Below are positions 1-64,000 of a DNA stretch of 64,000 bases, in pieces. Source of the DNA: an uncultured Erythrobacter sp. (GTDB taxonomy: Bacteria > Pseudomonadota > Alphaproteobacteria > Sphingomonadales > Sphingomonadaceae); contig CANKYI010000001.1 in NCBI GenBank assembly GCA_947488085.1, positions 2,489,928 to 2,553,927 of the forward strand. The letters run 5' to 3'. The position numbers and the translations under genes were made by a program. The notes under the pieces were generated by a model that did no database searches, was not told the origin of the DNA, and saw only the letters and a program-made list of their open reading frames with translations. Within the stretch, counting starts at the first letter, position 1. Every line of letters starts with the position of its first letter.

Positions 1-410
1 GCGTCGAGCCCATCAGTCGTGTTGGTGCCAGTGACTTGGAAAAACGTCCGTGCGACCCGGCCCAGCATCGCGCCCGATTGTTCCAGCGCGACGATCGTGT
101 TCGAAAAGCTTGGTGCGGCAGGATTGTCGATGATCGCCTGCACTTCGGCAGTTTGAATCGCCATGCCCTGTTCAAAGGCGGGCACATAGTCGGCTTCGGA
201 TATCTGAGTGAAGTCAGGAGCATGGAACGGCAGCGCGCTTTCGCTGGCGAAATAGCCCGTCCCCTGAGGAATTTCAGGCGCATAATCCTGCGCCGCCTGA
301 GCGTCTGCGATCGGATCCATATCGGCCCCTTGATTGTATGTCGCGCACCCAGTGAGCAGCGCGGCAGCGGAAACGGTTGAAAGGATAGGGGTCAGTTTTG
401 AGGGGGTCAT
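1..410 (-). CDS. Peptidyl-dipeptidase Dcp-like lipoprotein (M3 family), N-terminal part
   Basis: The gene runs off the left edge, so only about 136 N-terminal residues are visible. The reverse strand opens with an ATG at 410, a short signal peptide and a lipobox LLTGC with the lipid-attachment Cys at residue 22, so the product should be an exported lipoprotein. The mature part contains FASESALPFHAPDF and a segment ending in ARTFFQVTGTNTTDG, which match the start of M3 zinc metallopeptidases of the Dcp type; these remove dipeptides from the C-termini of peptides. The HEXXH site lies outside the window, so catalytic competence cannot be judged. The forward-strand reading frame over the same bases has no family resemblance. 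Confidence 0.8.
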   Translation of the reverse strand, partial: MTPSKLTPILSTVSAAALLTGCATYNQGADMDPIADAQAAQDYAPEIPQGTGYFASESALPFHAPDFTQISEADYVPAFEQGMAIQTAEVQAIIDNPAAPSFSNTIVALEQSGAMLGRVARTFFQVTGTNTTDGLD

Positions 411-859
411 ACAATGTCTTTCATGATCGAGCAGGGCATGTGTCGCACCAAGCAAGGCTCCGCCGAGGAGTTGCGACTATCTATGCGCAGGCTTGAACAT
501 GGGATTAGCGTTAATTTCAAGCCCGATTGGGGATGCTGATTATGATATTGCCGCCATTCGCGAAGCGTTTGTCGGGGTTTTGAGTTTCCCGCTGTAAAAT
601 CAAAATCATCCTTGGGAACCTACCAGAAAATGGTCGGTCGCGCGCTATGGCCTTTCACAAGAAAGGCGATCTAATGTCAAAATGATCTCGGCTTGTTCAA
701 CAAATCAACAACAATGACGGTCACTCAATAGATGTTATTGGATCGAACAAATTTGTAATCTCACTTTTTTTATTTTTTTCGTCTGTTAGAGTTACCACGA
801 TCAAAGATGCGTATCGTATTGGGATCATTCTGCCGAAGGCAAGTTCGCCGGAGCTTTAG
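411..859. other. Intergenic region upstream of the AlkB-like gene
   Basis: About 450 bases without a convincing gene, between the divergent Dcp and AlkB-like genes. The right half is AT-rich. It holds a 10-bp palindrome, ACAAATTTGT, at 747-756, about 100 bases before the AlkB start, which could be an operator; no clear -35/-10 pair was identified. Confidence 0.4.
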
Positions 860-2023
860 ATGACTGCAATGCAACGAGAGTTTAGCGGTAATGCGCTATC
901 ATATACTCTGCGTTCGATCACACTGTTGATCAACGCCGGAGTTCCACTTCTCGCGCTATTTATCATCCTAAATGGTGCAAGCTGGTGGTCGGTCTTTATG
1001 GTTCCGGTTTTCTTTCTGGCGATAATACCTTTGGTCGATCTCCTCGTCGGTGAGCGTTGCTATGAAACCGGTGGTCAAGAGGAGAATCTCGTCTTTGATT
1101 TGTTCTTGTACGCTCAGATGCCCTTTCACCTCCTCATATTCGTAGGAGCAATTTACGCTGCAGTGACCGTTGACCTTCCTCTATGGGCGCGGGTTCTCGC
1201 GGTGATGGGATTTGGTCTAGTCAATGGGCAATGCACTCTGATTGGGCATGAATTCGCCCACAAGACCGGCAAGTTGAAACGTATCTCCGCTCAAGTCTCG
1301 CTAGCAATCGTCGGGATGGGGCATTTCATGGTCGAGCATGTGAAGGGGCACCATGTCTTCGTGGCAACTCCCGAGGATTGCGCGTCTGCACGCTTGGGCG
1401 AGAGTATTTATGCATTCGCTTTGAGGGACATGAAAGGGGAAGTCTGGGGAGGTAACACTCGCGAAGCAGAGCGGCTGCGGAAGCAGGGAGCCAATGCTCT
1501 TTCGTTACGAAACAGGATACTTCAGAGCTATGCACTCACTGCGGTCATAGCGGCTGCGCTGATTTTCGTGCTTGGTTGGGCTGCACTGCCTTGGATCGTG
1601 CTCCATCACGTGTCGGCTTCGTTTACCCTGACGCTTTTCACCTACATTGAGCATTACGGGTTGCTCCGAGCGCGAATGCCCAATGGTCGCTACGAACCGG
1701 TTCAGCGGATTCACACTTGGAATACCGATGCGATGGTATCCAATATGCTGTTGCTCAACGTCCAGCGCCACTCTGATCACCATGCCAAGCCAATGAAGCC
1801 GTATCAGTCATTGCGCGACGAAGATAACGGACCGCGCTTGCCAACCGGCTATTTCGGAATGATTGTACTTGCGCTTCTCCCACCGCTCTGGAGATATGTC
1901 ATGGATGCTCGGACAGTCGAGGCTGTTGAAGGCAATACGAAGCGCCTTCATCTTGTCGGAGCTCCGAACCGCCGAATCTCACGTCTGATTTCAGAAGCTG
2001 ATCTGGGTGCCTTTAGCAAATGA
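860..2023 (+). CDS. AlkB-family membrane di-iron alkane/fatty-chain hydroxylase
   Basis: Integral membrane di-iron monooxygenase that should insert oxygen at the terminus of an alkyl chain using rubredoxin or ferredoxin electrons. All AlkB histidine boxes are present: HEFAHK (130-135), EHVKGHH (159-165) and QRHSDHH (302-308), plus the family signature around YIEHYG (262-267). Hydrophobic segments lie near 20-60, 80-120 and 220-260. The length, 387 residues, is normal for AlkB. The stop overlaps the ATG of the next gene (ATGA), indicating translational coupling. No rubredoxin gene is visible in the window. Because P450, FMO and acyl-reductase/transaminase genes follow, the natural substrate may be a biosynthetic fatty chain rather than a growth alkane; that is inference. 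The general family call is firm. Confidence 0.92.
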   Translation: MTAMQREFSGNALSYTLRSITLLINAGVPLLALFIILNGASWWSVFMVPVFFLAIIPLVDLLVGERCYETGGQEENLVFDLFLYAQMPFHLLIFVGAIYAAVTVDLPLWARVLAVMGFGLVNGQCTLIGHEFAHKTGKLKRISAQVSLAIVGMGHFMVEHVKGHHVFVATPEDCASARLGESIYAFALRDMKGEVWGGNTREAERLRKQGANALSLRNRILQSYALTAVIAAALIFVLGWAALPWIVLHHVSASFTLTLFTYIEHYGLLRARMPNGRYEPVQRIHTWNTDAMVSNMLLLNVQRHSDHHAKPMKPYQSLRDEDNGPRLPTGYFGMIVLALLPPLWRYVMDARTVEAVEGNTKRLHLVGAPNRRISRLISEADLGAFSK

Positions 2024-2460
2024 GCCTGACAGAAAATGCACGCAAACATGATGAGCAATCGCAATTGGGTCCATCGCAACTGCGGACTGCACCGGCTCGA
2101 AAGCTAGAACCTGACCGACTGGATGGATACTTGCTGCTGGGCTTCGGATTGGCAGGCACTGCTCTGTTTGCGCCAGAGATTGACTGGGTTGCGTATTTTG
2201 TATTGTTTTGGATCATCGATGTATTGGGCTATTGGCCCGGCGTTGTCGCGTGTCGCGTAACTAGGGCCCGGCACATTCCCAGTATTTTCACCCACCTGTA
2301 CAACCTGATGCATTCAAATTCTGGAGCGCTGGCGCTCACATTGGGCTTCGCTCTGATTTCAACGGGCTCCATCGCGGCCGCACTTGCCATACCTGTCCAC
2401 CTCGGGATTGATCGAGGAATTCTGGGCAATCGCCTCAAGCATCCAGCAGAGGCATTTTGA
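2020..2460 (+). CDS. Small membrane protein coupled to the AlkB-like gene
   Basis: A 146-residue protein not recognised as a named family. After a charged N-terminal stretch of about 35 residues, hydrophobic segments appear near 37-50, 55-72 and 100-125. Between them lies a His-containing loop with HIPSIFTHLYNLMHS, and HLGIDR follows the last segment; the histidines could bind metal, or the protein may be a membrane partner or stabiliser of the hydroxylase. It overlaps the AlkB stop by four bases, so it is almost certainly co-translated with it. The function is inferred from position only. Confidence 0.75.
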   Translation: MSLTENARKHDEQSQLGPSQLRTAPARKLEPDRLDGYLLLGFGLAGTALFAPEIDWVAYFVLFWIIDVLGYWPGVVACRVTRARHIPSIFTHLYNLMHSNSGALALTLGFALISTGSIAAALAIPVHLGIDRGILGNRLKHPAEAF

Positions 2461-2641
2461 CGCTGCCCATCCACGGCGCCAGCAGCAATTTGACTTTCAG
2501 GCTGCCTTCAAACCGAGTTGAGTCTCTCACTGCACGCTGAATTGGCTGATCGTACAAGCCAAAAATATCTGTGATGCACAGGGTGTTTGGTCCTCTCAAT
2601 TTGGGCACGGCGTGTCCAGATAGCAGAGTACTATTGCCCAC

Positions 2642-3673
2642 TCACAGCGAGTTCGTGGCGCGAAGAAACCAGAGCATCGCGCCAAGAGTATTGCCACGAT
2701 AGGCCAAATATTCTGGGATCACCTCCGAAGGGCACCAACTCACCTTGTATTGACGCTGTGAACGGGCTGGGTAGACGACGCCGCCGAGGCTGGCCAATCG
2801 CTTGGCGATCAACTTCGCGACAACTGAATGAGGATATGTCGATTCAGTCAGGTCCACTAAAGGCGTAAATCCAAAGTGGATCACGCCACTGTCTATCTCT
2901 TGCATCAGGGAATGAACGATGAGTTGCATAGTGCCGTCGACGCATTCTGCTCGTCGGCGCGAAAGATTGTGGAACCAACCAGGATTTTCTCCGCTTGTCC
3001 GGCTGAAAACGATGTAGGCGATCAATTCGTTCTGATGCCATGCTGCATAAATCAGCGTGTTGGCATCCGGCTTTACCCGTTCAAACTCGCAGACAAGCAA
3101 TTCGATGTGCTTGGCACCTTTTTGGCCGAGCCACTCCAGATTGATCTTTTCAAGTTCTGGCACCAACGCCAAATACCGTTCTTCGTCGCGAATGCGCTCC
3201 ACAGTCACGCCGAGTCTGCGCGCCTTGTTAAGCTTCCGGCGGACCTGCTGATATCCCTTTCCAGACAGTTTGCTGTCCTGAAAGCTTAGGGAGTAGCTGG
3301 CACCCAATTGATCGATCATGAAACCCAAGTCAGCCAGAGCGCTAGCGGTCGCGGGCGGAAAATGAACAAATCTCGGGGTTAGTTTTTCTCGTTCACACCA
3401 ATCAAGAAACGCAGCCAGTGTTGGACCATGATCCTCGTCGTCAGTCATCACTCCACCGACAACGAGTAATCCTGTTCCCCACCTAAAAAAGCCGACGCCG
3501 CCGGTTCGCGCGCGAACAAACAATTCCCCACCATTAATTGACAACAATATGGAAAGCGGGTGCTGACTGTATTGCTCTATCCAGCCTGAGATCTGATCAA
3601 CGTCGGTAGTTGTGCCCTCCATTCCGGAAGGTTGCCACAGCGCACTGTTCAATGGCGGCTTCGCGACATTCAT
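2642..3673 (-). CDS. DUF2156 / phosphatidylglycerol lysyltransferase C-terminal domain-like acyltransferase
   Basis: A 343-residue soluble protein of the GNAT-like fold shared with the catalytic domain of MprF/LysX and FemX-type enzymes. The segment VRRKLNKARRLGVTVE (about 144-159) and the central and C-terminal blocks around EKINLEWL and FGFTPLVDL are the parts that suggest DUF2156. MprF-like relatives transfer an amino acid from aminoacyl-tRNA to a lipid head group, but free-standing DUF2156 proteins have varied or unknown acceptors. It has a good ribosome site (GGGAAAGG) before ATG 3673. It is convergent with the AlkB pair and divergent from the P450. In this context it could acylate an amine or lipid made by the neighbouring genes (inference). 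Confidence 0.7.
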   Translation of the reverse strand: MNVAKPPLNSALWQPSGMEGTTTDVDQISGWIEQYSQHPLSILLSINGGELFVRARTGGVGFFRWGTGLLVVGGVMTDDEDHGPTLAAFLDWCEREKLTPRFVHFPPATASALADLGFMIDQLGASYSLSFQDSKLSGKGYQQVRRKLNKARRLGVTVERIRDEERYLALVPELEKINLEWLGQKGAKHIELLVCEFERVKPDANTLIYAAWHQNELIAYIVFSRTSGENPGWFHNLSRRRAECVDGTMQLIVHSLMQEIDSGVIHFGFTPLVDLTESTYPHSVVAKLIAKRLASLGGVVYPARSQRQYKVSWCPSEVIPEYLAYRGNTLGAMLWFLRATNSL

Positions 3674-3826
3674 AGTGCGGCCTTTCCCGATAGCAGCATA
3701 CCCAAATCACTGATGGCCTTATGACTATCTGTAATCTTCGATCTACGCAATCTATTGAAAAAGATGCCATAGCTAAATTCCAAGCGCCAATACAGATTCA
3801 ATATTTGTGTTAGATACTATCCTTTT

Positions 3827-3857
3827 GGATTACCTAGTGACAGCTATCTGCTATAAT
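3827..3857 (+). promoter_or_regulatory. Candidate promoter for the P450 gene
   Basis: A perfect -10 hexamer TATAAT lies at 3852-3857 in the AT-rich gap between the divergent DUF2156 and P450 genes, about 115 bases before the P450 ATG. Upstream -35 candidates (TTGGAT, TTACCT) are poor or badly spaced, so the site is tentative. Confidence 0.3.
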
Positions 3858-3971
3858 GTTCACGGTAATACGACGATTGAACTTGTGGCTGGAAGGGCTT
3901 GAGTATATTCAGAACAACTGTGTGGGATTTTGTTCCGACCCTTAAAAATTTATTCAGCCCCTTCGAAAGTG

Positions 3972-5291
3972 ATGAGACGGACCATCTTTAACTATCTAGC
4001 ATGGCTGTTTTTTCCATCGCGGTTCCTTTTCCCGAATAACACCAATCGAGTATCTACGGGCCACCCCCCAGCCCCACCGAGAATTCCAATCCCCTGGTGG
4101 GAAACGCTCGAACTAAAGACAGACCCTGACGAGCTGAAAGCGTTCAACCGGCGGGTCGGAAAAGACTATCTTGGAGGAGCCGGCAATGAGTTCCTTGTCC
4201 CGCTATTCGGCAATCAAAGCGCTTTCACTCTTGATGGATCGCAACACCTGCTTGCGCGAAAGCTCATCAGCCAATCAGTCAACAAGCCTTGGAGTGAACA
4301 CGTAGCGCGACAAGTGCCCAGTTTTTTGGATAGAGAATGGCAAGACATTTCTGTTGGCGATCGGGTCCGCGCCGGAAGAGTTATGCGCCGCATCACTATG
4401 CGAACTATGTGTCTCGCCATCCTTGGAAGCACCGACGAGACGCTGTTCGAGAAACTCTTAAGTCGATTTGAGGCGGCAACAGGCTATTTCGCGAATTTAG
4501 TTAGCTATAACAAAACCTTCTGGCATTCTGGAAGTCGGCTTTCGGTCGGGGCAGAGGTAAAGCGGCGTAAGGACGGGATCGACGCAATCATCTTCAACCT
4601 TATCGAAAGTCGCCGCTCCGAGCGGCCTGACTTTGGGAAGGAAGATATCAGTTCGAACGACTTGCTTAGTCATCTGGTTCGGCATCAGAGCGAGTATGGG
4701 TATTCAGACGAATTCATCCGCGACAATCTGGTTTCGACGTTGGCAGCAGGTTACGATACCAGCGGCGCTGCGATCACATGGATGCTGTTCTGGTTGAACA
4801 AAGACGATCACTCGCGCCAAACTCTGAGCGCGGCCTATCGGACTGCTTCTGCGGATTACGCGCTCTATGCGGAAGCATTCGTATCCGAGACCATGCGCTA
4901 TTGCCCGCCTCTGGAGATCATGCCGCGCCGTCCCGTCGCACTTCAGTCTGGCGTCAAACCATCTGACAGTGATGAACCAACCCTGGTTTGCCCCTGCCCC
5001 CATCGCGTTCATCACAATCGCACGATATATGGCGATCCGGAACATTTCCGGCCAGCGCGGTTCATGGAGCAAAAATTCACTTCAACCCAGTATTTTCCAT
5101 TCGGCCTTGGCAGCCGCTTGTGTCTCGGCATAATCTTGGCTCCCAAGGTGATGAGAGTGGTCCTTGATTGGTTTGTCGATCGTGAAGTGTATCTCCAGTT
5201 TCACAGCAAGCGTTTCCGACCAATCCGCCGAAATGTCTCCCTTTGGCCCAGTTTCAGCACGAAGGCCAAGGTCGCGCACATGCATCAATGA
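3972..5291 (+). CDS. Cytochrome P450 monooxygenase
   Basis: Heme-thiolate monooxygenase. Counting from the ATG at 3972, the oxygen-activating I-helix reads AGYDTS (259-264), the K-helix ExxR is ETMR (306-309), and the heme loop FGLGSRLCLG (377-386) carries the axial Cys384. The frame is open upstream to a TTG at 3930, but ATG 3972 has a GAAAG in front and is preferred. The AGxDTS form and the hydrophobic N-terminus resemble P450s acting on fatty or terpenoid substrates; the subfamily cannot be assigned by eye. No ferredoxin or reductase partner is adjacent. It sits between AlkB-type and flavin monooxygenase genes, suggesting stepwise oxidation of one molecule. Confidence 0.93.
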   Translation: MRRTIFNYLAWLFFPSRFLFPNNTNRVSTGHPPAPPRIPIPWWETLELKTDPDELKAFNRRVGKDYLGGAGNEFLVPLFGNQSAFTLDGSQHLLARKLISQSVNKPWSEHVARQVPSFLDREWQDISVGDRVRAGRVMRRITMRTMCLAILGSTDETLFEKLLSRFEAATGYFANLVSYNKTFWHSGSRLSVGAEVKRRKDGIDAIIFNLIESRRSERPDFGKEDISSNDLLSHLVRHQSEYGYSDEFIRDNLVSTLAAGYDTSGAAITWMLFWLNKDDHSRQTLSAAYRTASADYALYAEAFVSETMRYCPPLEIMPRRPVALQSGVKPSDSDEPTLVCPCPHRVHHNRTIYGDPEHFRPARFMEQKFTSTQYFPFGLGSRLCLGIILAPKVMRVVLDWFVDREVYLQFHSKRFRPIRRNVSLWPSFSTKAKVAHMHQ

Positions 5292-5427
5292 ACGCGCAAA
5301 TCTTCAGCATCCAGCCGCAGTTTGGGTATTGGTGGCGGCAGCCTCTTTTGGGTAAGTCGTGGTCATTCCGACTGGTGGGCAAGCTTTTACTTCGTTCAGA
5401 CGCAAGTCAGAAGAAAAGAGATGATCG

Positions 5428-6915
5428 ATGACAACCGCCGCCGACGCAACTGTGACTGGCAGGCTCGAAACCTGCGACTTATGCGTGGTCGGCGCAGGGC
5501 TGGCCGGACTTAATGCACTATGGGTCGCATCAGAATATCTGCCACAAGGCGCGCGCGTTGTCCTGATAGATCGAAATCCGCGCTGCGGTGGAATGTGGAC
5601 TGATACCTACGACTTCGTGCGACTTCATCAGCCTCATCCATATTTCACCGTTGGAGACATATCTTGGGATTGGGACAAGCCACCTGAGTACCTGGCCACC
5701 AAGCCAGAAGTCCTGGATCACCTCACATACTGCTTGAACATCATCAGACAGAAGTTCTCCATCTGCGAGCTGTTTGGTTACGAAGGCGACTTGCAGACAC
5801 CCTCCAGTCCGACGCCGCAACACGGGTTGCGTGTGCAGTGTGAGTCGCTGGTTCCAAGCGGTCAGCCAGTGACTGTGGATGCGCGGCGTGTAATCGTTGC
5901 GCAAGGGAACAAAGTCCCAGCCGCAACACGCCTGGAGTTTTCAAGCACGTCGATAGTTTCGACAACGCCCGTCGATTTGGAGCATTCTCTGCAACGCAAT
6001 CCGACTGCACCCGTCTACATTGTGGGTAGCGGTAAGACCGGCATGGATTCGGCCCATCGTATCATCGTCTCGGAGCCTGAACGACCGGTCAACATTATTA
6101 GCGGACGCGGGACGGTCTTCTTTGATCGCGGTTGGGTGGCACCGGTTGGTCTCCGACGCTGGTGGGGAGGCAGCCTTACCTTGAGGATCTTCGGCGACGT
6201 TGCGATGCAATTCGACGGCTCAAATATTGACGCAGCCTTTGAGTATTGTCGAAGCAAGTATACGATCAGCCTAAGCGGTGCGAGCGAGCACTGTTTTTTC
6301 GGTTATCTATCTCGAGCTGAATGCGAAGCCGTAAACGAAGGTCTTACGGAAAAGGTCGATGAATATCTCGAAGATATCGTCGACACACCCGGTGGTCCGG
6401 TTCTCATTTTTCGATCCGGCAGCACCAGGCGAGTGCCCCGAGGTAGCATCATAGTGAACTGCACTGGGTCTCTACTTCGAGGCAAGTCTTCACCAGTTGA
6501 GCGAATCTCCCGTGACGGCACACTGCTCACAATTTCGAGCAGAGGCTCCTTGCACTTTCTCTCCAGCGTGTCCGCCTATTTCCTGACACATCTGTTTTTC
6601 AGTGAGAAGCGAGCTAATGCGCCCGTTTACGCAATCGATGCTGACGCTTTGTTCGCAGCTGATCGACGAGCATGGTTCGTTGCCTCAATTACACAGGCTT
6701 TTATGAACCCGGTTGTTTTGCTCAACGCCCTTTCGATAAGGACCTTCGACCGGTGTGGCCTCAACACTGACCGGCTGTTCCCCTTTCCCAGAGTGATCGC
6801 CACGCTTCTTGAGGTGCAGGTCAACCGTCAGCGATATATCCGACATTGCCGCAAATCGCTCGACAGTATCGCTGAAAGGTACGGTGTGCGCTGCCGAGAG
6901 ATTGACTGGAGCTAG
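5428..6915 (+). CDS. FAD-dependent monooxygenase/oxidoreductase (FMO-like)
   Basis: A 495-residue flavoprotein with an N-terminal FAD-binding Rossmann motif GAGLAG (about 22-27), the GGMW signature near residue 53, and a second dinucleotide site VGSGKTG near 200 for NAD(P)H. This two-nucleotide layout is that of class B flavin monooxygenases and related oxidoreductases. The Baeyer-Villiger fingerprint is not obvious, so N- or C-oxidation of a small molecule is more likely than lactone formation. It lies about 135 bases after the P450 in the same direction and probably belongs to the same transcription unit. The substrate is unknown; oxidation of an amine product of the neighbouring transaminase-reductase is an attractive inference. 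Confidence 0.85.
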   Translation: MTTAADATVTGRLETCDLCVVGAGLAGLNALWVASEYLPQGARVVLIDRNPRCGGMWTDTYDFVRLHQPHPYFTVGDISWDWDKPPEYLATKPEVLDHLTYCLNIIRQKFSICELFGYEGDLQTPSSPTPQHGLRVQCESLVPSGQPVTVDARRVIVAQGNKVPAATRLEFSSTSIVSTTPVDLEHSLQRNPTAPVYIVGSGKTGMDSAHRIIVSEPERPVNIISGRGTVFFDRGWVAPVGLRRWWGGSLTLRIFGDVAMQFDGSNIDAAFEYCRSKYTISLSGASEHCFFGYLSRAECEAVNEGLTEKVDEYLEDIVDTPGGPVLIFRSGSTRRVPRGSIIVNCTGSLLRGKSSPVERISRDGTLLTISSRGSLHFLSSVSAYFLTHLFFSEKRANAPVYAIDADALFAADRRAWFVASITQAFMNPVVLLNALSIRTFDRCGLNTDRLFPFPRVIATLLEVQVNRQRYIRHCRKSLDSIAERYGVRCREIDWS

Positions 6916-7210
6916 ATATTCTAGGCTCGCCATGTACGCATCGCGTGCAAGAGAAATCGTTGATCGATCTAAACACACCGCTTTTGTCAAACGCGGCATT
7001 GCCGTCTGAACTCTGAACCGCAGCATCTCAGGATTCAGTCCGGATACAGTAACTAGCGTCACAAGGTGGAGAGCCCATCCAGTGTAGACAAAGACCACTG
7101 ATACAGCACAACCCTGCGCGACCGCACCTGCGTTCATTCATGTCTGAAGAGTAAAAGTAGGCTGTTGCTGCCCTGCTCGCTCGAAGCAGAGATAGTTGGA
7201 CAAAAAAGGT

Positions 7211-9856
7211 TTAAGCTCCACGTGCCTTTACGCCGGCTGTGGTGAGGTGTGCGGACGAGCGCTCTCGAGCTGCCCGCCCTCGCACGCGACCAAGTCGGCT
7301 ACCTTGGATTGCGGCTTCATCGTGCATTTCGGAAACGGGTAGGCCGAACCCATGGCGTTGTGCCAATTGCTCTATCGCTGTGAGAGCATCAAGACTCGCC
7401 TCAGCACCGATCATAAAACTCTCCTCAATCCCCTCCATGCTCAGAATAGCCGTTTCGGAAAGACAGCCGAGCGCCATACCTGTTTGTTCGACCAGTAGAT
7501 TGCTGTCGCCATATCGCAGTGGGAAAGCTTGTCTCACGAGACCTGCTTCCAATACCTTGGGCTGCGTGGCGCAGCTAGCTGAGAAATCGAACGGGCGAGC
7601 CGCGTCGAGGACTACCGCGTCCTCGCGAAGAAGCTCCTGCGAAAGAAAGGGTTTCCCCCTGCTCGTACAGGACACCACAGCATCGGCATCTTTAACTGCG
7701 GCTTCATGATTTCCGCTAACAACTATAATGCCCTTACCCAGTTCGTCCGATGCTATAAGTCGCAGCGCGCGCTCGATGTCATCGTCGGACGGGTCGGTCG
7801 GTAATATTTTTTGGATCGCAGCTGCGACAGACCCGGCTCTAGGCGCGTCGACTTTGATCATCTCCCTACAAAGCAAGCGAAGTAGCTCGTGATAGCCAGC
7901 AATATTGGCCGCGCGACGACCGACCAACACGATCTCTTTGCTGATTTGAGCGGCCTTGAGCATAACCAAGCGACCGATTGATCCGCGGGCACCAATTATG
8001 GCTGTCCGGGAAATATCACCTTTGGTTGCGTTCTCAAGCAAAGAGCACGTTGCAGCTGCGGTCAGCGTGTTGCCGGTTGTTAAACAAAATTCGGGATACC
8101 GTTCGGCCGCAATTGCTCCGCCTTTTGTAATGATCGATGTAAATGCACCGAGGCCAACAACTTTCACCCCATAGGCTTTCGCCAAAGTAAAATAGCTTTC
8201 TATCAAATCATCCTTTTCACGCCGCGAAAGGCGCATCATTCTATCCGGATAGATCAGACTCGAAAGAATTACCCCCCTGCGTTTGTTACGCAAACCGGGC
8301 ACCTCAAAAGCCAGCAATGGCGCTGGAGTCGGATTGATTATTCCGATCGCAGTGACCATCTCGATGATCATACTGATTTCCTGCTTGCACAGGTTTTCGC
8401 GGACGGCCCTCGGCAAGAGTTGGACGATGTCCTCTTCACAAGTGAGGTGAGACAAGAAGGCAAAGTCAATACTCTCACCGCCTGCGGAGGCAGGGATGAT
8501 CGGCAAGCAACGCGGGTCGTCGCTGTTATAAGGTCGAATGGCGATCGAACGATCAGGCAATTCGTCTTCTGGGCGACCAAGAATTGCGGCAAAGATGATG
8601 TCGAAACGGCCATTTTTGAGCAGGAATGCGACATCGGCAACCGCAGCAAAGAAAGCGTCGACCATCTCCGGCGTGGTTGTGAGCGCTGGCTCGAACCGTA
8701 TCGCGCAATCCTGCGACAAAAGTGGAACCGCAACAATTTTGTGCCTGTTTAGAAGATAAGACGAGATCAAGTACGCCAAAAGCTGTGAGTGCATCAAAAA
8801 CGTAAGCCCACAAGAACCGTCAGCATCCAAGTTTTTAAAATAGATGCCACGCATCAAGCCCATACCTGTCACCTCAACATCTTCGGCTAGGCGCTCTCGG
8901 TAAACATCGATCAGTCGGCTTAGCTCGGCGACATTCTTTCTGATCGGAGAATCTTTGGCCATTCGATCAATCGCATCCAAAGCGACGGCACAGGCGAGCC
9001 CACCACCAGCAAAAGTCGAACTGTGCTTACGGTCAAATTGACTGGAACGCACATGACTGCGGTATAAGACAGTGCTGATTGGCATCAGCCCTCCACCAAG
9101 CCCCTTGCCAAGAAGTGCGACATCGACTTCCAAGTCGAGAACGTCCGAAGCCAGCAAGTCACCGCATCTAAATGTGCCACATTGCACTTCGTCCGCTATG
9201 ACAATGACATTCGCCTCGCGACAAAGCGCAATCACCTCAGCGAGAAAATCCAAGTCTACGACTTTCATCCCGCCTTCGCCTATAACCGGTTCAAATATGA
9301 AAGCGGCAATATCCCCGGTTCCCAGAATTGACTTAAGTCGTTCAACTTCGCCTGGAGCAATAGTCTCGCTGTCTTCTCGACAGGTAATAACTGGGCTAGA
9401 AAACCGGTTGGATCCTGACACCGACAAAGCCAACTGCGTCTTTCCATGGAAACTATTCTTCAGGCTGATTACACGCCGCCGTCCCGTCGCAAGTCTCGCA
9501 AGTTTCAGTGATGCCTCTACCGCCTCCGCGCCGCTATTCGCAAAGAAACAAGAATCCATGCCACGCGTCAGTGATACAAGTCGCTTCGCTAACTCATCAC
9601 GTACATCAAGAGTGAAAGGCTGGATGAAACTCGGCTTTTCATGAGATAGGTAGTTCTTGAGAGCCTCAATGCTTTGATGATCGTTGTGACCAAAGATGTT
9701 TACGCCGTATTGTGCCGATGCATCAAAAAATCGGTTTCCGTCTTTGTCATAGAGAAAGTCACCGGAAGCCTTTTCAAATGAAAGCCCCATTCCCGCAGCC
9801 TGAAGCAAATCCCGACGATAACAATCGACCGCGTATTTAGAACTGTCGGGCAGCAT
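7211..9856 (-). CDS. Class III aminotransferase fused to AAR-like acyl-ACP reductase (TamH/PigE-type logic)
   Basis: Two enzymes in one chain. Residues about 1-425 form a class III PLP aminotransferase: ANSGAEA (106-112), the cofactor Asp in ADEVQ (222) and the PLP lysine in GKGLGGG (251). Residues about 465-850 align by eye with cyanobacterial long-chain acyl-ACP reductase: LSHLT (about 468), GLGAFTS (about 569), TTGNTLTA (about 593), a Rossmann site GARGSIG (about 622), and LGCLSETAIL, whose Cys798 aligns with the acyl-thioester Cys294 of the Synechococcus enzyme. The expected reaction is acyl-ACP/CoA to aldehyde to primary fatty amine without releasing the aldehyde. Fused reductase-transaminases are known from tambjamine (TamH) and prodigiosin (PigE) pathways. 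ATG 9856 has a GGAG ribosome site; an in-frame TTG precedes it. Confidence 0.88.
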   Translation of the reverse strand: MLPDSSKYAVDCYRRDLLQAAGMGLSFEKASGDFLYDKDGNRFFDASAQYGVNIFGHNDHQSIEALKNYLSHEKPSFIQPFTLDVRDELAKRLVSLTRGMDSCFFANSGAEAVEASLKLARLATGRRRVISLKNSFHGKTQLALSVSGSNRFSSPVITCREDSETIAPGEVERLKSILGTGDIAAFIFEPVIGEGGMKVVDLDFLAEVIALCREANVIVIADEVQCGTFRCGDLLASDVLDLEVDVALLGKGLGGGLMPISTVLYRSHVRSSQFDRKHSSTFAGGGLACAVALDAIDRMAKDSPIRKNVAELSRLIDVYRERLAEDVEVTGMGLMRGIYFKNLDADGSCGLTFLMHSQLLAYLISSYLLNRHKIVAVPLLSQDCAIRFEPALTTTPEMVDAFFAAVADVAFLLKNGRFDIIFAAILGRPEDELPDRSIAIRPYNSDDPRCLPIIPASAGGESIDFAFLSHLTCEEDIVQLLPRAVRENLCKQEISMIIEMVTAIGIINPTPAPLLAFEVPGLRNKRRGVILSSLIYPDRMMRLSRREKDDLIESYFTLAKAYGVKVVGLGAFTSIITKGGAIAAERYPEFCLTTGNTLTAAATCSLLENATKGDISRTAIIGARGSIGRLVMLKAAQISKEIVLVGRRAANIAGYHELLRLLCREMIKVDAPRAGSVAAAIQKILPTDPSDDDIERALRLIASDELGKGIIVVSGNHEAAVKDADAVVSCTSRGKPFLSQELLREDAVVLDAARPFDFSASCATQPKVLEAGLVRQAFPLRYGDSNLLVEQTGMALGCLSETAILSMEGIEESFMIGAEASLDALTAIEQLAQRHGFGLPVSEMHDEAAIQGSRLGRVRGRAARERSSAHLTTAGVKARGA

Positions 9857-10019
9857 CAAATTCTCCGAGTCGGTTGAACGATGACACTTACTGAGGTCAG
9901 TCTCTCAATTTTAATCGCAACAATCTAGAATTATTTGACTGTTGAGCAAAATTAATGATCGTTTCTAATTTGAGATGCCTATGATAACAAGTGCTAGAGT
10001 GTTTGATATGTGACGTGCC

Positions 10020-10040
10020 CAATTTATCTCAGATAAATTG
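10020..10040. promoter_or_regulatory. Perfect 10-bp-arm inverted repeat, candidate operator
   Basis: CAATTTATCT (10020-10029) and its exact complement AGATAAATTG (10031-10040) flank a single central base. The site lies about 165 bases upstream of the transaminase-reductase start, in a 450-base gene-free gap that is otherwise AT-rich. Such symmetry is typical of a dimeric repressor site; no regulator gene is adjacent. Confidence 0.5.
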
Positions 10041-10307
10041 TATATCGAGCGACCGGCACCCAAAAACCTCCAAGCCGGCTGGCTTTCATTCCGGGTCAAC
10101 GGCTGGTGAAAGCGATGTCCTTTTATATCAGGCGTGATTCTTCACATATTGGGTTTTCATTTCAAGAATAGGTTTCGACAAATCGTCACAGCATGTGAAT
10201 TTATATTTCGGAGCCGGTCGACTGTCTGCAAACACCGTTCTTATGAGTTCTGAAAAGAAGACAATTTCTGTCTCATGAATTTGAGACCTCAAAGCGTATT
10301 ACGCTGC

Positions 10308-11078
10308 CTAGCTGCGCTCACCCGGGACGAAGAAGAAGGAATGGAATGTTTTACCCCACGGGCGGTAACCCATAGTGCGGAGAAATTGCGTGCAAGCATT
10401 ATCCTCCAATTGATCCATCGCGACATCAGCCAATTCGATGACCAACATCCGAGGTCGAAAAACTGACCAATCATTCGACTGGAGAACTTCGAGCTCGTGC
10501 CCTTCGACATCAATGCTCATAAAGTCTATCGGCGCCTCGGGCGCAATACAGTCTGACAATACTTCCCGAAGAGGGCGAACAGCCATCGAACGAACTTCAC
10601 GCAGCTTAAATCCGTTTCCGGCCCTCAGCTCTGCAAGCTCGCGATCGAACCCATTATAGGCTGGGTCATCGAACATAAAATATTCGGCCGAGCCCGACTG
10701 TCTCGAAATGCCGACTTCGAGGTTCGTGTCCCGAGGTCGCGTAGCGTCAAAATACTCCATGCTCCCTGGCATGCTGTCGATATTTATGCCGCTCCAGCCG
10801 CGCTCGTAAAAGAGCTGTGTGTTGGAATACCGATAGGGGTGGTGCGCTCCTATATCGACATAGACTCCGGAACAACTCCACTCAAAAAAGCGAAGCAGAA
10901 GCCTGTCCTCACCTTCCTGCGAGTAAGACCACTGACGGCTCATTAAGCGCCTCAGCCCAGAGAAAACTGCACCCAATTGCCACGCTATATTTCGGAATAC
11001 GCCGCGGATACCAATATCGCTCGCCGAAAGCGGTTGGTTGACAGGATTGATCTTACTTGACTTTCCCTTCACGACCAT
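10308..11078 (-). CDS. FkbM family methyltransferase
   Basis: SAM-dependent methyltransferase of the FkbM type, usually O-methylating sugars or polyketides. Key blocks are SQEGEDRLLLRFFE, the SAM-binding VDIGAHHPYRYSNT, the DSMPGS region, and IDVEGHELEVL near the C-terminus. ATG 11078 is preceded by GGAGGA at good spacing; an in-frame TTG twelve bases upstream is less likely. It is divergent from the glycosyltransferase at 11121, so the two units share a very short promoter region. In a glycan locus it most likely methylates a sugar hydroxyl of the product (inference). Confidence 0.9.
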   Translation of the reverse strand: MVVKGKSSKINPVNQPLSASDIGIRGVFRNIAWQLGAVFSGLRRLMSRQWSYSQEGEDRLLLRFFEWSCSGVYVDIGAHHPYRYSNTQLFYERGWSGINIDSMPGSMEYFDATRPRDTNLEVGISRQSGSAEYFMFDDPAYNGFDRELAELRAGNGFKLREVRSMAVRPLREVLSDCIAPEAPIDFMSIDVEGHELEVLQSNDWSVFRPRMLVIELADVAMDQLEDNACTQFLRTMGYRPWGKTFHSFFFVPGERS

Positions 11079-11120
11079 AAATTCCTCCAACTTGTCACAT
11101 CGCCGAGGGTATGATCCATT

Positions 11121-12077
11121 GTGAATGTCGCACTAGACCAGTCGCTTAATAAGGATGTCCCAACAGTCGATCAAGTTAATCCGACTGTGGCCATTCTGAT
11201 GACTTGCTTCAACCAGGTTGATCAAGTGCTTCGTTGTCTCAAAAGTATATATGATTCTAAAAGTGTGGATATCGCTACGTTCAAAATTTACTTAGTCGAT
11301 GATGGCAGCAGCGATGAAACCGCAAGGGCAGTCATTAAAGTCTATCCAGATGTAAAAGTGATTGCTGGCTCCGGATCCTTGTTCTGGAATCAAGGAATGC
11401 GCCTCGCTTATGGAGAAGCAATTCGGGAAGATTTCGACTTCCATCTATGGTTGAATAGCGACGCGATCCTCTATCACGACACACTCGACAAGCTCCTTAA
11501 GATATCGCTTGCTACAGCAGGCACGGGCCCGCCAGCAATTGTCACGGGCGCGATGGTCGATGAGGAGACTGGCGAGCTCACTTCGGGCGGTTTTTCGTTC
11601 AAGGGGCCGCGCCTTTTTATGGCGCTCGAACTACTCCCGCCCCCGAATTGCTCTGTGCTGTGTGAGACCGTATCGGGCAATTGTGTGCTGATCCCAAGAG
11701 TGATTTACTCCTCTCTCGGCAACATTTGCGAAGACTACCAGCACTCTTTGGGGGACATAGATTACGGCCTGCGGGCGCGCCGAGCAGGCTATCGGGTCAT
11801 ACTGGCACCGGGCCTTTACGGCACCAGCCCGACGCTGAGACCGCGGCGCGTTCCCAGGACGTTTCTAGAGGCGGTGAAGTTGCTTAGAGATCCACTGGGC
11901 ATAGTAATGGACACCGTACCCCCCAAATATTTCGTTCGATCGGCCGATTGGAGAAAGTTCCTTCGAACACATGCGGGGCTCCTGTGGTGGGTTCCCTGGC
12001 TTCTTACACAAGCAAAGCTGGCGACCATAATTCACCGGAGAGCAGGAGCGCAGCTGCCTCATGCTAATATCTCATAG
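11121..12077 (+). CDS. Glycosyltransferase family 2
   Basis: A 318-residue GT-A fold enzyme of the rhamnosyltransferase-like GT2 group. The nucleotide-sugar site begins with AILMTCFNQ and YLVDDGSSDET, and the metal-binding Asp lies in LNSDAIL. It has no clear membrane segment except a hydrophobic C-terminal helix. The start is a GTG at 11121. Its 3' end overlaps the sulfotransferase gene by 17 bases, so the two are co-expressed. Donor and acceptor cannot be predicted. Confidence 0.88.
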   Translation: MNVALDQSLNKDVPTVDQVNPTVAILMTCFNQVDQVLRCLKSIYDSKSVDIATFKIYLVDDGSSDETARAVIKVYPDVKVIAGSGSLFWNQGMRLAYGEAIREDFDFHLWLNSDAILYHDTLDKLLKISLATAGTGPPAIVTGAMVDEETGELTSGGFSFKGPRLFMALELLPPPNCSVLCETVSGNCVLIPRVIYSSLGNICEDYQHSLGDIDYGLRARRAGYRVILAPGLYGTSPTLRPRRVPRTFLEAVKLLRDPLGIVMDTVPPKYFVRSADWRKFLRTHAGLLWWVPWLLTQAKLATIIHRRAGAQLPHANIS

Positions 12078-12717
12078 CCACAAGTTCGTATTCATCCATA
12101 TTTACAAGACGGGAGGCACCACGGTCACCCAGTCAATGCTTCCGCATGCCCGGCTCCTAGATCAAGCGGCGTTGCGGTATCCGACGCGAAAGATTGTAAC
12201 CGGGATCAACAGAATTCTGGGAATACAAAACAATGGGAATCGCTGGGTGCAAGGTGTCCGAAAGCACGCGACAGCAAGCGAAATACGCGACTACCTCGGG
12301 CACGAACGGTTCGAAGAATACCTCACATTTGCTTTCGTACGCAATCCTTGGGATTGGATGTGCAGCCAATATTTCTATATTCGCAAATGGCGACCTCACT
12401 TTCTTCATGAGCGCGTGCGGAAATTGACATTCGCCGAGTTTCTCGCGTTCCAGATCGAGACCGAAACATCAACGCAATCGCAGTTCATAACCGACCAGCA
12501 TGACAACGTGATCGTCGATCGAATTGGGCGTCTTGAAACACTCACCGATGATCTGAACTCCATCTCGAACTCGCTTAGGCTAGAGGTTCGAACCGACTTT
12601 CATATGAATCGATCTAATCCGCTGTCGAGTTACAAAGATCTTTATAACCCTGCCGACATCGAATTGGTTCGTGACTATTTTAGCGAGGATATCAGGCGTT
12701 TCGACTATTCCTTCTAA
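12061..12717 (+). CDS. Sulfotransferase family 2-like carbohydrate sulfotransferase
   Basis: A PAPS-dependent sulfotransferase of the type that sulfates sugar hydroxyls. The 5'-phosphosulfate loop appears as HIYKTGGTTV (about residues 13-22) and the 3'-phosphate site as FVRNPWDWMCSQY (about 96-108). Its 218 residues are within the usual range. It overlaps the upstream glycosyltransferase by 17 bases, linking sulfation directly to glycan assembly. No PAPS-synthesis genes are in the window, so the cofactor must come from general sulfate assimilation. The call is firm on motifs; the acceptor is unknown. Confidence 0.85.
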   Translation: MLISHSHKFVFIHIYKTGGTTVTQSMLPHARLLDQAALRYPTRKIVTGINRILGIQNNGNRWVQGVRKHATASEIRDYLGHERFEEYLTFAFVRNPWDWMCSQYFYIRKWRPHFLHERVRKLTFAEFLAFQIETETSTQSQFITDQHDNVIVDRIGRLETLTDDLNSISNSLRLEVRTDFHMNRSNPLSSYKDLYNPADIELVRDYFSEDIRRFDYSF

Positions 12718-12891
12718 TCTTGGGTCAATGTGTTTCACTGGCATTTCATACAGAATGGGATCAGCGAATTGACATCAAACTGCCTACAGTCTGTCGAACG
12801 GATAGAGGTCTTTGAAAATATTCTCTAAGTTGACAGTGAAGAATGCCCCTCGCAAAGTGCAAAAGGCAATGCGACTTCGATAGGTCAAATA

Positions 12892-14541
12892 ATGTCAGGC
12901 AAACGAGCTATTCCATTTTTTGGCCGGTATGTAGAATTTGCACCGACTGGTGCGCTCCTATCAAGCCTCATATTCGCCTTGATTTACTTCGTGAAAAGCG
13001 ATGCCGATGTTTGTTTAGACGATCCCATCACTCTGTACATTTCCAGTTACATGCCAGATCTTTCTGGCGTCATTCAGGCAAGTCCAACGCATTCTCCACT
13101 ATATTTTCTTTTGGTGCGTCCGATTGCCGAATTTGGCTTGACCGGGCTCCGTCTCTTTTCGGCGATGTTCATCATCGGAACGATCTTTGTAGTGCATCAT
13201 GCCGCGTTTGAGCTGACGAAGCGAAAGATCGCTGGCTTCCTCGCCAGTTTCGTATTCGCCGTTTGGCCATCGACGACTGACTTTTTGGCCTGTGGGCGAC
13301 CCTACGCTGCAGAGACGTTCTTTGCTGCCGTCGCCTTTGCATTGCTCGTAAAAGCATACAGACGGCCAACATATCGCGCGCTGATAGGGTTATCAGCCAC
13401 GAGCGGTATCATGGTGCACTTTTCTGTGATCGCCGTACCGACGGCCGCGGCTTTCATCGCCCTCGGACACGTCGTAGCAGGTCGCACGAATGCCCGACAG
13501 ATCGCCTCGCTAATCGCACCATTCATCCTGCTTGTTTTGCCACTGGTGTTGTTCCGGGTCATTCCGCTGTTTCTCTATCACAGTGACATCCCACAAGATG
13601 TCGGCAGAGACGCAAATCACTTTAGTGCGAACGCGCTGATAAGCCCGTTTGGTGCTGTTCCGGCGTTTCTTGCCGATATCATGATTCTTTTGGTGTGTTG
13701 CAGTGTCGCTTTTGCCGCGGTTAAAGCTCGGCAGGCTCCACTCAAAGAAGCGATGGCGCTGCTAATGCTCATGTTGGCACAGCCAGTGACGTTGATCGTC
13801 ATTTCGGAATATTTGCGACAGTCTGGGAGTCCGCAATCTTGGCTCCTGATGAACCCTCAATACAAGGGGCTGTCGACCGTATTCGCCGCAGTCGCATTGT
13901 CCTATTTCAGCATGAGTCTCAAATTTAGCGCTCGTGCGATTGTGGCAAGCTTCATAATCGTCGGGCTGACCTCCACCTTTCTTTTCAGAACAGCACCCGG
14001 CGCAGTGGTGCCTTACAATTCAATAACCGGATTTTACATGAGCGCGCGGAATCCGGCCTATGAGTATGTCGCTGAACAGGACCCGTCCGACGCCCCTGTT
14101 ATTGTGATGTCCGACTATCCCTTTGGCGATACTTGGAGGCATTACGGCGAAGAGACTCACCGGGTTCACATCGCATCCGGTGCTTATCTCAGCTCATCTC
14201 TGGATTTTGACCGAATTATTCCGGCACCAGGACAGGGTTTTGCAAACGGCTTTTCAGACTCGGATGGTAGACCATGGCTACGCGAAATAGAGTCTCGCGT
14301 AGATTGTGGGGAGCAGGTTTGGCTAATTCCCAGAATTACGATGGAGAGCGGTGTGACGGCACTCGAAGCCCATCATCTCTTGGGTTTCGCTGACAGTTCG
14401 CAGCTTGGTCTATATCAAGAATTGATCGGAAACACATGGCCTCAGAAGATGCTGATCAGCGCTGACTTTCAATTGAAGCAGGCGCATGGTATGAAAAAAC
14501 CGGGAGAAACGGCGTTATTATTTGAGAGAAAATGCGAATAG
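12892..14541 (+). CDS. Polytopic membrane glycosyltransferase-like protein (GT39/ArnT superfamily-like)
   Basis: A 549-residue membrane protein with roughly ten hydrophobic helices over residues 15-370 and a soluble C-terminal part of about 170 residues. An early loop carries an acidic LDDPITLYISSY motif after the first helix, then SPTHSPLYFLL, the layout seen in GT-C enzymes that take sugars from polyprenyl phosphate. The family call rests on topology and this loop only. It lies between the sulfotransferase and the HlpA-like glycosyltransferase in the same direction. It could attach a sugar to the outer part of the glycan or lipid; an O-antigen polymerase-like role is an alternative. Confidence 0.65.
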   Translation: MSGKRAIPFFGRYVEFAPTGALLSSLIFALIYFVKSDADVCLDDPITLYISSYMPDLSGVIQASPTHSPLYFLLVRPIAEFGLTGLRLFSAMFIIGTIFVVHHAAFELTKRKIAGFLASFVFAVWPSTTDFLACGRPYAAETFFAAVAFALLVKAYRRPTYRALIGLSATSGIMVHFSVIAVPTAAAFIALGHVVAGRTNARQIASLIAPFILLVLPLVLFRVIPLFLYHSDIPQDVGRDANHFSANALISPFGAVPAFLADIMILLVCCSVAFAAVKARQAPLKEAMALLMLMLAQPVTLIVISEYLRQSGSPQSWLLMNPQYKGLSTVFAAVALSYFSMSLKFSARAIVASFIIVGLTSTFLFRTAPGAVVPYNSITGFYMSARNPAYEYVAEQDPSDAPVIVMSDYPFGDTWRHYGEETHRVHIASGAYLSSSLDFDRIIPAPGQGFANGFSDSDGRPWLREIESRVDCGEQVWLIPRITMESGVTALEAHHLLGFADSSQLGLYQELIGNTWPQKMLISADFQLKQAHGMKKPGETALLFERKCE

Positions 14542-14607
14542 GTAGTATTTTCAACAGAAGTCATCCCCGGCAGAACGGGAAAATGGAATTCTAGAGGGTA
14601 ATTCGGA

Positions 14608-15600
14608 ATGGACTCTCAGGCCAATGCTCCGGTTCTGCTTGTAGGATTCAGGCGACCCGAAACAACGGCAAAAGTCATTGAAGCGCTCCGTGTCGCCCAA
14701 GTAAAAAAATTGTACATTGCGATTGATGCGCCCCGACTCCATCTGCCCGACGAAGTTCGAAAGGTTGGGGAGGTCCGCGATGTGATTAAGTCACTGACAT
14801 CGGATCTCGAAGTCGTATGGGCAAAAAGGGAGAAGAACCTCGGCTGCTTCGATGGGGTGTCCAAATCCGTTAGCTGGTTCTTCGAGCATGAATCTGAAGG
14901 TATCATTCTTGAAGATGATTGCGTACCAAGCTCAACCTATCTCCGATACAGTACAGAGTTGCTGGAAAGATTTCGCCGCGACGACCGGATCGCTTCGATC
15001 GGCGGTTCCGCCTTCATTCCAAGTCCCATGGCAACAAGTTACTGGTTTTCCAATTATGCAGATGTCTGGGGCTGGGCAACTTGGCGTCGAGCGTGGAACC
15101 TCTTCGACCCCACCATGCAATCCTGGCCCGCATGGCGTGACGCGGGTGGATTGCAAAAGATGCGCGGCAGCACTCCCGGCTTTGTTCGCTACTGGACCAA
15201 GATTTTCAATCATACCTATGACACGCTGCAAACAACCAATTCGTGGGATTACGTCTGGATGTTCGATTGCTGGCGCCATGGGTTGCTGAGTGTGATGCCT
15301 GCTAAATCATTGATTAAAAATATAGGTTTCGGCAATGATGCCACGCACACGTTCCTGCTCGACGAGGTAAATCCTTACGTGGCGGCCGAGGCGCATGACG
15401 TGCCATTTCCGTTACGCCACAACGAAGAGATCGCCGTCAATCTCAAAGCCGAAAGGCTCTACACGCGCAATCGATATTCGGTCGATGCCATGGCTCAAAT
15501 TGCGGCCTATGCTGAAAGACTAGGGCCTATCGGGAAGTACGCTGTTAGAGCAGCCCAGTCGGTGAGACAGGGAAAAAATTTCGAAACCAACCATCGATGA
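14608..15600 (+). CDS. HlpA-like nucleotide-diphospho-sugar transferase
   Basis: A 330-residue GT-A-like protein. It opens with VLLVGFRRPETTAKVIEAL, has the acidic metal motif EDDCVPS (about residues 100-106), and a Trp-rich block around NYADVWGWATWRR. These are typical of the family annotated as hemolytic protein HlpA-like or glycosyltransferase family 2 in capsule loci. The ribosome site GAGGG lies before ATG 14608. It is followed immediately by the PhyH-like gene, suggesting one operon. The sugar specificity is unknown. Confidence 0.8.
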   Translation: MDSQANAPVLLVGFRRPETTAKVIEALRVAQVKKLYIAIDAPRLHLPDEVRKVGEVRDVIKSLTSDLEVVWAKREKNLGCFDGVSKSVSWFFEHESEGIILEDDCVPSSTYLRYSTELLERFRRDDRIASIGGSAFIPSPMATSYWFSNYADVWGWATWRRAWNLFDPTMQSWPAWRDAGGLQKMRGSTPGFVRYWTKIFNHTYDTLQTTNSWDYVWMFDCWRHGLLSVMPAKSLIKNIGFGNDATHTFLLDEVNPYVAAEAHDVPFPLRHNEEIAVNLKAERLYTRNRYSVDAMAQIAAYAERLGPIGKYAVRAAQSVRQGKNFETNHR

Positions 15601-15649
15601 CCCCTTGGGCCAAAGGGTCTTTTTGAAGCGAAACCCACGGACACTTGGC

Positions 15650-16447
15650 ATGCTGACAGATTATCAACGCGACCGTTTCGCTTCCACCGGGATAGTAAAG
15701 TTCAACTCTTTGCTTTCCGAAGCAGCAACACGTCGCGCGCAGGACGCCATCAAGTCACGTTTCAAGGCACTGGGGCTTTCCAGAGACGGGGATTGGACAA
15801 TCGAGAGCAAACCACGACTTCCCTGGCCAGACAAAGGGTACAAAGCGAAAGCAATAGGCAACAAGGTCAAAGAGATCGAACGCCTGCTCGACGAGCCGGG
15901 CATTAAGCAGACTGCAAAGGAAATACTGGATTGCGACGAATTCAGCGACGACATTTTCAAACGACCACAAATACTTGTCACCTTCCCTAACAAGGGCCAA
16001 TGGTTCATCCCTTGCGACGGTTGGCATGTCGACATCCCGCGCTTGGCGACCGGTACGCGAGCGGGCGTCCAGGCCTTTTTCCTTCTCAGTAGGATCAATC
16101 CTCAGGGTGGTGCCACTCTAAATGTATCGGGGTCTCATCTGCTCCTGAACGATAGCGGCTTTGTTCGAAGTCGCGACGTTGTCAAAACGCTAAAGACGAC
16201 ACCCTTCTTTTCTCACCTGATGTCCAAAGACCATGCGTCGATCGACCAATTTCACGAATTGGAGGGATCTGGCGGTTCCAACGAAGATACTGATTTGCGC
16301 GTCGTCGAGCTAACCGGATCCCCAGGAGATGTCTATTTCATGGATATGAGGGTCATTCACAGCGCTTCCCCCAATATGAGCGATGACCCACGAGTGATGG
16401 CGACACATAGGTTTTTGCGTTCCGATGCAAACATAGAAATGCCGTAA
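15650..16447 (+). CDS. Phytanoyl-CoA dioxygenase (PhyH) family Fe(II)/2-oxoglutarate enzyme
   Basis: A non-heme iron oxygenase. The iron triad can be seen as HxD in GWHVDIPRL and the distal His in MRVIHSASPN, followed by the 2-oxoglutarate-binding Arg in the DPRVMATHRF region. The ATG at 15650 starts LTDYQRDRF, the usual PhyH opening; the frame is open to a TTG at 15605, five bases after the upstream stop, which may also be used. PhyH proteins hydroxylate varied small molecules, lipids and sugars. The position at the end of the rightward glycan operon suggests hydroxylation of the glycan or its lipid carrier. Confidence 0.8.
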   Translation: MLTDYQRDRFASTGIVKFNSLLSEAATRRAQDAIKSRFKALGLSRDGDWTIESKPRLPWPDKGYKAKAIGNKVKEIERLLDEPGIKQTAKEILDCDEFSDDIFKRPQILVTFPNKGQWFIPCDGWHVDIPRLATGTRAGVQAFFLLSRINPQGGATLNVSGSHLLLNDSGFVRSRDVVKTLKTTPFFSHLMSKDHASIDQFHELEGSGGSNEDTDLRVVELTGSPGDVYFMDMRVIHSASPNMSDDPRVMATHRFLRSDANIEMP

Positions 16448-16492
16448 GACGCGGGAGCTTTTCATTCCTGCGCACTGCATCTCCGCCGCGCT

Positions 16493-18319
16493 TCAATCTG
16501 TGAATTGTTGGTCGGCGAGGCGCGCATAGAGCCCCCCGCCAGAAACCAATTCCCTATGTGTCCCGCTCTCGACGATACGCCCTTTGTCCATGACGATAAT
16601 CCGGTCAGCGTTCCGAATTAGCCGAAAGCGATGCGCGATGGCGAGTGTTGTCCGACCACGAGATGCTCGCTCGATCGCTCGTTGCACATACAGCTCACTT
16701 TCGGCATCGAGTACGCTGGTAACTTCGTCAAAGAGCAATATCGAAGCATCGCGAACGAGCGAACGAGCGAGAGCTATTCGCTGACGCTGACCTCCGGATA
16801 GGGCCCGGCCTTTCTCTCCTAACAGAGTGTCCAGACCGTCTTTATCACGCAAAAACTCCCAGGCCTCAGCGTGCTGCGCCGCTAGCATTATCTGCTGATC
16901 GTCGGCTTGCGCATTTCCGAAGGCGATGTTTTCCCGAGCTGAGCCGGTAATCAGTGTGGAATTCTGAGGCGCATATGCGAACTTTGCTCTCCAATCGTTC
17001 GGACAAACCGAAGCTGCCGAAATCCCATCGAGGCTTATCGTTCCTTGCTGGACGTCATAGAGGCGAAGGGCCAAGCGAAAGACTGTGGATTTACCCGCGC
17101 CAGAAGGGCCGACCAGAGCAACGAATTCCCCTGGTGCGATCTTCAGTTCAAAATCACTCAGAACCGGCGCACTGCCCTCATCATACGCGAATGTCACTTT
17201 ATCAAAGCATAGTTCACCTCGTGGCCTCGAAGGGAGCGTGACGGGGTTTGCTGGTGCTTTGATGCGAGACCCTGCCGAGAACACCTCTGCAGCGCGATCC
17301 AAAGCCCCGACAGTACGCATCGTTTCGCCGTACATTTGAGCAAGGACGGCTACACCCAGACCAGCCAAAAGCGTGTAGAGAATCATCGAAGCAAGCTGAC
17401 CACCGCTTATGGTGTTCTCAGCGACCAATTGAGTGCCCCACCAGACAATTCCGACAATTCCGACTGCAAAAACGACCGACACGAGGATCATCATACCTGC
17501 ACGAGCGAGATTTCGAGACATCGCCGATTTGAATGTAGCCTCAACAGAAGCGCCAAACATATTCCGCCAGCTGGCCTCCTGACCGTACGCCTGAACCAAC
17601 TCGATCATGTCTAAAGCTTCCGCACTTTCCGCACCAGCCTCCGCCAATTTCGCTTGTGCGCGAGCGGACATAGTACGGATTGTTCGACCAAGAAGAAGGG
17701 GAGGTGCGATCATCAAAGGCAGCACGAGCAATAACAGCCCCCCTAACTGCCAACTGACCACGAACATCATCACGAGCGCGCCTAGTGTATTCAGCATCGT
17801 CCGCAGCGCCAGAGCTGCCCAAGATCCCAAAAAAATCTCGATTAGCGTCGTGTCGGCTGTGAGGCGGGAAACCGCGTCTCCGGATCGCATATTTGAATGA
17901 AATAGCGGCGAGAGGCTCAACATATGCGTATACAGGTCTATGCGAACATCAGCAGCGACGCGTTCTCCCAATCGAGACGCTAAATAGACCCTCAGTGCAC
18001 CAATCAATCCGAGTACCAAGACCACAACGAAAAGCAGGAAGAATTTGTCGTTCAGCTCGGAGAGGGGCAGTCCGCTTTCCAACGCGCCAGCAAGGAATGC
18101 ATCGAATGCTTCCCCGAGAAGCAGCGGAACGCCCAGCAGTGTGACCGCACCGACAAGCAGGACAATCACCAATCCCACAACGGTGAGGTTGTGGCGAAGA
18201 ATGTAGGGCCACAACATGCCGAGCGGCCTGAAGGTCCTCAAGAATGACCGCAAGGAACCAGACTGATATAGAAGACCGGAATTGGCTGCGGTACCACTAT
18301 CCTTCGTTGAGTGGGTCAA
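16493..18319 (-). CDS. ABC transporter, fused membrane and ATPase domains (MsbA-like exporter)
   Basis: A 608-residue half-transporter that should dimerise. Residues about 30-330 hold six membrane helices. The ATPase domain has Walker A GPSGAGKST, signature LSGGQRQRI, Walker B ILLFDEVTSVLD and the H-loop His in AIAHRF. All catalytic residues are present. The only start in the frame is a TTG at 18319. MsbA-like exporters move lipids, glycolipids or peptides outwards. No separate Wzx flippase is visible, so this is the best candidate for exporting the locus product. It is convergent with the PhyH gene and lies just downstream of the radical SAM gene in the same direction. Confidence 0.92.
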   Translation of the reverse strand: MTHSTKDSGTAANSGLLYQSGSLRSFLRTFRPLGMLWPYILRHNLTVVGLVIVLLVGAVTLLGVPLLLGEAFDAFLAGALESGLPLSELNDKFFLLFVVVLVLGLIGALRVYLASRLGERVAADVRIDLYTHMLSLSPLFHSNMRSGDAVSRLTADTTLIEIFLGSWAALALRTMLNTLGALVMMFVVSWQLGGLLLLVLPLMIAPPLLLGRTIRTMSARAQAKLAEAGAESAEALDMIELVQAYGQEASWRNMFGASVEATFKSAMSRNLARAGMMILVSVVFAVGIVGIVWWGTQLVAENTISGGQLASMILYTLLAGLGVAVLAQMYGETMRTVGALDRAAEVFSAGSRIKAPANPVTLPSRPRGELCFDKVTFAYDEGSAPVLSDFELKIAPGEFVALVGPSGAGKSTVFRLALRLYDVQQGTISLDGISAASVCPNDWRAKFAYAPQNSTLITGSARENIAFGNAQADDQQIMLAAQHAEAWEFLRDKDGLDTLLGEKGRALSGGQRQRIALARSLVRDASILLFDEVTSVLDAESELYVQRAIERASRGRTTLAIAHRFRLIRNADRIIVMDKGRIVESGTHRELVSGGGLYARLADQQFTD

Positions 18320-18415
18320 CCCAGTTCAACCGCGGAGACTTGTGTGGCAGTCGACCTTCGGTTTGCGGATGGCGAAGGTCGCACTACGCCAATTGAATGG
18401 TGTGAGCCGTTCGCA

Positions 18416-19501
18416 TTAGGTGAAATCGGCGTAGGCATTGTTCAATCGCGACAAAGTGACATTCAACGCTTCGTCCTTTCGATCGCAGATTCGGCATCCC
18501 ATTTCGCTATCCACGTCCTTTTCGAACATCTTGGCCCGCGCCTCGCCCTCCAGAATGTCTTTTAGACTTTGGTCGCGAATGTTCCCAATAACAAGACTGC
18601 GATAATTCGACACGGCAACCTGCGGGCAGGGGAAAACATTCCCTGATTTATCGATTGTGACCTGAAAGTGCTGTGCCCAACAGCGCGAAAAGCAAGGAGT
18701 GCGCGCGCGCGCAGATGTTTCGGTCAAGATACGGACTTTGTTGTTGTCTCGGAACTTATCCTGCAGCCGTGTCAGTGTCTCACCGGGATTCGTTGACATC
18801 TCTCCGGGCGAGCAGCCGTCGTTACGATTTTGCGGCAAGGAAAATCGCAGCAAGTCTGCATCGGACCCGAAAAGTTCGACAGCGGCTGCTATCGTGTCTT
18901 GATGTGCCGTATCGTCGAATAACAGAAACGAACCACGGATCTGAGTATTTGACCCTGCGGCATCACGGGCTGACCTAAGACGTTCAAGTCCTTCACAAAC
19001 ACTATCGAAGTACGTAGCGCCCGAAGAGCCTCTGGCCGCCCCCTTGTTGCTCGATGTAAGGCCGTGCTTGGCCATGTAATCTTCCTTCGTAACGCTGTCG
19101 AGCGACACCGTTACGAACGTAAAGCCTCCTGGCTCGACCAGCGCCTCACATGTCTCGTCATTGAGGCGATAACCTTTGGTATACACGCCCAGAGTGAGGC
19201 CACGTTTCCTGACTGCTCGGATGATACCGGCTGCATTGGGGTGAGTTAACGGCTCGGTTGTTATGCCCGAAACTATGACCGTTGGTTTCGCTCTTTCGAT
19301 ACTGGCCAGTGCTTGGTCGATTTCCTCGGCAGTCAAGGCGCCGCCTTTCACAGGAAATTGCCCATGGCCATAGCAATGAGGACATTGATACAGATCGCAG
19401 TGGACACCCGGATGGAACTCGATCTGAAGAGGGGACGCGGGCTCATGAGCCAAAGCCAATCGGTACAGCAGGTGGCTGGAATAATCGAACGTATCCACCA
19501 T
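18416..19501 (-). CDS. Radical SAM protein with SPASM-like C-terminus and CX4CX2C motif
   Basis: The N-terminal cluster site reads HCDLYQCPHCYG: three cysteines at 35, 40 and 43 in a CX4CX2C spacing instead of the usual CX3CX2C. The C-terminal region has CFSRC, FPCPQ and CRICDR, a SPASM-type set of cysteines that would hold auxiliary iron-sulfur clusters, with the typical sentence VFPCPQ...IGNIRDQSLKDI. SPASM proteins modify peptides, sugars or other substrates by radical chemistry. No short precursor-peptide gene was seen nearby. AGGAGG overlaps the stop of the upstream epimerase gene, so the two are co-translated. Starts at ATG 19501 or GTG 19498 are possible. The substrate is unknown, perhaps a sugar intermediate. 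Confidence 0.85.
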   Translation of the reverse strand: MVDTFDYSSHLLYRLALAHEPASPLQIEFHPGVHCDLYQCPHCYGHGQFPVKGGALTAEEIDQALASIERAKPTVIVSGITTEPLTHPNAAGIIRAVRKRGLTLGVYTKGYRLNDETCEALVEPGGFTFVTVSLDSVTKEDYMAKHGLTSSNKGAARGSSGATYFDSVCEGLERLRSARDAAGSNTQIRGSFLLFDDTAHQDTIAAAVELFGSDADLLRFSLPQNRNDGCSPGEMSTNPGETLTRLQDKFRDNNKVRILTETSARARTPCFSRCWAQHFQVTIDKSGNVFPCPQVAVSNYRSLVIGNIRDQSLKDILEGEARAKMFEKDVDSEMGCRICDRKDEALNVTLSRLNNAYADFT

Positions 19502-19507
19502 CACCTC

Positions 19508-20440
19508 CTATTGCCGCGCGTCAGCTTGGGACTTGTTCGGCAGGTACCATTCTAAAGTTTTGGCAATGCCTTCTTCGAGCGAAAGTGGGGGGCTTACGTC
19601 CAGGGCTGCATGCAATCGGTCAACCACCGAGACTTTGCGTTGAGTGCCATTCGGCAAAGAAGGGTCCCAATGCGTTTCACCTTTAAAGTCGAGTTGGGAT
19701 GCGATGACCTCTGCCAACTGCTTGATCGTGTGACCGATCCCGGTTCCGGCATTCAAAATCCGCACTCCATCAGGGTCTGATTCGACTGCAGCAACAATGA
19801 TGTCGGCGAGGTCATCAATGTATAAGAATTCCCGCATCGGCGTGCCATCACCCATCAGATAGACATCTTCGCCCGCTTCAATTGCGTCCGTGTATTTTCT
19901 GATAAGCGCAGCGACAACATGAGACCGCTCAATCGTGTAGACGTCGCCTGGACCGTAAAGATTGGCGCATATCAAGTGAGTGCCGGGCAGCGCTCGACTT
20001 TGCCAATACACCTGGTGGGCGATTACCATGCCCAGCTTCGTAAAGCCGTGACATGCCACTGTTTCGTGGAGTGGCCCAGTGAACAGGTCATCCTCAGTGA
20101 AGTCTTTGTCGATATATCCAGGGTAAGAACAAGCACTGCCAATCGTGACAAGGTGCTTTGGCGACAAAGCTTCACAATATTCGAAGACGTTAGTGTTTAT
20201 TCGCGTATTCGTCGCGAGAATTCGATGAGAATTTTCAATGTCAAACGGCATGCCTCCATACAGAGCAGCCGCGTGAATCACGACATCAACCCCCTCGTGC
20301 TCAGGTAAAGGCTGCGCCGGATTCTTGGTTAGATCGAGATCTGTGCTTCTCGGAGCCAGAATTGTGTGGCCGCGAGATTTTAATTTGGGCAACAAGCGGC
20401 CGCCCAAGAATCCGGAACCTCCGAAAATCAGAATTCTCAA
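19508..20440 (-). CDS. NAD-dependent epimerase/dehydratase, GDP-fucose synthase-like, with altered catalytic Tyr
   Basis: An extended short-chain dehydrogenase with the NAD site GGSGFLG (7-13), the AAALYGG block, a serine motif GSACSYPG (101-108) and the substrate-domain features of GDP-L-fucose synthase and related sugar-nucleotide epimerases. In the expected YxxxK motif the lysine is Lys135, but the Tyr four residues before is His131 (CHGFTK). That should change or abolish the usual proton transfer unless His substitutes. It ends directly before the radical SAM gene. It probably makes or modifies a nucleotide sugar for the glycosyltransferases nearby; the precise reaction is uncertain. Confidence 0.85.
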   Translation of the reverse strand: MRILIFGGSGFLGGRLLPKLKSRGHTILAPRSTDLDLTKNPAQPLPEHEGVDVVIHAAALYGGMPFDIENSHRILATNTRINTNVFEYCEALSPKHLVTIGSACSYPGYIDKDFTEDDLFTGPLHETVACHGFTKLGMVIAHQVYWQSRALPGTHLICANLYGPGDVYTIERSHVVAALIRKYTDAIEAGEDVYLMGDGTPMREFLYIDDLADIIVAAVESDPDGVRILNAGTGIGHTIKQLAEVIASQLDFKGETHWDPSLPNGTQRKVSVVDRLHAALDVSPPLSLEEGIAKTLEWYLPNKSQADARQ

Positions 20441-20772
20441 GTCACTCCTCCCATTCTGCGGCTTACTGACGGCCGCGACTCAATCGCGGTATCGCCATCG
20501 AGTAAAGGTAGAATTTCATTACAAGATAAATGACCTGAGACGCAGTGTACTTAGGTTATGAATCAAATCAAGCTATGGATTCGAATATTAAAAGAGAGAG
20601 AATTTGACTTTCAAGCACCGGACCTGATTCCACCTGTTCGCAAAACCTCAGTCTATCCAGTGTCACGCGCGATGCAAAAATCCGGTTTTCGCAACAAAGG
20701 TTTTACCGGTTGGCAACCCCGGAAGTATTCAAACCATCAAAACAAATCTGCGTTTGCCTGATCCATGATATC
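20441..20772. other. Intergenic region upstream of the epimerase-radical SAM pair
   Basis: About 330 bases. It should contain the leftward promoter of the epimerase operon. A 67-codon forward reading frame at 20558-20761 has no ribosome site or family features and was not accepted. No terminator or repeat was identified. Confidence 0.35.
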
Positions 20773-21714
20773 TCATGCCAGTTGTCCAACAAGCCGCCGC
20801 CTCAAATACCGTCCGCCCTCAAGAACCATCCCCGCGATTGTTGCCCCCTGCCAAACAGCTAACAGCGATAGAATCTTCCACCCCGCAATTTGCGGATTTC
20901 GTTCGCGAATAAAGCTGAGAAAAGAGGCCAACCGCAAGTGGAACTTGATAGTGCTGCAGAGAGAACCTGGTCGACGAGAACGACGCAACTGATGGAACCG
21001 GAACGCTCCACGACCATAGCGCACATACATAGCGACATACTTCCGAAAGCCCATGCCATGCTCATGCACGACGATGGCCTTGTGAACCGGAATCATAGTG
21101 TGGCCGAGTATTGCCAGTCGGTCACATAAATCACGGTCCTCCGCCGCTTTGAACGCGACATCAAATCCGCGAGCAGTCTCGAATGCCGACTTTGTCATAG
21201 CCAAATTGTTTGCTCCGAAGACAAATGCCTCGCGGGAGTCAGAATTGCTAATGTAGACCAAGTCTACGATGGATTGGCTCACGGTCGAATAGAGATTGTG
21301 GGGAAGGCCATTGAGCACCATCCCGCCCACGACTGAATTAGGGTGGTCTTCCAAAGCCTGCAGGATGGTCGAAAGCCAATCCTTGCTTGGTCGACAATCA
21401 TCGTCGGTAAAGGCAATGAACTCTCCTGCGGCAACGGATACACCGAGATTTCGAGCTGCTGATGGTCCACTGTTCGACTGTCGGAAATAGCGAATGTTGA
21501 CCTCATCGGAAAAGCTTGCCGCAACGTCTCTTACGGGCGGGTCACTTCCATCATCGACCACGATCACCTCGAATTCGGCCTCGTCTAAATCCTGATCGGC
21601 CAACGCTGTTAGACAGCGTCGTAACGCAGAAGGCCGGCCAAAAGTCGCGATCACAACGGATATGCGAGTTTTGGCTTGGCTGTCCGAGCAAGTCGCATCG
21701 TTTGAGCGGATCAT
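20773..21714 (-). CDS. Glycosyltransferase family 2
   Basis: A 313-residue GT2 enzyme: VVIATFGRPSALRRCL at the nucleotide site, VVDDGSDPP, and the catalytic-metal block FTDDDCRPSKDWL (about 107-119). A basic segment near 250-275 and a hydrophobic C-terminal helix suggest attachment to the inner face of the membrane. It is in the same direction as, and 26 bases downstream of, the DUF6473 gene. The donor sugar cannot be predicted. Confidence 0.88.
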   Translation of the reverse strand: MIRSNDATCSDSQAKTRISVVIATFGRPSALRRCLTALADQDLDEAEFEVIVVDDGSDPPVRDVAASFSDEVNIRYFRQSNSGPSAARNLGVSVAAGEFIAFTDDDCRPSKDWLSTILQALEDHPNSVVGGMVLNGLPHNLYSTVSQSIVDLVYISNSDSREAFVFGANNLAMTKSAFETARGFDVAFKAAEDRDLCDRLAILGHTMIPVHKAIVVHEHGMGFRKYVAMYVRYGRGAFRFHQLRRSRRPGSLCSTIKFHLRLASFLSFIRERNPQIAGWKILSLLAVWQGATIAGMVLEGGRYLRRRLVGQLA

Positions 21715-21740
21715 ATCAGGGCCACCATTGAGCTACGTCA

Positions 21741-22598
21741 TCAATTGAGCAAATCACGACATACAGGGATCAGCGAATTCGCCGCCACACGATGCATGGC
21801 ATCGCTGGGATAGTAGTTGTTCCAGCGCGCGCGCGCGCCACGCCAAGTAATGTCAGGAAGTCCGCGGCTAGTGACGCATTCCACATATTGATCACAATGC
21901 GGGATGATCTTGTTAAGGGTTGCTCGATCGATAAAGTGAGGAAAGCAGCCGCATCTGAGCTCAAATTCTGGCAGTGTTCCGAGTGTTGCACCCCCGCGCT
22001 TTATCACATCCAACATTCCGTGTGCGCTCCAAAGGTCTGGATGGGGTAGATCGGGTGATCGCACGGCAAACCAAAAGAGAATCTTAGGCGGCGTTATCAA
22101 ATCGAGAAATGAAGACATTTCTGCGACGTAGAAGCGTCGCGCGTCATCGAGCAAAGAGCCAACGTCAATGTCTTGTTTTCGCTTTAGCAGCGCATCGTAA
22201 AAAGCCTCCGCCGTCTGAGGAGGCGTGGCGTCACTGGTGGCGGATATGCACCCCCCATCCAAGACTTGGAAATAGGAGTTCGATACCGACCGGCCCGACA
22301 TTACCTGCACCACCGCGACCGAGCATTGATTGATTGCGGAGAGCATTTCTTCTTCTTGAGAAAAGAAGCTCGGTCCTTTGCCGCCAACGCCGAGATTGAG
22401 CACCTCTGTGCCTACATTCTGCCCAACGATCGACGGAAACGATTTAGTAGCGAGCCTCCCAAAAGTCTGCGCAGCGCCGATGAAAGCAATTGTTGGTTTG
22501 GATAGATTAGGAGCGGGCCCCCGCAAATTCTCACCAAATAACGGATAGATGTCGTAGTCGAAGAAGCCCTCGTCCCATTCTTGGTACTTCTGCGGCAT
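21741..22598 (-). CDS. DUF6473 family protein of glycan loci
   Basis: A 285-residue protein containing FIGAAQTFGRLATKSFP (about 38-54) and LNLGVGGKGPSFF (about 67-79), the hallmark blocks of DUF6473, a family seen beside sulfotransferases and glycosyltransferases. The second block recalls the GN/GG turn of SGNH-like esterases, but a classical GDSL serine is not evident. The function is unknown; a role in modifying or recognising the glycan is inferred from neighbours. It lies between the FAD oxidoreductase and a GT2, all leftward with short gaps. Confidence 0.7.
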   Translation of the reverse strand: MPQKYQEWDEGFFDYDIYPLFGENLRGPAPNLSKPTIAFIGAAQTFGRLATKSFPSIVGQNVGTEVLNLGVGGKGPSFFSQEEEMLSAINQCSVAVVQVMSGRSVSNSYFQVLDGGCISATSDATPPQTAEAFYDALLKRKQDIDVGSLLDDARRFYVAEMSSFLDLITPPKILFWFAVRSPDLPHPDLWSAHGMLDVIKRGGATLGTLPEFELRCGCFPHFIDRATLNKIIPHCDQYVECVTSRGLPDITWRGARARWNNYYPSDAMHRVAANSLIPVCRDLLN

Positions 22599-22625
22599 CG
22601 CTACGTCCCTTCGTCTTGCCCCGGG

Positions 22626-24107
22626 TTACTCTGCTGGGTTGAGCCTCTGAGGGTGCAGTCTGTCGTCTTTTGTTACTTTGGCGTATTCCTCGTGATATTC
22701 GCCTTCCGTGTTGACACCCCAGCTGTCGAATTCGTTTTCACCAAGCATGTTCCTGACTGCATAGATGCCAGTTAGCATGGAATGATCCTGATTATTGTAT
22801 CTGTGCTGTCCATTCCTGCCGATCGAGTCCAAATTTCCGAAGCGCTTTAGATATGTTTGGATTGTCGAGACGGACTGCGCATAATCGCTGTCATAGACTG
22901 GATACGCACGAGGCATCCTAAAGACGCAGCCATCCACGACATCACGTTCTGAGCACAGCCCAAGAGCCTGCAATTCACGACTCGCCCTCTCGATCCATAC
23001 CGAGTCCGGTGCGCCCCAAAGCTCATCTTCATCAGCAACCAGAAAGTACTCGAGCCCCAGACAGGTCATCTCAGGGTCAGGAACCATCTCTGGACTCCAA
23101 TTTTTGAAATTCTGGATTCTGCCGACCAACACGCTTGGTTCATGCACATAAATCCACTGATCGGAGAAAATCTGCTTTTTGTTGATGATAAGGGCTACCG
23201 TCAGAAAATCTCGATAGCGCAGCTTGTCGCATGCACTTATGATATTTTCGGGAGGCTCCGGGCTCAGCCTTTTAACCAGATGCTGCAGCGGCATCGAGGA
23301 GAGGAAATATGTCCCTTCAACCCTCTGCTGATTGCCTGATCCATCTGCAATATCAACGCTGGTAATGCTGTTGTCGTCATGATTCAATTGGACGACTTCA
23401 TGCCTAAGATGCGTCTGGATATTTGCCTGAGCGACAAGATCCTCAAACTTCTCCCACATCATGCCGGGACCCAGTCGTGGATAGGAGAATTCTTCGATCA
23501 AGCTGGTAACGACATCACCTTTTCGGGCCCCAAAGAGCGCATTTCTCAATGCCTCCAATAGATCCAGATTCTTGATCCGCTGCGCAGCCCACTCAGCGTC
23601 AATCTCAGAGCAAGGCATGCCCCAAACTTTCTCCGTGTAGCTTTTGAAGAAAATCTCGAACAATCGCCGCCCGAATCTCTTTGTGACCCAATCTTCGAAG
23701 GAGGCTTCTGGAGCGTTAAAGTCGAGCTGAGCCTTTAGATAGCTCAGTAGTATGCGGACAGCTTCAACCGGACCAAGGCCGAATAACGCGTTCTTCGGCT
23801 GTAGTGGGTATGAGAAGAAACGGCCATTAAAGTAGATTCGCGAAATACGCGTTCTAGTAATCATGTCGGCACCAGCGACCTCGTCCCAAATCGCTGCAAC
23901 GCGTTCGCTCTTTGTAAAGAAACGATGCCCACCAATATCGAATCGGTAACCCTTATAGCTTTCGGTTCGGGAAATGCCGCCGACGATATTGTCAGCTTCG
24001 AATAGTTTTGCTGAACAGCCTTGTTTCATTAACTCATATGCCGCGGTAAGCCCGGCTGGCCCTGCGCCAATGATGATCCATTGATCATCTCCATCTGCTC
24101 TTTTCAT
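22626..24107 (-). CDS. FAD-dependent oxidoreductase, UDP-galactopyranose mutase/protoporphyrinogen-oxidase-like fold
   Basis: A flavoprotein beginning at ATG 24107, followed directly by [16 protein letters not shown], the FAD site. The next block, [19 protein letters not shown], and the AYPVYDSDY and [11 protein letters not shown] segments near the C-terminus are typical of the UGM-like/amine-oxidase-fold proteins found in polysaccharide loci. A longer reading frame to 24191 exists but the extra 28 residues precede the Rossmann fold without a ribosome site. It could be a sugar-ring mutase or a dehydrogenase; the substrate is not predictable. It starts a leftward unit with the DUF6473 and GT2 genes. 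Confidence 0.82.
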
Positions 24108-24358
24108 GATGGCGCACTCAAGAAACATCTCCAACACTGCAAACGGCGTATGGTGAATGCAAATTAATGAACTTGAATCCAAATGTGTCAAGTTCTCCAG
24201 CTTTAGAAACGGTAATTTCTATTTGTCGATTTTTCTTACGACTCATATTTCTATGGCAATCATGGGATCGTGAGAAATGAATATCACATTCTAAACTCTT
24301 TCGAATCGCGTCATTTCGTGGCGCATTAGATAATAGCCGCGGTGACATGGAATATGGC

Positions 24359-24583
24359 TCATCTGTTTAACTCAGGAATGGAGTCCGGACAGGTTACTGG
24401 ATCACTTTTGCCAACGACACGGTAGTATCCGGCTTGGGCTGCGGCACGATACTGTTCCACCCAATGACGACCTCCAAGCTTCGGACGACCCACAAATACA
24501 AAATCGGCTGATTCGAGATATCTATACTGAATTTCAATTACAGATATATTGTCACTTGCCAGCTTTGATGAAGTCGTGATATT
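24359..24583 (-). pseudogene. Possible orphan C-terminal gene fragment
   Basis: In the 525-base gap between divergent genes, one reverse frame stays open for 74 codons with no start codon and a protein-like composition, including FVFVGRPKLGGRHW and QYRAAAQAGYYRVVG, then stops at 24359. It may be the remnant of a deleted or displaced gene. The remainder of the gap (24108-24358 and 24584-24632) shows only AT-rich sequence that must contain both divergent promoters. The parent family was not identified. Confidence 0.25.
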
Positions 24584-24632
24584 TCACCATCAGAAGAAGA
24601 AATCGTCTATCTATTGTGGAGAGCGTTTCTTA

Positions 24633-25670
24633 ATGGCAACGGATTTCGATATAAGTGTAATTGTTCCCGTATTTAATGGTGCGGACACTTTGGCGGATTG
24701 TCTTGCGTCAATCCGGAAATCCGAACGCGTAAATATTGAACTGATCGTCATTGACGATGGAAGTTGCGATGACAGCGTTTCTATTGCCCATCAATATGCT
24801 GATATTGTCCTTGAGCATGGCACGAACATGGGGAGGCACGAAGGCCGCTGTAATGGATGGCATCGAGCGACCGCAAATACCGTGGTCAACATCGATCAGG
24901 ACGTAACGATTAAGCCGGAAACGCTCCGGGTCATTGCTAATGTCTTAAGAGATGAACCTGATGTTTGCGCGGTTACTGGGCGTCTTGCAAGTGACCATCC
25001 TCGCGAAGAGTTTTTCAGCGAGTACAAAAATATATACATGAACCATATGTTCGATCACCTCGCGGGTGACGTGACGTTCCTATACGGTTCGATTTTCGCG
25101 ATTAGGAAAACGGCGTTTGAACAGTTTGATCTCGCCGGAGTCGACTTCGCTGCGCATGACACGGCGTGGGGCATTCAGATTTCATCTCGCGGCGGAACTA
25201 TTCGGTTCTTGAAAGATCTCGAGGTCACGCACCTAAAACGCTACTCTTTCGCGTCCTTGGTTGCCAACGATTTTCATATCCCGTTCTGTTGGGCCGAAAT
25301 ATATGTCGCTTTCGGAAAGTGGCGGGAGCTTTTACCTGCTATTCGATCCAAGGCTGGGTTCGCCCACGCGTCGATACGTCAGCTTGGGACCCTATTCATA
25401 TCCGCTGTGCTAATGTTGGCTCTCGTTGCTGTACTGGCTTTCCCCGGAGGCATCTCAGTCGCGGTCTTGTTGGCCCTTACTGTGCTGTGGGCATGGCTTA
25501 GCTGGCCCTTTTTCTCGTTCATTCGCAAGAGGAAGGGTCGCCGATTTGCGATCGGCGCGGTGCTGTTCAGCATCGTCGACAATTTGGTGATGGGAATGGG
25601 AGCCTTGTTTGGCCTCGTGAAGTTCGGGATTACGCGAACTCGTGAACCGGCAAATCAGGCTAGCGCTTAA
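24633..25670 (+). CDS. Membrane-attached glycosyltransferase family 2
   Basis: A 345-residue GT2 with SVIVPVFNGADTL at the nucleotide site, VIDDGSCDDS, and the acidic motif NIDQDVTIK. Two C-terminal membrane helices lie near residues 245-300. ATG 24633 is chosen because it follows GGAGAG at proper spacing; the frame is open 84 bases upstream. Dolichol-phosphate-mannose-synthase-like enzymes share this layout, so it may charge a polyprenyl phosphate or extend a lipid-linked sugar. It is divergent from the FAD oxidoreductase. Confidence 0.87.
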   Translation: MATDFDISVIVPVFNGADTLADCLASIRKSERVNIELIVIDDGSCDDSVSIAHQYADIVLEHGTNMGRHEGRCNGWHRATANTVVNIDQDVTIKPETLRVIANVLRDEPDVCAVTGRLASDHPREEFFSEYKNIYMNHMFDHLAGDVTFLYGSIFAIRKTAFEQFDLAGVDFAAHDTAWGIQISSRGGTIRFLKDLEVTHLKRYSFASLVANDFHIPFCWAEIYVAFGKWRELLPAIRSKAGFAHASIRQLGTLFISAVLMLALVAVLAFPGGISVAVLLALTVLWAWLSWPFFSFIRKRKGRRFAIGAVLFSIVDNLVMGMGALFGLVKFGITRTREPANQASA

Positions 25671-25946
25671 AGTGAGCGCGTGCGCTATTGAACTTCGGAT
25701 CAAACAGGGCAGTCAACAGCCATGAAATTCAGCTTGGTATCCCATACGGAAATGGCTGTCGCCAAACAGATAACCTTTGCTTGCCTTCAATTTTCTTAGA
25801 GAAATCGAAACGACGTCCAAGTTCCTTGTTTTGTGTAGTTGGAGACATCGGTTCATCTAATAATAGAGATAGACTCTAGTCCATTTATTGATACTATTGC
25901 CAAGCAAAACAGTTTTTGGTCTAAATGACAAAAGACAGGCCCGCCG

Positions 25947-27317
25947 ATGAAGTTCACATTCGTGACTCCGCACTCCCCAAACCGCGTTGACAGAGAGTAC
26001 AATGCGGGGCTGGGGGCTGGCTTTTCAATCGGGAATTCGTTGAGGGCAAAGCTCTTGGAGCTCATGCGCGGGCATATTGCCGAGCCGCCTTTCTCACTGT
26101 TCGGTTATCTCGCGGCAATTGTTGCAAAAAATGGCCACGATGTCCGCGCTGAGGCGGTTGTCCCAGCCGATGGCGTTGCGGTTTTTGCCCCCTCTCTGGC
26201 AAATTTCAATGGCGATTTGGCCGCAATGAAGGAAGCGTCTGCTCGCGAACACGTGAAAGTCGTGGCGGTGGGCAATCTTGCAAGTGCTTTGCCTCAAGAG
26301 TTCGAGGCGATCGCTGATCTGGTTATAAAGGGTGAGCCAGAAAGTCTGTTTCAGAGTTTCATGAACCTCTCTGACTTGCCATCCGGTGTCGTGCAGGCAA
26401 AAGCGGTCGAAGATCTTGACTCTCTCCCCAACCCGGACTGGCGAGCGTTCGCTAAAAACGACAACGCAAACTTCTCATATGCATTCTCTGAAAGCTCATT
26501 CGCGTTTGTTCAGGGCAGTCGCTCCTGCCCCTATACTTGCGAATACTGCCCTTACATCACGACTAGTTCCTATCGGCGACGAAGCGTGGCAAATGTCATT
26601 GACGAAATTATCTCCCTTCGCGACCGCCATGATGTTCGGGCTGTAGTCTTTCGCGACCCGACTTTCACACTCCATCGGCAATGGGTTGTCGAATTCTGCG
26701 AGGCTATGATCAGCCAATCGATAGACGTAAAGTGGGAATGTGAGACGCGTTTCGACCGCATGGACATAGAGCTGGTCCAGCTTATGCGGGACGCGGGTCT
26801 GAGAAGCGTCAAGTTCGGGGTCGAATCAGCAGATGAGCATGTCCTAAAGGACGTAAAACGTCGTCCCGCCAACCTCGTCCATCAGGAAACAATCGTGAGT
26901 GAGTGCAAGCGGCTTGGCGTGTCGGTTGTTGGGTTTTACGTTTTGGCTCTACCGGCTGACACCCGAGAGACGGTCAGATCAACGATCAAATATGCAAAAA
27001 AGCTGAACACTGATATTGCTCGCTTCCATATCTTCACCCCTCTGCCCGGCACACCGCTTTACACATCCGTAAAGGACAGGATTTTTGAATCGAACTGGGA
27101 AAAGTTCGACATGTTCAATGTGGTTTTTCGACACGAACATCTCTCGACGGAGGAGATTTATCGTCTCAAAGAACAAGCATATGTCGAATACTATTTTCGA
27201 CTTGGATATGTAGCTCGCCGGCTTTCAGCCTTATTCACAAAGCTAGCGAGCAAGTTTGGGATCACCCCTCACGCAGTTGCCGAGCCATTGCCCGTCTCCT
27301 CAGGCAAGTCGGCGTAA
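25947..27317 (+). CDS. B12-binding-domain radical SAM protein
   Basis: A 456-residue protein of the cobalamin-type radical SAM class. The N-terminal 150 residues resemble a B12-binding Rossmann domain without a clear DxHxxG, the usual situation in degenerate members. The cluster motif is CPYTCEYC (CX3CX2C, about residues 197-204), followed by SAM-site features such as VFRDPTF and FGVESADEH. Such enzymes methylate unactivated carbons or rearrange rings. It stands alone between a GT2 and the Baeyer-Villiger-like gene, all rightward. The substrate is unknown; hopanoid or glycan methylation are possible. Confidence 0.85.
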   Translation: MKFTFVTPHSPNRVDREYNAGLGAGFSIGNSLRAKLLELMRGHIAEPPFSLFGYLAAIVAKNGHDVRAEAVVPADGVAVFAPSLANFNGDLAAMKEASAREHVKVVAVGNLASALPQEFEAIADLVIKGEPESLFQSFMNLSDLPSGVVQAKAVEDLDSLPNPDWRAFAKNDNANFSYAFSESSFAFVQGSRSCPYTCEYCPYITTSSYRRRSVANVIDEIISLRDRHDVRAVVFRDPTFTLHRQWVVEFCEAMISQSIDVKWECETRFDRMDIELVQLMRDAGLRSVKFGVESADEHVLKDVKRRPANLVHQETIVSECKRLGVSVVGFYVLALPADTRETVRSTIKYAKKLNTDIARFHIFTPLPGTPLYTSVKDRIFESNWEKFDMFNVVFRHEHLSTEEIYRLKEQAYVEYYFRLGYVARRLSALFTKLASKFGITPHAVAEPLPVSSGKSA

Positions 27318-27614
27318 AGGAAAAAGTGGAATTGAAGTGATCTTTCCGAATGATAGCAATCTTGAACACTGAGCAGTCAAGACTTGCTTGAATTTCGTTC
27401 AGCTCGTTGACTACAACACCTTGCCTTCTCTCATTGTGCCCGTGAAGGAGTTTATCGGCATTTCAAAATCCAAATGATAAGCAGCTGCAAACTTAGGTGA
27501 GGGATCTGATACTTCATCATTCCTTGATCCGCTATTCTCGCATGATAGACATGCATTGGTTATTTGGATTGCGTGCTTACGCGAACCAATCGCGTCACCC
27601 GCCCGAGGTATGAG

Positions 27615-29072
27615 ATGACTGATTTGACGGAACATCTTGTCATTGGGACCGGGTTTTCAGGGTTGGCGGTAGCTCACGCGCTTGCCCAAGAAGGTGCGAG
27701 CGATATCACAATCCTTGACCGCGCATCGGAGGTGGGCGGTGTGTGGCACAACAATCGCTATCCGGGATCTGCCTGCGATGTGCCATCATATCTCTATGCT
27801 CTGGAAGGGATGCCGAGATATCCGTGGTCGCGCAAATTTCCTAAGCAAGCAGAGATACTCGATTACCTGAAAACCTGTTTCCAAGTTACTGGGTTGGATC
27901 GTCATCTTCGTCTGAACACGTCAGTTGACTCACTGCATTGGCTCGAAAAGGAGCAGCACTGGCTGGTAAAGTGCGGCGCTGGAAAGCAGTTCAAGGCCCG
28001 ATTTGTTTATGCTGCCACCGGCCAGATGCCGCGCAAGACTATGCCGGACCTAGATGGGTTAGAAGGTTACGAAGGCCATTGGTTCCACTCTAGCGATTGG
28101 CCTGAAGATCTTGACGTTTCAAACAAGCGTGTGGGAGTCGTCGGCACGGGAGCTAGTGGCGTTCAAATGGTGGCTGGTATTGCGAACCAAGCGGCTAAGC
28201 TCACTGTGTTTCAGCGAAACGCGCCCTACATATTCCCGCGCAACGATCGAGATTTCTACGCTTGGGAGCAGCGCCTTTTGAGCGCCAGCCCACTTTGCAG
28301 AAAACTGTACCGATCCTTCCTTTACTGGAAACACGAAGTGAACGGTCTTGCCTACTTCAATTTTCAGTCACTCTTGCAAGTTGTCCGTTACAATACTTTG
28401 CGGCAAATAAAGCGGTTCTTATCGAACACGAAGACGCAGGATGGCGCAAAACCGAACTACTCGCCGGGTTGCAAACGCGTCTTGGTAAACGACGATTACT
28501 ATCCAACCTTCGCACAGTCGCATGTCGAATTGATCACCGCGCAGATCGAGCGTCTGGCGGGACATGATGTGATCTGTTCGGATGGGAGCCGGCATCAGCT
28601 TGATGTTTTGGTTCTGGCAACCGGATTCGATGGCACACAGCCAATGCCGGGTATTAGAGTGGTCGGGAAAGGAGAAGCGAACCTCCACACGCAGTGGGAA
28701 GAATCGGGGGTCCAAGCATTTTACGGCACCCAAGTAAGCGGCTTCCCAAATCTCTTCCTGTTGATTGGTCCGAATGTCGGGCTAGCGCACAACTCCGTGC
28801 TCTACATGATGGAGTCGCAAGTTGACTTCATCAGCCGGATTGTTCGATGGGCAATCCAGACCGGGAAAACCGCTGAGGTTCGCAAAGACATTCAGATGGA
28901 TTTTAACACTCGTTTGGCCAATCGGCTTGAGGGCACGCCATGGCAGATCGGTGGCTGCACAAGTTGGTATCATGATCGGCACAAAAAGAATGTGGGACTA
29001 TGGCCCACCTATACATTTCGTTTCCGTTCGGAGCTTGAGGCCGTTTCTCCTGCGTCTCAAGTCGAAGGTTAG
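27615..29072 (+). CDS. Baeyer-Villiger-type flavin monooxygenase
   Basis: A flavoprotein of 485 residues with the FAD site GTGFSGLA (about 10-17), an NADPH site GTGASGVQ (about 177), and between them YEGHWFHSSDWP (about 155-166), which fits the Baeyer-Villiger fingerprint FxGxxxHxxxWP with Tyr for the first Phe. The frame is open to 27564, but ATG 27615 has GAGG upstream and directly precedes the Rossmann fold. It would oxidise a ketone or aldehyde to an ester, or act as an N-oxidase as some members do. Together with the flavoprotein at 5428 it gives the locus two FMO-type enzymes. Confidence 0.87.
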   Translation: MTDLTEHLVIGTGFSGLAVAHALAQEGASDITILDRASEVGGVWHNNRYPGSACDVPSYLYALEGMPRYPWSRKFPKQAEILDYLKTCFQVTGLDRHLRLNTSVDSLHWLEKEQHWLVKCGAGKQFKARFVYAATGQMPRKTMPDLDGLEGYEGHWFHSSDWPEDLDVSNKRVGVVGTGASGVQMVAGIANQAAKLTVFQRNAPYIFPRNDRDFYAWEQRLLSASPLCRKLYRSFLYWKHEVNGLAYFNFQSLLQVVRYNTLRQIKRFLSNTKTQDGAKPNYSPGCKRVLVNDDYYPTFAQSHVELITAQIERLAGHDVICSDGSRHQLDVLVLATGFDGTQPMPGIRVVGKGEANLHTQWEESGVQAFYGTQVSGFPNLFLLIGPNVGLAHNSVLYMMESQVDFISRIVRWAIQTGKTAEVRKDIQMDFNTRLANRLEGTPWQIGGCTSWYHDRHKKNVGLWPTYTFRFRSELEAVSPASQVEG

Positions 29073-29517
29073 ATGATAGGGCCCCTTCAGCTTTTACCCT
29101 TTCGAGGACCGATCCAACCTGTTCCACGGCAGGTTTCGATAGCACGACTTGGCATTATCACCGATCACCATAGCTTTAGCCAAACCGCCGCTGCTGGCGG
29201 AGCGGCTTCACGAAGAGCTTCTAGTGACATAGCATCGTCAGGCCAGCCGCTTGAGCACCGCATTGTTGGAAGCCTCTCATGCGCGCGCTTCGGTTGATGC
29301 AGCCAAAGTGGATTGGACGTCTTCAGTCTGCCTCACTGCATCACCGCCCCTCAAAAGTTTGCCGAGTCAATCGCCTGGAACAATTTGAAAGGTACCGTCA
29401 GTAGCGAACAAAGTGCGGGCTTGGCGTTGGTAGACCGCGATACTTCCAACGCACGCTTTGGACGTAGAGAACATCCGGAAAATTGGATCGTGTAGTTCGT
29501 ATGAGGATCCCAACCCT
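29073..29517. other. Gene-free region before the Gfo/Idh gene
   Basis: About 445 bases with several short frames in all phases but no start-plus-ribosome-site combination or recognisable domain. It may contain a decayed gene. No tRNA, repeat or terminator was seen. Confidence 0.35.
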
Positions 29518-30513
29518 ATGATAAATCACCCAATCCGCATTGGTATCTTGGGTGCAGCAAAGATCGCACCAATGGCGGTTATCAAACCTGCTGCCGACAA
29601 TGAAAATGCGGTGGTTCAATCGGTCGCTGCCCGTTCGAAGGCACGAGCGGAAATCTATGCCAACACGCATGGTATTCCGCATGTGGCGGAGGATTATGCC
29701 TCGCTGATTGCACGCGAGGACATCGATTTAATCTACGTGCCTCTGCCTCCCGCTCAGCATCTGCATTGGACTCTGGAGGCGGTAAGGGCAGGTAAGCATG
29801 TGCTATGTGAGAAGCCCTTTGCCTTAAACGCCCATGAAGCTGTGCAAATGGTTGAGGCAGGCAAGCGCCACAATCGCCACGTGATCGAAGCTTTTCACTA
29901 CCGGTTCCACCCGCTTTATAGGCGACTGCAAGAGTTAGTTGAGGAGCTCGGCGCTATTCGCAAATTCAGCGCAAAATTCCATGCACCCATTCTTAATCGC
30001 AAAGACGAGCTTCGCTATATCCCTCATTTGGGAGGAGGCGCGCTGATGGATTTGGGATGCTATCCGGTGCACTTGTGCCGTTCTATATTGGGCAAGGAGC
30101 CCGAAGTGGCAGCGGCGAAAGCACAATGGCACAAACATGGCGTTGATCAGGCCATGACAGCCACGCTGACTTTTCCATCAGGTGTGAACGCAGAGATATC
30201 CTGCTCGATGAAGGCCCTACAAATACCCAAGATAACCGCTGAGATTTGGGGGGAAAGCGGCAAGTTGCAGGTCAACAATTTTGTGCTTCCACACTTGGCC
30301 CATAAGGTAAGGCTTAGAACCTTGCAGAGAAGCTGGAAAGGCCAAGTGGATGGCAAGAGCACATACTCACACCAGCTAGAGCATCTGGTAAGTGTTTTAC
30401 GTGGGGAGGAACAACCAGTCACAGGCGGTAGCGACTCGATTGCCACGATGGCTGTAATTGACGCAATATATGCAGCAGCGCGGAACGCAGAGGCGCAAAG
30501 CGCACCAGGATAG
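29518..30513 (+). CDS. Gfo/Idh/MocA family oxidoreductase
   Basis: A 331-residue NAD(P)-dependent dehydrogenase. The N-terminal nucleotide site reads GILGAAKIAP (about 8-17), and the family lysine motif is CEKPFA (about 97-102). A His-rich active-site block EAFHYRFHP follows near 127-135. Family members oxidise or reduce sugars, inositols and trans-dihydrodiols. ATG 29518 begins the domain; an in-frame ATG at 29458 adds residues without family similarity. It is the last gene before the integrated element and fits nucleotide-sugar or sugar processing in the glycan locus. Confidence 0.87.
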   Translation: MINHPIRIGILGAAKIAPMAVIKPAADNENAVVQSVAARSKARAEIYANTHGIPHVAEDYASLIAREDIDLIYVPLPPAQHLHWTLEAVRAGKHVLCEKPFALNAHEAVQMVEAGKRHNRHVIEAFHYRFHPLYRRLQELVEELGAIRKFSAKFHAPILNRKDELRYIPHLGGGALMDLGCYPVHLCRSILGKEPEVAAAKAQWHKHGVDQAMTATLTFPSGVNAEISCSMKALQIPKITAEIWGESGKLQVNNFVLPHLAHKVRLRTLQRSWKGQVDGKSTYSHQLEHLVSVLRGEEQPVTGGSDSIATMAVIDAIYAAARNAEAQSAPG

Positions 30514-30543
30514 GGTTCAAAGCCACATATTTGTGGCGCTCAA

Positions 30544-30589
30544 TGGCGCACCCGACAGGATTCGAACCTGTGACCTCTGCCTTCGGAGG
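30544..30589 (-). tRNA. 3' half of tRNA-Arg(CCG), attachment-site remnant
   Basis: Read on the reverse strand this is the anticodon loop CTCCGAA (anticodon CCG), the 3' anticodon stem GGCAG, variable loop, a perfect T arm (ACAGG TTCGAAT CCTGT), the acceptor 3' strand and an encoded CCA. The 5' half is missing: upstream bases do not pair with GGCAG and no D arm or acceptor 5' strand is present. This is what is left at one end when an element inserts into a tRNA gene, and the integrase gene starts about 180 bases away. It is therefore the likely att core. No second copy is visible in the window. Confidence 0.85.
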
Positions 30590-30718
30590 ATCTACTACGG
30601 CCTTTCCGAAACATGCGATAGAGCACGTCTTTATACGATAAAGCGTTGAAAAAGATTGTTTTTCTGAAGCGCTCCACCGAAGTCTCTATCCAAACGCAGG
30701 TCGCGATTTCCGCCCTAC

Positions 30719-30738
30719 TGCTTACGCAGTGCTTACGC
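30719..30738. repeat. Tandem 9-base direct repeat near integrase, possible arm-type sites
   Basis: TGCTTACGC occurs at 30719-30727 and again at 30730-30738, a period of 11 bases, between the tRNA remnant and the integrase start. Such short repeats next to att cores often bind the N-terminal domain of tyrosine integrases. Confidence 0.35.
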
Positions 30739-30766
30739 GGGACCGGCCGGAAAGGTGCGACTTCTC

Positions 30767-32107
30767 ATGCCAAAACTCACCAAGCGCGTCGTGGATGCGG
30801 CCGAGGTCCTAGAAAAAGACTACGTCATCTGGGACGACGAACTGCCCGGGTTCGGGCTACGTGTCTTCAAGTCAGGAAAGCGGAGTTACGTTCTTCAATA
30901 CCGGGCTGCTGGTCGATCGCGACGCTACAGTATCGGTCTTCATGGCGTCTGGACGCCGGACACGGCGCGGAAGGAAGCCAGGGTTCAACTAGGCAAGGTC
31001 GCTCAGGGCGAGAACCCAGCCGAAGAACGCTTGATCCAGCGCAATGCCATCACCGTCGAAGAACTCGCCGCTCAATACATCGACGCGATGAATGCTGGTC
31101 TTATTCTCGGCAAAGGCGGGCGACCCAAAAAGCCGGATACGATCTACACAGATATCGGTCGCATCAACGGCCACATCATCCCATTGATCGGTAAACGGCG
31201 TGTCCAAGATCTGACGAAGGCCAACGTCACCAAGATGATGAATGATGTCGTCTCGGGTAAAACCAAGGCGGTGCGCAAGACTGCCAACAAGCGTGGCAAA
31301 TCGATCCTACGAGGTGGGCGCGGCACAGCGAGCCGCTGTGTCGGACTCGTCGGCTCAATGCTCGCCTACGCGATCAGCATGGGGATTATCGAACACAACG
31401 TCGCCCATGGCATCAGAAAGCCCAAGGATCAGGTCCGAGATCGTCGGCTGAGCGAGGATGAGTACCGTCTTCTCGGCACAATACTACGCAAGGCTGGCGA
31501 TGACCCCGAACTCGCTCCGACCGTGGCGATCACCCGGTTGCTGGCTCTCACAGGCTGCCGTCGCGGAGAGATCATTTCTCTCAAATGGCGTGAGGTCGAT
31601 TTTGAGAACAGCTGCCTGCGTCTGACGGACTCAAAGGAAGGCGCTTCGACCCGACCGATCGGCCTGCCTGTTATCGAGCTTCTAGAGGAGCGCCGGAAGG
31701 TGGTCTCAGGCGAGCACGTGTTCCCTGGAATACGAGGATCAGACACCTTCGGCAGCTTTCCGAACCAGTGGCAGAAGATATTCGGTGGAGGCGTACTTCC
31801 TGACTTCACTGCCCACATTTTGAGGCATTGTTTCGCGAGTATCGCGAACGATCTGGGTTTCACGGAGAGCACCATTGCCGCACTCGTCGGGCATTCGACT
31901 GGATCGATTACGAGCAAATACATCCATTCGCTCGACAGCGTGTTGATCATGGCCGCCGATACGGTTTCCGGCTACATTCACGGACTACTCGCCGGTGTCG
32001 AGTTCAAGCGCACCGCATATGCCCTCGATCGAACCTCACGGCGTGAGGCTCTGTCACGGTTCTTGGCGCAGTCCAGTAAAACGGATGCAGTCGCTGAAAG
32101 ACAATAG
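30767..32107 (+). CDS. Tyrosine-type site-specific integrase
   Basis: A 446-residue recombinase of the P4/alphaproteobacterial island type: an N-terminal arm-binding domain starting PKLTKRVVDA, a core-binding helix domain, and a catalytic domain with the first Arg in LTGCRRGEI, the HILRH motif, the second His in VGHST and the nucleophile Tyr in SKYIH. All catalytic residues are present, so it should be active. ATG 30767 is preferred; a GTG lies twelve bases upstream. The gene faces into the element from the tRNA-Arg remnant it presumably recognises. Confidence 0.93.
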   Translation: MPKLTKRVVDAAEVLEKDYVIWDDELPGFGLRVFKSGKRSYVLQYRAAGRSRRYSIGLHGVWTPDTARKEARVQLGKVAQGENPAEERLIQRNAITVEELAAQYIDAMNAGLILGKGGRPKKPDTIYTDIGRINGHIIPLIGKRRVQDLTKANVTKMMNDVVSGKTKAVRKTANKRGKSILRGGRGTASRCVGLVGSMLAYAISMGIIEHNVAHGIRKPKDQVRDRRLSEDEYRLLGTILRKAGDDPELAPTVAITRLLALTGCRRGEIISLKWREVDFENSCLRLTDSKEGASTRPIGLPVIELLEERRKVVSGEHVFPGIRGSDTFGSFPNQWQKIFGGGVLPDFTAHILRHCFASIANDLGFTESTIAALVGHSTGSITSKYIHSLDSVLIMAADTVSGYIHGLLAGVEFKRTAYALDRTSRREALSRFLAQSSKTDAVAERQ

Positions 32108-32302
32108 GAGACCGTGTTGTATGCGTAGTCTCAGCCGTTGTGTGGCTCGATCACGAAGCCCGGAACATACCAGCCTGATTGGGGGCTTCAATAGTCCGCC
32201 AGTACACTAATACTGCAATTGCGTATCACGATTGTCTATATCATGACTTTTCAACCTCGGCTTTGAATAGCTTCAGCGCTTGATTTCATATACGGAAATG
32301 GG

Positions 32303-32776
32303 ATGGCATTCTCGAATCCGGAAGTTTACATCAATGAGTTGGCACGACCACTTTGCCTGCGGCTTCGGGCCGAGCCAACCAGCTATGAGCTTGCGATTTC
32401 AAGTTGCATCATTCTGTACCATTTCGCTGACGTGGTTGCTTACGTCCGGGGTGTTAAAGCAAGCGAAATTGCAGATGAGCTGGCTGCGAAAATTCCCGAC
32501 TTTCATACGATCAGAGCACTCGCAAACGCAGGCAAGCATGTCGAACTAACGCGTCATCCGAATTCTGAACTTGTGGGCTTGCGCGCGGAACACCTAGTCA
32601 GAGGAAAGGGAACTGCCCTCAGCGATGGCACCTGCTTTTCGGAAGGATCAAGTTCTTCAGATACTCTCGATACGGTGGTAGTCGAGACACCCGATGGAAA
32701 GAGGCACGATGTGCTGTTGCTGTGCCTGACTGTTTTGGAGGCACTGAGCACCGACAAGGAGCTCTTTCAAGTATAG
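32303..32776 (+). CDS. Hypothetical protein beside the defence genes
   Basis: A 157-residue soluble protein with a purine-rich stretch (GGAAATGGG) before the ATG. The N-terminal 80 residues look helical, with ELAISSCIILYHFADVV and IRALANAGKHVELT, and the C-terminal part is polar. The helical half with an internal Lys-His resembles HEPN-like folds only vaguely, without a clear RxxxxH site. It is not recognised. It stands between the integrase and the ABC-3C system, opposite in direction to the latter. Confidence 0.6.
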   Translation: MAFSNPEVYINELARPLCLRLRAEPTSYELAISSCIILYHFADVVAYVRGVKASEIADELAAKIPDFHTIRALANAGKHVELTRHPNSELVGLRAEHLVRGKGTALSDGTCFSEGSSSSDTLDTVVVETPDGKRHDVLLLCLTVLEALSTDKELFQV

Positions 32777-32909
32777 AAACGCAAATTGGGAGGGCCAGCC
32801 GCTGACCAAGGACGCGCTTTTGCCATTCGGTCGTGGATGGTGATTGCTCTGTAATTCTCGTGAATGCTGCGTATGCCTCTTATGCTTTCGACGAGTACGA
32901 GATACTTAC

Positions 32910-34847
32910 TTAAGTCGCGTCTGGCCAGTCTCGAGGCACTAGCGCTTTCTGACCTCGCCATTCTTCGACTATTGCAGTCTCAAACCAATCTTCGCGAAGG
33001 TGTGCGTGATCGAGAACAATCAGCTGGAATGGAGACTCAATCTCGTTGCAAGCCTGCTGCATAAGCTCGAACAATGCGCGCACCGCGCGCCTATCGGCAT
33101 CAAGCTCAATCTCATCCAAACCTCCAGCCTCGCTGTCAGGCGGATAGTAGGCCTGCGTTGGTTGGTCGAATATCAGAAACGCAGGGACCGGCCGTTCCCG
33201 CCGGCGCAACCACCAATGCAATGCCAGGTGGCTCACGACGTGATAGCCAACCCAATTTTCACCGCTACCGATACGACTGAGAGGAATTGGGCCATCCTCG
33301 GTGTTCGCAACAACGGTCAACTTTGCAAGATCCAGACGCAGCGAACTTCCGCTATGCTCCAAATCCAGGTGTTGCGAGTAGTCGGTCATTTTTTCGCTAA
33401 TGAAGCTGAGAATAGTCTCAAGCTTTGACGCTGTCTCGTCGTTGTTCAAACGCTCTTTGACAGCGGCAATCAATTTGCGGACCTCATCAGTCTCCTCGGC
33501 GACGGCCGAGTCAGTGTCAGTCGGTTCAAAGACCTCAACGAAATCAGAAAGTCTTCCCAGATACCGGGCGCGAGCAACCAGCTGACTCTGTGCCTCACGC
33601 GCACTTTGATCTTCGGATACCGCGCGGTTCAATTCGCCTTGAGTTAAGCGCAACGCCTCAGTTGCGTTGGAGATTTGACCTTCTAGCTCTGTGATGTGGG
33701 TCTGAATGTGCGGGCTTTCGCGGTAAACGCCTTGAAGCTGCCTTTCGACGTTTTCAAGCGATGCGTTTAATGCAGACGCAGCAGGTATCGGATGCTCAAG
33801 ATCGTTTTCACAGAGTGGACAGTTCTGTATTGCACCATCCCCTGACTTGTACAAACCAACGCTCTTCAAGCGCGCTCGCTGTTCAGATGCTTCACGCGAG
33901 TATGCGGTTTGGTCAGAAAGAAACGAACGTGCCGCTCGCAAATCTTGGTTCAGCTCGCCGAGCCTGGCTTGAAGTGTCGATTGCTCGCCACGTAGCCTCT
34001 CAATCGTCTCTCCAAAATCGGGAACAACGCCAGCTGCGCTAACTTCTGTCTTGGCGACCTCAGCGAGATACGAAAACACACTATCATCAACTGGTTGGTA
34101 GTCTTGAGGGATCAATCCAGTCCGTTTTCCCTCATTGACAATCCGAGTAACCCTGTTTCTGTTGGTTTGCACCGCTTGCGACTGCTGGTTTTGGCGCCCC
34201 TCCAGTTCGCGCAATCTCCTCTGCAAGTCATCGAGCTCGCCCATGAGCAAGAAGTGTTTCTCGTCAACCGCTCCCAGAAAAAACGGCAATGTGTCCTTCA
34301 AAGCTTGTGGAAGGAACTGCTCATTCATTCTGTGGAAGAGCTGATCCTGACTCGCGATTGTGTTTTGTTTTTGGAAGCACAGCCACAGCGCATGGGCAAT
34401 GTTTGCTTCTAGCGGATCCCTCGAACCAGTGGATGGTCTATGCTCGTTCTCTACAATTCCTGCAAAGCGCGTAGCGAATGCCTTGAGACTGTTCTCCGTA
34501 GTATTTTTCTCGATCTCATCGAGCTCAGGAAATCTGTCAATCGTGCCCCGCTGCAAATACACTTTTGACCCCGTGCTTGCGCCTGGTCCAGGATTGTCGC
34601 GAGCGATCAAGACTTCATCCTCGCCCTTCGTAAGGTGTAAGGCAAACCAAGCGACCTTCTTGCGAATTGCTCCTTCTGCTACGTTAAAGCTCCCTCGACC
34701 AAGGCAATAATCGACGATGTCGATTATGGCAGATTTACCAGTTTTGGATTTGCCCGTGATGATGTTGAGACCATCCACGTCAAAATCGATCGTTCTGATT
34801 TCGCCCTCGTGACTGTACAGCACCATTGTCTTGATAGAAAAGCTCAC
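32910..34847 (-). CDS. DUF3732 SMC-like ATPase of an ABC-3C defence system
   Basis: A 645-residue SMC/Rad50-like ATPase: Walker A ITGKSKTGKSAI near the N-terminus, long coiled-coil arms (about 200-460) broken by a CPLC hook-like pair, then RIGSGENWVGYH (signature-like) and Walker B FLIFDQPTQAYYP. This is the DUF3732 architecture, the ATPase of three-component ABC systems predicted to sense invading nucleic acid. The start is taken as GTG 34847, which overlaps the stop of the middle-component gene as GTGA; a GTG at 34862 is also in frame. It is the last gene of the three-gene operon. Confidence 0.87.
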   Translation of the reverse strand: MSFSIKTMVLYSHEGEIRTIDFDVDGLNIITGKSKTGKSAIIDIVDYCLGRGSFNVAEGAIRKKVAWFALHLTKGEDEVLIARDNPGPGASTGSKVYLQRGTIDRFPELDEIEKNTTENSLKAFATRFAGIVENEHRPSTGSRDPLEANIAHALWLCFQKQNTIASQDQLFHRMNEQFLPQALKDTLPFFLGAVDEKHFLLMGELDDLQRRLRELEGRQNQQSQAVQTNRNRVTRIVNEGKRTGLIPQDYQPVDDSVFSYLAEVAKTEVSAAGVVPDFGETIERLRGEQSTLQARLGELNQDLRAARSFLSDQTAYSREASEQRARLKSVGLYKSGDGAIQNCPLCENDLEHPIPAASALNASLENVERQLQGVYRESPHIQTHITELEGQISNATEALRLTQGELNRAVSEDQSAREAQSQLVARARYLGRLSDFVEVFEPTDTDSAVAEETDEVRKLIAAVKERLNNDETASKLETILSFISEKMTDYSQHLDLEHSGSSLRLDLAKLTVVANTEDGPIPLSRIGSGENWVGYHVVSHLALHWWLRRRERPVPAFLIFDQPTQAYYPPDSEAGGLDEIELDADRRAVRALFELMQQACNEIESPFQLIVLDHAHLREDWFETAIVEEWRGQKALVPRDWPDAT

Positions 34848-35353
34848 GGTCGCACCCCCCACGCAGCGAGAATTGAGGACTCTGATCCTGACTTGGCAAA
34901 CCAGCGCCCCATAAACTTTGTTCGATCAATGATATCCCGCGTTTCCGCGGTCGTATCGTCAACAAAGCTCTTCGGAAAATGTGCCTTCTTAGGTCCAAGA
35001 CACAAATGGTGACCATCAGCGACCTGCATAACTTCATGGGCCATTGCGAACATCGTTGCTTCTCGAAAGTAGGGCATCAGTCCAGTCAAGCGATCAGGAA
35101 AACCCACTAACAGATCTTCATTTCCCTGCAGCCATTCATAGAGCGAACTGACGATCGAATACGGCAGCCTCCTCCGTGATCCACCATGGAGCGAGATCGC
35201 AAGCGCAACCGCTACCAGTGTTACTGGCGCCGACCCGCTCTGCTTGCTGCCATAGGCTTTCACAAATTCATAAGCCAACGAACCCAAGAACGCAGGGTTG
35301 AAAAGACGCGACTCTTCAGGCGCGCGCCTTTCCCATGGTGCGAGCCTAGGCAT
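34844..35353 (-). CDS. ABC-3C system middle component
   Basis: A 169-residue helical protein beginning with PWERRAPEESRLFNPAFLGSL, the sentence typical of middle-component proteins that sit between effector and ATPase genes in ABC three-component systems. Its ends overlap the flanking genes by eight and four bases, so all three are made together. The family role is presumed to be a connector or adaptor between the sensor ATPase and the effector; no catalytic residues are expected. Confidence 0.85.
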   Translation of the reverse strand: MPRLAPWERRAPEESRLFNPAFLGSLAYEFVKAYGSKQSGSAPVTLVAVALAISLHGGSRRRLPYSIVSSLYEWLQGNEDLLVGFPDRLTGLMPYFREATMFAMAHEVMQVADGHHLCLGPKKAHFPKSFVDDTTAETRDIIDRTKFMGRWFAKSGSESSILAAWGVRP

Positions 35354-36524
35354 CCTCAGTCACCAAGATTTCTTCAAAGTCGGGATGCCAACCGATCTCC
35401 ATGCGATCTGAAAGACCGTGAAATGATCCAGCCGTTATCCACGTCTCAACCACGTTGCGGAACCCCACCTGTTGCTGCGAAGCCCAAAAGTAGATCGAGC
35501 GTCCAAGTTTCCGCTTCTCGTCCTCTGATCCACTGTCATCCTCGGCACAGCTTTCGTCGAACTTGCGCCCCCAGCGATCTTGCAGTGCCGTGTCATACCG
35601 ATCGCTTTCGCCATCAAGAAGGAGGCTTTCACGGGCCCACTTGGATCGCTGCGCACTCGATCGGTAAAAGTCCCTGACACCTCGACGCACAACCCTATCT
35701 GACAGGCCGACAACCCGCATTTGCCGAACGAAGACTGCATCTTCGTCATCAGGTGTATAGTCTTTTGCATCAAGTAGTTCGGGATCATCGACTGGTAGGC
35801 CATCTTCCTTGAACATATTACCAATTTCGTTGGCTTTAATTGTAATCGATTGAATTGGAATCAGGTCGGAGTTTTCCTGGATGAGGTGTTTGCCGACAAC
35901 ACTGAACCACCAGCCTTCAAGATATTGCGCGATAGTCGAAACATGTTGCGGCGACAGCAACACCAGTTCCCCTTCGATATCGTCGTTCATATCAATAAGA
36001 TTGGGATGTCGATCACACACCTCAATCGATCGCAAAAAGAGATCAACTTCGGTATCGGTCAGCTTCAAAAACTGCTCGCGTCCTAGTTTCGTAGTTTGGT
36101 TTTCTGAACTTTCAGCCGCCGCGCGTAACAGGTCTCTCGCGGTCTTACGGTCGTCTGCGCTATGCCCTGGTCGCAGTTTAGCCATAGCGCTACCATCAAC
36201 AGCTTCAGCTGTCGTTATCAACATACGACGAACGTTACCCGATGTAAGCGACCCTTGCTGGAATGACTCAATCCAAACTCTTATTGTCTTCCAAAGATCT
36301 ACGCTCTTATCAGCAAGGGATTTCGGCGTAACGTGATGCTTTGCTTGAATAAGACACGTTCCATAATCGTCATCTTCGAAAGCTACGTCATCGAACTTTT
36401 CAATGGAAATGAGAGCATTCGGATGTTTTTTGAGAAGCTGCAGGCCACGCAACAAAGCCAAACGGCATTGAAACACGTAGCCGGCCATCGAGGCCGACGC
36501 ATCAAAACTATCCTTATGACTCAT
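35346..36524 (-). CDS. ABC-3C effector protein with nuclease-like N-terminal domain
   Basis: A 392-residue protein, first in the operon. The N-terminal domain contains GYVFQCRLALLRGL, then ISIEKFDDVAFE and LIQAKHH (about residues 40-65). An acidic motif followed by QxK is the pattern of PD-(D/E)xK nucleases of the DUF4297/Cap4 type. The C-terminal half (about 270-390) resembles the shared ABC-3C C-terminal domain, which is thought to couple effectors to the complex. The predicted action is cleavage of DNA when the ATPase is triggered. ATG 36524 follows an AAGGAT ribosome site. The nuclease call is from motif reading only. Confidence 0.75.
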   Translation of the reverse strand: MSHKDSFDASASMAGYVFQCRLALLRGLQLLKKHPNALISIEKFDDVAFEDDDYGTCLIQAKHHVTPKSLADKSVDLWKTIRVWIESFQQGSLTSGNVRRMLITTAEAVDGSAMAKLRPGHSADDRKTARDLLRAAAESSENQTTKLGREQFLKLTDTEVDLFLRSIEVCDRHPNLIDMNDDIEGELVLLSPQHVSTIAQYLEGWWFSVVGKHLIQENSDLIPIQSITIKANEIGNMFKEDGLPVDDPELLDAKDYTPDDEDAVFVRQMRVVGLSDRVVRRGVRDFYRSSAQRSKWARESLLLDGESDRYDTALQDRWGRKFDESCAEDDSGSEDEKRKLGRSIYFWASQQQVGFRNVVETWITAGSFHGLSDRMEIGWHPDFEEILVTEDA

Positions 36525-36645
36525 CAAAAATTATCCTTCGTTTCCTCAATACCGCGAAGTCATCGTGCCTCAGTCATTTAATCTCGACTCAGAAGACACC
36601 TATACAGGTCTTTCCTATTAGTAGAATTTTCTGCTCTCCCAAATT

Positions 36646-37992
36646 TTAGCTACCCTGAAGGTTGTGAACTCCCTGGTCCAATATGTTATCGAGAAAGTCT
36701 TCCCGTGATGCAATTACTTCAGTCTGCGTTGCATCGACGAGCGCCTTGACAACCTTCCGCGCCAATGAACGAGCTATCACTCTTTCTTCCGATGAGATGG
36801 CTGCCATGTTGCGCCCATGAAGGAACGCGCTGCGCAGATCGAACACTCGCTCGAACTGGCCTGCATATTTTCCGTCACCAAGCAGCCCGACGATCCGACT
36901 TCGCATTCTATCGGTCGCCCGCATGCCCTTGTGCCGATCAGGCTGGATCCGAAATCTCTTCTGGTAGTCAGCGCGCAAGCCAAGCCCGGCCTCAATCGTC
37001 GTGATGTGAGCAAGAAACTCGTCAACGCCAGCCGCCAAAAATGCACGAACTAGAAAATGCTCTATCGGCGTTTCGAAGAGAACTGACCGCTTAGCAGCCT
37101 CGACTATCGCCGAGAGGTTATCGTTCCAGACCGCCAGTTCGGCCTCAGCACAATCCTCCAAAGGCATTTCGACAGGACGTTCCTCCTCGTAAGTTCCGCC
37201 ATATCCATCGTCGTAGATCCGAGGCTCCCAGCTCAGCGTGCCCGGTAATGGCGGCGCGCTAGGGCGGACAAAGATGTCCGTGTTTACAGTATAAACCCAA
37301 GGAATGCGAAAACTACGCCAATCAACCTCGAGCATCGTCGACCAGCTTTCCCAAGGTGCAAGCAATAAGAAAAACAGCGCGTCCTCGACAGCGCTCGGGA
37401 CACCAACCTCATGCGGTTCGATCCGACCCAAATCCTGGCTCAGGTCGGCAAACAGAAATGGTATGGACCGCGCTTCGGGCTCTTGCTCTAGCGCAATAGT
37501 CTCCTGAACGATCAGCCAATGAAACTGTGAGAAGTGCTCGGCATCAAAATCGTGCTGCGGATAGAGCCGCTTTAGTCGGCAGGCATCAACGATCTCAAGC
37601 AACTCTGTTGCATCAAGGCGGCACACCCTGGCAGAGCCAAACGACAGGTGCGGCAGTTCGGCCGCGAGATCCAACGGTGCCAGATGAATAAGTGTGGCAT
37701 GTGTTGCCCGCATTGCGGCGTCGAGCTTCGTCGCTGCTTGCTCCACCGGCAGACCGAGATGAACCGTTTTCTTCTGCAGGTAACAAGGAAGGCCCAAAGC
37801 TCTTAGAGCCGTGGCAAGCGCAATGTTGGGGCCCTTCCTGCCCGCACTCGGGTAGTCGACACGGCAGGCTTCGCGCAATTGCACGAATGCGGGATGCGCG
37901 AGGATGTTGTCGGGCCCTGGCGGATGAACGCGCCACAACTCCGACAAAGCAGCCATCATTTCCTCACTTGGTTGAGACCCAAGCTCACCCAT
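36646..37992 (-). CDS. HEPN-domain protein (predicted RNase), last gene of the AbiE-TIR-HEPN operon
   Basis: A 448-residue protein. The C-terminal helical region carries FDLRSAFLHGRNM, i.e. Arg387-x4-His392, the catalytic RxxxxH signature of HEPN ribonucleases, in the context typical of Apea-like HEPN proteins. The N-terminal 330 residues are not recognised and may be a sensor. Its ATG shares one base with the TIR stop (TGATG), so translation is coupled. In defence systems HEPN proteins cut tRNA or mRNA and stop growth; here the same operon also encodes a TIR NADase-like protein and an AbiE toxin pair. Confidence 0.8.
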   Translation of the reverse strand: MGELGSQPSEEMMAALSELWRVHPPGPDNILAHPAFVQLREACRVDYPSAGRKGPNIALATALRALGLPCYLQKKTVHLGLPVEQAATKLDAAMRATHATLIHLAPLDLAAELPHLSFGSARVCRLDATELLEIVDACRLKRLYPQHDFDAEHFSQFHWLIVQETIALEQEPEARSIPFLFADLSQDLGRIEPHEVGVPSAVEDALFFLLLAPWESWSTMLEVDWRSFRIPWVYTVNTDIFVRPSAPPLPGTLSWEPRIYDDGYGGTYEEERPVEMPLEDCAEAELAVWNDNLSAIVEAAKRSVLFETPIEHFLVRAFLAAGVDEFLAHITTIEAGLGLRADYQKRFRIQPDRHKGMRATDRMRSRIVGLLGDGKYAGQFERVFDLRSAFLHGRNMAAISSEERVIARSLARKVVKALVDATQTEVIASREDFLDNILDQGVHNLQGS

Positions 37993-39104
37993 CAGGCAAT
38001 CCGAAGCCTACGCAGAAGTTTGCCCAGCACCGTTTCATAGTCTTCCTGCTTGGAGAAGTCGGCATAGAGTTTCCCCTTAAGAAACTCTGGTAACTCACAT
38101 TCTTCGTAGAGCAGAGGTAGAACAACGACTTCACCGCTAGAGATTTCTCGGTTCATTGCAGTGTCGAGTTCCTTTTTCACCCACGGCGCGCCAATCGACT
38201 TATTCGAGAGAACGACGGCGATGTAGCGACTGAGCTTCATGCCTTCCTCGATCTTCTCGATCAGAGAGTCGCCGATATCGATTTCCGCCTCATCCAGCCA
38301 CACATTCTCAACCCCGTGAGCGAGGAGATCTTTTCGTAGCTGGCGCACGAAAGGCTTATCGACGCCAGTATGACTCAGAAAAATGCCGTGATATTTCTCA
38401 TGTCGCGGGTCGGCTTTCTCTAACGCCAAGCTGTCGCGCACCAATTGGTTCGAAGCCTCTTCTGAAGTTGGAGGTGTGAGAAGCCAACCAGTGGTTGTTC
38501 CAAGCGTCACTTCACCGCCGAGGCTGTAACCCTCTGGAGTCGCCGCAGTCGACATATAACCCTCGTCCGGATCCGACAGGCACAGTGTCCAACCACCGGT
38601 TCTGGAGAGCGTCTCAAAGTAGCGTGCAAACGGACTGTCAGCATCAATTGAACCTATCCTTCGCCCCTTTTTAACAAGAAGCTCGGAACGCTTCAGCAGC
38701 CGTGCGACCTTTGGTGCCACATATCCGAGATGGGTTTCACGATAGCCGAAAAAATTAACCCGCTTCGGTTCTGACAAGCACCAGACTACGGTTGCGCCAT
38801 CTCCTATTGCAGCTTCCATCTCCTTACGCCGGTCCTCGCTGTCGAAAGCGGAGTCCAAATCATATCGATCGTTCTGCCCCTTCAGTTTGCCCAACTCGTA
38901 AAGCTCATTCGAATACTCACCGGCCTGACCAAACAAGAAATGCGTATAGCTTGCTGGGTTTATTATGATCGTATCATATTCATAAAGGGGATAGGCAGAT
39001 CGATCATGATCCACCTTTGGTTGGCACAAACCGAGATTGTCGATCTCGACCCCGTCGATGGCTCCGCCGGTGTAGGTAATCCCGACCGTCAGCACATTTC
39101 TCAT
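37992..39104 (-). CDS. TIR-domain protein (predicted NADase or signalling enzyme)
   Basis: A 370-residue protein. Residues about 240-365 form a TIR domain: GIFLSHTGVDKPFV, WLDEAEIDIGDSLIEKIEEG, YIAVVLSNKS and APWVKKEL, in which Glu312 aligns with the catalytic Glu of NAD-cleaving TIR domains such as SARM1. The N-terminal 230 residues are unrecognised; they could sense infection. The start codon overlaps the AbiEii stop by four bases (ATGA) and the stop overlaps the HEPN start by one. NAD depletion leading to abortive infection is the likely outcome. Confidence 0.87.
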   Translation of the reverse strand: MRNVLTVGITYTGGAIDGVEIDNLGLCQPKVDHDRSAYPLYEYDTIIINPASYTHFLFGQAGEYSNELYELGKLKGQNDRYDLDSAFDSEDRRKEMEAAIGDGATVVWCLSEPKRVNFFGYRETHLGYVAPKVARLLKRSELLVKKGRRIGSIDADSPFARYFETLSRTGGWTLCLSDPDEGYMSTAATPEGYSLGGEVTLGTTTGWLLTPPTSEEASNQLVRDSLALEKADPRHEKYHGIFLSHTGVDKPFVRQLRKDLLAHGVENVWLDEAEIDIGDSLIEKIEEGMKLSRYIAVVLSNKSIGAPWVKKELDTAMNREISSGEVVVLPLLYEECELPEFLKGKLYADFSKQEDYETVLGKLLRRLRIA

Positions 39105-39973
39105 TTCTTGTCCCCTTCAGCCGCAAGCGCCGCATGCGGCATCAGAAATTTACTCAGATCTTCGACAACTTGATCTAGTGAGCCGGGATCAACGGAAACA
39201 TCCCGCGCAAAGGCTGCCCACTGCCGCTGCTTGGCTTCATCTTGGCTAAAAGCAGGAGTCAGTCCGTCAGGGATATCCCTTGGGATCGCTGTTTCGCGCC
39301 GTTCGAACGTCGCCGCGATTGCGCGACCGAGTTGCGTCTCGTCAAATTCGAAAGACTGGCTCAGTAGCCAGATATCGTAGTAGTCTTTGATCCGCGTGTT
39401 TGCATGGCCAAGGGCAACCATCGCCTGGAACTTCTCCGCGACCACTGTCTCGCGCGCATAGCCGCGCAGTGTTGCAGCTGGCATGTCGAGAAGTCCTGGC
39501 AGGGCAAGAATCTGTGGCTCGGGCTCCATCGCATCGCCAAACCCGATATCGACACTGATCGACACCCGGGCACCGCCGACATCAGCGGTGGTCTTGATCC
39601 GTAGCCCGCCATATTCGGTGTCCTCCCGGATACGTCCAATGCGCGCGCCCTTGGCGTCAAAGTGGACGCCGTCCGGTGCCTCTCTTGCGAAGATGTCCTT
39701 GAAAACGCCGAGCACTGCATCCGGGTCAGGATCTCCGTGGCCCAGAAGATCGACATCGCGGGTGCCGCGAAATGGTTCATCGAACCACGTCATCAACAAC
39801 ACCGCGCCCTTGAGAACGAAGCGCTCTGCATGCGCAGACTCGGCCAAGCGATACAGCAAGCGCTCATTGGCATATCGTGTCAGGACGAGTTGATAGTTTT
39901 GTCCACTGTCCTTGCTGATCGTGAGCAGCCGGGCGCGTACCGAAGCGCCAAAATTCTTGATCACTTTAGCCAT
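39101..39973 (-). CDS. AbiEii-type nucleotidyltransferase toxin
   Basis: A 290-residue nucleotidyltransferase of the AbiEii/AbiGii family. The polymerase-beta-like site reads LKGAVLLMTWFDEPFRGTRDVDL (acidic pair in RDVDL, about residue 72-76), and the C-terminal family motif RIKDYYDIW is present around 195. AbiEii proteins inhibit growth, in studied relatives by adding nucleotides to tRNA. It overlaps AbiEi by eight bases and the TIR gene by four. Both key motifs are intact. Confidence 0.9.
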   Translation of the reverse strand: MAKVIKNFGASVRARLLTISKDSGQNYQLVLTRYANERLLYRLAESAHAERFVLKGAVLLMTWFDEPFRGTRDVDLLGHGDPDPDAVLGVFKDIFAREAPDGVHFDAKGARIGRIREDTEYGGLRIKTTADVGGARVSISVDIGFGDAMEPEPQILALPGLLDMPAATLRGYARETVVAEKFQAMVALGHANTRIKDYYDIWLLSQSFEFDETQLGRAIAATFERRETAIPRDIPDGLTPAFSQDEAKQRQWAAFARDVSVDPGSLDQVVEDLSKFLMPHAALAAEGDKK

Positions 39974-40580
39974 TCGCCGTCAGCGCTTCGAGATAAGGAC
40001 GGACAATTGTCGAGACGCCGCCCGTTGCAGCCGACCGTGCAATCTCCGCTGGGGTGACCTTGCGCTGCCGCAGTGCTTCTTGAAGTCCTTCCAGGGCGAC
40101 CGACTGCCCAACCGAGCGCCTATGCCGAAAGCAGTCGGCAATTGTCTTGGCGACACCGAACACCTTCACCGGGACGCCTTCAATTGATGTCGTTTCTACA
40201 CCTTCAGCCAGCAGAGCATCCGTAAACCGAACAACGCGCAGCGCTGGTTCATCCTGCGGGGACCAGTCGTTCTTCCCGATCGCAAGCCAGACCGACCGTG
40301 GGAGCTGGTCAGTCAGTTCGTGAAACGCGAGCGCTGATGTGAGACACACCACGCCTTTAGGGACACGCTTCGCCGCTTCGGCAAGACTGTGATTGGCATC
40401 GAGCGGTGCGTCCGGCAGTTGATAGAGGCCCCGCGCCAGACGAATGACCTCGCCATCGTCCCGCATCCGGCCGATGGTCGCAGCCGTGATGCCGGCTGTC
40501 TTGAATTCAGACAGCCGGACGATGCCCCGGTCCCGGAGCATTTGTTTCGCTTGATCACGCTGCGTTTTACCCTCTGGCAT
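39966..40580 (-). CDS. AbiEi-type antitoxin and autorepressor
   Basis: A 204-residue protein with an N-terminal winged-helix domain (TQRDQAKQML...LARGLYQLPD) and the AbiEi C-terminal region including VCLTSALAFHELTDQL and KVFGVAKTIADCFRHR. In type IV AbiE systems the antitoxin does not bind the toxin but represses the operon and neutralises its effect. ATG 40580 is chosen over an in-frame TTG at 40589. An inverted repeat lies immediately upstream. It heads a four-gene operon in which every junction overlaps. Confidence 0.9.
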   Translation of the reverse strand: MPEGKTQRDQAKQMLRDRGIVRLSEFKTAGITAATIGRMRDDGEVIRLARGLYQLPDAPLDANHSLAEAAKRVPKGVVCLTSALAFHELTDQLPRSVWLAIGKNDWSPQDEPALRVVRFTDALLAEGVETTSIEGVPVKVFGVAKTIADCFRHRRSVGQSVALEGLQEALRQRKVTPAEIARSAATGGVSTIVRPYLEALTANG

Positions 40581-40629
40581 TGATACCAAACCACCAAGTT
40601 GTAGACCTATGTTATGAGGTTTAGTATCA
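40581..40629 (-). promoter_or_regulatory. Inverted repeat upstream of abiEi, probable autoregulatory operator
   Basis: TGATACCAAACC (40581-40592) and GGTTTAGTATCA (40618-40629) are inverted copies matching at 11 of 12 bases, separated by 25 bases. AbiEi proteins are known to bind paired inverted repeats in front of their own operon, so this placement directly before the start codon fits autorepression. The second arm could also influence the divergent gene at 40697. Confidence 0.65.
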
Positions 40630-40696
40630 TCGCTACAACTTCCGGTAAAGTCAGTTCGGTGGTTGAAAGCGCAAATTCACAACGGAGGTCAGAACA

Positions 40697-41188
40697 TTGG
40701 CTGGAAAATGGAGCATGCCGGGCGTTCCCCATAAAGGTTGGACATGCACGTCAGTCGACGATCTCGGCGCTCCAAATCAGCTCTGCGAAATGTGCGAGAC
40801 CCAGGACATCCGGTATGTCCACCATATGGAACATCCCGATTATCCGGAAGGCCTCGGGGTCGGATGTGTCTGCGCAGAGAACATGGAAAACGACTATGAA
40901 GGACCGCGTCGCCGAGAACGCGCCCTTCGAAACGCCGCCCAACGCAAACAGCGCTGGCTCAGCCGGAAATGGAAGGTCTCGACACAGGGAAATGCCTATC
41001 TGAATACGGACGGTCTCAACATCACCGTATTTCAAAGGACGCCGACTCTGTGGGGCGCCCGGATCGAAGACCGCGCCACGGGCAGGTCAGTCTCTTCGAA
41101 GCGACCGCACAAGACCGAAGATGCAGCTAAACTGGCCGCATTTGACGCGATGATCTTCTTGAAAGAAGAACGCGGCTGGGGAGCCTAG
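40697..41188 (+). CDS. Hypothetical protein with Cys/His cluster
   Basis: A 163-residue protein starting at a TTG (40697) preceded by a perfect GGAGG. The N-terminal half has a metal-binding look: CEMCETQDIRYVHHMEHP followed by GVGCVC, which could hold zinc in a treble-clef-like fold. A basic segment (EGPRRRERALRNAAQRKQRW) follows, then a beta-rich C-terminal part. It is not recognised, and the strong ribosome site supports a real gene. It is transcribed away from the AbiE operon and shares the intervening region. Confidence 0.65.
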   Translation: MAGKWSMPGVPHKGWTCTSVDDLGAPNQLCEMCETQDIRYVHHMEHPDYPEGLGVGCVCAENMENDYEGPRRRERALRNAAQRKQRWLSRKWKVSTQGNAYLNTDGLNITVFQRTPTLWGARIEDRATGRSVSSKRPHKTEDAAKLAAFDAMIFLKEERGWGA

Positions 41189-41219
41189 GCCATCATCGAA
41201 CCCTGACCATCAGACGCTG

Positions 41220-41426
41220 TTACACCGAAATCCAATTGTAATTGTCGCGCGCTTGCCGTCCACACTTCAGGCAGGTCGCATAAAGCTCAGGGTCTGGTTC
41301 CCGCCCGTCCCGAGACCACGGCACTTTGGAAACCTCGGCGTAACGCGTCGTCCCACAACTGCCTTTGCACAAAACTTGGACAAGACGCTGCCGTGGTATG
41401 CCCTCTGCATATTTTGGTACCGGCAC
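41220..41426 (-). CDS. Small zinc-ribbon-like protein
   Basis: A 68-residue frame starting at GTG 41426 with AAGGAA in front. Two cysteine pairs are spaced as in a zinc ribbon: CKGSC near residue 20 and CLKC near residue 52. The C-terminus is short and polar. The cysteine pattern and ribosome site argue that it is expressed, although overlapping frames exist. The function is unknown. Confidence 0.45.
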   Translation of the reverse strand: MPVPKYAEGIPRQRLVQVLCKGSCGTTRYAEVSKVPWSRDGREPDPELYATCLKCGRQARDNYNWISV

Positions 41427-41558
41427 TGCAATTTCCTTCTCGACCGGTGGTGCGGGCGGGGGGTGATAACCCCCTTGTGACGCTCTTGATTCGCACCGAC
41501 CCGTCTAGAAAACCTCAGCTGTCTACGTGCGCTCACGACCCCGTAAAGGATGGCTTCG

Positions 41559-42974
41559 CTAAGCCTGTCTTACAATGACTGGGTTCGTCGTACACATCAC
41601 GAGCTTTCGCGAACCGCGAGTCATGGCAACATAAAGATCGCGTGCATTCAGCAGATCTGTATCAATCACTACCGCCACATCAGCTTCCAATCCTTTGAGG
41701 AGCAAAGTGCTGCCCACAGCCCGGCGCGGCAACGCCCGGCCTTTGACGCGGGACTGCTCCCGCGCGCGAACCGCCATTTCATGAAAGTCGTCGACATCCA
41801 CACATCCATTGAATGCCTGAATGGCAGAGCGCACCAAGGCGGGACGAAGAGGGAAAACCCCGGCTTGCCGATTAATCTCAACCAACATGGTCACGGCGGC
41901 TTCTGGGCTTGGCGATCGTGAAAACGCTAGCGCCGCACTCTCAGCATCTGTTGGCGGCGTCCGTTCTCTCCCCGCCAGCAATACGCCGAGCCGTTGCTTC
42001 ATTTGTGCCGCGCCGACGCCAGTCATTGTGCTACCAGCAAAGTCTATCAGCTCCGCCGCCGCAGTCGGCGCGCGCATATCAAACGCCTCGGCAAACCGGA
42101 TAAAATCGGTCAGATCTGCATTTTCAACAACAACCGCGCCATGCGCTCGTCCTGCGATATCCCGGTGCCGTGGTGGTCGTTTGGCGTCACAGACGATAAG
42201 GACACTCCCACCATCTACTGGCGCTCGCGTATTGGCAGCTTGCGTTTGCTTCTGGATGTCGTCGTCACCCGTTACCGATATCAGCTCCACCTCAGGTGGC
42301 GCTTGGCGCAGGTCTATGGGTTGACCCGATTGAAGCGCGGCCCTCACAGCTAAGAGCCATCGTCCAAAGTCTTCGGTCCCGGCATTGCGCCAACGCCATG
42401 GAATATCCAGTTCTCCCGCAGCCGGAAAGCGGGCCTGAACATCGGCCTGCCAATCGACGAGAACGTTGGTACCCCATCCGAATATGGCCTGCATGGGATC
42501 GCCGAGAATACAGGTCGGCAAGACTTCCGCAATCTTCGATACCATCGTGTGCTGTTCGATAATGCAATCCTGATACTCATCAACAAACAGACGGGCATAG
42601 GTCGCCTGGAGTACGTCTCTGAGATGATCGCCAGCAAGAATATTGAGCGTCCCCTCGCGGATCGCGGGATAGTCATCTCTTGGACTGTTGAGGTCCAACG
42701 TCCCGTCCGCATGGCCACTGCGCTGCGGGAAGGTTCCAATGAGACGCATTCCCCATCCGTCGATCGTCGTAATCCGAAACGCACTTTGCGGGACACCCAT
42801 GTGCGTCAGTCGGGCACGGAGCGCCGCAACACCGGCATTTGTATGCGTCAGTATCAAGATCGGTTTGGGATCGACATGGCGTTGCAATGCGGACGCTATC
42901 AGATGCGTTTTCCCGCATCCAGCAGGCGCGGAAACGCTGCCGCAAGTGATATTTAGCAGATCTATCTCAGCCAT
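41559..42974 (-). CDS. gajB: UvrD-like superfamily 1 helicase, GajB-type Gabija component
   Basis: A 471-residue SF1 helicase with Walker A APAGCGKT (about 16-23), motif II FVDEYQD, motif III LGDPMQAIFGW, and motif VI NARDLYVAMTRG near the C-terminus. It overlaps the OLD nuclease gene by eight bases. An OLD nuclease of about 577 residues followed by a compact UvrD helicase of about 480 is the size and order of the Gabija anti-phage system. The 10-residue longer frame to 43004 is less likely. The family assignment is firm, and the Gabija assignment rests on the pair. Confidence 0.85.
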   Translation of the reverse strand: MAEIDLLNITCGSVSAPAGCGKTHLIASALQRHVDPKPILILTHTNAGVAALRARLTHMGVPQSAFRITTIDGWGMRLIGTFPQRSGHADGTLDLNSPRDDYPAIREGTLNILAGDHLRDVLQATYARLFVDEYQDCIIEQHTMVSKIAEVLPTCILGDPMQAIFGWGTNVLVDWQADVQARFPAAGELDIPWRWRNAGTEDFGRWLLAVRAALQSGQPIDLRQAPPEVELISVTGDDDIQKQTQAANTRAPVDGGSVLIVCDAKRPPRHRDIAGRAHGAVVVENADLTDFIRFAEAFDMRAPTAAAELIDFAGSTMTGVGAAQMKQRLGVLLAGRERTPPTDAESAALAFSRSPSPEAAVTMLVEINRQAGVFPLRPALVRSAIQAFNGCVDVDDFHEMAVRAREQSRVKGRALPRRAVGSTLLLKGLEADVAVVIDTDLLNARDLYVAMTRGSRKLVMCTTNPVIVRQA

Positions 42975-44700
42975 GAGGCGTTTGCGCCCAAGCGAGAAGC
43001 GCATTCACGCGGTTCTGAAAATCCTCACTGACATTTCCGAAGTTCGGTGCCAGAATATTGCGAGCCACGTATTCCATCCTGCCAACGGTTTTAAACCAAG
43101 GGTTTTTCTTGGTGGTGCATGCTGTGACAATCATATCTCGCTGAGCAGGTGAGATTAAATGTTGAGGCGAATCAAGAATTGCACGAAGGTTGTCGATCGT
43201 TTCCTGGTTGGCTGACGCTGATTGAACATGCGCTGCAATCATCTCCGGGCCATGTTCTGCAATGGCGTAATCCAAGAGAACCAAGAGTGTTGCGTCTCCT
43301 GTGTTACCGACAATTGCTGCCTCTAACGATTGCCCGGCATGCCAAGTAAATGTAGCCCCCGCTGTTTGATGGAAAGCAGCTTCAATTTGTGCGTCGGGTA
43401 TTAGATCAGCATCGCGAAATACCGCAGCGCGATACCCCAACTTCACAAACTCGGTCGCCTTTTCGTACAATCGGTCTGGATGACCGCCACCGCCATCAAC
43501 AAGGGCGACACCACAGGCAAAGATCGAGGGGCCGCCATGGGCAGTGCAGTGTTGTTCAAAGCCCCTTACAAACCCGACTTCAGACGCTCCCTCACAAACC
43601 AGAACTGATGGGGCCAGGAAAGCTTCGGGTGCGCTGCGCAGCGTCCCTTGTGCAGTATCAGGAACCAAACGCGCGACGTGCTTTCCTTCTGACTGACGTA
43701 AAACACGAAGCTGTTTTGCGGTAAGTTCCCTCAAAACGATTGGTGAGTGCGTCGTTGCGAAGACTTGCTGCGGCGGCACCTGCTCCTTCGCCCCTAACGA
43801 CCCCAATAACCGGATAATCCGATGTGGTTCCAGACCGTTTTCAACCTCGTCGACCAGCAGGATAGACGACACCGCTGCCACTTCGCGTTGGAGGCCCGCA
43901 ATCAAGAGGCGCGTCGAACCAAGGCCAAGGCCGCGCAAGGGCACACCGTGTTCATCGTGCAGTGCGATGGATCCGCCCGTGACAGAAACAGAATGTGTGT
44001 CAAGAAGCGCCTGTGCTTTTGCGCCGATCGGGATACCGAGTTCATCGGCTGCCTTTTTGACCGACGCCAACGCATCTCCCAGTTGTGCATCTGCGTCATT
44101 GCCAAAGGCTTTACGAGCCTCTCTTGCAGCTTGCGAAAGTGCCAAAGACGCATCAGGCTTCTCTTCGCTCAAACGTCCAAGCACCGACCCGCGCCGCCAT
44201 GCGAGATTATGGTCAGACGTTGCGCCTAGTCGGGTTGGAGCAAGATTGAGCCGATCCTTCCAGTTAAGATTGCGTTCGCTGCCCTTTGCGTCTGCCCGAT
44301 CCGATCTTAGTCTCCAGCGCGGTTCAAGGTCGCCAGCAATCTCCAAATTCAACGACAGGACGGTTTCCAATCCGTGCCCTGGCTCGTCTTCGATCGTCCC
44401 CAATACATCTTCGTACCCGCGCAGATAGTCGCCATAGGCCTCATAATTTCTCAGGCTATCCGACAAGTCGCCTAAAGTCAGTGTGACCGAAATCGGCGTC
44501 TCGACGTCAATCATGTGAAAATCGGCGTCCGTAATCGGAATGGATCGACGGGCTCCAAGACAAAGGTCGATCGCATCCAGAACGGTACTTTTACCGGAGT
44601 CGCCAGAGCCGATCAGGCAATTGATCCCCGGCGTGGGATACCATTCCAACGATTTGATCGACCGGAAGTGTGAAATCTCGACTTTGCGAATGACCGCCAT
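42967..44700 (-). CDS. gajA: OLD-family ATPase with TOPRIM nuclease domain, GajA-type Gabija component
   Basis: A 577-residue protein. The N-terminal ABC-like ATPase has Walker A GSGDSGKST (31-39) and Walker B ILLVDEVENGLEP; the C-terminal TOPRIM domain has VLVCEGASEVGF (metal Glu) and AVFRDAD (acidic pair). OLD-family GajA nicks specific DNA when nucleotide pools fall and partners with the helicase encoded by the next, overlapping gene. ATG 44700 is preceded by AAGGAGG. It lies 55 bases after the GHKL ATPase gene, so it is likely in one operon with it. Confidence 0.87.
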   Translation of the reverse strand: MAVIRKVEISHFRSIKSLEWYPTPGINCLIGSGDSGKSTVLDAIDLCLGARRSIPITDADFHMIDVETPISVTLTLGDLSDSLRNYEAYGDYLRGYEDVLGTIEDEPGHGLETVLSLNLEIAGDLEPRWRLRSDRADAKGSERNLNWKDRLNLAPTRLGATSDHNLAWRRGSVLGRLSEEKPDASLALSQAAREARKAFGNDADAQLGDALASVKKAADELGIPIGAKAQALLDTHSVSVTGGSIALHDEHGVPLRGLGLGSTRLLIAGLQREVAAVSSILLVDEVENGLEPHRIIRLLGSLGAKEQVPPQQVFATTHSPIVLRELTAKQLRVLRQSEGKHVARLVPDTAQGTLRSAPEAFLAPSVLVCEGASEVGFVRGFEQHCTAHGGPSIFACGVALVDGGGGHPDRLYEKATEFVKLGYRAAVFRDADLIPDAQIEAAFHQTAGATFTWHAGQSLEAAIVGNTGDATLLVLLDYAIAEHGPEMIAAHVQSASANQETIDNLRAILDSPQHLISPAQRDMIVTACTTKKNPWFKTVGRMEYVARNILAPNFGNVSEDFQNRVNALLAWAQTPHG

Positions 44701-44755
44701 GGTGCCCTCCTTAACGGCCTCCGCCAGTTCCTAATTCTTCTCGCCGCCTTTTGAC

Positions 44756-46621
44756 CTAGGCTGCATTCTCTTCTGGCACGTCCGCCGTTTTGATCAGTTC
44801 CTTGGCATATCGCTTCGCTTGCGAGATGCTCTGCTTGTAATCATCCGCAGCCAGCGACAGCGACTCAGGAGATGTGGCGCGATCCAGATCATCGCTCGAC
44901 CAGTCGTCTGAGAGGCGTTTGCTGATTGCATAGCAAGTCGCCTTGCCAACACGGAAAGCCATGAACTTTCGAGACGCTTTGAGAATAGCGGAACGCACCA
45001 CCTCCGGTTCGCCCGACATGCGCAACTCCGCATCAAGTTCGATGGCCATACGCTCGACGACGGAGTAAAGACCGTTCACGAACAGCGTTTGCGCGTCTTT
45101 GTAAAAGCGCCCAGCACGGCCTTTCAGATTTTTCTCGGCTATCTCCTCAGGGTCGGTGAGGATTTTGATCTCCGGCACGCGCTCCAAGGACTGAGCGGAA
45201 CGTGAGAGCTTTGCACCCTCGGGCGCCTTACGGACTTTCTTGTGCTTGGCGCGTTGGCTTTTGTTCGGGTCGCCCTTGGTACCACTCTCATCGGTGTCCT
45301 CACGCGTCTCAGCGAAATCCGTGTCGAGATCGACTGGGTCGGACGTTTCGCTGCCTTCGGCGGTATCTTCCGTCCGGGATGCAGACTGGCGGCGCGACGG
45401 ACTCAGGGTAGCCGTGGGGACGCGGAACTCGTCGAGGAGTTTTTGAAGGTCGGTTTGGAGATCATCCAAATTGTCATCAGAGGACGGTGACTCCGAGCGA
45501 ATAACATCCCTGACCCATTCCGGCATGAGTTCGCGGACATATGCGTCGAAATCCTCGGCAATCATTGAGGACCGGTCATCTGGCCACGTCAATCCGTCAC
45601 GATACTGATTTGGCATGGCGATCGTGTCGGCAAGTTCGATTTCAATTGTGAGGACCTTCGAGCCGAACGGGATCCCGAAGTTTGGGGCTGCGGCCGACCA
45701 AGCCTTCTTCGATTTGATGTCATAGCGCTCCCCCTTGTGCACCAGCGCGCAAAATGTCGTGGAACTCGTCGCAGGATTGGCGAGCGCGCTGAGGGAATGG
45801 CTGTGCCGCTCATGCTTGGGATCGTGAATATAATGTACCGTGATCTCGCCACCCGGTGCTTCGACTCGTTCATGATCGGGCAATTCATCGACTACATCTT
45901 CAAGCGTCTTGAGCCGGCGCGTACGTCCCGTCTCACCCTTGCCGCCGCCTTTGGTCATGGCGACATCGACTCGAACTTCGACTCCCTCGCCAAAACGGGC
46001 AAAACGTCGAAAGATCGCCGACGCGATGAAGCTACGTTCTAGGCTTTTTCCTTTACCCAAGGGTTCAGCAACGGTGTCATGATCTTCGCTTTGCCCGACA
46101 AGGAGGACTTCGGTCCAATCGAAGCTGGTGTCCTGCCCCGCTTCACGGGCCACATCAGTGACGTCGTAGACCGTATCGAAGCTGCCATCGGGCAATTCGA
46201 CGGGAAAGCGAACATAGGTGCCCTCGTCGGCGTCAAAGCCGATCGTCACCTCATTGACGACACCATTCTTGCACGACCGATAGCGTATACCCTCGCGCGA
46301 CATGGTGAGACCTGAGACTTTCGCCCCGATCCCGAAGTTTCCGTCGAGCGCCATCTCTTTATTGACTGATGACGACAGGTCCGTCGCTTGCTTCAACTCC
46401 TCATCATCCATGCCCACGCCCGTGTTCCAGAAGGTCAGCTTGCGCACGCCCTCTATCGTCGTGGGGTAGATTTCGATTCGGCGGTTTTCTGATTGCGCCT
46501 GAACAGCGCTTTCGTCGGCGTTCTTGAAGAACTCGCGCACAAGCGTGCTCACGGGCGCCTGTTCGATCAGCCGATTTATGAGAAAGCGTTTGTCACGGAT
46601 GTTGAGTGTTTCGGCCTTCAT
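44756..46621 (-). CDS. GHKL (HSP90/MutL-fold) ATPase, probable defence component
   Basis: A 621-residue protein. The N-terminal half shows the Bergerat ATP site: N box REFFKNADESA (about 29-39), G1 FWNTGVGMDDEE (about 64-75), and G2 NFGIGAKVSG (about 94-103). Residues about 385-460 are acidic, Ser/Asp-rich and probably unstructured, followed by a helical C-terminal domain of about 140 residues. GHKL proteins occur in several anti-phage systems but this architecture is not one I can name. It follows the small gene by 14 bases with AGGAGG, and precedes the Gabija-like pair. Confidence 0.82.
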   Translation of the reverse strand: MKAETLNIRDKRFLINRLIEQAPVSTLVREFFKNADESAVQAQSENRRIEIYPTTIEGVRKLTFWNTGVGMDDEELKQATDLSSSVNKEMALDGNFGIGAKVSGLTMSREGIRYRSCKNGVVNEVTIGFDADEGTYVRFPVELPDGSFDTVYDVTDVAREAGQDTSFDWTEVLLVGQSEDHDTVAEPLGKGKSLERSFIASAIFRRFARFGEGVEVRVDVAMTKGGGKGETGRTRRLKTLEDVVDELPDHERVEAPGGEITVHYIHDPKHERHSHSLSALANPATSSTTFCALVHKGERYDIKSKKAWSAAAPNFGIPFGSKVLTIEIELADTIAMPNQYRDGLTWPDDRSSMIAEDFDAYVRELMPEWVRDVIRSESPSSDDNLDDLQTDLQKLLDEFRVPTATLSPSRRQSASRTEDTAEGSETSDPVDLDTDFAETREDTDESGTKGDPNKSQRAKHKKVRKAPEGAKLSRSAQSLERVPEIKILTDPEEIAEKNLKGRAGRFYKDAQTLFVNGLYSVVERMAIELDAELRMSGEPEVVRSAILKASRKFMAFRVGKATCYAISKRLSDDWSSDDLDRATSPESLSLAADDYKQSISQAKRYAKELIKTADVPEENAA

Positions 46622-46635
46622 GGGTCGTGCGCCTC

Positions 46636-46866
46636 CTACAGCTTGAATTTGTCAGCGCCGTCGCCGGAGGTTGTTCCGAACTTTCGCTCAATGTCGCTCG
46701 TCGCGTCTCGAAGTACTTTGATTATCTTCTTCACGTCTGCGTCGTCATACTCGTACGCGCGGCGGTTCGACAGATTGCCAAGCTTGCGAATTGCATCGAG
46801 CGCGGACTGCGTTCGCCCTTCAGCCAAACGAACAAATTTCTCTCTTTTCTCACTGCCTTTAGCCAT
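46636..46866 (-). CDS. Small charged helical protein at the head of the GHKL-OLD-UvrD operon
   Basis: A 76-residue protein, highly charged, predicted to be two or three helices (RTQSALDAIRKLGNLSNR; DVKKIIKVLRDATSDIERKF). No family is recognised. Its stop is 14 bases from the GHKL start, so it is almost certainly a partner or regulator of that ATPase. It is preceded by a promoter-like sequence. Confidence 0.7.
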   Translation of the reverse strand: MAKGSEKREKFVRLAEGRTQSALDAIRKLGNLSNRRAYEYDDADVKKIIKVLRDATSDIERKFGTTSGDGADKFKL

Positions 46867-46895
46867 CGAATCGCCACCACTTTCCGCACATTATG

Positions 46896-46950
46896 ATGAA
46901 ATTCAGATAGATTGCCCGTCCCTATATGTCAATATTTCACCGAATTTCAT
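46896..46950 (-). promoter_or_regulatory. Promoter flanked by a 9-bp inverted repeat, upstream of the GHKL operon
   Basis: On the reverse strand a perfect -35 TTGACA (46927-46932) is 17 bases from a weaker -10 TATCTG (46904-46909), placing transcription start about 30 bases before the first ATG. The arms ATGAAATTC (46896-46904) and GAATTTCAT (46942-46950) are exact inverted copies that bracket this promoter, suggesting repression by a looping or dimeric regulator. Confidence 0.45.
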
Positions 46951-47206
46951 AATATGTATCGAAGATTATTCATCACAATAATCCGAATATCGTTATATTG
47001 TGGCGGCATGCGGTAGAATTTTCATGCGGTTTGATGCTTGGAGAAACCACTGTTTGAAGCGAACATCTTTGCCATCTGAGCGCCCTGCTAAGCTATTGTA
47101 GGGGACAGCCTTCCCCTGCGGCCGAGCCTGTAGTCTCGCCCGACCCCTTCTGCGGGGGGACCCCGCAACGCCCCCTTTAGAGTGAGAGGCCTGCGGCTGT
47201 CGCCGT

Positions 47207-47249
47207 GACGGGTTTGGAGGTCGAGAGAGAGGCTCTCGGACCGCCCGTC
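47207..47249 (+). ncRNA. Structured leader hairpin, copy 1 (before DUF932 gene)
   Basis: GACGGG (47207-47212) pairs with CCCGTC (47244-47249); inside, after TTTGGA, GGTC plus GAGAG pairs with CTCTC plus GACC with one bulged G. The hairpin ends three bases before the GGAG ribosome site of the DUF932 gene. A second copy with the same outline but different inner pairs lies before parB, so it is most likely a functional RNA or operator rather than chance. Confidence 0.65.
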
Positions 47250-47262
47250 CTGGAGATCAGCC

Positions 47263-48456
47263 ATGACAGCGATTGAGATCATGAACGGCCGTCCTGCGAG
47301 CGGCGGCTACAAGGTGGATGTGTCCCGCGGTGGGCATAACGGGCGGGTGTCGTCCGAATGGTTTTCCCGGCCCGATGACGAGAAGTACCTCTCGCTCTCG
47401 GACCTCTACGATTCGGTAAAGGGCCGCGCCGTGCGGAGCAAGACGAGGACGGTCGAGAGCGCCGCGATCCGCGTCGAGGCCCATCGCGACGAGCCGGAGA
47501 AGCTCGCGCTCGTTCTGCCCGATGCGGACGCACCCGTAGCGCCGACCCATTGGAGCTTCGGCCAGCTCGCAAGCCTCGTCGGCGCGCCAGCGGCCTATCT
47601 GCGCCAACTCCCCGCGCCGCTTGCAGGCATCAACTTGCAATACGGCCTCACCAATCACCGCGCAGAACAGGTCAAGACGATGGAGGTTGCCAACGGCCGC
47701 ACCGAGCTGCGCGCCGTCACCGGCCCGGACTATGGCCGCATCTATGACCATGAGCTTGTCGCGGCGGTTCAGCGCATCGCAGGCGACGGCGTCGGCGACA
47801 CGCGCTGGAAGGTGCCGGGCGTGCTCGACTGGTCGACCGGCGTCTACAACCCGATGGTCGACGTCACCAAGGACACGACCACGCTCTACGCCTCCGACCG
47901 CGACGTCTTCCTGTTCCTGGTCGACGACAGGAACCCGATCGAGGCAGGCACGCTGCCCGACGGGTCGCCCGATTTCTTCTTCCGTGGATTCTACTGCTGG
48001 AACTCGGAGGTCGGCGCCAAGACACTCGGCATCGCGAGTTTCTATCTCCGTGCCGTTTGCCAAAACCGCAATCTTTGGGGTGTCGAGGACTTCCAGGAGA
48101 TCAGCATCCGGCACTCCAAATACGCGGCGAACCGCTTTGCGCACGAAGCGGCTCCGGCGCTGGCCAACTTCGCGGATTCGTCGCCGCAGCCCTTCATCCA
48201 GGGCATCCGCTCCGCACGCGAACAGATCGTCGCGCGCAGCGATGAGGATCGCACCGATTTCCTGCGCAAGCGCGGCTTTTCGAAAGCCAAGACAGGCAAG
48301 ATCGTCGAGACGGTGCTGGCCGAGGAAGGCCGACCGCCCGAGAGCGTCTTCGACTTCGTCCAGGGCATCACCGCAGTTGCCCGTTCGAAACCGCAGCAGG
48401 ACGCGCGGCTCACCATGGAGACCCGCGCCAAGAAGCTGCTGGAGGCCGCCGCCTAG
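47263..48456 (+). CDS. DUF932 plasmid/phage-like protein
   Basis: A 397-residue protein of the DUF932 family, common on conjugative plasmids and ICEs of alphaproteobacteria. Recognisable blocks include YLSLSDLYDSVKGR, FGQLASLVGAPAAYLRQLP, AVTGPDYGRIYDHELV and FFRGFYCWNSEVGAKTLGI. The biochemical role is not established; it is usually found near ParB and replication or maintenance genes, as here. ATG 47263 has GGAG upstream. The gene is GC-rich, and a long antisense frame over it is a codon-usage shadow. Confidence 0.9.
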   Translation: MTAIEIMNGRPASGGYKVDVSRGGHNGRVSSEWFSRPDDEKYLSLSDLYDSVKGRAVRSKTRTVESAAIRVEAHRDEPEKLALVLPDADAPVAPTHWSFGQLASLVGAPAAYLRQLPAPLAGINLQYGLTNHRAEQVKTMEVANGRTELRAVTGPDYGRIYDHELVAAVQRIAGDGVGDTRWKVPGVLDWSTGVYNPMVDVTKDTTTLYASDRDVFLFLVDDRNPIEAGTLPDGSPDFFFRGFYCWNSEVGAKTLGIASFYLRAVCQNRNLWGVEDFQEISIRHSKYAANRFAHEAAPALANFADSSPQPFIQGIRSAREQIVARSDEDRTDFLRKRGFSKAKTGKIVETVLAEEGRPPESVFDFVQGITAVARSKPQQDARLTMETRAKKLLEAAA

Positions 48457-48537
48457 GCCCGCCGTTCCGCTTCGGTCCTTACCCTCCGTCCACGGTCCAT
48501 CGCTTCCGGAGAGGAAGAGGTGGGCCGTGGTTTTCGT

Positions 48538-48578
48538 GACGGGTCTGGAGGTCAGAGAGAGTCTCGTGACCGCCCGTC
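48538..48578 (+). ncRNA. Structured leader hairpin, copy 2 (before parB)
   Basis: GACGGG (48538-48543) pairs with CCCGTC (48573-48578); inside, after TCTGGA, GGTCA plus GAGA pairs with TCTC plus TGACC around one bulged G. Compared with the copy at 47207, the inner stem differs at several bases on both sides yet still pairs. It lies just before the GGAG ribosome site of parB. Confidence 0.65.
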
Positions 48579-48591
48579 GCGGAGAAATCTA

Positions 48592-50646
48592 ATGACGAAG
48601 TCCAAAAAGATCACCCTCAGCGCCTCGCGCGACATTCCCTTCAACAAGCTGGTTCTGAGCCAGTCCAACGTCCGAAAGGTCAAAGCCGGCGTCTCGATCG
48701 AGGAACTCGCCGAGGACATCGCCCGGCGCACGCTCCTGTCGTCGATCACGGTCCGGTCCGTCCTCGACGATGATGGCGCCGAAACTGGCATGTTCGAGAT
48801 CCCGGCGGGCGGTCGGCGCTACCGCGCGCTCGAACTGCTCGTGAAGCAGCGGCGGCTCAACAAGACCGCGCCCGTGCCGTGTATCGTGCGCACCGACGGT
48901 CTTGCGGAAGAGGACAGCCTTGCCGAGAACATCCAGCGGGCGCCCTTGCATCCGCTCGATCAGTTTCGCGCCTTCCAGGCGATGCGCGAGAAGGGCAAGT
49001 CCGAGGAGGAGATCGCCGCGGCCTTCTTCGTCTCCGTGGGCGTCGTCAAGCAGCGCCTCAAGCTGGCCGCCGTCTCGGCGACACTGCTCGACGCCTATGC
49101 CGAAGAGGAGATGACGCTCGACCAGCTCATGGCCTTCACGGTCAATCCCGACCACGAGCGCCAAGAACACGTCTGGGAGGCGCTCAAGCAGCACTACAAC
49201 AAGCAGCCCTACGAAATCCGTCGCATGCTGACCGAAGGCGCCGTGCGTGCCTCCGACCGGCGCGCGCAATTCGTGGGTCTCGACAACTACGTCGAAGCGG
49301 GCGGCGAGGTGTTGCGCGACCTCTTTCAGACCGACGATGGGGGCTGGCTGCAGGATGCAGCGCTGCTCGAGACCATGGTCATCGAGAAGCTCAAGGAGGA
49401 AGCCGAGGCCATCCGCGCCGAAGGCTGGCGTTGGATCGAGGTCGGGACCGACTTTCCCTACGGCCACACTTACGACCTGCGGCGCATTCGCGGCGAAGCC
49501 GAGCCGATGTCGGACGAGGAAGACGCGACCTACACTGCGCTCAAGGCCGAGTACGACAAGCTCGAAGACGACTACGCCGAAGCGGATGAACTTCCCGAGG
49601 AGGTCGACGAACGGCTGGGCGAGATCGAAACGGCGATGGAGGCGCTCCAGAACCGTCCGATCCGGTTCGAGCCGGAGGACTACGCCATCGCGGGTGCCTT
49701 TGTCAGCATCGACAACTCCGGCGGTCTCCGGGTCGAACGCGGCTATGTTCGCGCCGAGGATGAGCCGGTGGTGGAGACCGACGTCGATCCCGAAGGCGAC
49801 GCGGCTGATCGGGTGAGCCGTGACGATGCCGTCGACGGCACCGGCCAGGCCGCCGACCCCGACGAGGAAAACGACGATGACGACACAAAGCCGCTGTCGG
49901 ACCGCCTCGTCTGCGACCTGACCGTCCATCGCACGATGGCGCTGCGCAATGCACTGGCGAATGATCCCGAACTCGCGCGGCGAGCCTGCCTCCACGCGAT
50001 GGTCCTGTCGCTCTTCTACCATTACGATCAGAACAGCTGCGTTGAAATCACACCGAAGAGCACGCAGTTCGGCGCACAGGCGGATGGCCTCGCGGACATG
50101 CCCTATGTGCAGTCGATCGATCTGGGCATCGAAACCTGGTCAAGCAATCTGCCAAAGCAGCCGGAAGACCTGTGGGACGCGCTGACCGAATGGGACAGCG
50201 ACAGCCGGGACGCGCTCTTCGCTCATTGCGTGGCGATGACGGTCAATGCCGTCCAAGAACCGCATCATCGCAAACCGCGCCAGATCGCACATGCCGACGT
50301 CCTCGCATCGACGCTTGGTTTGGACATGGTGAAGGCGGGCTGGACGCCGACAGCGGACAGCTATCTCGGTAGCGTGACCAAGGCGCAAATCCTCGCCGCG
50401 GTGCGCGACGCGAAGGGCGACAAGGAGGCCAACCGCATCGCCGGGTTCAAAAAGCCCGACATGGTCGAAGCAGCCGAGGAGTTGCTTGCGGGCACGGGCT
50501 GGCTCCCGCAGGTGCTGCGCACGGCGCCGCTTGCGGAAGAGCCCGACGCGCCGGAGTTCGAGATCATCGATGACGGCGATGTCACACCCGACGAACTGGT
50601 GGTCGAGGACGACGAAGAGGCGGTCGCGCTACAAGCTGCCGAGTGA
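48592..50646 (+). CDS. ParB/RepB/Spo0J-family protein, long mobile-element form
   Basis: A 684-residue protein. The ParB nuclease-like domain (about 10-110) shows GRRYRALELL and the CTP-site-like SLAENIQRAPLHP, followed by a KorB-type helix-turn-helix (EEIAAAFFVSVGVVKQRLKLA). The remaining 450 residues include a long acidic helical stretch (about 300-440) and an unassigned C-terminal domain, a layout typical of ICE/plasmid ParB homologues rather than chromosomal ParB (about 300 residues). It probably acts in segregation or transcription control of the element. No parA is adjacent. ATG 48592 follows GGAG. Confidence 0.88.
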   Translation: MTKSKKITLSASRDIPFNKLVLSQSNVRKVKAGVSIEELAEDIARRTLLSSITVRSVLDDDGAETGMFEIPAGGRRYRALELLVKQRRLNKTAPVPCIVRTDGLAEEDSLAENIQRAPLHPLDQFRAFQAMREKGKSEEEIAAAFFVSVGVVKQRLKLAAVSATLLDAYAEEEMTLDQLMAFTVNPDHERQEHVWEALKQHYNKQPYEIRRMLTEGAVRASDRRAQFVGLDNYVEAGGEVLRDLFQTDDGGWLQDAALLETMVIEKLKEEAEAIRAEGWRWIEVGTDFPYGHTYDLRRIRGEAEPMSDEEDATYTALKAEYDKLEDDYAEADELPEEVDERLGEIETAMEALQNRPIRFEPEDYAIAGAFVSIDNSGGLRVERGYVRAEDEPVVETDVDPEGDAADRVSRDDAVDGTGQAADPDEENDDDDTKPLSDRLVCDLTVHRTMALRNALANDPELARRACLHAMVLSLFYHYDQNSCVEITPKSTQFGAQADGLADMPYVQSIDLGIETWSSNLPKQPEDLWDALTEWDSDSRDALFAHCVAMTVNAVQEPHHRKPRQIAHADVLASTLGLDMVKAGWTPTADSYLGSVTKAQILAAVRDAKGDKEANRIAGFKKPDMVEAAEELLAGTGWLPQVLRTAPLAEEPDAPEFEIIDDGDVTPDELVVEDDEEAVALQAAE

Positions 50647-50801
50647 AGAGCACAAAGACAGGCGTTCGGCGGCGCACGGTCGATGGTTCGAACCACCCGA
50701 TTGGGTGATGATCAACCTGTCGCCGAAGCCGCCTTCGCCCACATTCGAGCAGTTGGCGACCACCAACAGAGGGAGACGATCCCCCTTACTCCCTCGACCC
50801 G

Positions 50802-50830
50802 GGGCCTGTCGGACGCGGCAGGCCCTTTTT
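50802..50830 (+). terminator. Intrinsic terminator immediately upstream of the Toprim gene
   Basis: A 7-bp stem GGGCCTG/CAGGCCC (50802-50808, 50819-50825) with a 10-base loop, followed by TTTTT (50826-50830). It ends the parB transcript, but it also lies only 25 bases before the next start codon, so it may act as an attenuator in the Toprim leader. Confidence 0.75.
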
Positions 50831-50855
50831 GCTGCGCATCGATCAGGAGACCGCT

Positions 50856-51902
50856 ATGGACAGCCCCGCCACAGACCTCTCGCAGAAGCTCAGCCGCGAA
50901 GCCGAGGCTGTGTGCCGCCAATACCTCTCCAATGGCCGAAAGCATGGCAATTACTGGGTCGTCGGCGACGTCGACAACACACCCGGTCGCAGTCTCTATG
51001 TCCGGCTCACCGGACCGAGCCGCGGCAAGGGCGCGGCGGGCAAATGGACCGACGCCGCCACCGGCGAGCATGGCGATCTGCTCGATCTTATCGCAGCCAA
51101 TCTCAATCTCTTGACACTCCGCGAGACGCTCGAAGAAGCACGGCGCTTTCTGAGCCTGCCACGTCCCGAACCGCCCGCAAGACAGCCCCAGACGCCGGTA
51201 GCGCGTGGATCGCCCGAGGCTGCACGACGGCTTTGGGCGATGGGCCAACCGATCGCAGGTACGCCGGCGGAGCGTTATCTCTCTGCACGCGGATTGACGA
51301 ACCTTCGAACCGTGAGCGCGCTTCGATTTCATCCGAACTGCTACTACTGGCGAGAGGACGCGAACGCCAATGATCCACCCGACGCCTGGCCCGCACTCCT
51401 CGCGAAGGTCACCGACACTGCTGGAACGCTGACCGGCGTGCATCGGACCTGGCTCGATCCGCAGACGGCTGAAAAGGCCGCGCTTGATCCCAACCGCAAG
51501 GCAATGGGCAATCTGCTCCGCCATGCGGTCAGGGTCGGATCGCCGACCGACATTCTCGCTGCTGGTGAAGGCCTGGAGACGATGCTCTCGCTGAATCTAG
51601 CTGTGCCGCGCCTTCCGGTTGCCGCAGCACTTTCGGGCAACCATCTCGCAGCGTTCGATCCGCCGACCGATCTTCGCAGGCTCTATGTTGCAATCGACAA
51701 TGACGCAGCTGGCCAGGCGGCCTTTGACGCACTGACTAATCGGTTCGCGGACAGCGAACTCCACCTCCTGCCTTTGCGACCGATGCTGGACGACTTCAAC
51801 GGCGATCTCCGGAAATCCGGCATCGACGAGATGCGCAGCCATCTGCGTCCCCAGCTTTTGCCGGTCGATGTTCCGACTTTGCTCGCGGTCGAGACCGACT
51901 GA
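50856..51902 (+). CDS. Toprim-domain protein (DUF7146/Toprim_3, plasmid primase-like)
   Basis: A 348-residue protein. The N-terminal region (GRKHGNYWVVGDV...GKWTDAATGEHGDLLDL) is the DUF7146-type zinc-free primase-associated domain. The C-terminal Toprim fold shows LAAGEGLETMLSL with the catalytic Glu and LYVAIDNDAAGQAAF with the acidic pair. Such proteins are predicted to act in DNA replication or repair of mobile elements. GGAGA precedes ATG 50856. It is part of the maintenance block with DUF2493. Confidence 0.87.
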   Translation: MDSPATDLSQKLSREAEAVCRQYLSNGRKHGNYWVVGDVDNTPGRSLYVRLTGPSRGKGAAGKWTDAATGEHGDLLDLIAANLNLLTLRETLEEARRFLSLPRPEPPARQPQTPVARGSPEAARRLWAMGQPIAGTPAERYLSARGLTNLRTVSALRFHPNCYYWREDANANDPPDAWPALLAKVTDTAGTLTGVHRTWLDPQTAEKAALDPNRKAMGNLLRHAVRVGSPTDILAAGEGLETMLSLNLAVPRLPVAAALSGNHLAAFDPPTDLRRLYVAIDNDAAGQAAFDALTNRFADSELHLLPLRPMLDDFNGDLRKSGIDEMRSHLRPQLLPVDVPTLLAVETD

Positions 51903-52211
51903 AGCAGAGCACCGGTCTCGTCAGCTGGACAAGCGGAATGAACCCCACGCCGTAGAGCCGCGCCAGGCGGCCTTCCTGAGAGGGGCGAGCCGGAGCGGAA
52001 CGCGCCCGGTCCGGCAATGGCTGCGGCGACACCGTTTCCCGCCGCCGGGCGAGCCCGGCTTTGCATCGCGATTCAAAACGGCGTCGCCTCTGCCATCCTC
52101 CGCTGACGCTCCGGCCCTTCTGGCGAAGGGTGCAGGCTCGGTCGCGTCCCGCTTTCCGTCGCCCATGAAGGCCGCGCGAGGCGCGGTCAGTGGCAAGGAG
52201 GCATAACGCCC
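51903..52211. other. GC-rich leader region between Toprim and DUF2493 genes
   Basis: About 310 bases, very GC-rich, with no accepted gene. It contains many short inverted repeats, for example CCGGGCGAGCCCGG around 52045-52060 and GCGCGAGGCGCG near 52176. It ends in a good AAGGAGG site before the DUF2493 start. Parts resemble the sequence before the DUF736 gene. Confidence 0.4.
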
Positions 52212-53138
52212 ATGACCCAGAACGAACCCGACACCCGATCCGCCACAGCCCTCGTCCTCGACGAGTTGCAGCTCTTCGGACATCGACCGTTTGCCGATGA
52301 ACCCGATCCGCGGCCACTCCCAGACGCCGGAACCGTCGAAGGCGCGATCGCGGATATCTTCGACGCCATGGTCGTCGCCCTCGGCGACACCCGGCTCGAA
52401 CCCGATCTCGAAGACTTGCTCTGGTCGACCACCAATGTCTTCCACCGCATGGCGACCCGCATCGACCGCAAGCTCGACGACAACGAACAGGCGCAGCGTC
52501 GCGCGCAGCGCAGTCAGGACGGGTCCGAAGTCCGCTCGGTCGAACTGGAACGCCTGATCGCAGAAGGGCTGACGCTCACCGAACAGCGCAACGCCTATTA
52601 CGGCATGCGTGATCTCGCTGCCGAGCATTTCGAGGCGCATCTCGGCCAGACCTGGCATCCACGTTCCGGCAGCCACGTCAATCGCAAGCACTTGACCGCC
52701 GCGATGATCGAAAGCCGCGACTATCTCGATGCCAAGCGCAAGACTGAGCTCGAACCGCTGATCCCGACCGGGACCAAGATTGCCTTCACCGGCGGACAGG
52801 ACGTAAGTGATACCGGGGCCATCTGGGCTGCACTCGACAAGGTGCGCGCCAAGCATGACGACATGGTGCTCTTGCATGGCGGTTCGCCGAAAGGAGCCGA
52901 ACGCATCGCGGCCTGCTGGGCCGCCAATCGCAAATGCCCGCAAATCGTCTTCAAGCCGGACTGGATGCGTCACGGCAAGGCCGCGCCGTTTAAACGCAAC
53001 GATCAACTCCTGGAGACGCTACCGATCGGTCTGATCGTCTTCAATGGTTCCGGCATCACCGACAATCTCGCCGACAAGGCCAAGGTGCTCGGCATCCCGC
53101 TCTATGATTTCCGCGCAGCGAAAGGCGGGTCGTCATGA
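52212..53138 (+). CDS. DUF2493 (SLOG-like) mobile-element protein
   Basis: A 308-residue protein. The C-terminal 120 residues form the DUF2493 domain, a Rossmann-like fold related to the SLOG/YAcAr nucleotide-binding group, with KIAFTGGQDVSD and LLHGGSPKGAERIAACWA. The N-terminal half is helical and charged. DUF2493 proteins are standard components of alphaproteobacterial plasmids and ICEs with unproven function. AAGGAGG lies before ATG 52212. Confidence 0.88.
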   Translation: MTQNEPDTRSATALVLDELQLFGHRPFADEPDPRPLPDAGTVEGAIADIFDAMVVALGDTRLEPDLEDLLWSTTNVFHRMATRIDRKLDDNEQAQRRAQRSQDGSEVRSVELERLIAEGLTLTEQRNAYYGMRDLAAEHFEAHLGQTWHPRSGSHVNRKHLTAAMIESRDYLDAKRKTELEPLIPTGTKIAFTGGQDVSDTGAIWAALDKVRAKHDDMVLLHGGSPKGAERIAACWAANRKCPQIVFKPDWMRHGKAAPFKRNDQLLETLPIGLIVFNGSGITDNLADKAKVLGIPLYDFRAAKGGSS

Positions 53139-53262
53139 CCCGTGATGCGCATATCGCATCGCGATGCGCTGCACGGGAATATTCCGTGAACACCGCCGAT
53201 GTGGTATGCTCGATCAGCGCCGTGGCGGTGGTGGAGGCGCATCCCATGAGAGGAGACCGCCC

Positions 53263-53733
53263 ATGTTCGTATCAGCCTTCCTGAGTGTTATCGGCCTCGG
53301 CTTCCTCGTCTGGGTGCTATTCGCATTGGCCGTTTACGCGCTGCCCGCATTCGTCGGGGTGAGCGTCGGCATGTATGTCTACGACACCGAAGCGGGCGTG
53401 ATCGCGGCATTGGTCGCCGGTATGTTTGCCGCCGTCTTCACTTATCTCATCGGTCAGATCGTCTTCGCCAAGGTCCAGTCCGTCCCCATTCGTTTGGCCA
53501 TCGGCGCGCTCTTCGCAGCCCCGGCAGGCGTCGCCGGATTCTCGGCCATCAAGGGCCTGTCACAGATCGGCGGTGCGTCAGAAGGCTGGACGCTGGCCTT
53601 CGCCATCATCGGCGGGATCGTCACCGCCGGAACCGCCTGGGCCCGGGTCGCCAGCCTCGCCGGTCCTATCGGCGGCGACGATGGGCAGCGCACAGACACC
53701 AGGCGGGCGAGCCCTTTCGCAAAAGATCGTTGA
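53263..53733 (+). CDS. Small multi-pass membrane protein
   Basis: A 156-residue protein starting at ATG 53263 after GAGGAGA. Four hydrophobic segments cover residues 2-30, 34-66, 72-95 and 104-127, followed by a short polar tail. It is not recognised; similar small membrane proteins accompany DUF2493 genes in mobile elements. The longer frame back to 53164 is not supported by a ribosome site. Confidence 0.72.
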   Translation: MFVSAFLSVIGLGFLVWVLFALAVYALPAFVGVSVGMYVYDTEAGVIAALVAGMFAAVFTYLIGQIVFAKVQSVPIRLAIGALFAAPAGVAGFSAIKGLSQIGGASEGWTLAFAIIGGIVTAGTAWARVASLAGPIGGDDGQRTDTRRASPFAKDR

Positions 53734-53995
53734 GGGGACGACGAGCTCATCACCACGGCAGCTATCTACGTCGCCTGCTGGGTAGGAAGCGGAAGGTCAG
53801 CTTCCAACTTTACAAAGAGCTAAAGCGGACGCGTTTTTCCCAATTGGCGAATGGCAGCCATCGACCCAGGGTAGATTGGCACGTAAGCTATGTCTGAATT
53901 CTGTTCATGACGATGTTAACTATCGAAAGATCACATGCATGCGGTCGAAACTGATTGGACCCGATAGTTTCGCTGCATTTTATCCTATACTATAA

Positions 53996-55975
53996 TCAGA
54001 AAGCAAATTGCTCTTGATGCACTTGGGATTCGTTGATGCCCAGCTCGCGAAGCGCGTCTTTGCTCCAGTTCATCAAAGGATCTGGTCCGCACAGGAATAC
54101 CTCTCTGTCGGCTAACTCCTCGATTGCTTGTAAGTCAGAGAATTGAACACGCCTTTGTTCGATTCGGATTGTAGTGCCGGGGAATTCCTGGGTTATGATA
54201 TCAATCGCATTTTGAGCTTCTGACGAGGCATTTTTCGCGCTTTGAAACGCGAGGATGCGGAGATTGAGGCCTGCTGGCAATGCGGTGCTGGTCGCCAGAA
54301 AATGCCTCAAGACATTGATGTCATCGCCGCGCCCGGAGAACAGCAAGACAATCTCGGACGACATCTGTTCTGGGAGCGCCTTTGCGACATTCATTATGCC
54401 GTCCCACATCGCCATGAACGGCGTAATGCCAACACCGCCTGCGACCCAGAGCATCTTTGCTGGAATGGTTGGGGCTCCGCCTGCCGGATCTAGCGTAAGG
54501 CAACTAAAGCCGATACCGGCCCCTTTGAAATCCACCTGCATCGGCTGCTTGATCTGTTTGGCCACATATTCGTGCAAGAAATTGGACATAAGACCACCGG
54601 GCTTGCGTTTGACCGTCACGCTGACCTGGTTGGCCGGTTGGAACAGGTTCTTCTCTGCATCAAATTCGGACGCATTTGACAGAGTCCAGGTGCGAACAAA
54701 ATCTTCGTTCACCAGCTGGGGATTGGCCTCATTCATGTGGCTATACCCTGTATCCAGCATCCCGGAGAAATCGAAAATGCCGAAACCACCCGGCATTGGC
54801 GCTGCAATCGCTTCCGACAATTCAAAGGTAAATGTGCTGATTGTATCGGAAATATGCCGGGTTGAGACGAGTTTTGCGCCAATCGAATTGGAGGCCCCAT
54901 CCGCATCGGCGATATGCCCCATTGCATCCAATTCTGACCGAAGATGCCGTACTGGCGGATTATAAGGAGAATATTGTTCTTCAGACACAAGCCGCAGGTT
55001 CAGCGCGCCCTTTACAAACACCGCCCCTGTCATCTTGATCCGGGTCAGCAGGCCCACTCTGGGCATGATTGCTTCGGCTTGCGCATCATACAGGTTTTCA
55101 GCGTCACCAGTAATGTAGAGAACATCGCCTGTAGTGAAATCCGGGAGCACCAGACCAACCTGCTTGTCGGTCTCGATATTGCCAAGCGACTGATAGAAAC
55201 GGTTCCCAGAATGGTCTGGCAAGACCAGATAGGTGGCGGTGTCGTCACCGCTCTTCTCTTCATACACGCGGACAAAGCCGGGCGCACCGCCGCGATGATT
55301 GAGGCCCATATCCCCTTGGCCCTCAGAAGACTCCTCGGATTGGGCGCTATGCTTTGTAGCCAGAAACACGGTGCTTGCCTGGGCAATCAGATCCTTTGCA
55401 GCATCTGGCAGAGTCGCCGTGAGCGCATCAAAGTTATCGAGGGCTAGCTCAGCCTCTTGCGGCTCATGCTCTAGCGAACGAACGGTGATATATTTGGGGC
55501 AATTGCCCAGATGCTGATCGGAGAGCAATCGCAGGCTAATTTTGCCGGCGGTTTCGAGCGAGACGGTATCTATAATTCCCGCCATTTTGTTGCGCCGACG
55601 ATTGGTGAAATCGACCCCAACTCCTGCAAAAAGGCGGCGATCCTCGCCGGAGGGATTCTGGTCTAATCCCAGAGCCCGAACGAAGGGATCGTAGGGATTT
55701 ACCTCGGCGACAATATCGGTCTCGTTGCGGCCAGATGTTGTGATGCCAACAGAAGGGTCACTGGTCGAAGTCGTAACCAGAACACTCGCCCAAGGCCTAC
55801 CCAGCTTATCCAGCGTCGCCAATGGCAGGTAAGACAGTCCAGCAAAAAACTCCGAGTGCTGCTGCGGCATGTCCTTTTCAATGTATTCCGGCACCGAGAG
55901 TATGATATTTTCCGGCGTCCCGCGGCGCTCTTGGATCAGTGCCTCGCCGCTGTGCCATGGATGTCCCGTGGTCAT
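53996..55975 (-). CDS. Fusion of PNPOx-like FMN domain with ferredoxin-NADP reductase-like module
   Basis: A 659-residue protein. Residues about 25-240 are a pyridoxamine-phosphate-oxidase-like FMN-binding domain (HSEFFAGLSYLPLATLDKLGRPWASV). Residues about 350-659 are an FAD/NAD reductase of the FNR type: VRTWTLSNAS (FAD site), WVAGGVGITPFMAMWDG (NAD site), FLCGPDPLMNWSKDAL and the terminal aromatic motif HQEQFAF. No 2Fe-2S domain follows. The fusion should pass electrons from NAD(P)H to FAD to FMN and on to a small oxidant. ATG 55975 is chosen because AAAGGA sits in front of it. It is the last gene of a leftward five-gene run. Confidence 0.82.
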   Translation of the reverse strand: MTTGHPWHSGEALIQERRGTPENIILSVPEYIEKDMPQQHSEFFAGLSYLPLATLDKLGRPWASVLVTTSTSDPSVGITTSGRNETDIVAEVNPYDPFVRALGLDQNPSGEDRRLFAGVGVDFTNRRRNKMAGIIDTVSLETAGKISLRLLSDQHLGNCPKYITVRSLEHEPQEAELALDNFDALTATLPDAAKDLIAQASTVFLATKHSAQSEESSEGQGDMGLNHRGGAPGFVRVYEEKSGDDTATYLVLPDHSGNRFYQSLGNIETDKQVGLVLPDFTTGDVLYITGDAENLYDAQAEAIMPRVGLLTRIKMTGAVFVKGALNLRLVSEEQYSPYNPPVRHLRSELDAMGHIADADGASNSIGAKLVSTRHISDTISTFTFELSEAIAAPMPGGFGIFDFSGMLDTGYSHMNEANPQLVNEDFVRTWTLSNASEFDAEKNLFQPANQVSVTVKRKPGGLMSNFLHEYVAKQIKQPMQVDFKGAGIGFSCLTLDPAGGAPTIPAKMLWVAGGVGITPFMAMWDGIMNVAKALPEQMSSEIVLLFSGRGDDINVLRHFLATSTALPAGLNLRILAFQSAKNASSEAQNAIDIITQEFPGTTIRIEQRRVQFSDLQAIEELADREVFLCGPDPLMNWSKDALRELGINESQVHQEQFAF

Positions 55976-56055
55976 GTTTGGTCCTTTCATTGGCGATATC
56001 TTGAGCGGCACACTTTGAGAGCAGCCGCTCTTGAGATAACTTGCCTGAGCGAGGT

Positions 56056-56703
56056 TTACACCGCCGCCAGAATGGGCGACTTGATCATGCCTACAAAGCC
56101 CGGTTGCGCCTCAATCCGGTCAAGCCAGGCGCGGATTTTCGGGTACGCATCCAGACTTACACCGCCCTCGGGTGCGTGAGCGATATAGCTGTATCCCGCC
56201 ACATCTGCCAAGGTCAGTCGTTCCGCTACGAGAAAGCTCTTATCCTCAAGATGCTTCTCCATGATTTCGAACAGGGCATGGGACTTTGCAACGCAGGCTG
56301 CGTGATCGAAGGGCGCGCCAAAGACGGTGACGAGGCGCGCGGAGCATGGCCCGGCAAAGATTTCGCCCGCAGCAACCGAAAGCCAACGTTGAATCTGCGC
56401 TTTCTCAATAGGGTCCCGTCCAGCCCATTCGGCCGTATCGCCATAACGTTCTGCCAGATAGGCGATGATGCCGTTGGAGTCCGACAATGTGGTGCCATTG
56501 TCGTCAATCGCTGGCACTTGACCAAACGGGCTGATTGCGAGGTAGTCGGGAGCTTTATGCGCGCCATTGGCCATATCGACCTCAACGGTTTCGTACGGCA
56601 GATCGAGCAACGCCATCATCAATTCAGCTCGGTGAGAGTGGCCGGATTTGGCGACGCGGTAGAGTTTGATCGGGGCAGCGCCTGTTGGGAATTGGGTATT
56701 CAT
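56056..56703 (-). CDS. Glutathione S-transferase
   Basis: A 215-residue GST. The N-terminal thioredoxin-like domain begins IKLYRVAKSGHSHRAELMMALLDLPYETVEVD; the glutathione-binding cis-Pro/Ser block is FGQVPAIDDNGTTLSDSNGI; the all-helical C-terminal domain ends near LDRIEAQPGF. ATG 56703 has AGGAGA upstream; the longer frame to 56793 has no such site. It probably detoxifies electrophiles or peroxides together with its neighbours. Confidence 0.92.
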   Translation of the reverse strand: MNTQFPTGAAPIKLYRVAKSGHSHRAELMMALLDLPYETVEVDMANGAHKAPDYLAISPFGQVPAIDDNGTTLSDSNGIIAYLAERYGDTAEWAGRDPIEKAQIQRWLSVAAGEIFAGPCSARLVTVFGAPFDHAACVAKSHALFEIMEKHLEDKSFLVAERLTLADVAGYSYIAHAPEGGVSLDAYPKIRAWLDRIEAQPGFVGMIKSPILAAV

Positions 56704-56743
56704 GGGAAGTCTCCTGTGATTATGGAAGCTGTGTCCGGCCCGT

Positions 56744-57205
56744 TCAGAGGCCAAGATCAGAAAGTCCGGGGTGGTCGTCGGGGCGCCGGCCAAGGGGCCA
56801 GCGAAACTTGCGATCTTCTTCAGCTATCGGATGCTCATTGATGCTGGCGTGGCGCTCGGCCATATAGCCGTCTGCATCGAACTCCCAGTTCTCGTTGCCA
56901 TAGGCGCGGAACCAGTTGCCGCTGTCATCGTGATACTCGTAGGCATAGCGAACCGCGATCCGGTTATCGTCAAACGCCCACAGTTCCTTGATCAGGCGGT
57001 AATCGAGTTCCCTGGCCCATTTGCGGGTTAAGAATTCCTCGATTTGGCTGCGGCCTTGCGGAAATTCGGCGCGGTTGCGCCACTTGCTGTCGAGTGTGTA
57101 AGCGAGCACAACCTTTGCTGGATCGCGGCCATTCCAGCCATCTTCGGCCAATCTGACTTTCTCGGTTGCGCTTTCGCGGGTGAAGGGTGGAGCGGGCGGG
57201 CGCAT
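56744..57205 (-). CDS. DUF1348 (NTF2/SnoaL-like fold) protein
   Basis: A 153-residue protein starting [29 protein letters not shown], the usual opening of DUF1348; the core [37 protein letters not shown] and the block VRYAYEYHD follow. NTF2-fold proteins bind small hydrophobic ligands; DUF1348 members are widespread and uncharacterised. ATG 57205 is 9 bases from AAAGGA; an ATG two codons earlier is also possible. It lies 40 bases before the GST gene in the same operon. Confidence 0.85.
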
Positions 57206-57236
57206 TGTCATATTCCTTTCGCTTCGATTAGGCGGC

Positions 57237-57443
57237 TCAGTGCGTTTCAGCACTTTCAACCACCGGATTTGGTTCTTCGGATGAGGCTACTTCCGGCTCT
57301 GTCGCGAGGATGATCATCAGACCAAGCGCCAAGGCCATGATCGAGGCGAGAGGCACCGAAATGAAAAACTCAGCGTTCTGCGGCATTTCGCCGTCTTTCG
57401 CGGTGAGGCAGTAGGGCATTGTGAAATATTCGTAGGGCAACAC
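57237..57443 (-). CDS. Small single-pass membrane protein
   Basis: A 68-residue protein from GTG 57443, which is preceded by AAAGGA. A polar N-terminal 28 residues, one membrane helix (about 29-47, [19 protein letters not shown]), then an acidic tail. It is not recognised. The close spacing to DUF1348 (31 bases) places it in the same leftward operon. Confidence 0.55.
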
Positions 57444-57551
57444 CGTATTTTCCTTTCGAGCTGTGGGTGGCTCCGACTTTTCGGTCGAGGGTGAGGCCTG
57501 CGGCGGTGGGGGTGTTGGGAGGGGGTGCCGCAGGCCTATGGGGGTGAAGGG

Positions 57552-58103
57552 TCAGGCGGCGCGCGCCGCCTCGACGACAGGGAAGTCGATCTCTGTGCCA
57601 AACGCCTCGTTGAGGTAATTGGTTAGGACATTGTAAGCGACATGACCGACGATCTCGACGAGCTCCGCGTCAGAAAAGCCGGCTAACCTGACGAAGGCGA
57701 TATCGCCTTCGGCCACACGTCCGCGTCCCTCGGCAATCTTGAGCGCGAACTGCACTGCCGCATCAGCTTTGGCATCGGTTGAACGACCTGCACGGTTGGC
57801 TACGATTTCGGCCTCGTCCAGCTTGGCGATGTTCTTCGCGAGGTAGGTATGAGCGCTGTTGCAATAGCTGCATCCATTGTAGTTCGCTATCGCCAAGGCG
57901 ATGCGCTCGCGTGTCGCCGGGTTAAGTGAGCCCTTGGACAAGGCGCCATTCATGCAGAGCATGCCTTCGAGGGTTTCCGGGCTGTTGGCGACCAGTCGAA
58001 ACAGGTTGGGAACCGAGCCTAGCGATGCTTGGACCGCCTCGAGCAAAGGCTGAGCGGCTTGCGGTGTATCGGCGATAGAGGCCGGGGTAGGAATTCGGGA
58101 CAT
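57552..58103 (-). CDS. AhpD-like carboxymuconolactone decarboxylase family protein
   Basis: A 183-residue protein with the peroxidatic Cys pair in YNGCSYCNSAH (about residues 76-86), the CxxC plus distal His of AhpD-type alkylhydroperoxidases, and the helical fold of the CMD family. Expected role: reduction of organic peroxides with thiol cofactors. ATG 58103 starts it; the frame is open to 58145 but without a ribosome site. First gene of the leftward redox operon, divergent from a LysR gene. Confidence 0.9.
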   Translation of the reverse strand: MSRIPTPASIADTPQAAQPLLEAVQASLGSVPNLFRLVANSPETLEGMLCMNGALSKGSLNPATRERIALAIANYNGCSYCNSAHTYLAKNIAKLDEAEIVANRAGRSTDAKADAAVQFALKIAEGRGRVAEGDIAFVRLAGFSDAELVEIVGHVAYNVLTNYLNEAFGTEIDFPVVEAARAA

Positions 58104-58154
58104 GGGTATTCTCCATTCGGTCAAACAGCTGAACTGCGGATGCAATGGAGATAG

Positions 58155-58206
58155 TCCGTAACGAAAATCAGAAGAATATCCGTAATGTGGAATAGATTAT
58201 TCCGTA
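58155..58206. promoter_or_regulatory. Three TCCGTA repeats between AhpD-like and LysR genes
   Basis: TCCGTA occurs at 58155, 58179 and 58201, i.e. 24 and 22 bases apart, about two helical turns each, in the 126-base divergent promoter region. Such phased repeats suit a LysR tetramer controlling both the redox operon and its own gene. Confidence 0.5.
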
Positions 58207-58229
58207 TTTTAATGATAATAGGCTGAGTT

Positions 58230-59126
58230 ATGGATCAAATCCAAGCTTTACAGGTGTTTGTCGCAGTGGCTGAGGCTCAGAGTTTCGCTGGCGGTGCGCG
58301 CGCTGTTGGCCTCAGTCCGCCATCTGTGACGCGGGGCATTAACTCGCTTGAAGAGCGCCTCGGCACTCGGCTCTTTACCCGAACCACGCGGCGTGTGCGC
58401 CTAACCGATGTCGGCGAGGCCTATCTGGAAGATGCGAGGCAGATCTTAGACCATTTGCAAACGGCGAATGATACCGCTGCCGGAGCAGCGACCAATCCGG
58501 TCGGTCAATTGCGGCTGACATGCTCGCATGAGTTCGGGCGCATTTATGTGATGCCGGTCCTGACAGAGTTTCTCGATCTCTACCCGGATGTGTCCGTCGA
58601 GGTGGTGATGGTGGATCGTATCGTAAACCTAGTCGAGGAAGGGTTCGATATCGCAGTACGGATCGGGCATTTGCCATCCTCCGACCTGTCTGCGATCAAG
58701 GTGGGCCGCGTGCGCAGAGTGGTTTGCGGTTCGCCGGGCTATTTCTCTGAGCGTGGCATACCAGGTGTGCCGGGTGATCTGGCGGCGCACAAAACTGTTA
58801 CAATCAGCCCGGTTAGCCCATCTTCTGAATGGAAGTTCGGCTTTGCGATGGACCAGTCTGTTCGGATCAATTCTCGCTTCGTGGTGAGCAGTGTCGCAGC
58901 GGGCATCGAAGTAGCGCGCAAAGGCTGGGGCCTTACACGATGTCTTTCGTATCAAATCGGACCTGATCTTGAGAGCGGAACCATGCAAACAGTGCTCGAG
59001 GATTTTGAACCGGAGCCCTTGCCTATCAATCTGGTCCATGTTGAGGGGCGCCGGGCGGCTGCCAAGGTGCGTTCATTCACTGAGCTTGCCTCACAACGAC
59101 TGCGAGCTGTCGCCGTCTTGAATTGA
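58230..59126 (+). CDS. LysR-family transcriptional regulator
   Basis: A 298-residue LysR protein: N-terminal winged helix (QALQVFVAVAEAQSFAGGARAVGLSPPSVTRGI) and a periplasmic-binding-like effector domain from about residue 90. It is transcribed away from the AhpD-like operon and is its likely regulator, acting at the TCCGTA repeats. The inducer is probably an electrophile or peroxide (inference). Confidence 0.93.
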   Translation: MDQIQALQVFVAVAEAQSFAGGARAVGLSPPSVTRGINSLEERLGTRLFTRTTRRVRLTDVGEAYLEDARQILDHLQTANDTAAGAATNPVGQLRLTCSHEFGRIYVMPVLTEFLDLYPDVSVEVVMVDRIVNLVEEGFDIAVRIGHLPSSDLSAIKVGRVRRVVCGSPGYFSERGIPGVPGDLAAHKTVTISPVSPSSEWKFGFAMDQSVRINSRFVVSSVAAGIEVARKGWGLTRCLSYQIGPDLESGTMQTVLEDFEPEPLPINLVHVEGRRAAAKVRSFTELASQRLRAVAVLN

Positions 59127-59265
59127 ACGGCACCGAGGAGACACACTGCTATTTGATCGACTGCGCCAACGACCAGCAAAATCTTGAGCAAGACATATCG
59201 CAACGGACCGAACCGTTCACCAACATGGGGTTAGCTCGTAAGGCAAGGTGGGGGCGCTCAAAACG

Positions 59266-60156
59266 TCATCGCAACAATTCGCTATCGGCCATCTCCAGAA
59301 AGCGCTGCAATGCGTTGGAGCGGATGCGATTTGGTGGGGTCATCGCGTAAATCCCGCCGTTTCGCAGCGACCACTCTGGGAATAAGCGGACCAGGCTGCC
59401 GTCCTCCAATTGATCCCTTACCAGAAAGTCGGGCACCACAGTAAAACAGAACCCGGCGACTACAAGCGCGCGGATTGCTAGCGTGATGTTTGCCTCAGCC
59501 ACTATGTGGGGGCAGATGATGCGTTCATCATCCCCTTTTCTGAAAATCCACTCTGTCTTGCTTGCGAAGGCCTGACTGCGGACAAAAGGTGTACCTTCCA
59601 GATCGCCTGGACAGTGCGACTGGAACCGTGCAGCACTTGATGCTGAGCAAACAGCAATCTCCTCAAAACTCACCAGCTTGCGCGCGCGGTTGCTGGAATC
59701 GCTCAATTGACCAATTCTGAAAGCCAGATCGAACCGATCTTCAATGATGTCTACCAGACTGTCAGCCAGATGCAGTTTGACGACAACGTCAGGATAACTG
59801 TCCTGAAACAGAGCGACAAAGGGGGCCAAATACGAGACCCCGAAATCAACCGGCGCCGTGATCCTTAAGGCACCGCGCGGCTTCATGTCGCGTTCCTGCA
59901 CCCGTTCGTAGGCGTTGTTCGCCTGGATCAGTGCGGACTTTGCATCTTCATAGAAAGCGCGCCCAGCTTCAGTCGGTTGAAGGTGCCGCGTGTTTCTGAG
60001 CAAAAGCGGCGTCCCGATATCGGCCTCGAGCAATTGCAGCTGCTTGCTGACGACCGCTTTACTTATTCCGAGAGCATCTGCGGCTCCGGTAATAGTCCCC
60101 GCATCCACAGTCGCCACAAAGTGTGCCAGGCGGTTGAAATTATTCCGACGAGCCAC
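59266..60156 (-). CDS. LysR-family transcriptional regulator
   Basis: A second LysR protein of 296 residues: winged helix FNRLAHFVATVDAGTITGAADALGISKAVVSKQL and effector domain with YPDVVVKLHLADSLVDIIEDRFDLAFRIG. It is divergent from the DsbA-like gene at 60279, so it probably controls that gene and the NmrA-like one. It is not a duplicate of the first LysR. Confidence 0.93.
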   Translation of the reverse strand: MARRNNFNRLAHFVATVDAGTITGAADALGISKAVVSKQLQLLEADIGTPLLLRNTRHLQPTEAGRAFYEDAKSALIQANNAYERVQERDMKPRGALRITAPVDFGVSYLAPFVALFQDSYPDVVVKLHLADSLVDIIEDRFDLAFRIGQLSDSSNRARKLVSFEEIAVCSASSAARFQSHCPGDLEGTPFVRSQAFASKTEWIFRKGDDERIICPHIVAEANITLAIRALVVAGFCFTVVPDFLVRDQLEDGSLVRLFPEWSLRNGGIYAMTPPNRIRSNALQRFLEMADSELLR

Positions 60157-60278
60157 TGTAGCGCCGCCTCCCGATCTGATATTAGTCAGTCAAAAGCTGA
60201 CACTGCATCAAATTACTATCTCTTTTGTTGACAAAATCAACCGACTATTTCGGTGATCAAGACAGCAGGAGAGACGCA

Positions 60279-60928
60279 ATGTCCGACAAAAAAACTGTGA
60301 TAATCTACGATACGTTTTGCGGCTGGTGCTATGGTGCCGCCCCCGTTTTCGACGCCATCTTGGATGTCGGCGAAAACGTAGAAGTGTTCCATCGACATCT
60401 ATTTCAAGGCCGCGCAGCCCCGCGCATGAGTGAAGGGAAAGGCGAGCAGATTCTGACCCTCATCCCTCAAGTCGAGGCATTGACGGGCCAAACCTTCTCG
60501 CAAAGCTTCAAAAACAAGATAGCCCGCTCGCCAACCGAAGTGCTGGAATCGGGTCTGTCGGCACAGGCTGCCGCTCTGGAGCATGATCTCGGCCCCGCGA
60601 AAGAATTCGCCGTCCGTCATCGGCTGGAGACTCTGCATTTCGGCGAAGGCGTGTCCTCGAACGACCGCCGAGCGATCATCAGTGCTCTGATCGCCGAAGG
60701 AGTCGCACCGGAAGAAGCCGAACGCATCGGCACGCCGGAACTCGCAGCCGAAGCCGCTGCGCTCGCAAGCAAAGCAAAGCAAAAGCGTTGATGGCCTCTG
60801 TCCAGTCCAGAGGCGTTCCCACGGTCCTCAAAGTCAACGGTGATCAGGTGACCCAATTGGACCATCAGGCCGTTTACGGCCGCCCCGAAGCCATCGAAGA
60901 AATCTTCGAAACTGCCACTACTGCCTAA
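60279..60928 (+). pseudogene. DsbA-family thioredoxin-fold protein, frameshifted (possibly phase-variable)
   Basis: The first frame (60279-60791) encodes a DsbA/FrnE-like oxidoreductase with CGWC (about residues 14-17), typical opening IIYDTFCGWCYGAAP, and the helical insert. It stops early at TGA 60791. The missing end is intact in another frame to TAA 60928: RGVPTVLKVNGDQ, including the cis-Pro strand typical of the fold. The break is in a run of GCAAA-like units (60765-60785); removing one unit rejoins the frames. Without the cis-Pro segment the truncated protein is unlikely to work. It is divergent from the LysR gene. Confidence 0.85.
60765..60785 (+). repeat. GCAAA-type short tandem repeat at the frameshift
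   Basis: Four consecutive units (GCAA, GCAAA, GCAAA, GCAAAA) span the site where the DsbA-like frame breaks. Loss of one 5-base unit restores the full-length frame, which makes slipped-strand replication the likely cause. Confidence 0.65.
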
Positions 60929-60953
60929 ACCTATAAAGAAAGAGGAAAATATC

Positions 60954-61850
60954 ATGACCAATAGCACCAAAACCGTAGCTATCTTCGGCGCAACCGGTGC
61001 CCAGGGTGCCCCCGTCGTCCGCGAAGCACTTGCCAAAGGCCACACAGTTCGCGCCGTCGCCCGTGACGCTGCCAAAATCAGCAAGCTGCATCCAGAAGCA
61101 GAGGCATTCGCCGCCGATCTCGCCGATGAAGCCGCGCTTGTCGCTGCTCTTGAAGGCGTGGACGCTGCATTCCTGCACTTCCCGCAGCCGAGCGGCCCGG
61201 ACGACAGCCAGAATTGGGCGGCAGCCTTCTTCGGCGCGGCACACAAGGTGCAATTGCCTTTGCTTGTCTTCGTGACCGGCGGCCCTTCCGGCGATCGTTT
61301 CCCTTCATCAGTGATCGTCGATGCGACCACGCAAGGCATGAATGCCGTGCTGGGCTCCGGTATTCCGTCGATTGTACTGCAATCAGCTGTGTATCTGGAG
61401 AATCTGCAACCAGACCTGTTCCTGCCCGGTCTTCGCCCCGAAGGCACGCTCGACTATCCGCCAACGCCGCGCGATCTGAAGGTACAGTGGACGTCACATA
61501 TCGATCAGGCGACAATTGCCGTGGCTGCGCTCTCGCGTCCCGATCTCGCCGGACAAGCCTTTGAGATTGGTACGCCCGACGCCCTTACCGGCGATGACCT
61601 TGCCACGCTCATGAGCGGATGGGTGGACCGGGATGTCACTTTCGATCCGATGACACCTGAGGCATTCGGCAAGCGGGTTGGCGATGTGTTCAACAGCCCC
61701 GGCGCTGCCTTTGCCCTCGGTGACCTATATGGCTCAATCGCAAAGCTCAATGGCGACGCCATGGCAGTCGATACGGCCTCGCTGGAGGCGATCTTTGATG
61801 TGAAGCTGACCTCAGTCGCTGATCATATCAAGGCCTGGCCAAAAAGCTGA
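60954..61850 (+). CDS. NmrA-like NAD(P)-binding protein
   Basis: A 298-residue atypical short-chain dehydrogenase of the NmrA group: AIFGATGAQGAPVV (GxxGxxG nucleotide site, about 9-22), and VFVTGGPSGD in the core. The YxxxK catalytic pair is not evident; the family often senses NADP redox state or acts as an epoxidase/reductase homologue. AAGAGGAAAA precedes ATG 60954. It follows the frameshifted DsbA-like gene by 25 bases, probably one transcript. Confidence 0.87.
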   Translation: MTNSTKTVAIFGATGAQGAPVVREALAKGHTVRAVARDAAKISKLHPEAEAFAADLADEAALVAALEGVDAAFLHFPQPSGPDDSQNWAAAFFGAAHKVQLPLLVFVTGGPSGDRFPSSVIVDATTQGMNAVLGSGIPSIVLQSAVYLENLQPDLFLPGLRPEGTLDYPPTPRDLKVQWTSHIDQATIAVAALSRPDLAGQAFEIGTPDALTGDDLATLMSGWVDRDVTFDPMTPEAFGKRVGDVFNSPGAAFALGDLYGSIAKLNGDAMAVDTASLEAIFDVKLTSVADHIKAWPKS

Positions 61851-62792
61851 TTGGTGGTTCATTTAGCGTTACTGCCTGCAAACGTGGAAGGGGCTCTGGC
61901 AGCACCTTCCACGTTTGTACGCGCGACGGTGAGACTTATGACACGAAGGTCTACGTAGACCGGATCAATTCGATATTGACCTTTGGGCGCTAACCCTTGC
62001 GTAAAGTTTAGTGAAACCACGTCCGCCTTGGTCGCCACTGTTCAAGAGGTAGGCAGTCGGCTTACATCCCTAAATCGGCATAAGGGGCCAGCGCAAACTG
62101 CATCCGATTTTGTCCAACAAAGAATTTGGCAGTTTTGGCTGAGACTGCGGTCGCAAGCTGACAGTAGGTGAGGATTATGTGTAGCACACAAACGCTATTG
62201 AGGCGGGCCCGCTAGCGAAAGATTGCTGAAACCTCGCCACCGCCGAAGCAGCATCACGGTATTCATCGAGGCGACTTGAAGCTCGAGTGCGAGCTTTCAG
62301 CTTGCATCATCTGATAGCGTTCAGAAGCCTCAACCTAGCACAGCGCATATCGAACACAGCCAAGCCCCAGTGGGAGGAAGCATTCTCGCATTGCAGGGAA
62401 TGCTTGGCGACAGCTCCGCACTGCGCCGTTCTGCACGCCAGAGCCTGTCTTTCTCCGACCGACATTGCCGTTGGATTGCGCGGCCCGAGGGTGGCGGTCA
62501 TTTCTCTTTCCATGCCCTCGTCAACCGCGTCCGTCACGGCCTCTCATCGGGCTGATCTGACCGGGATCGGCTGGCGCCTCGACCGCCTCAGCCGCAACGC
62601 CGCGTTCGGACTTTCTTCCCCTGGGCTTCGCCAATTCCTCGCGGGACGACCCTGACGGGTCCAAGAAAGTCCGCCCCCGGCGTCCTTCGCTTACGCTGCG
62701 GGCCAAGGGCTGCGTCGGCGGATCGTCCCGATCCTGACGATCGCCATCGAGACCGCGACGGGCGCGGGATCGAAAGCCAAAGGAGAAATGAC
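61851..62792. other. Long gene-free region before DUF736
   Basis: About 940 bases with only weak frames (the longest, 62287-62655, lacks family features and a ribosome site). The left part is AT-mixed and may be decayed coding DNA; the right 250 bases are GC-rich and resemble the leader before DUF2493, ending in AAAGGAGAA before the DUF736 start. No tRNA or att-like copy of the tRNA-Arg fragment was found here. Confidence 0.4.
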
Positions 62793-63128
62793 ATGGCCAC
62801 CATCGGAACCTTCAAGAAGACCGGCAACGAATACGTCGGAGAAATCGTCACCCTCAACGTGCAGGCGCAGAACGTTCGCATCGTCCCCGAGGACAGCACC
62901 TCGGGCGAGAACGCTCCCTCCCACCGGGTCTTCGTCGGCCGCGCCGAGATCGGCGCCGCCTGGTCGAAGCGCTCGAACGAGAACCGCGACTATCTGAGCC
63001 TCAAGCTGGATGATCCGAGCTTCACCCAGCCGATCTACGCCAACCTCTTCGATGACACGGTCGTCGAAGGTGGCGAGGAAACCTTCAGCCTCATCTGGTC
63101 CCGGGCGCGCCGCAAGAACGGCGACTGA
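62793..63128 (+). CDS. DUF736 family protein of conjugative elements
   Basis: A 111-residue protein starting MATIGTFKKTGNEYVGEI, the classical DUF736 opening, with RVFVGRAEIGAAWSKRS and the C-terminal FSLIWSR. DUF736 proteins are small beta-rich proteins found almost only on alphaproteobacterial plasmids and ICEs, usually near transfer genes; the function is unknown. AAAGGAGAA provides the ribosome site. A strong hairpin follows the stop. Confidence 0.93.
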   Translation: MATIGTFKKTGNEYVGEIVTLNVQAQNVRIVPEDSTSGENAPSHRVFVGRAEIGAAWSKRSNENRDYLSLKLDDPSFTQPIYANLFDDTVVEGGEETFSLIWSRARRKNGD

Positions 63129-63143
63129 GCGCTGCCACCTCAA

Positions 63144-63167
63144 CCCCGCCCGGGAAACCGGGCGGGG
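63144..63167 (+). terminator. Strong GC hairpin after DUF736
   Basis: A perfect 10-bp stem, CCCCGCCCGG against CCGGGCGGGG, closed by a GAAA tetraloop. It lies 15 bases after the DUF736 stop and between convergent genes, so it can stop transcription from both sides, although the downstream T tract is poor. Confidence 0.6.
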
Positions 63168-63176
63168 CGAAACGGT

Positions 63177-63716
63177 TTATCGAAGGCTGATTTTGGGAAG
63201 CGATGGATCGTCTCGGTCGGATCGCTCCCAATGGTCACGGCAAAGTTGTCGTCCCTTTGATGTGAGAGCATAAAGGTTGGAATTGTCAGACATATGGTCG
63301 ATTAGCCCCAGGCGGATGAGGGGGCGCACTGACCCATCGGCTACAGAACGCTCGCGCCGCTTCCCATCGGCATCAACAATGCTCCAACGCTGCTTGCCGT
63401 TCTCCGTGAAGACCTCAATGCGATCCGCTCGGTTCTCATGGTTCCCAGACCGCGCGCTGAACCGAAATGTCATGTCGCAAAGTGTTTCTCGGGATCTAGG
63501 TGGAACCTGTATCCAAGTAACTTCTTCGTTCTCAGGCTCTAGTTTCGCAGCGTGCTTCCTCCCGTCGAGAAATGCTGACACGAGAGCTCGCTCAATAGTG
63601 CCGATCGTATTTTGACTAGTGCCATTTCGGCGTGCGGTCCGATCCGCGCTGACGATGTTCCGCGCGATCTCCTTATACGACGCCCGTTTCTCCGAACTGA
63701 TCTTACCGTGGCCCAA
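63177..63716 (-). CDS. Hypothetical protein with winged-helix-like C-terminus
   Basis: A 179-residue protein starting at TTG 63716 with GGGAG eight bases before. The C-terminal segment VRPLIRLGLIDHMSDNSNLYALTSKGRQLCRDHW looks like a winged-helix domain with its wing; the N-terminal part is basic and helical. It is not recognised. It may be a DNA-binding regulator of the element, downstream of the XRE gene in the same direction. Confidence 0.6.
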   Translation of the reverse strand: MGHGKISSEKRASYKEIARNIVSADRTARRNGTSQNTIGTIERALVSAFLDGRKHAAKLEPENEEVTWIQVPPRSRETLCDMTFRFSARSGNHENRADRIEVFTENGKQRWSIVDADGKRRERSVADGSVRPLIRLGLIDHMSDNSNLYALTSKGRQLCRDHWERSDRDDPSLPKISLR

Positions 63717-63771
63717 TCAACTCCCCTTACTAGTATCTGGAGTTTATCAAGCGACGCCTAGACGCCGCTTC

Positions 63772-63984
63772 CTAATCTCGATCTTGTAGCAGAAGCGCTG
63801 GCTCAACATCCAGCGCCAGAGCTGCGTGCCAGAGGGTAATGATCGTGACGTTCTGCTGACCGCGCTCCATCGAACTCACATGGGCGCGATCCACCCCCAT
63901 CTTCACCGCCAACGCCGCCTGGCTCATATCAGCTAAAGTTCTGTAGTGCTTGAGATTGTTTCCAAAAATCTGCCGGATATCCAT
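63772..63984 (-). CDS. XRE-family helix-turn-helix regulator
   Basis: A 70-residue Cro/CI-type regulator: FGNNLKHYRTLADMSQAALAVKMGVDRAHVSSMERGQQNVTIITLWHAALALDV contains the complete five-helix HTH. Single-domain XRE proteins of this kind often regulate ICE transfer or excision genes. ATG 63984 lies 17 bases from the window edge, so its promoter is outside. Confidence 0.9.
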   Translation of the reverse strand: MDIRQIFGNNLKHYRTLADMSQAALAVKMGVDRAHVSSMERGQQNVTIITLWHAALALDVEPALLLQDRD

Positions 63985-64000
63985 CCGACGACAAAAGACC

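Follow-up and report, generated by a model that had tools for sequence, protein, structure and literature searches.

A TIR-HEPN gene pair preceded by an AbiE toxin-antitoxin pair on a probable Erythrobacter genomic island: a putative modular defence cassette

Introduction

Does a run of four overlapping genes constitute one defence system, or a module onto which other genes have been joined? This question is raised by a gene cluster within a 64,000-nucleotide stretch of DNA (the window) from an uncultured Erythrobacter sp. (GenBank assembly GCA_947488085.1, contig CANKYI010000001.1, positions 2,489,928 to 2,553,927). The genes follow each other on the minus strand, from 40580 down to 36646, in the order AbiEi, AbiEii, TIR and HEPN-like. 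We favour, with a probability of about 0.55, a mobile modular defence cassette that consists of a TIR-HEPN core with a spliced-on, autoregulated AbiE pair.

Results

Organization of the gene cluster

Recomputed open reading frame coordinates confirm the initial annotation in that all junctions overlap, by 8 bases (abiEi/abiEii), 4 bases (abiEii/TIR, the abiEii stop codon overlapping the TIR start) and 1 base (TIR/HEPN). The abiEi gene starts with ATG, and an in-frame TTG is present at 40589. The TIR-HEPN pair is presumably translationally coupled, and all four genes are predicted to be co-transcribed. The cluster appears to be carried on an integrase/tRNA-Arg island of ~55 kb with putative limits; an intact tRNA-Arg(CCG) is located ~55 kb to the right of the tRNA fragment listed in Table 1, beyond the window.

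Table 1. Features of the cluster, its upstream region and the island end within the window.
Feature	Position	Strand	Remarks
tRNA-Arg(CCG), 47-base 3' fragment	30543..30589	-	putative island boundary
Tyrosine integrase	30755..32107	+	Phage_integrase 4.2e-18, Arm-DNA-bind_3 2.5e-15
HEPN-like protein, 448 aa	36646..37992	-	R387-S-x3-H392-G motif
TIR protein, 370 aa	37992..39104	-	TIR_2 7.2e-28, residues 241-363
AbiEii nucleotidyltransferase toxin, 290 aa	39101..39973	-	Pfam AbiEii 5.7e-46; PADLOC 6.5e-114
AbiEi antitoxin/repressor, 204 aa	39966..40580	-	Pfam AbiEi_4 8.4e-10; PADLOC AbiEi 3.1e-84
Inverted repeat B, right arm	40581..40592	.	12 bp, 1 mismatch; abuts abiEi ATG
Inverted repeat A, one arm	40596..40604	.	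9 bp, perfect at window
Inverted repeat B, left arm	40618..40629	.
Inverted repeat A, other arm	40633..40641	.

The TIR protein

Glutamate is the catalytic residue of TIR NADases. The residue assigned this role at the outset, Glu312, lies in a W308-x3-E312 motif and is invariant in all 18 rows of the TIR alignment, from which L030 (in-frame stop) was omitted. Among PDB sequences, the closest relative of the TIR domain is an AbTIR-type chain (E 2.9e-17), and the domain probably consumes NAD+. While it resembles in sequence NADases such as AbTIR (7uwg, 8g83), the window protein differs from these by an N-terminal domain of its own, of ~236 residues. This separate conserved domain (residues 1-236), overlooked in the initial annotation, has no model in Pfam or PADLOC and no relative among PDB sequences or in viral contigs. 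It is probably a sensor.

Thoeris, in which a ThsA effector stands beside the TIR protein ThsB, is another of the closest known kinds. The ThsB_TIR model scores below its cut-off on the window's TIR (17.5 versus 21.2 bits) and, in contrast to Thoeris, no SIR2/SLOG or ThsA match was found among the operon proteins.

The HEPN-like protein

No match to the HEPN-like protein was found in Pfam, PADLOC or NCBIfam, nor did any of 12 members of its family match Pfam, even at E 10. The HEPN label therefore rests on the R-S-x3-H-G motif at residues 387-393. R387, S388, H392 and G393 are invariant in 12/12 rows of each of two alignments, the first of which comprises the window protein and 11 relatives at 28-62% identity; the Arg387-x4-His392 spacing initially noted in the fourth protein thus holds throughout. 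It also fits the R-x4-6-H rule given for HEPN RNases in excerpts of PMC3710099. Using hhalign, the C-terminal part was aligned weakly (probability 3%, P 0.014; P 0.44 for an N-terminal control) with nine PF18739 (HEPN_Apea) matches, drawn from 11 places of which two were omitted (L068, L069) and one that was used (L067) is below cut-off. This alignment places R387..H392 over R-N-x3-H.

The protein is probably an RNase, as predicted from its motif. It shares with the HEPN RNases of abortive infection (PF18739; excerpts of PMC3710099) a near-C-terminal R-x4-H with a polar residue after the arginine, but it matches no model and has an extended N-terminal part of ~290 aa. In contrast to MNT-HEPN, it is encoded behind a TIR gene rather than MNT.

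HEPN relatives were found in 2 of 289 whole genomes, the window's own included. None was detected in viral contigs (pattern scan) or phage records, and a phage-borne family was rejected on this basis. The window HEPN is unusually diverged, at 68% to the crown versus 81% within the crown, the corresponding values for TIR being 86% and 89%; this could reflect relaxed constraint.

Recurrence of the TIR-HEPN pair

We scanned for loci using the TIR N-terminal domain and obtained 25, of which 18 are distinct. A whole or partial HEPN gene lies 3' of TIR in 20 of them (14/18 distinct). At these 20 junctions, HEPN is full-length in 16, cut by a contig end in one and damaged in three (L013, L025 and L037, the last a metagenome assembly). 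Plasmid records agree: 12 have a TIR relative that reaches 80% coverage, and in 11 of these the match coordinates place HEPN with TIR. An Agrobacterium Ti plasmid carries TIR-HEPN without adjacent AbiE, and in L035, from another class, the proteins retain 61% (TIR) and 42% (HEPN) identity. The pair therefore does co-occur elsewhere, mostly without AbiEi-AbiEii upstream (present in 2/25 loci), and moves between bacteria as a mobile module.

TIR and HEPN are not obligate partners, because TIR mostly stays where HEPN is missing or damaged (7/18 distinct loci). HEPN is absent from four of these (L026, L030, L034, L036), as it is from L002, and interrupted, truncated or frame-broken in three more. 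The proposal of a TIR-HEPN core guarded by AbiE thus stands in part: TIR-HEPN recurs and AbiE is separable from it, but the two genes do not form a strict pair.

TIR and HEPN distances covary (Mantel r 0.72, p 0.0003, 11 loci). Values of dN/dS are 0.02-0.09 in nine TIR pairs and 0.09-0.29 in five of six HEPN pairs, the sixth not being computable. Trees were built from 20 TIR and 22 HEPN rows, omitting element copies and contig-cut or broken rows. The window and L013 TIRs cluster with TIRs from loci that carry REN, the usual upstream gene described below (95/96), and the window HEPN with the HEPNs of such loci (89/93). The best HEPN tree splits the TIR-linked HEPNs (p-AU 0.028).

Elsewhere, HEPN relatives are found beside REN or a small HEPN, downstream of Gabija, or with no partner gene overlapping them. 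For MNT-HEPN dyads, PMC3710099 presumes the 5' gene to encode the antitoxin. By analogy, whichever of TIR, REN or a small HEPN lies upstream might restrain the HEPN RNase, as MNT does HEPN, in a toxin-antitoxin-like dyad. The exchange of the gene 5' of HEPN in L003-L006, with HEPN itself keeping the 3' place, would agree with this. We find such a dyad quite unlikely, as five of ten TIR-less HEPN neighbourhoods (L008-L012, where annotation is incomplete) have no overlapping upstream partner, and TIR outlasts HEPN at loci where the latter is lost or disrupted, which suggests that TIR is maintained in its own right.

REN, the usual upstream partner

In 17 of the 25 loci, a gene for a ~200-aa protein, REN, was located by tblastn upstream of TIR; it is absent at the window. 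REN has no Pfam, PADLOC or PHROG match and was called nuclease-like solely from a G-D-V...E-C-K pattern judged by eye. The unnamed REN-TIR-HEPN loci, mostly from Alphaproteobacteria, share the window's TIR and HEPN families and its overlapping junctions. They differ in having REN upstream and often a DUF6088-AbiEii pair downstream, whereas the window has AbiEi-AbiEii upstream.

The 24 bases before the window's TIR ATG match L026 at 17/24 and L019 at 16/24 positions. Among 444 starts that have a Shine-Dalgarno-like motif, one is the site itself and the other 443 stay below 15/24. We considered that the AbiEii tail had been fused in frame to the last codons of REN; this is undercut by the AbiEii tail of L057, which fits at 18/27 versus 21/27 for L026. 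Because this tail also fits, the AbiEii/REN crossover point is not fixed.

The AbiE pair and its upstream region

An AbiEi-family regulator directly 5' of AbiEii is the arrangement of AbiE type IV toxin-antitoxin systems, and the window genes are predicted to form a complete pair of this type. As in the systems of S. agalactiae and others (excerpts of PMC3985639), AbiEi and AbiEii overlap and inverted repeats precede abiEi. Published AbiE is described there as bicistronic, whereas two further genes follow in overlap at the window. With respect to the nucleotidyltransferase motifs hG[G/S]x15DhD (PMC3985639, excerpts), window AbiEii has DVD; in motif I, its second residue is Ala (KGA), as in most aligned members of its subfamily.

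According to PMC7319586, abiE promoters carry inverted repeats. The two repeats before window abiEi match this trait, and are predicted to be bound by AbiEi. The 70 bases before abiEi are identical at 61/70 and 60/70 positions in two 86% relatives. Repeat B is kept with two mismatches in L013, L053 and L054; repeat A is degraded in relatives, with 2-4 mismatches (4/9 in L013). A repeat search at set stringency returned no inverted repeats in L013, L053 and L054. A similar operator region is found where the window's AbiE subfamily stands without TIR.

Upstream of TIR, AbiEi-AbiEii was found in L013, a close copy in Roseovarius, and L036, a distant metagenomic locus with identities of 51/42/55% for AbiEi-AbiEii-TIR. 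Matches to window-type AbiEii occur in 644 plasmid records, of which 205 reach 80% coverage, and in 10 of 240 genomes of the class, counting the window's own. The 16 stretches retrieved with window-type AbiEii all lack a TIR or HEPN relative. Just downstream of HEPN, 13 of the 25 loci have an AbiE-type antitoxin gene, with the AbiEii toxin gene as well in 12. Upstream and downstream AbiE gave no tblastn match to each other at 1e-6 and thus belong to different subfamilies. AbiE-type genes recur next to the TIR-HEPN module, and AbiE may thus not adjoin it by chance alone. Various loci also have Gabija, ABC-3C, SIR2-HerA and PD-T7-like genes close by.

The idea of one invariant four-gene system that combines three cell-killing activities is not borne out. 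Among the loci seen, all four genes are intact at the window only: HEPN is interrupted in L013 and lacking in L036, and the Ti plasmid lacks adjacent AbiE. On this distribution we reject a conserved four-gene system. We consider it very unlikely that the four proteins work as one system to which AbiE is indispensable, even though every junction overlaps, L036 repeats AbiEi-AbiEii-TIR, and an AbiE-type gene follows HEPN in the 13 loci above; that gene is of a different subfamily, and window-type AbiE stands without TIR or HEPN in all 16 stretches.

Separate defence genes might also have been shuffled into an island hot spot without functional link, the overlaps reflecting ordinary compact packing. 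That TIR and HEPN genes each occur apart, and that the other defence genes named above adjoin, agrees with this. We regard it as rather doubtful, given the TIR-HEPN junction in 14/18 distinct loci from two classes, the covarying distances, and AbiE-type genes beside the module at 11/20 distinct TIR loci. In a control with 27 OLD-family places from 25 genomes, some of them close to a contig end and three below the family cut-off, none had an AbiEii gene within 7 kb. The AbiE-adjacent loci represent three kinds of arrangement, and counted as such, 3/20 versus 0/27 does not settle the matter (one-sided Fisher p 0.07).

Discussion

We return to the mobile cassette, whose enzymatic activities, sensing, anti-phage function and addiction we infer from sequence. 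The N-terminal domain of the TIR protein would sense infection, upon which the TIR domain, through its catalytic Glu, would consume NAD+. The HEPN RNase would provide a second, dispensable means of halting the infected cell. In the window lineage, AbiEi-AbiEii, with a putative operator of its own, occupies the upstream place that REN has in most relatives. With this operator upstream and the stop codon of AbiEii lying across the TIR start, AbiEi is expected to hold down the entire four-gene transcript, and a drop in AbiEi would release it. Autoregulation and mobile-element stabilisation by AbiE have been published (PMC3985639, PMC11062541, excerpts); here AbiE may stabilise the ~55 kb island against loss by addiction.

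The (REN-)TIR-HEPN genes might instead form an undescribed signalling defence, with N-terminal sensing, a TIR that converts NAD+ to a nucleotide signal, and HEPN as receptor-RNase, AbiE having been recruited repeatedly as a fail-safe and having taken over the promoter here. We think this unlikely; if true, the system would follow a Thoeris-like logic with RNA cleavage as its last step, and the long N-terminal part of HEPN would be the receptor.

A TIR-HEPN pair was not found under any name in listings of open-licence PMC papers. With genes for two distinct, predicted shutdown enzymes joined in a single overlap, the mobile cassette makes a testable case. The window provides a specific case in which a toxin-antitoxin pair precedes a putative defence module, and its autorepressor would control the module. 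Finally, the recurring AbiE-type neighbours make it directly testable whether toxin-antitoxin pairs guard defence cassettes.

Composition of the four-gene cluster

The initial annotation described four genes tied together by overlaps of 8, 4 and 1 bases, and this arrangement was borne out, with all genes on the minus strand. Pfam and PADLOC assigned the first three to the AbiEi, AbiEii and TIR families. The fourth protein (448 residues) matched no family model in Pfam, PADLOC or NCBIfam. Its R387-S-x3-H392-G motif shows no variation across 12/12 rows comprising the window protein and 11 relatives (28-62% identity), nor across the 12 TIR-linked rows of a second alignment. Against nine HEPN_Apea domains it gave a weak profile match (probability 3%, P 0.014) with the motif in the right register. 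We regard the protein as HEPN-like, a putative HEPN, and call it HEPN below. In the 370-residue TIR protein, Glu312 is invariant in 18/18 aligned rows, and the nearest solved relatives are AbTIR and other TIR domains. Residues 1-236 form a conserved domain that matched no Pfam or PADLOC model and no PDB sequence.

Among the titles and abstracts listed for open-licence papers, none mentions an operon of TIR and HEPN. The passages of PMC3710099 list fusions of TIR to a DUF4145 HEPN and to AbiJ N-terminal domains, and the present operon does not appear there.

Genomic setting

Of 12 same-genus relatives, six have a stretch that matches the tRNA-Arg(CCG) fragment beside the integrase without difference over 46-47 bases (two of the six verified as tRNA-Arg(CCG)); in the other six the identity is 92-98%. 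The intact copy of this genome differs from the fragment (44/50). This pattern would be expected if integration had displaced the original tRNA 3' end. The whole defence cluster looks to lie inside an integrative island, whose boundary we infer because the two tRNA copies compared have no exact repeat of at least 16 bases in common. Neighbouring defence genes are listed in the table. The 621-aa protein beside the Gabija pair showed a weak GHKL ATPase match, and neither it nor the 163-aa ORF matched PADLOC or PHROG.

TIR-HEPN loci in other genomes and plasmids

A scan of genome contigs with the N-terminal domain of the TIR protein returned 25 loci; eight (L019-L024, L031, L033) look like copies of a single element, which gives 18 distinct loci. 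TIR is followed by HEPN in 20/25 loci, at full length in 16. HEPN is cut by the contig end in L023, interrupted near codon 51 in L013, reduced to approximately residues 8-54 in L025 and in a broken frame in L037, and in the last three the adjoining TIR gene stays open. HEPN is absent from L026, L030, L034 and L036; the L030 TIR gene has an in-frame stop, and the L033 contig ends inside TIR. HEPN is missing or damaged in 7 of the 18 distinct loci. REN, a nuclease-like protein of about 200 residues absent from the window, is encoded upstream in 17/25 loci, and L027 retains only its tail. The window HEPN is unusually diverged, which, like the missing and damaged copies, counts against the working proposed below. 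Since a single clade of TIR-linked HEPNs was rejected in the tree test (p-AU 0.028), TIR and HEPN may have come together, or been separated, on more than one occasion.

At 80% coverage, a TIR relative occurs in 12 plasmid records: 11 come from Agrobacterium and one from Pseudomonas veronii. Match coordinates place HEPN after TIR in the 11 Agrobacterium records, of which NC_002377.1 'plasmid Ti', of the octopine type, was examined. On a Ti plasmid (L001), TIR-HEPN also has an ABC-three-component operon at its side, a distant one (LmuB 28%, LmuA 23%). The P. veronii plasmid (L002) has a TIR gene without HEPN, followed by ORFs, some TIR-like by eye, and then transposases. HEPN relatives occur in 30 plasmid records, 19 of them without a TIR gene; ten of these 19 neighbourhoods (L003-L012) were examined. 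Near HEPN on Shinella, Klebsiella and Pantoea plasmids are genes annotated as RES-family (NAD+ phosphorylase), predicted to be NAD-consuming too.

Positions of features in the window and in the stretches fetched for comparison (L-numbers)
Feature	Position	Remark
tRNA-Arg(CCG) 3' fragment, 47 bases	30543-30589	Adjoins integrase
Tyrosine integrase	30755-32107	Beside tRNA-Arg(CCG) fragment
ABC-three-component operon (Lamassu-like LmuB/LmuC/LmuA)	32910-36527	Directly downstream of the cluster
Divergent 163-aa ORF	40697-41188 (+)	Adjoins AbiE operator
Gabija-type GajA-GajB pair	within 41559-46621	Preceded on minus strand by 621-aa protein
Intact tRNA-Arg(CCG)	~85464 on window scale (L071 1492-1568)	~55 kb right of fragment
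Interrupted HEPN	L013, from 6241	
HEPN remnant	L025 8125-8265	
HEPN in broken frame	L037 8113-9428	
Two divergent genes	L019 3339-5711 (minus)	Upstream of REN; match PD-T7-1 model (1.5e-83, 1.8e-6)
ORFs, then transposases	L002 7454-10454	After TIR gene
RES-family genes	L003 4721-5281; L010 3108-3737; L012 3110-3739	Near HEPN
REN-HEPN	L003, L004	TIR-less
Small HEPN-like protein close to HEPN or immediately preceding it	L005, L006	TIR-less
Gabija-HEPN	L007	TIR-less; annotated ABC-3C system near HEPN
HEPN without annotated overlapping partner	L008-L012	TIR-less

Proposed working

The TIR protein, more constrained than HEPN (dN/dS 0.02-0.09 and 0.09-0.29, respectively) and mostly retained where HEPN is lost, would likely be the central NAD-consuming sensor-effector. 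HEPN is predicted to be an added RNase. Translation would be coupled, since the genes overlap. An inverted repeat abuts the abiEi start, and AbiEi is expected to repress the whole four-gene unit, as the Streptococcus agalactiae protein is reported to do for its own operon (PMC3985639). We infer this mechanism (TIR, HEPN and AbiEi repression alike) beyond the sequence itself. A further published report credits AbiE with stabilising an integrative element (PMC11062541).

AbiE as neighbour and as separate module

A DUF6088-AbiEii pair of another subfamily lies 3' of HEPN in 13/25 loci (both genes in 12, L015 being cut by the contig end); the gap, measured in six loci, is 67-81 bases. The contigs of L013, L023, L027 and L033 are too short to show what lies on that side. 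HEPN is damaged in two of the 13 (L025, L037). Upstream of TIR, L036 carries yet another AbiEi-AbiEii, a divergent third one. At a baseline of 35 AbiEii matches in 115 genomes, none of 27 OLD-family places (25 genomes) taken as control was within 7 kb of AbiEii (nearest ~13 kb), some of these places being close to a contig start, where AbiEii might be missed. Where a locus lacked AbiE, no AbiEii placement in its genome or record came within 7 kb of TIR, contig numbers being taken as record numbers. In L014, one candidate was discarded on the Pfam result. AbiEii lies ~10.5 kb from TIR in strain B6 (L032), and the TIR-less HEPN of L007 has a weak AbiEii-like match (4.2e-8) at a distance of 4.4 kb. 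AbiE presence requires at least five changes on the TIR tree. The arrangements are of only three kinds, and 3/20 distinct loci versus 0/27 gives a one-sided Fisher p of 0.07, related loci not being independent in these counts. The AbiE-TIR-HEPN association is suggestive.

Relatives of the window AbiEii occur on plasmids (644 records, 205 of them at 80% coverage) and, with a threshold of E 1e-20, in 10/240 genomes of the class, the window's own among them. Neither TIR nor HEPN matched in any of the 16 fetched stretches with window-type AbiEii (L041-L050, L053-L058). The 86% AbiEii relatives in Pseudosulfitobacter stand alone, agree with the window at 60-61 of the 70 positions preceding abiEi, and keep inverted repeat B with 2 mismatches, repeat A being degraded. 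In trees, the window TIR (with L013) and the window HEPN fall among REN-type sequences, so AbiE most likely took the place of REN in this lineage. AbiE is a module of its own that nevertheless recurs next to TIR-HEPN. The four-gene form of the window may be a recent, short-lived arrangement.
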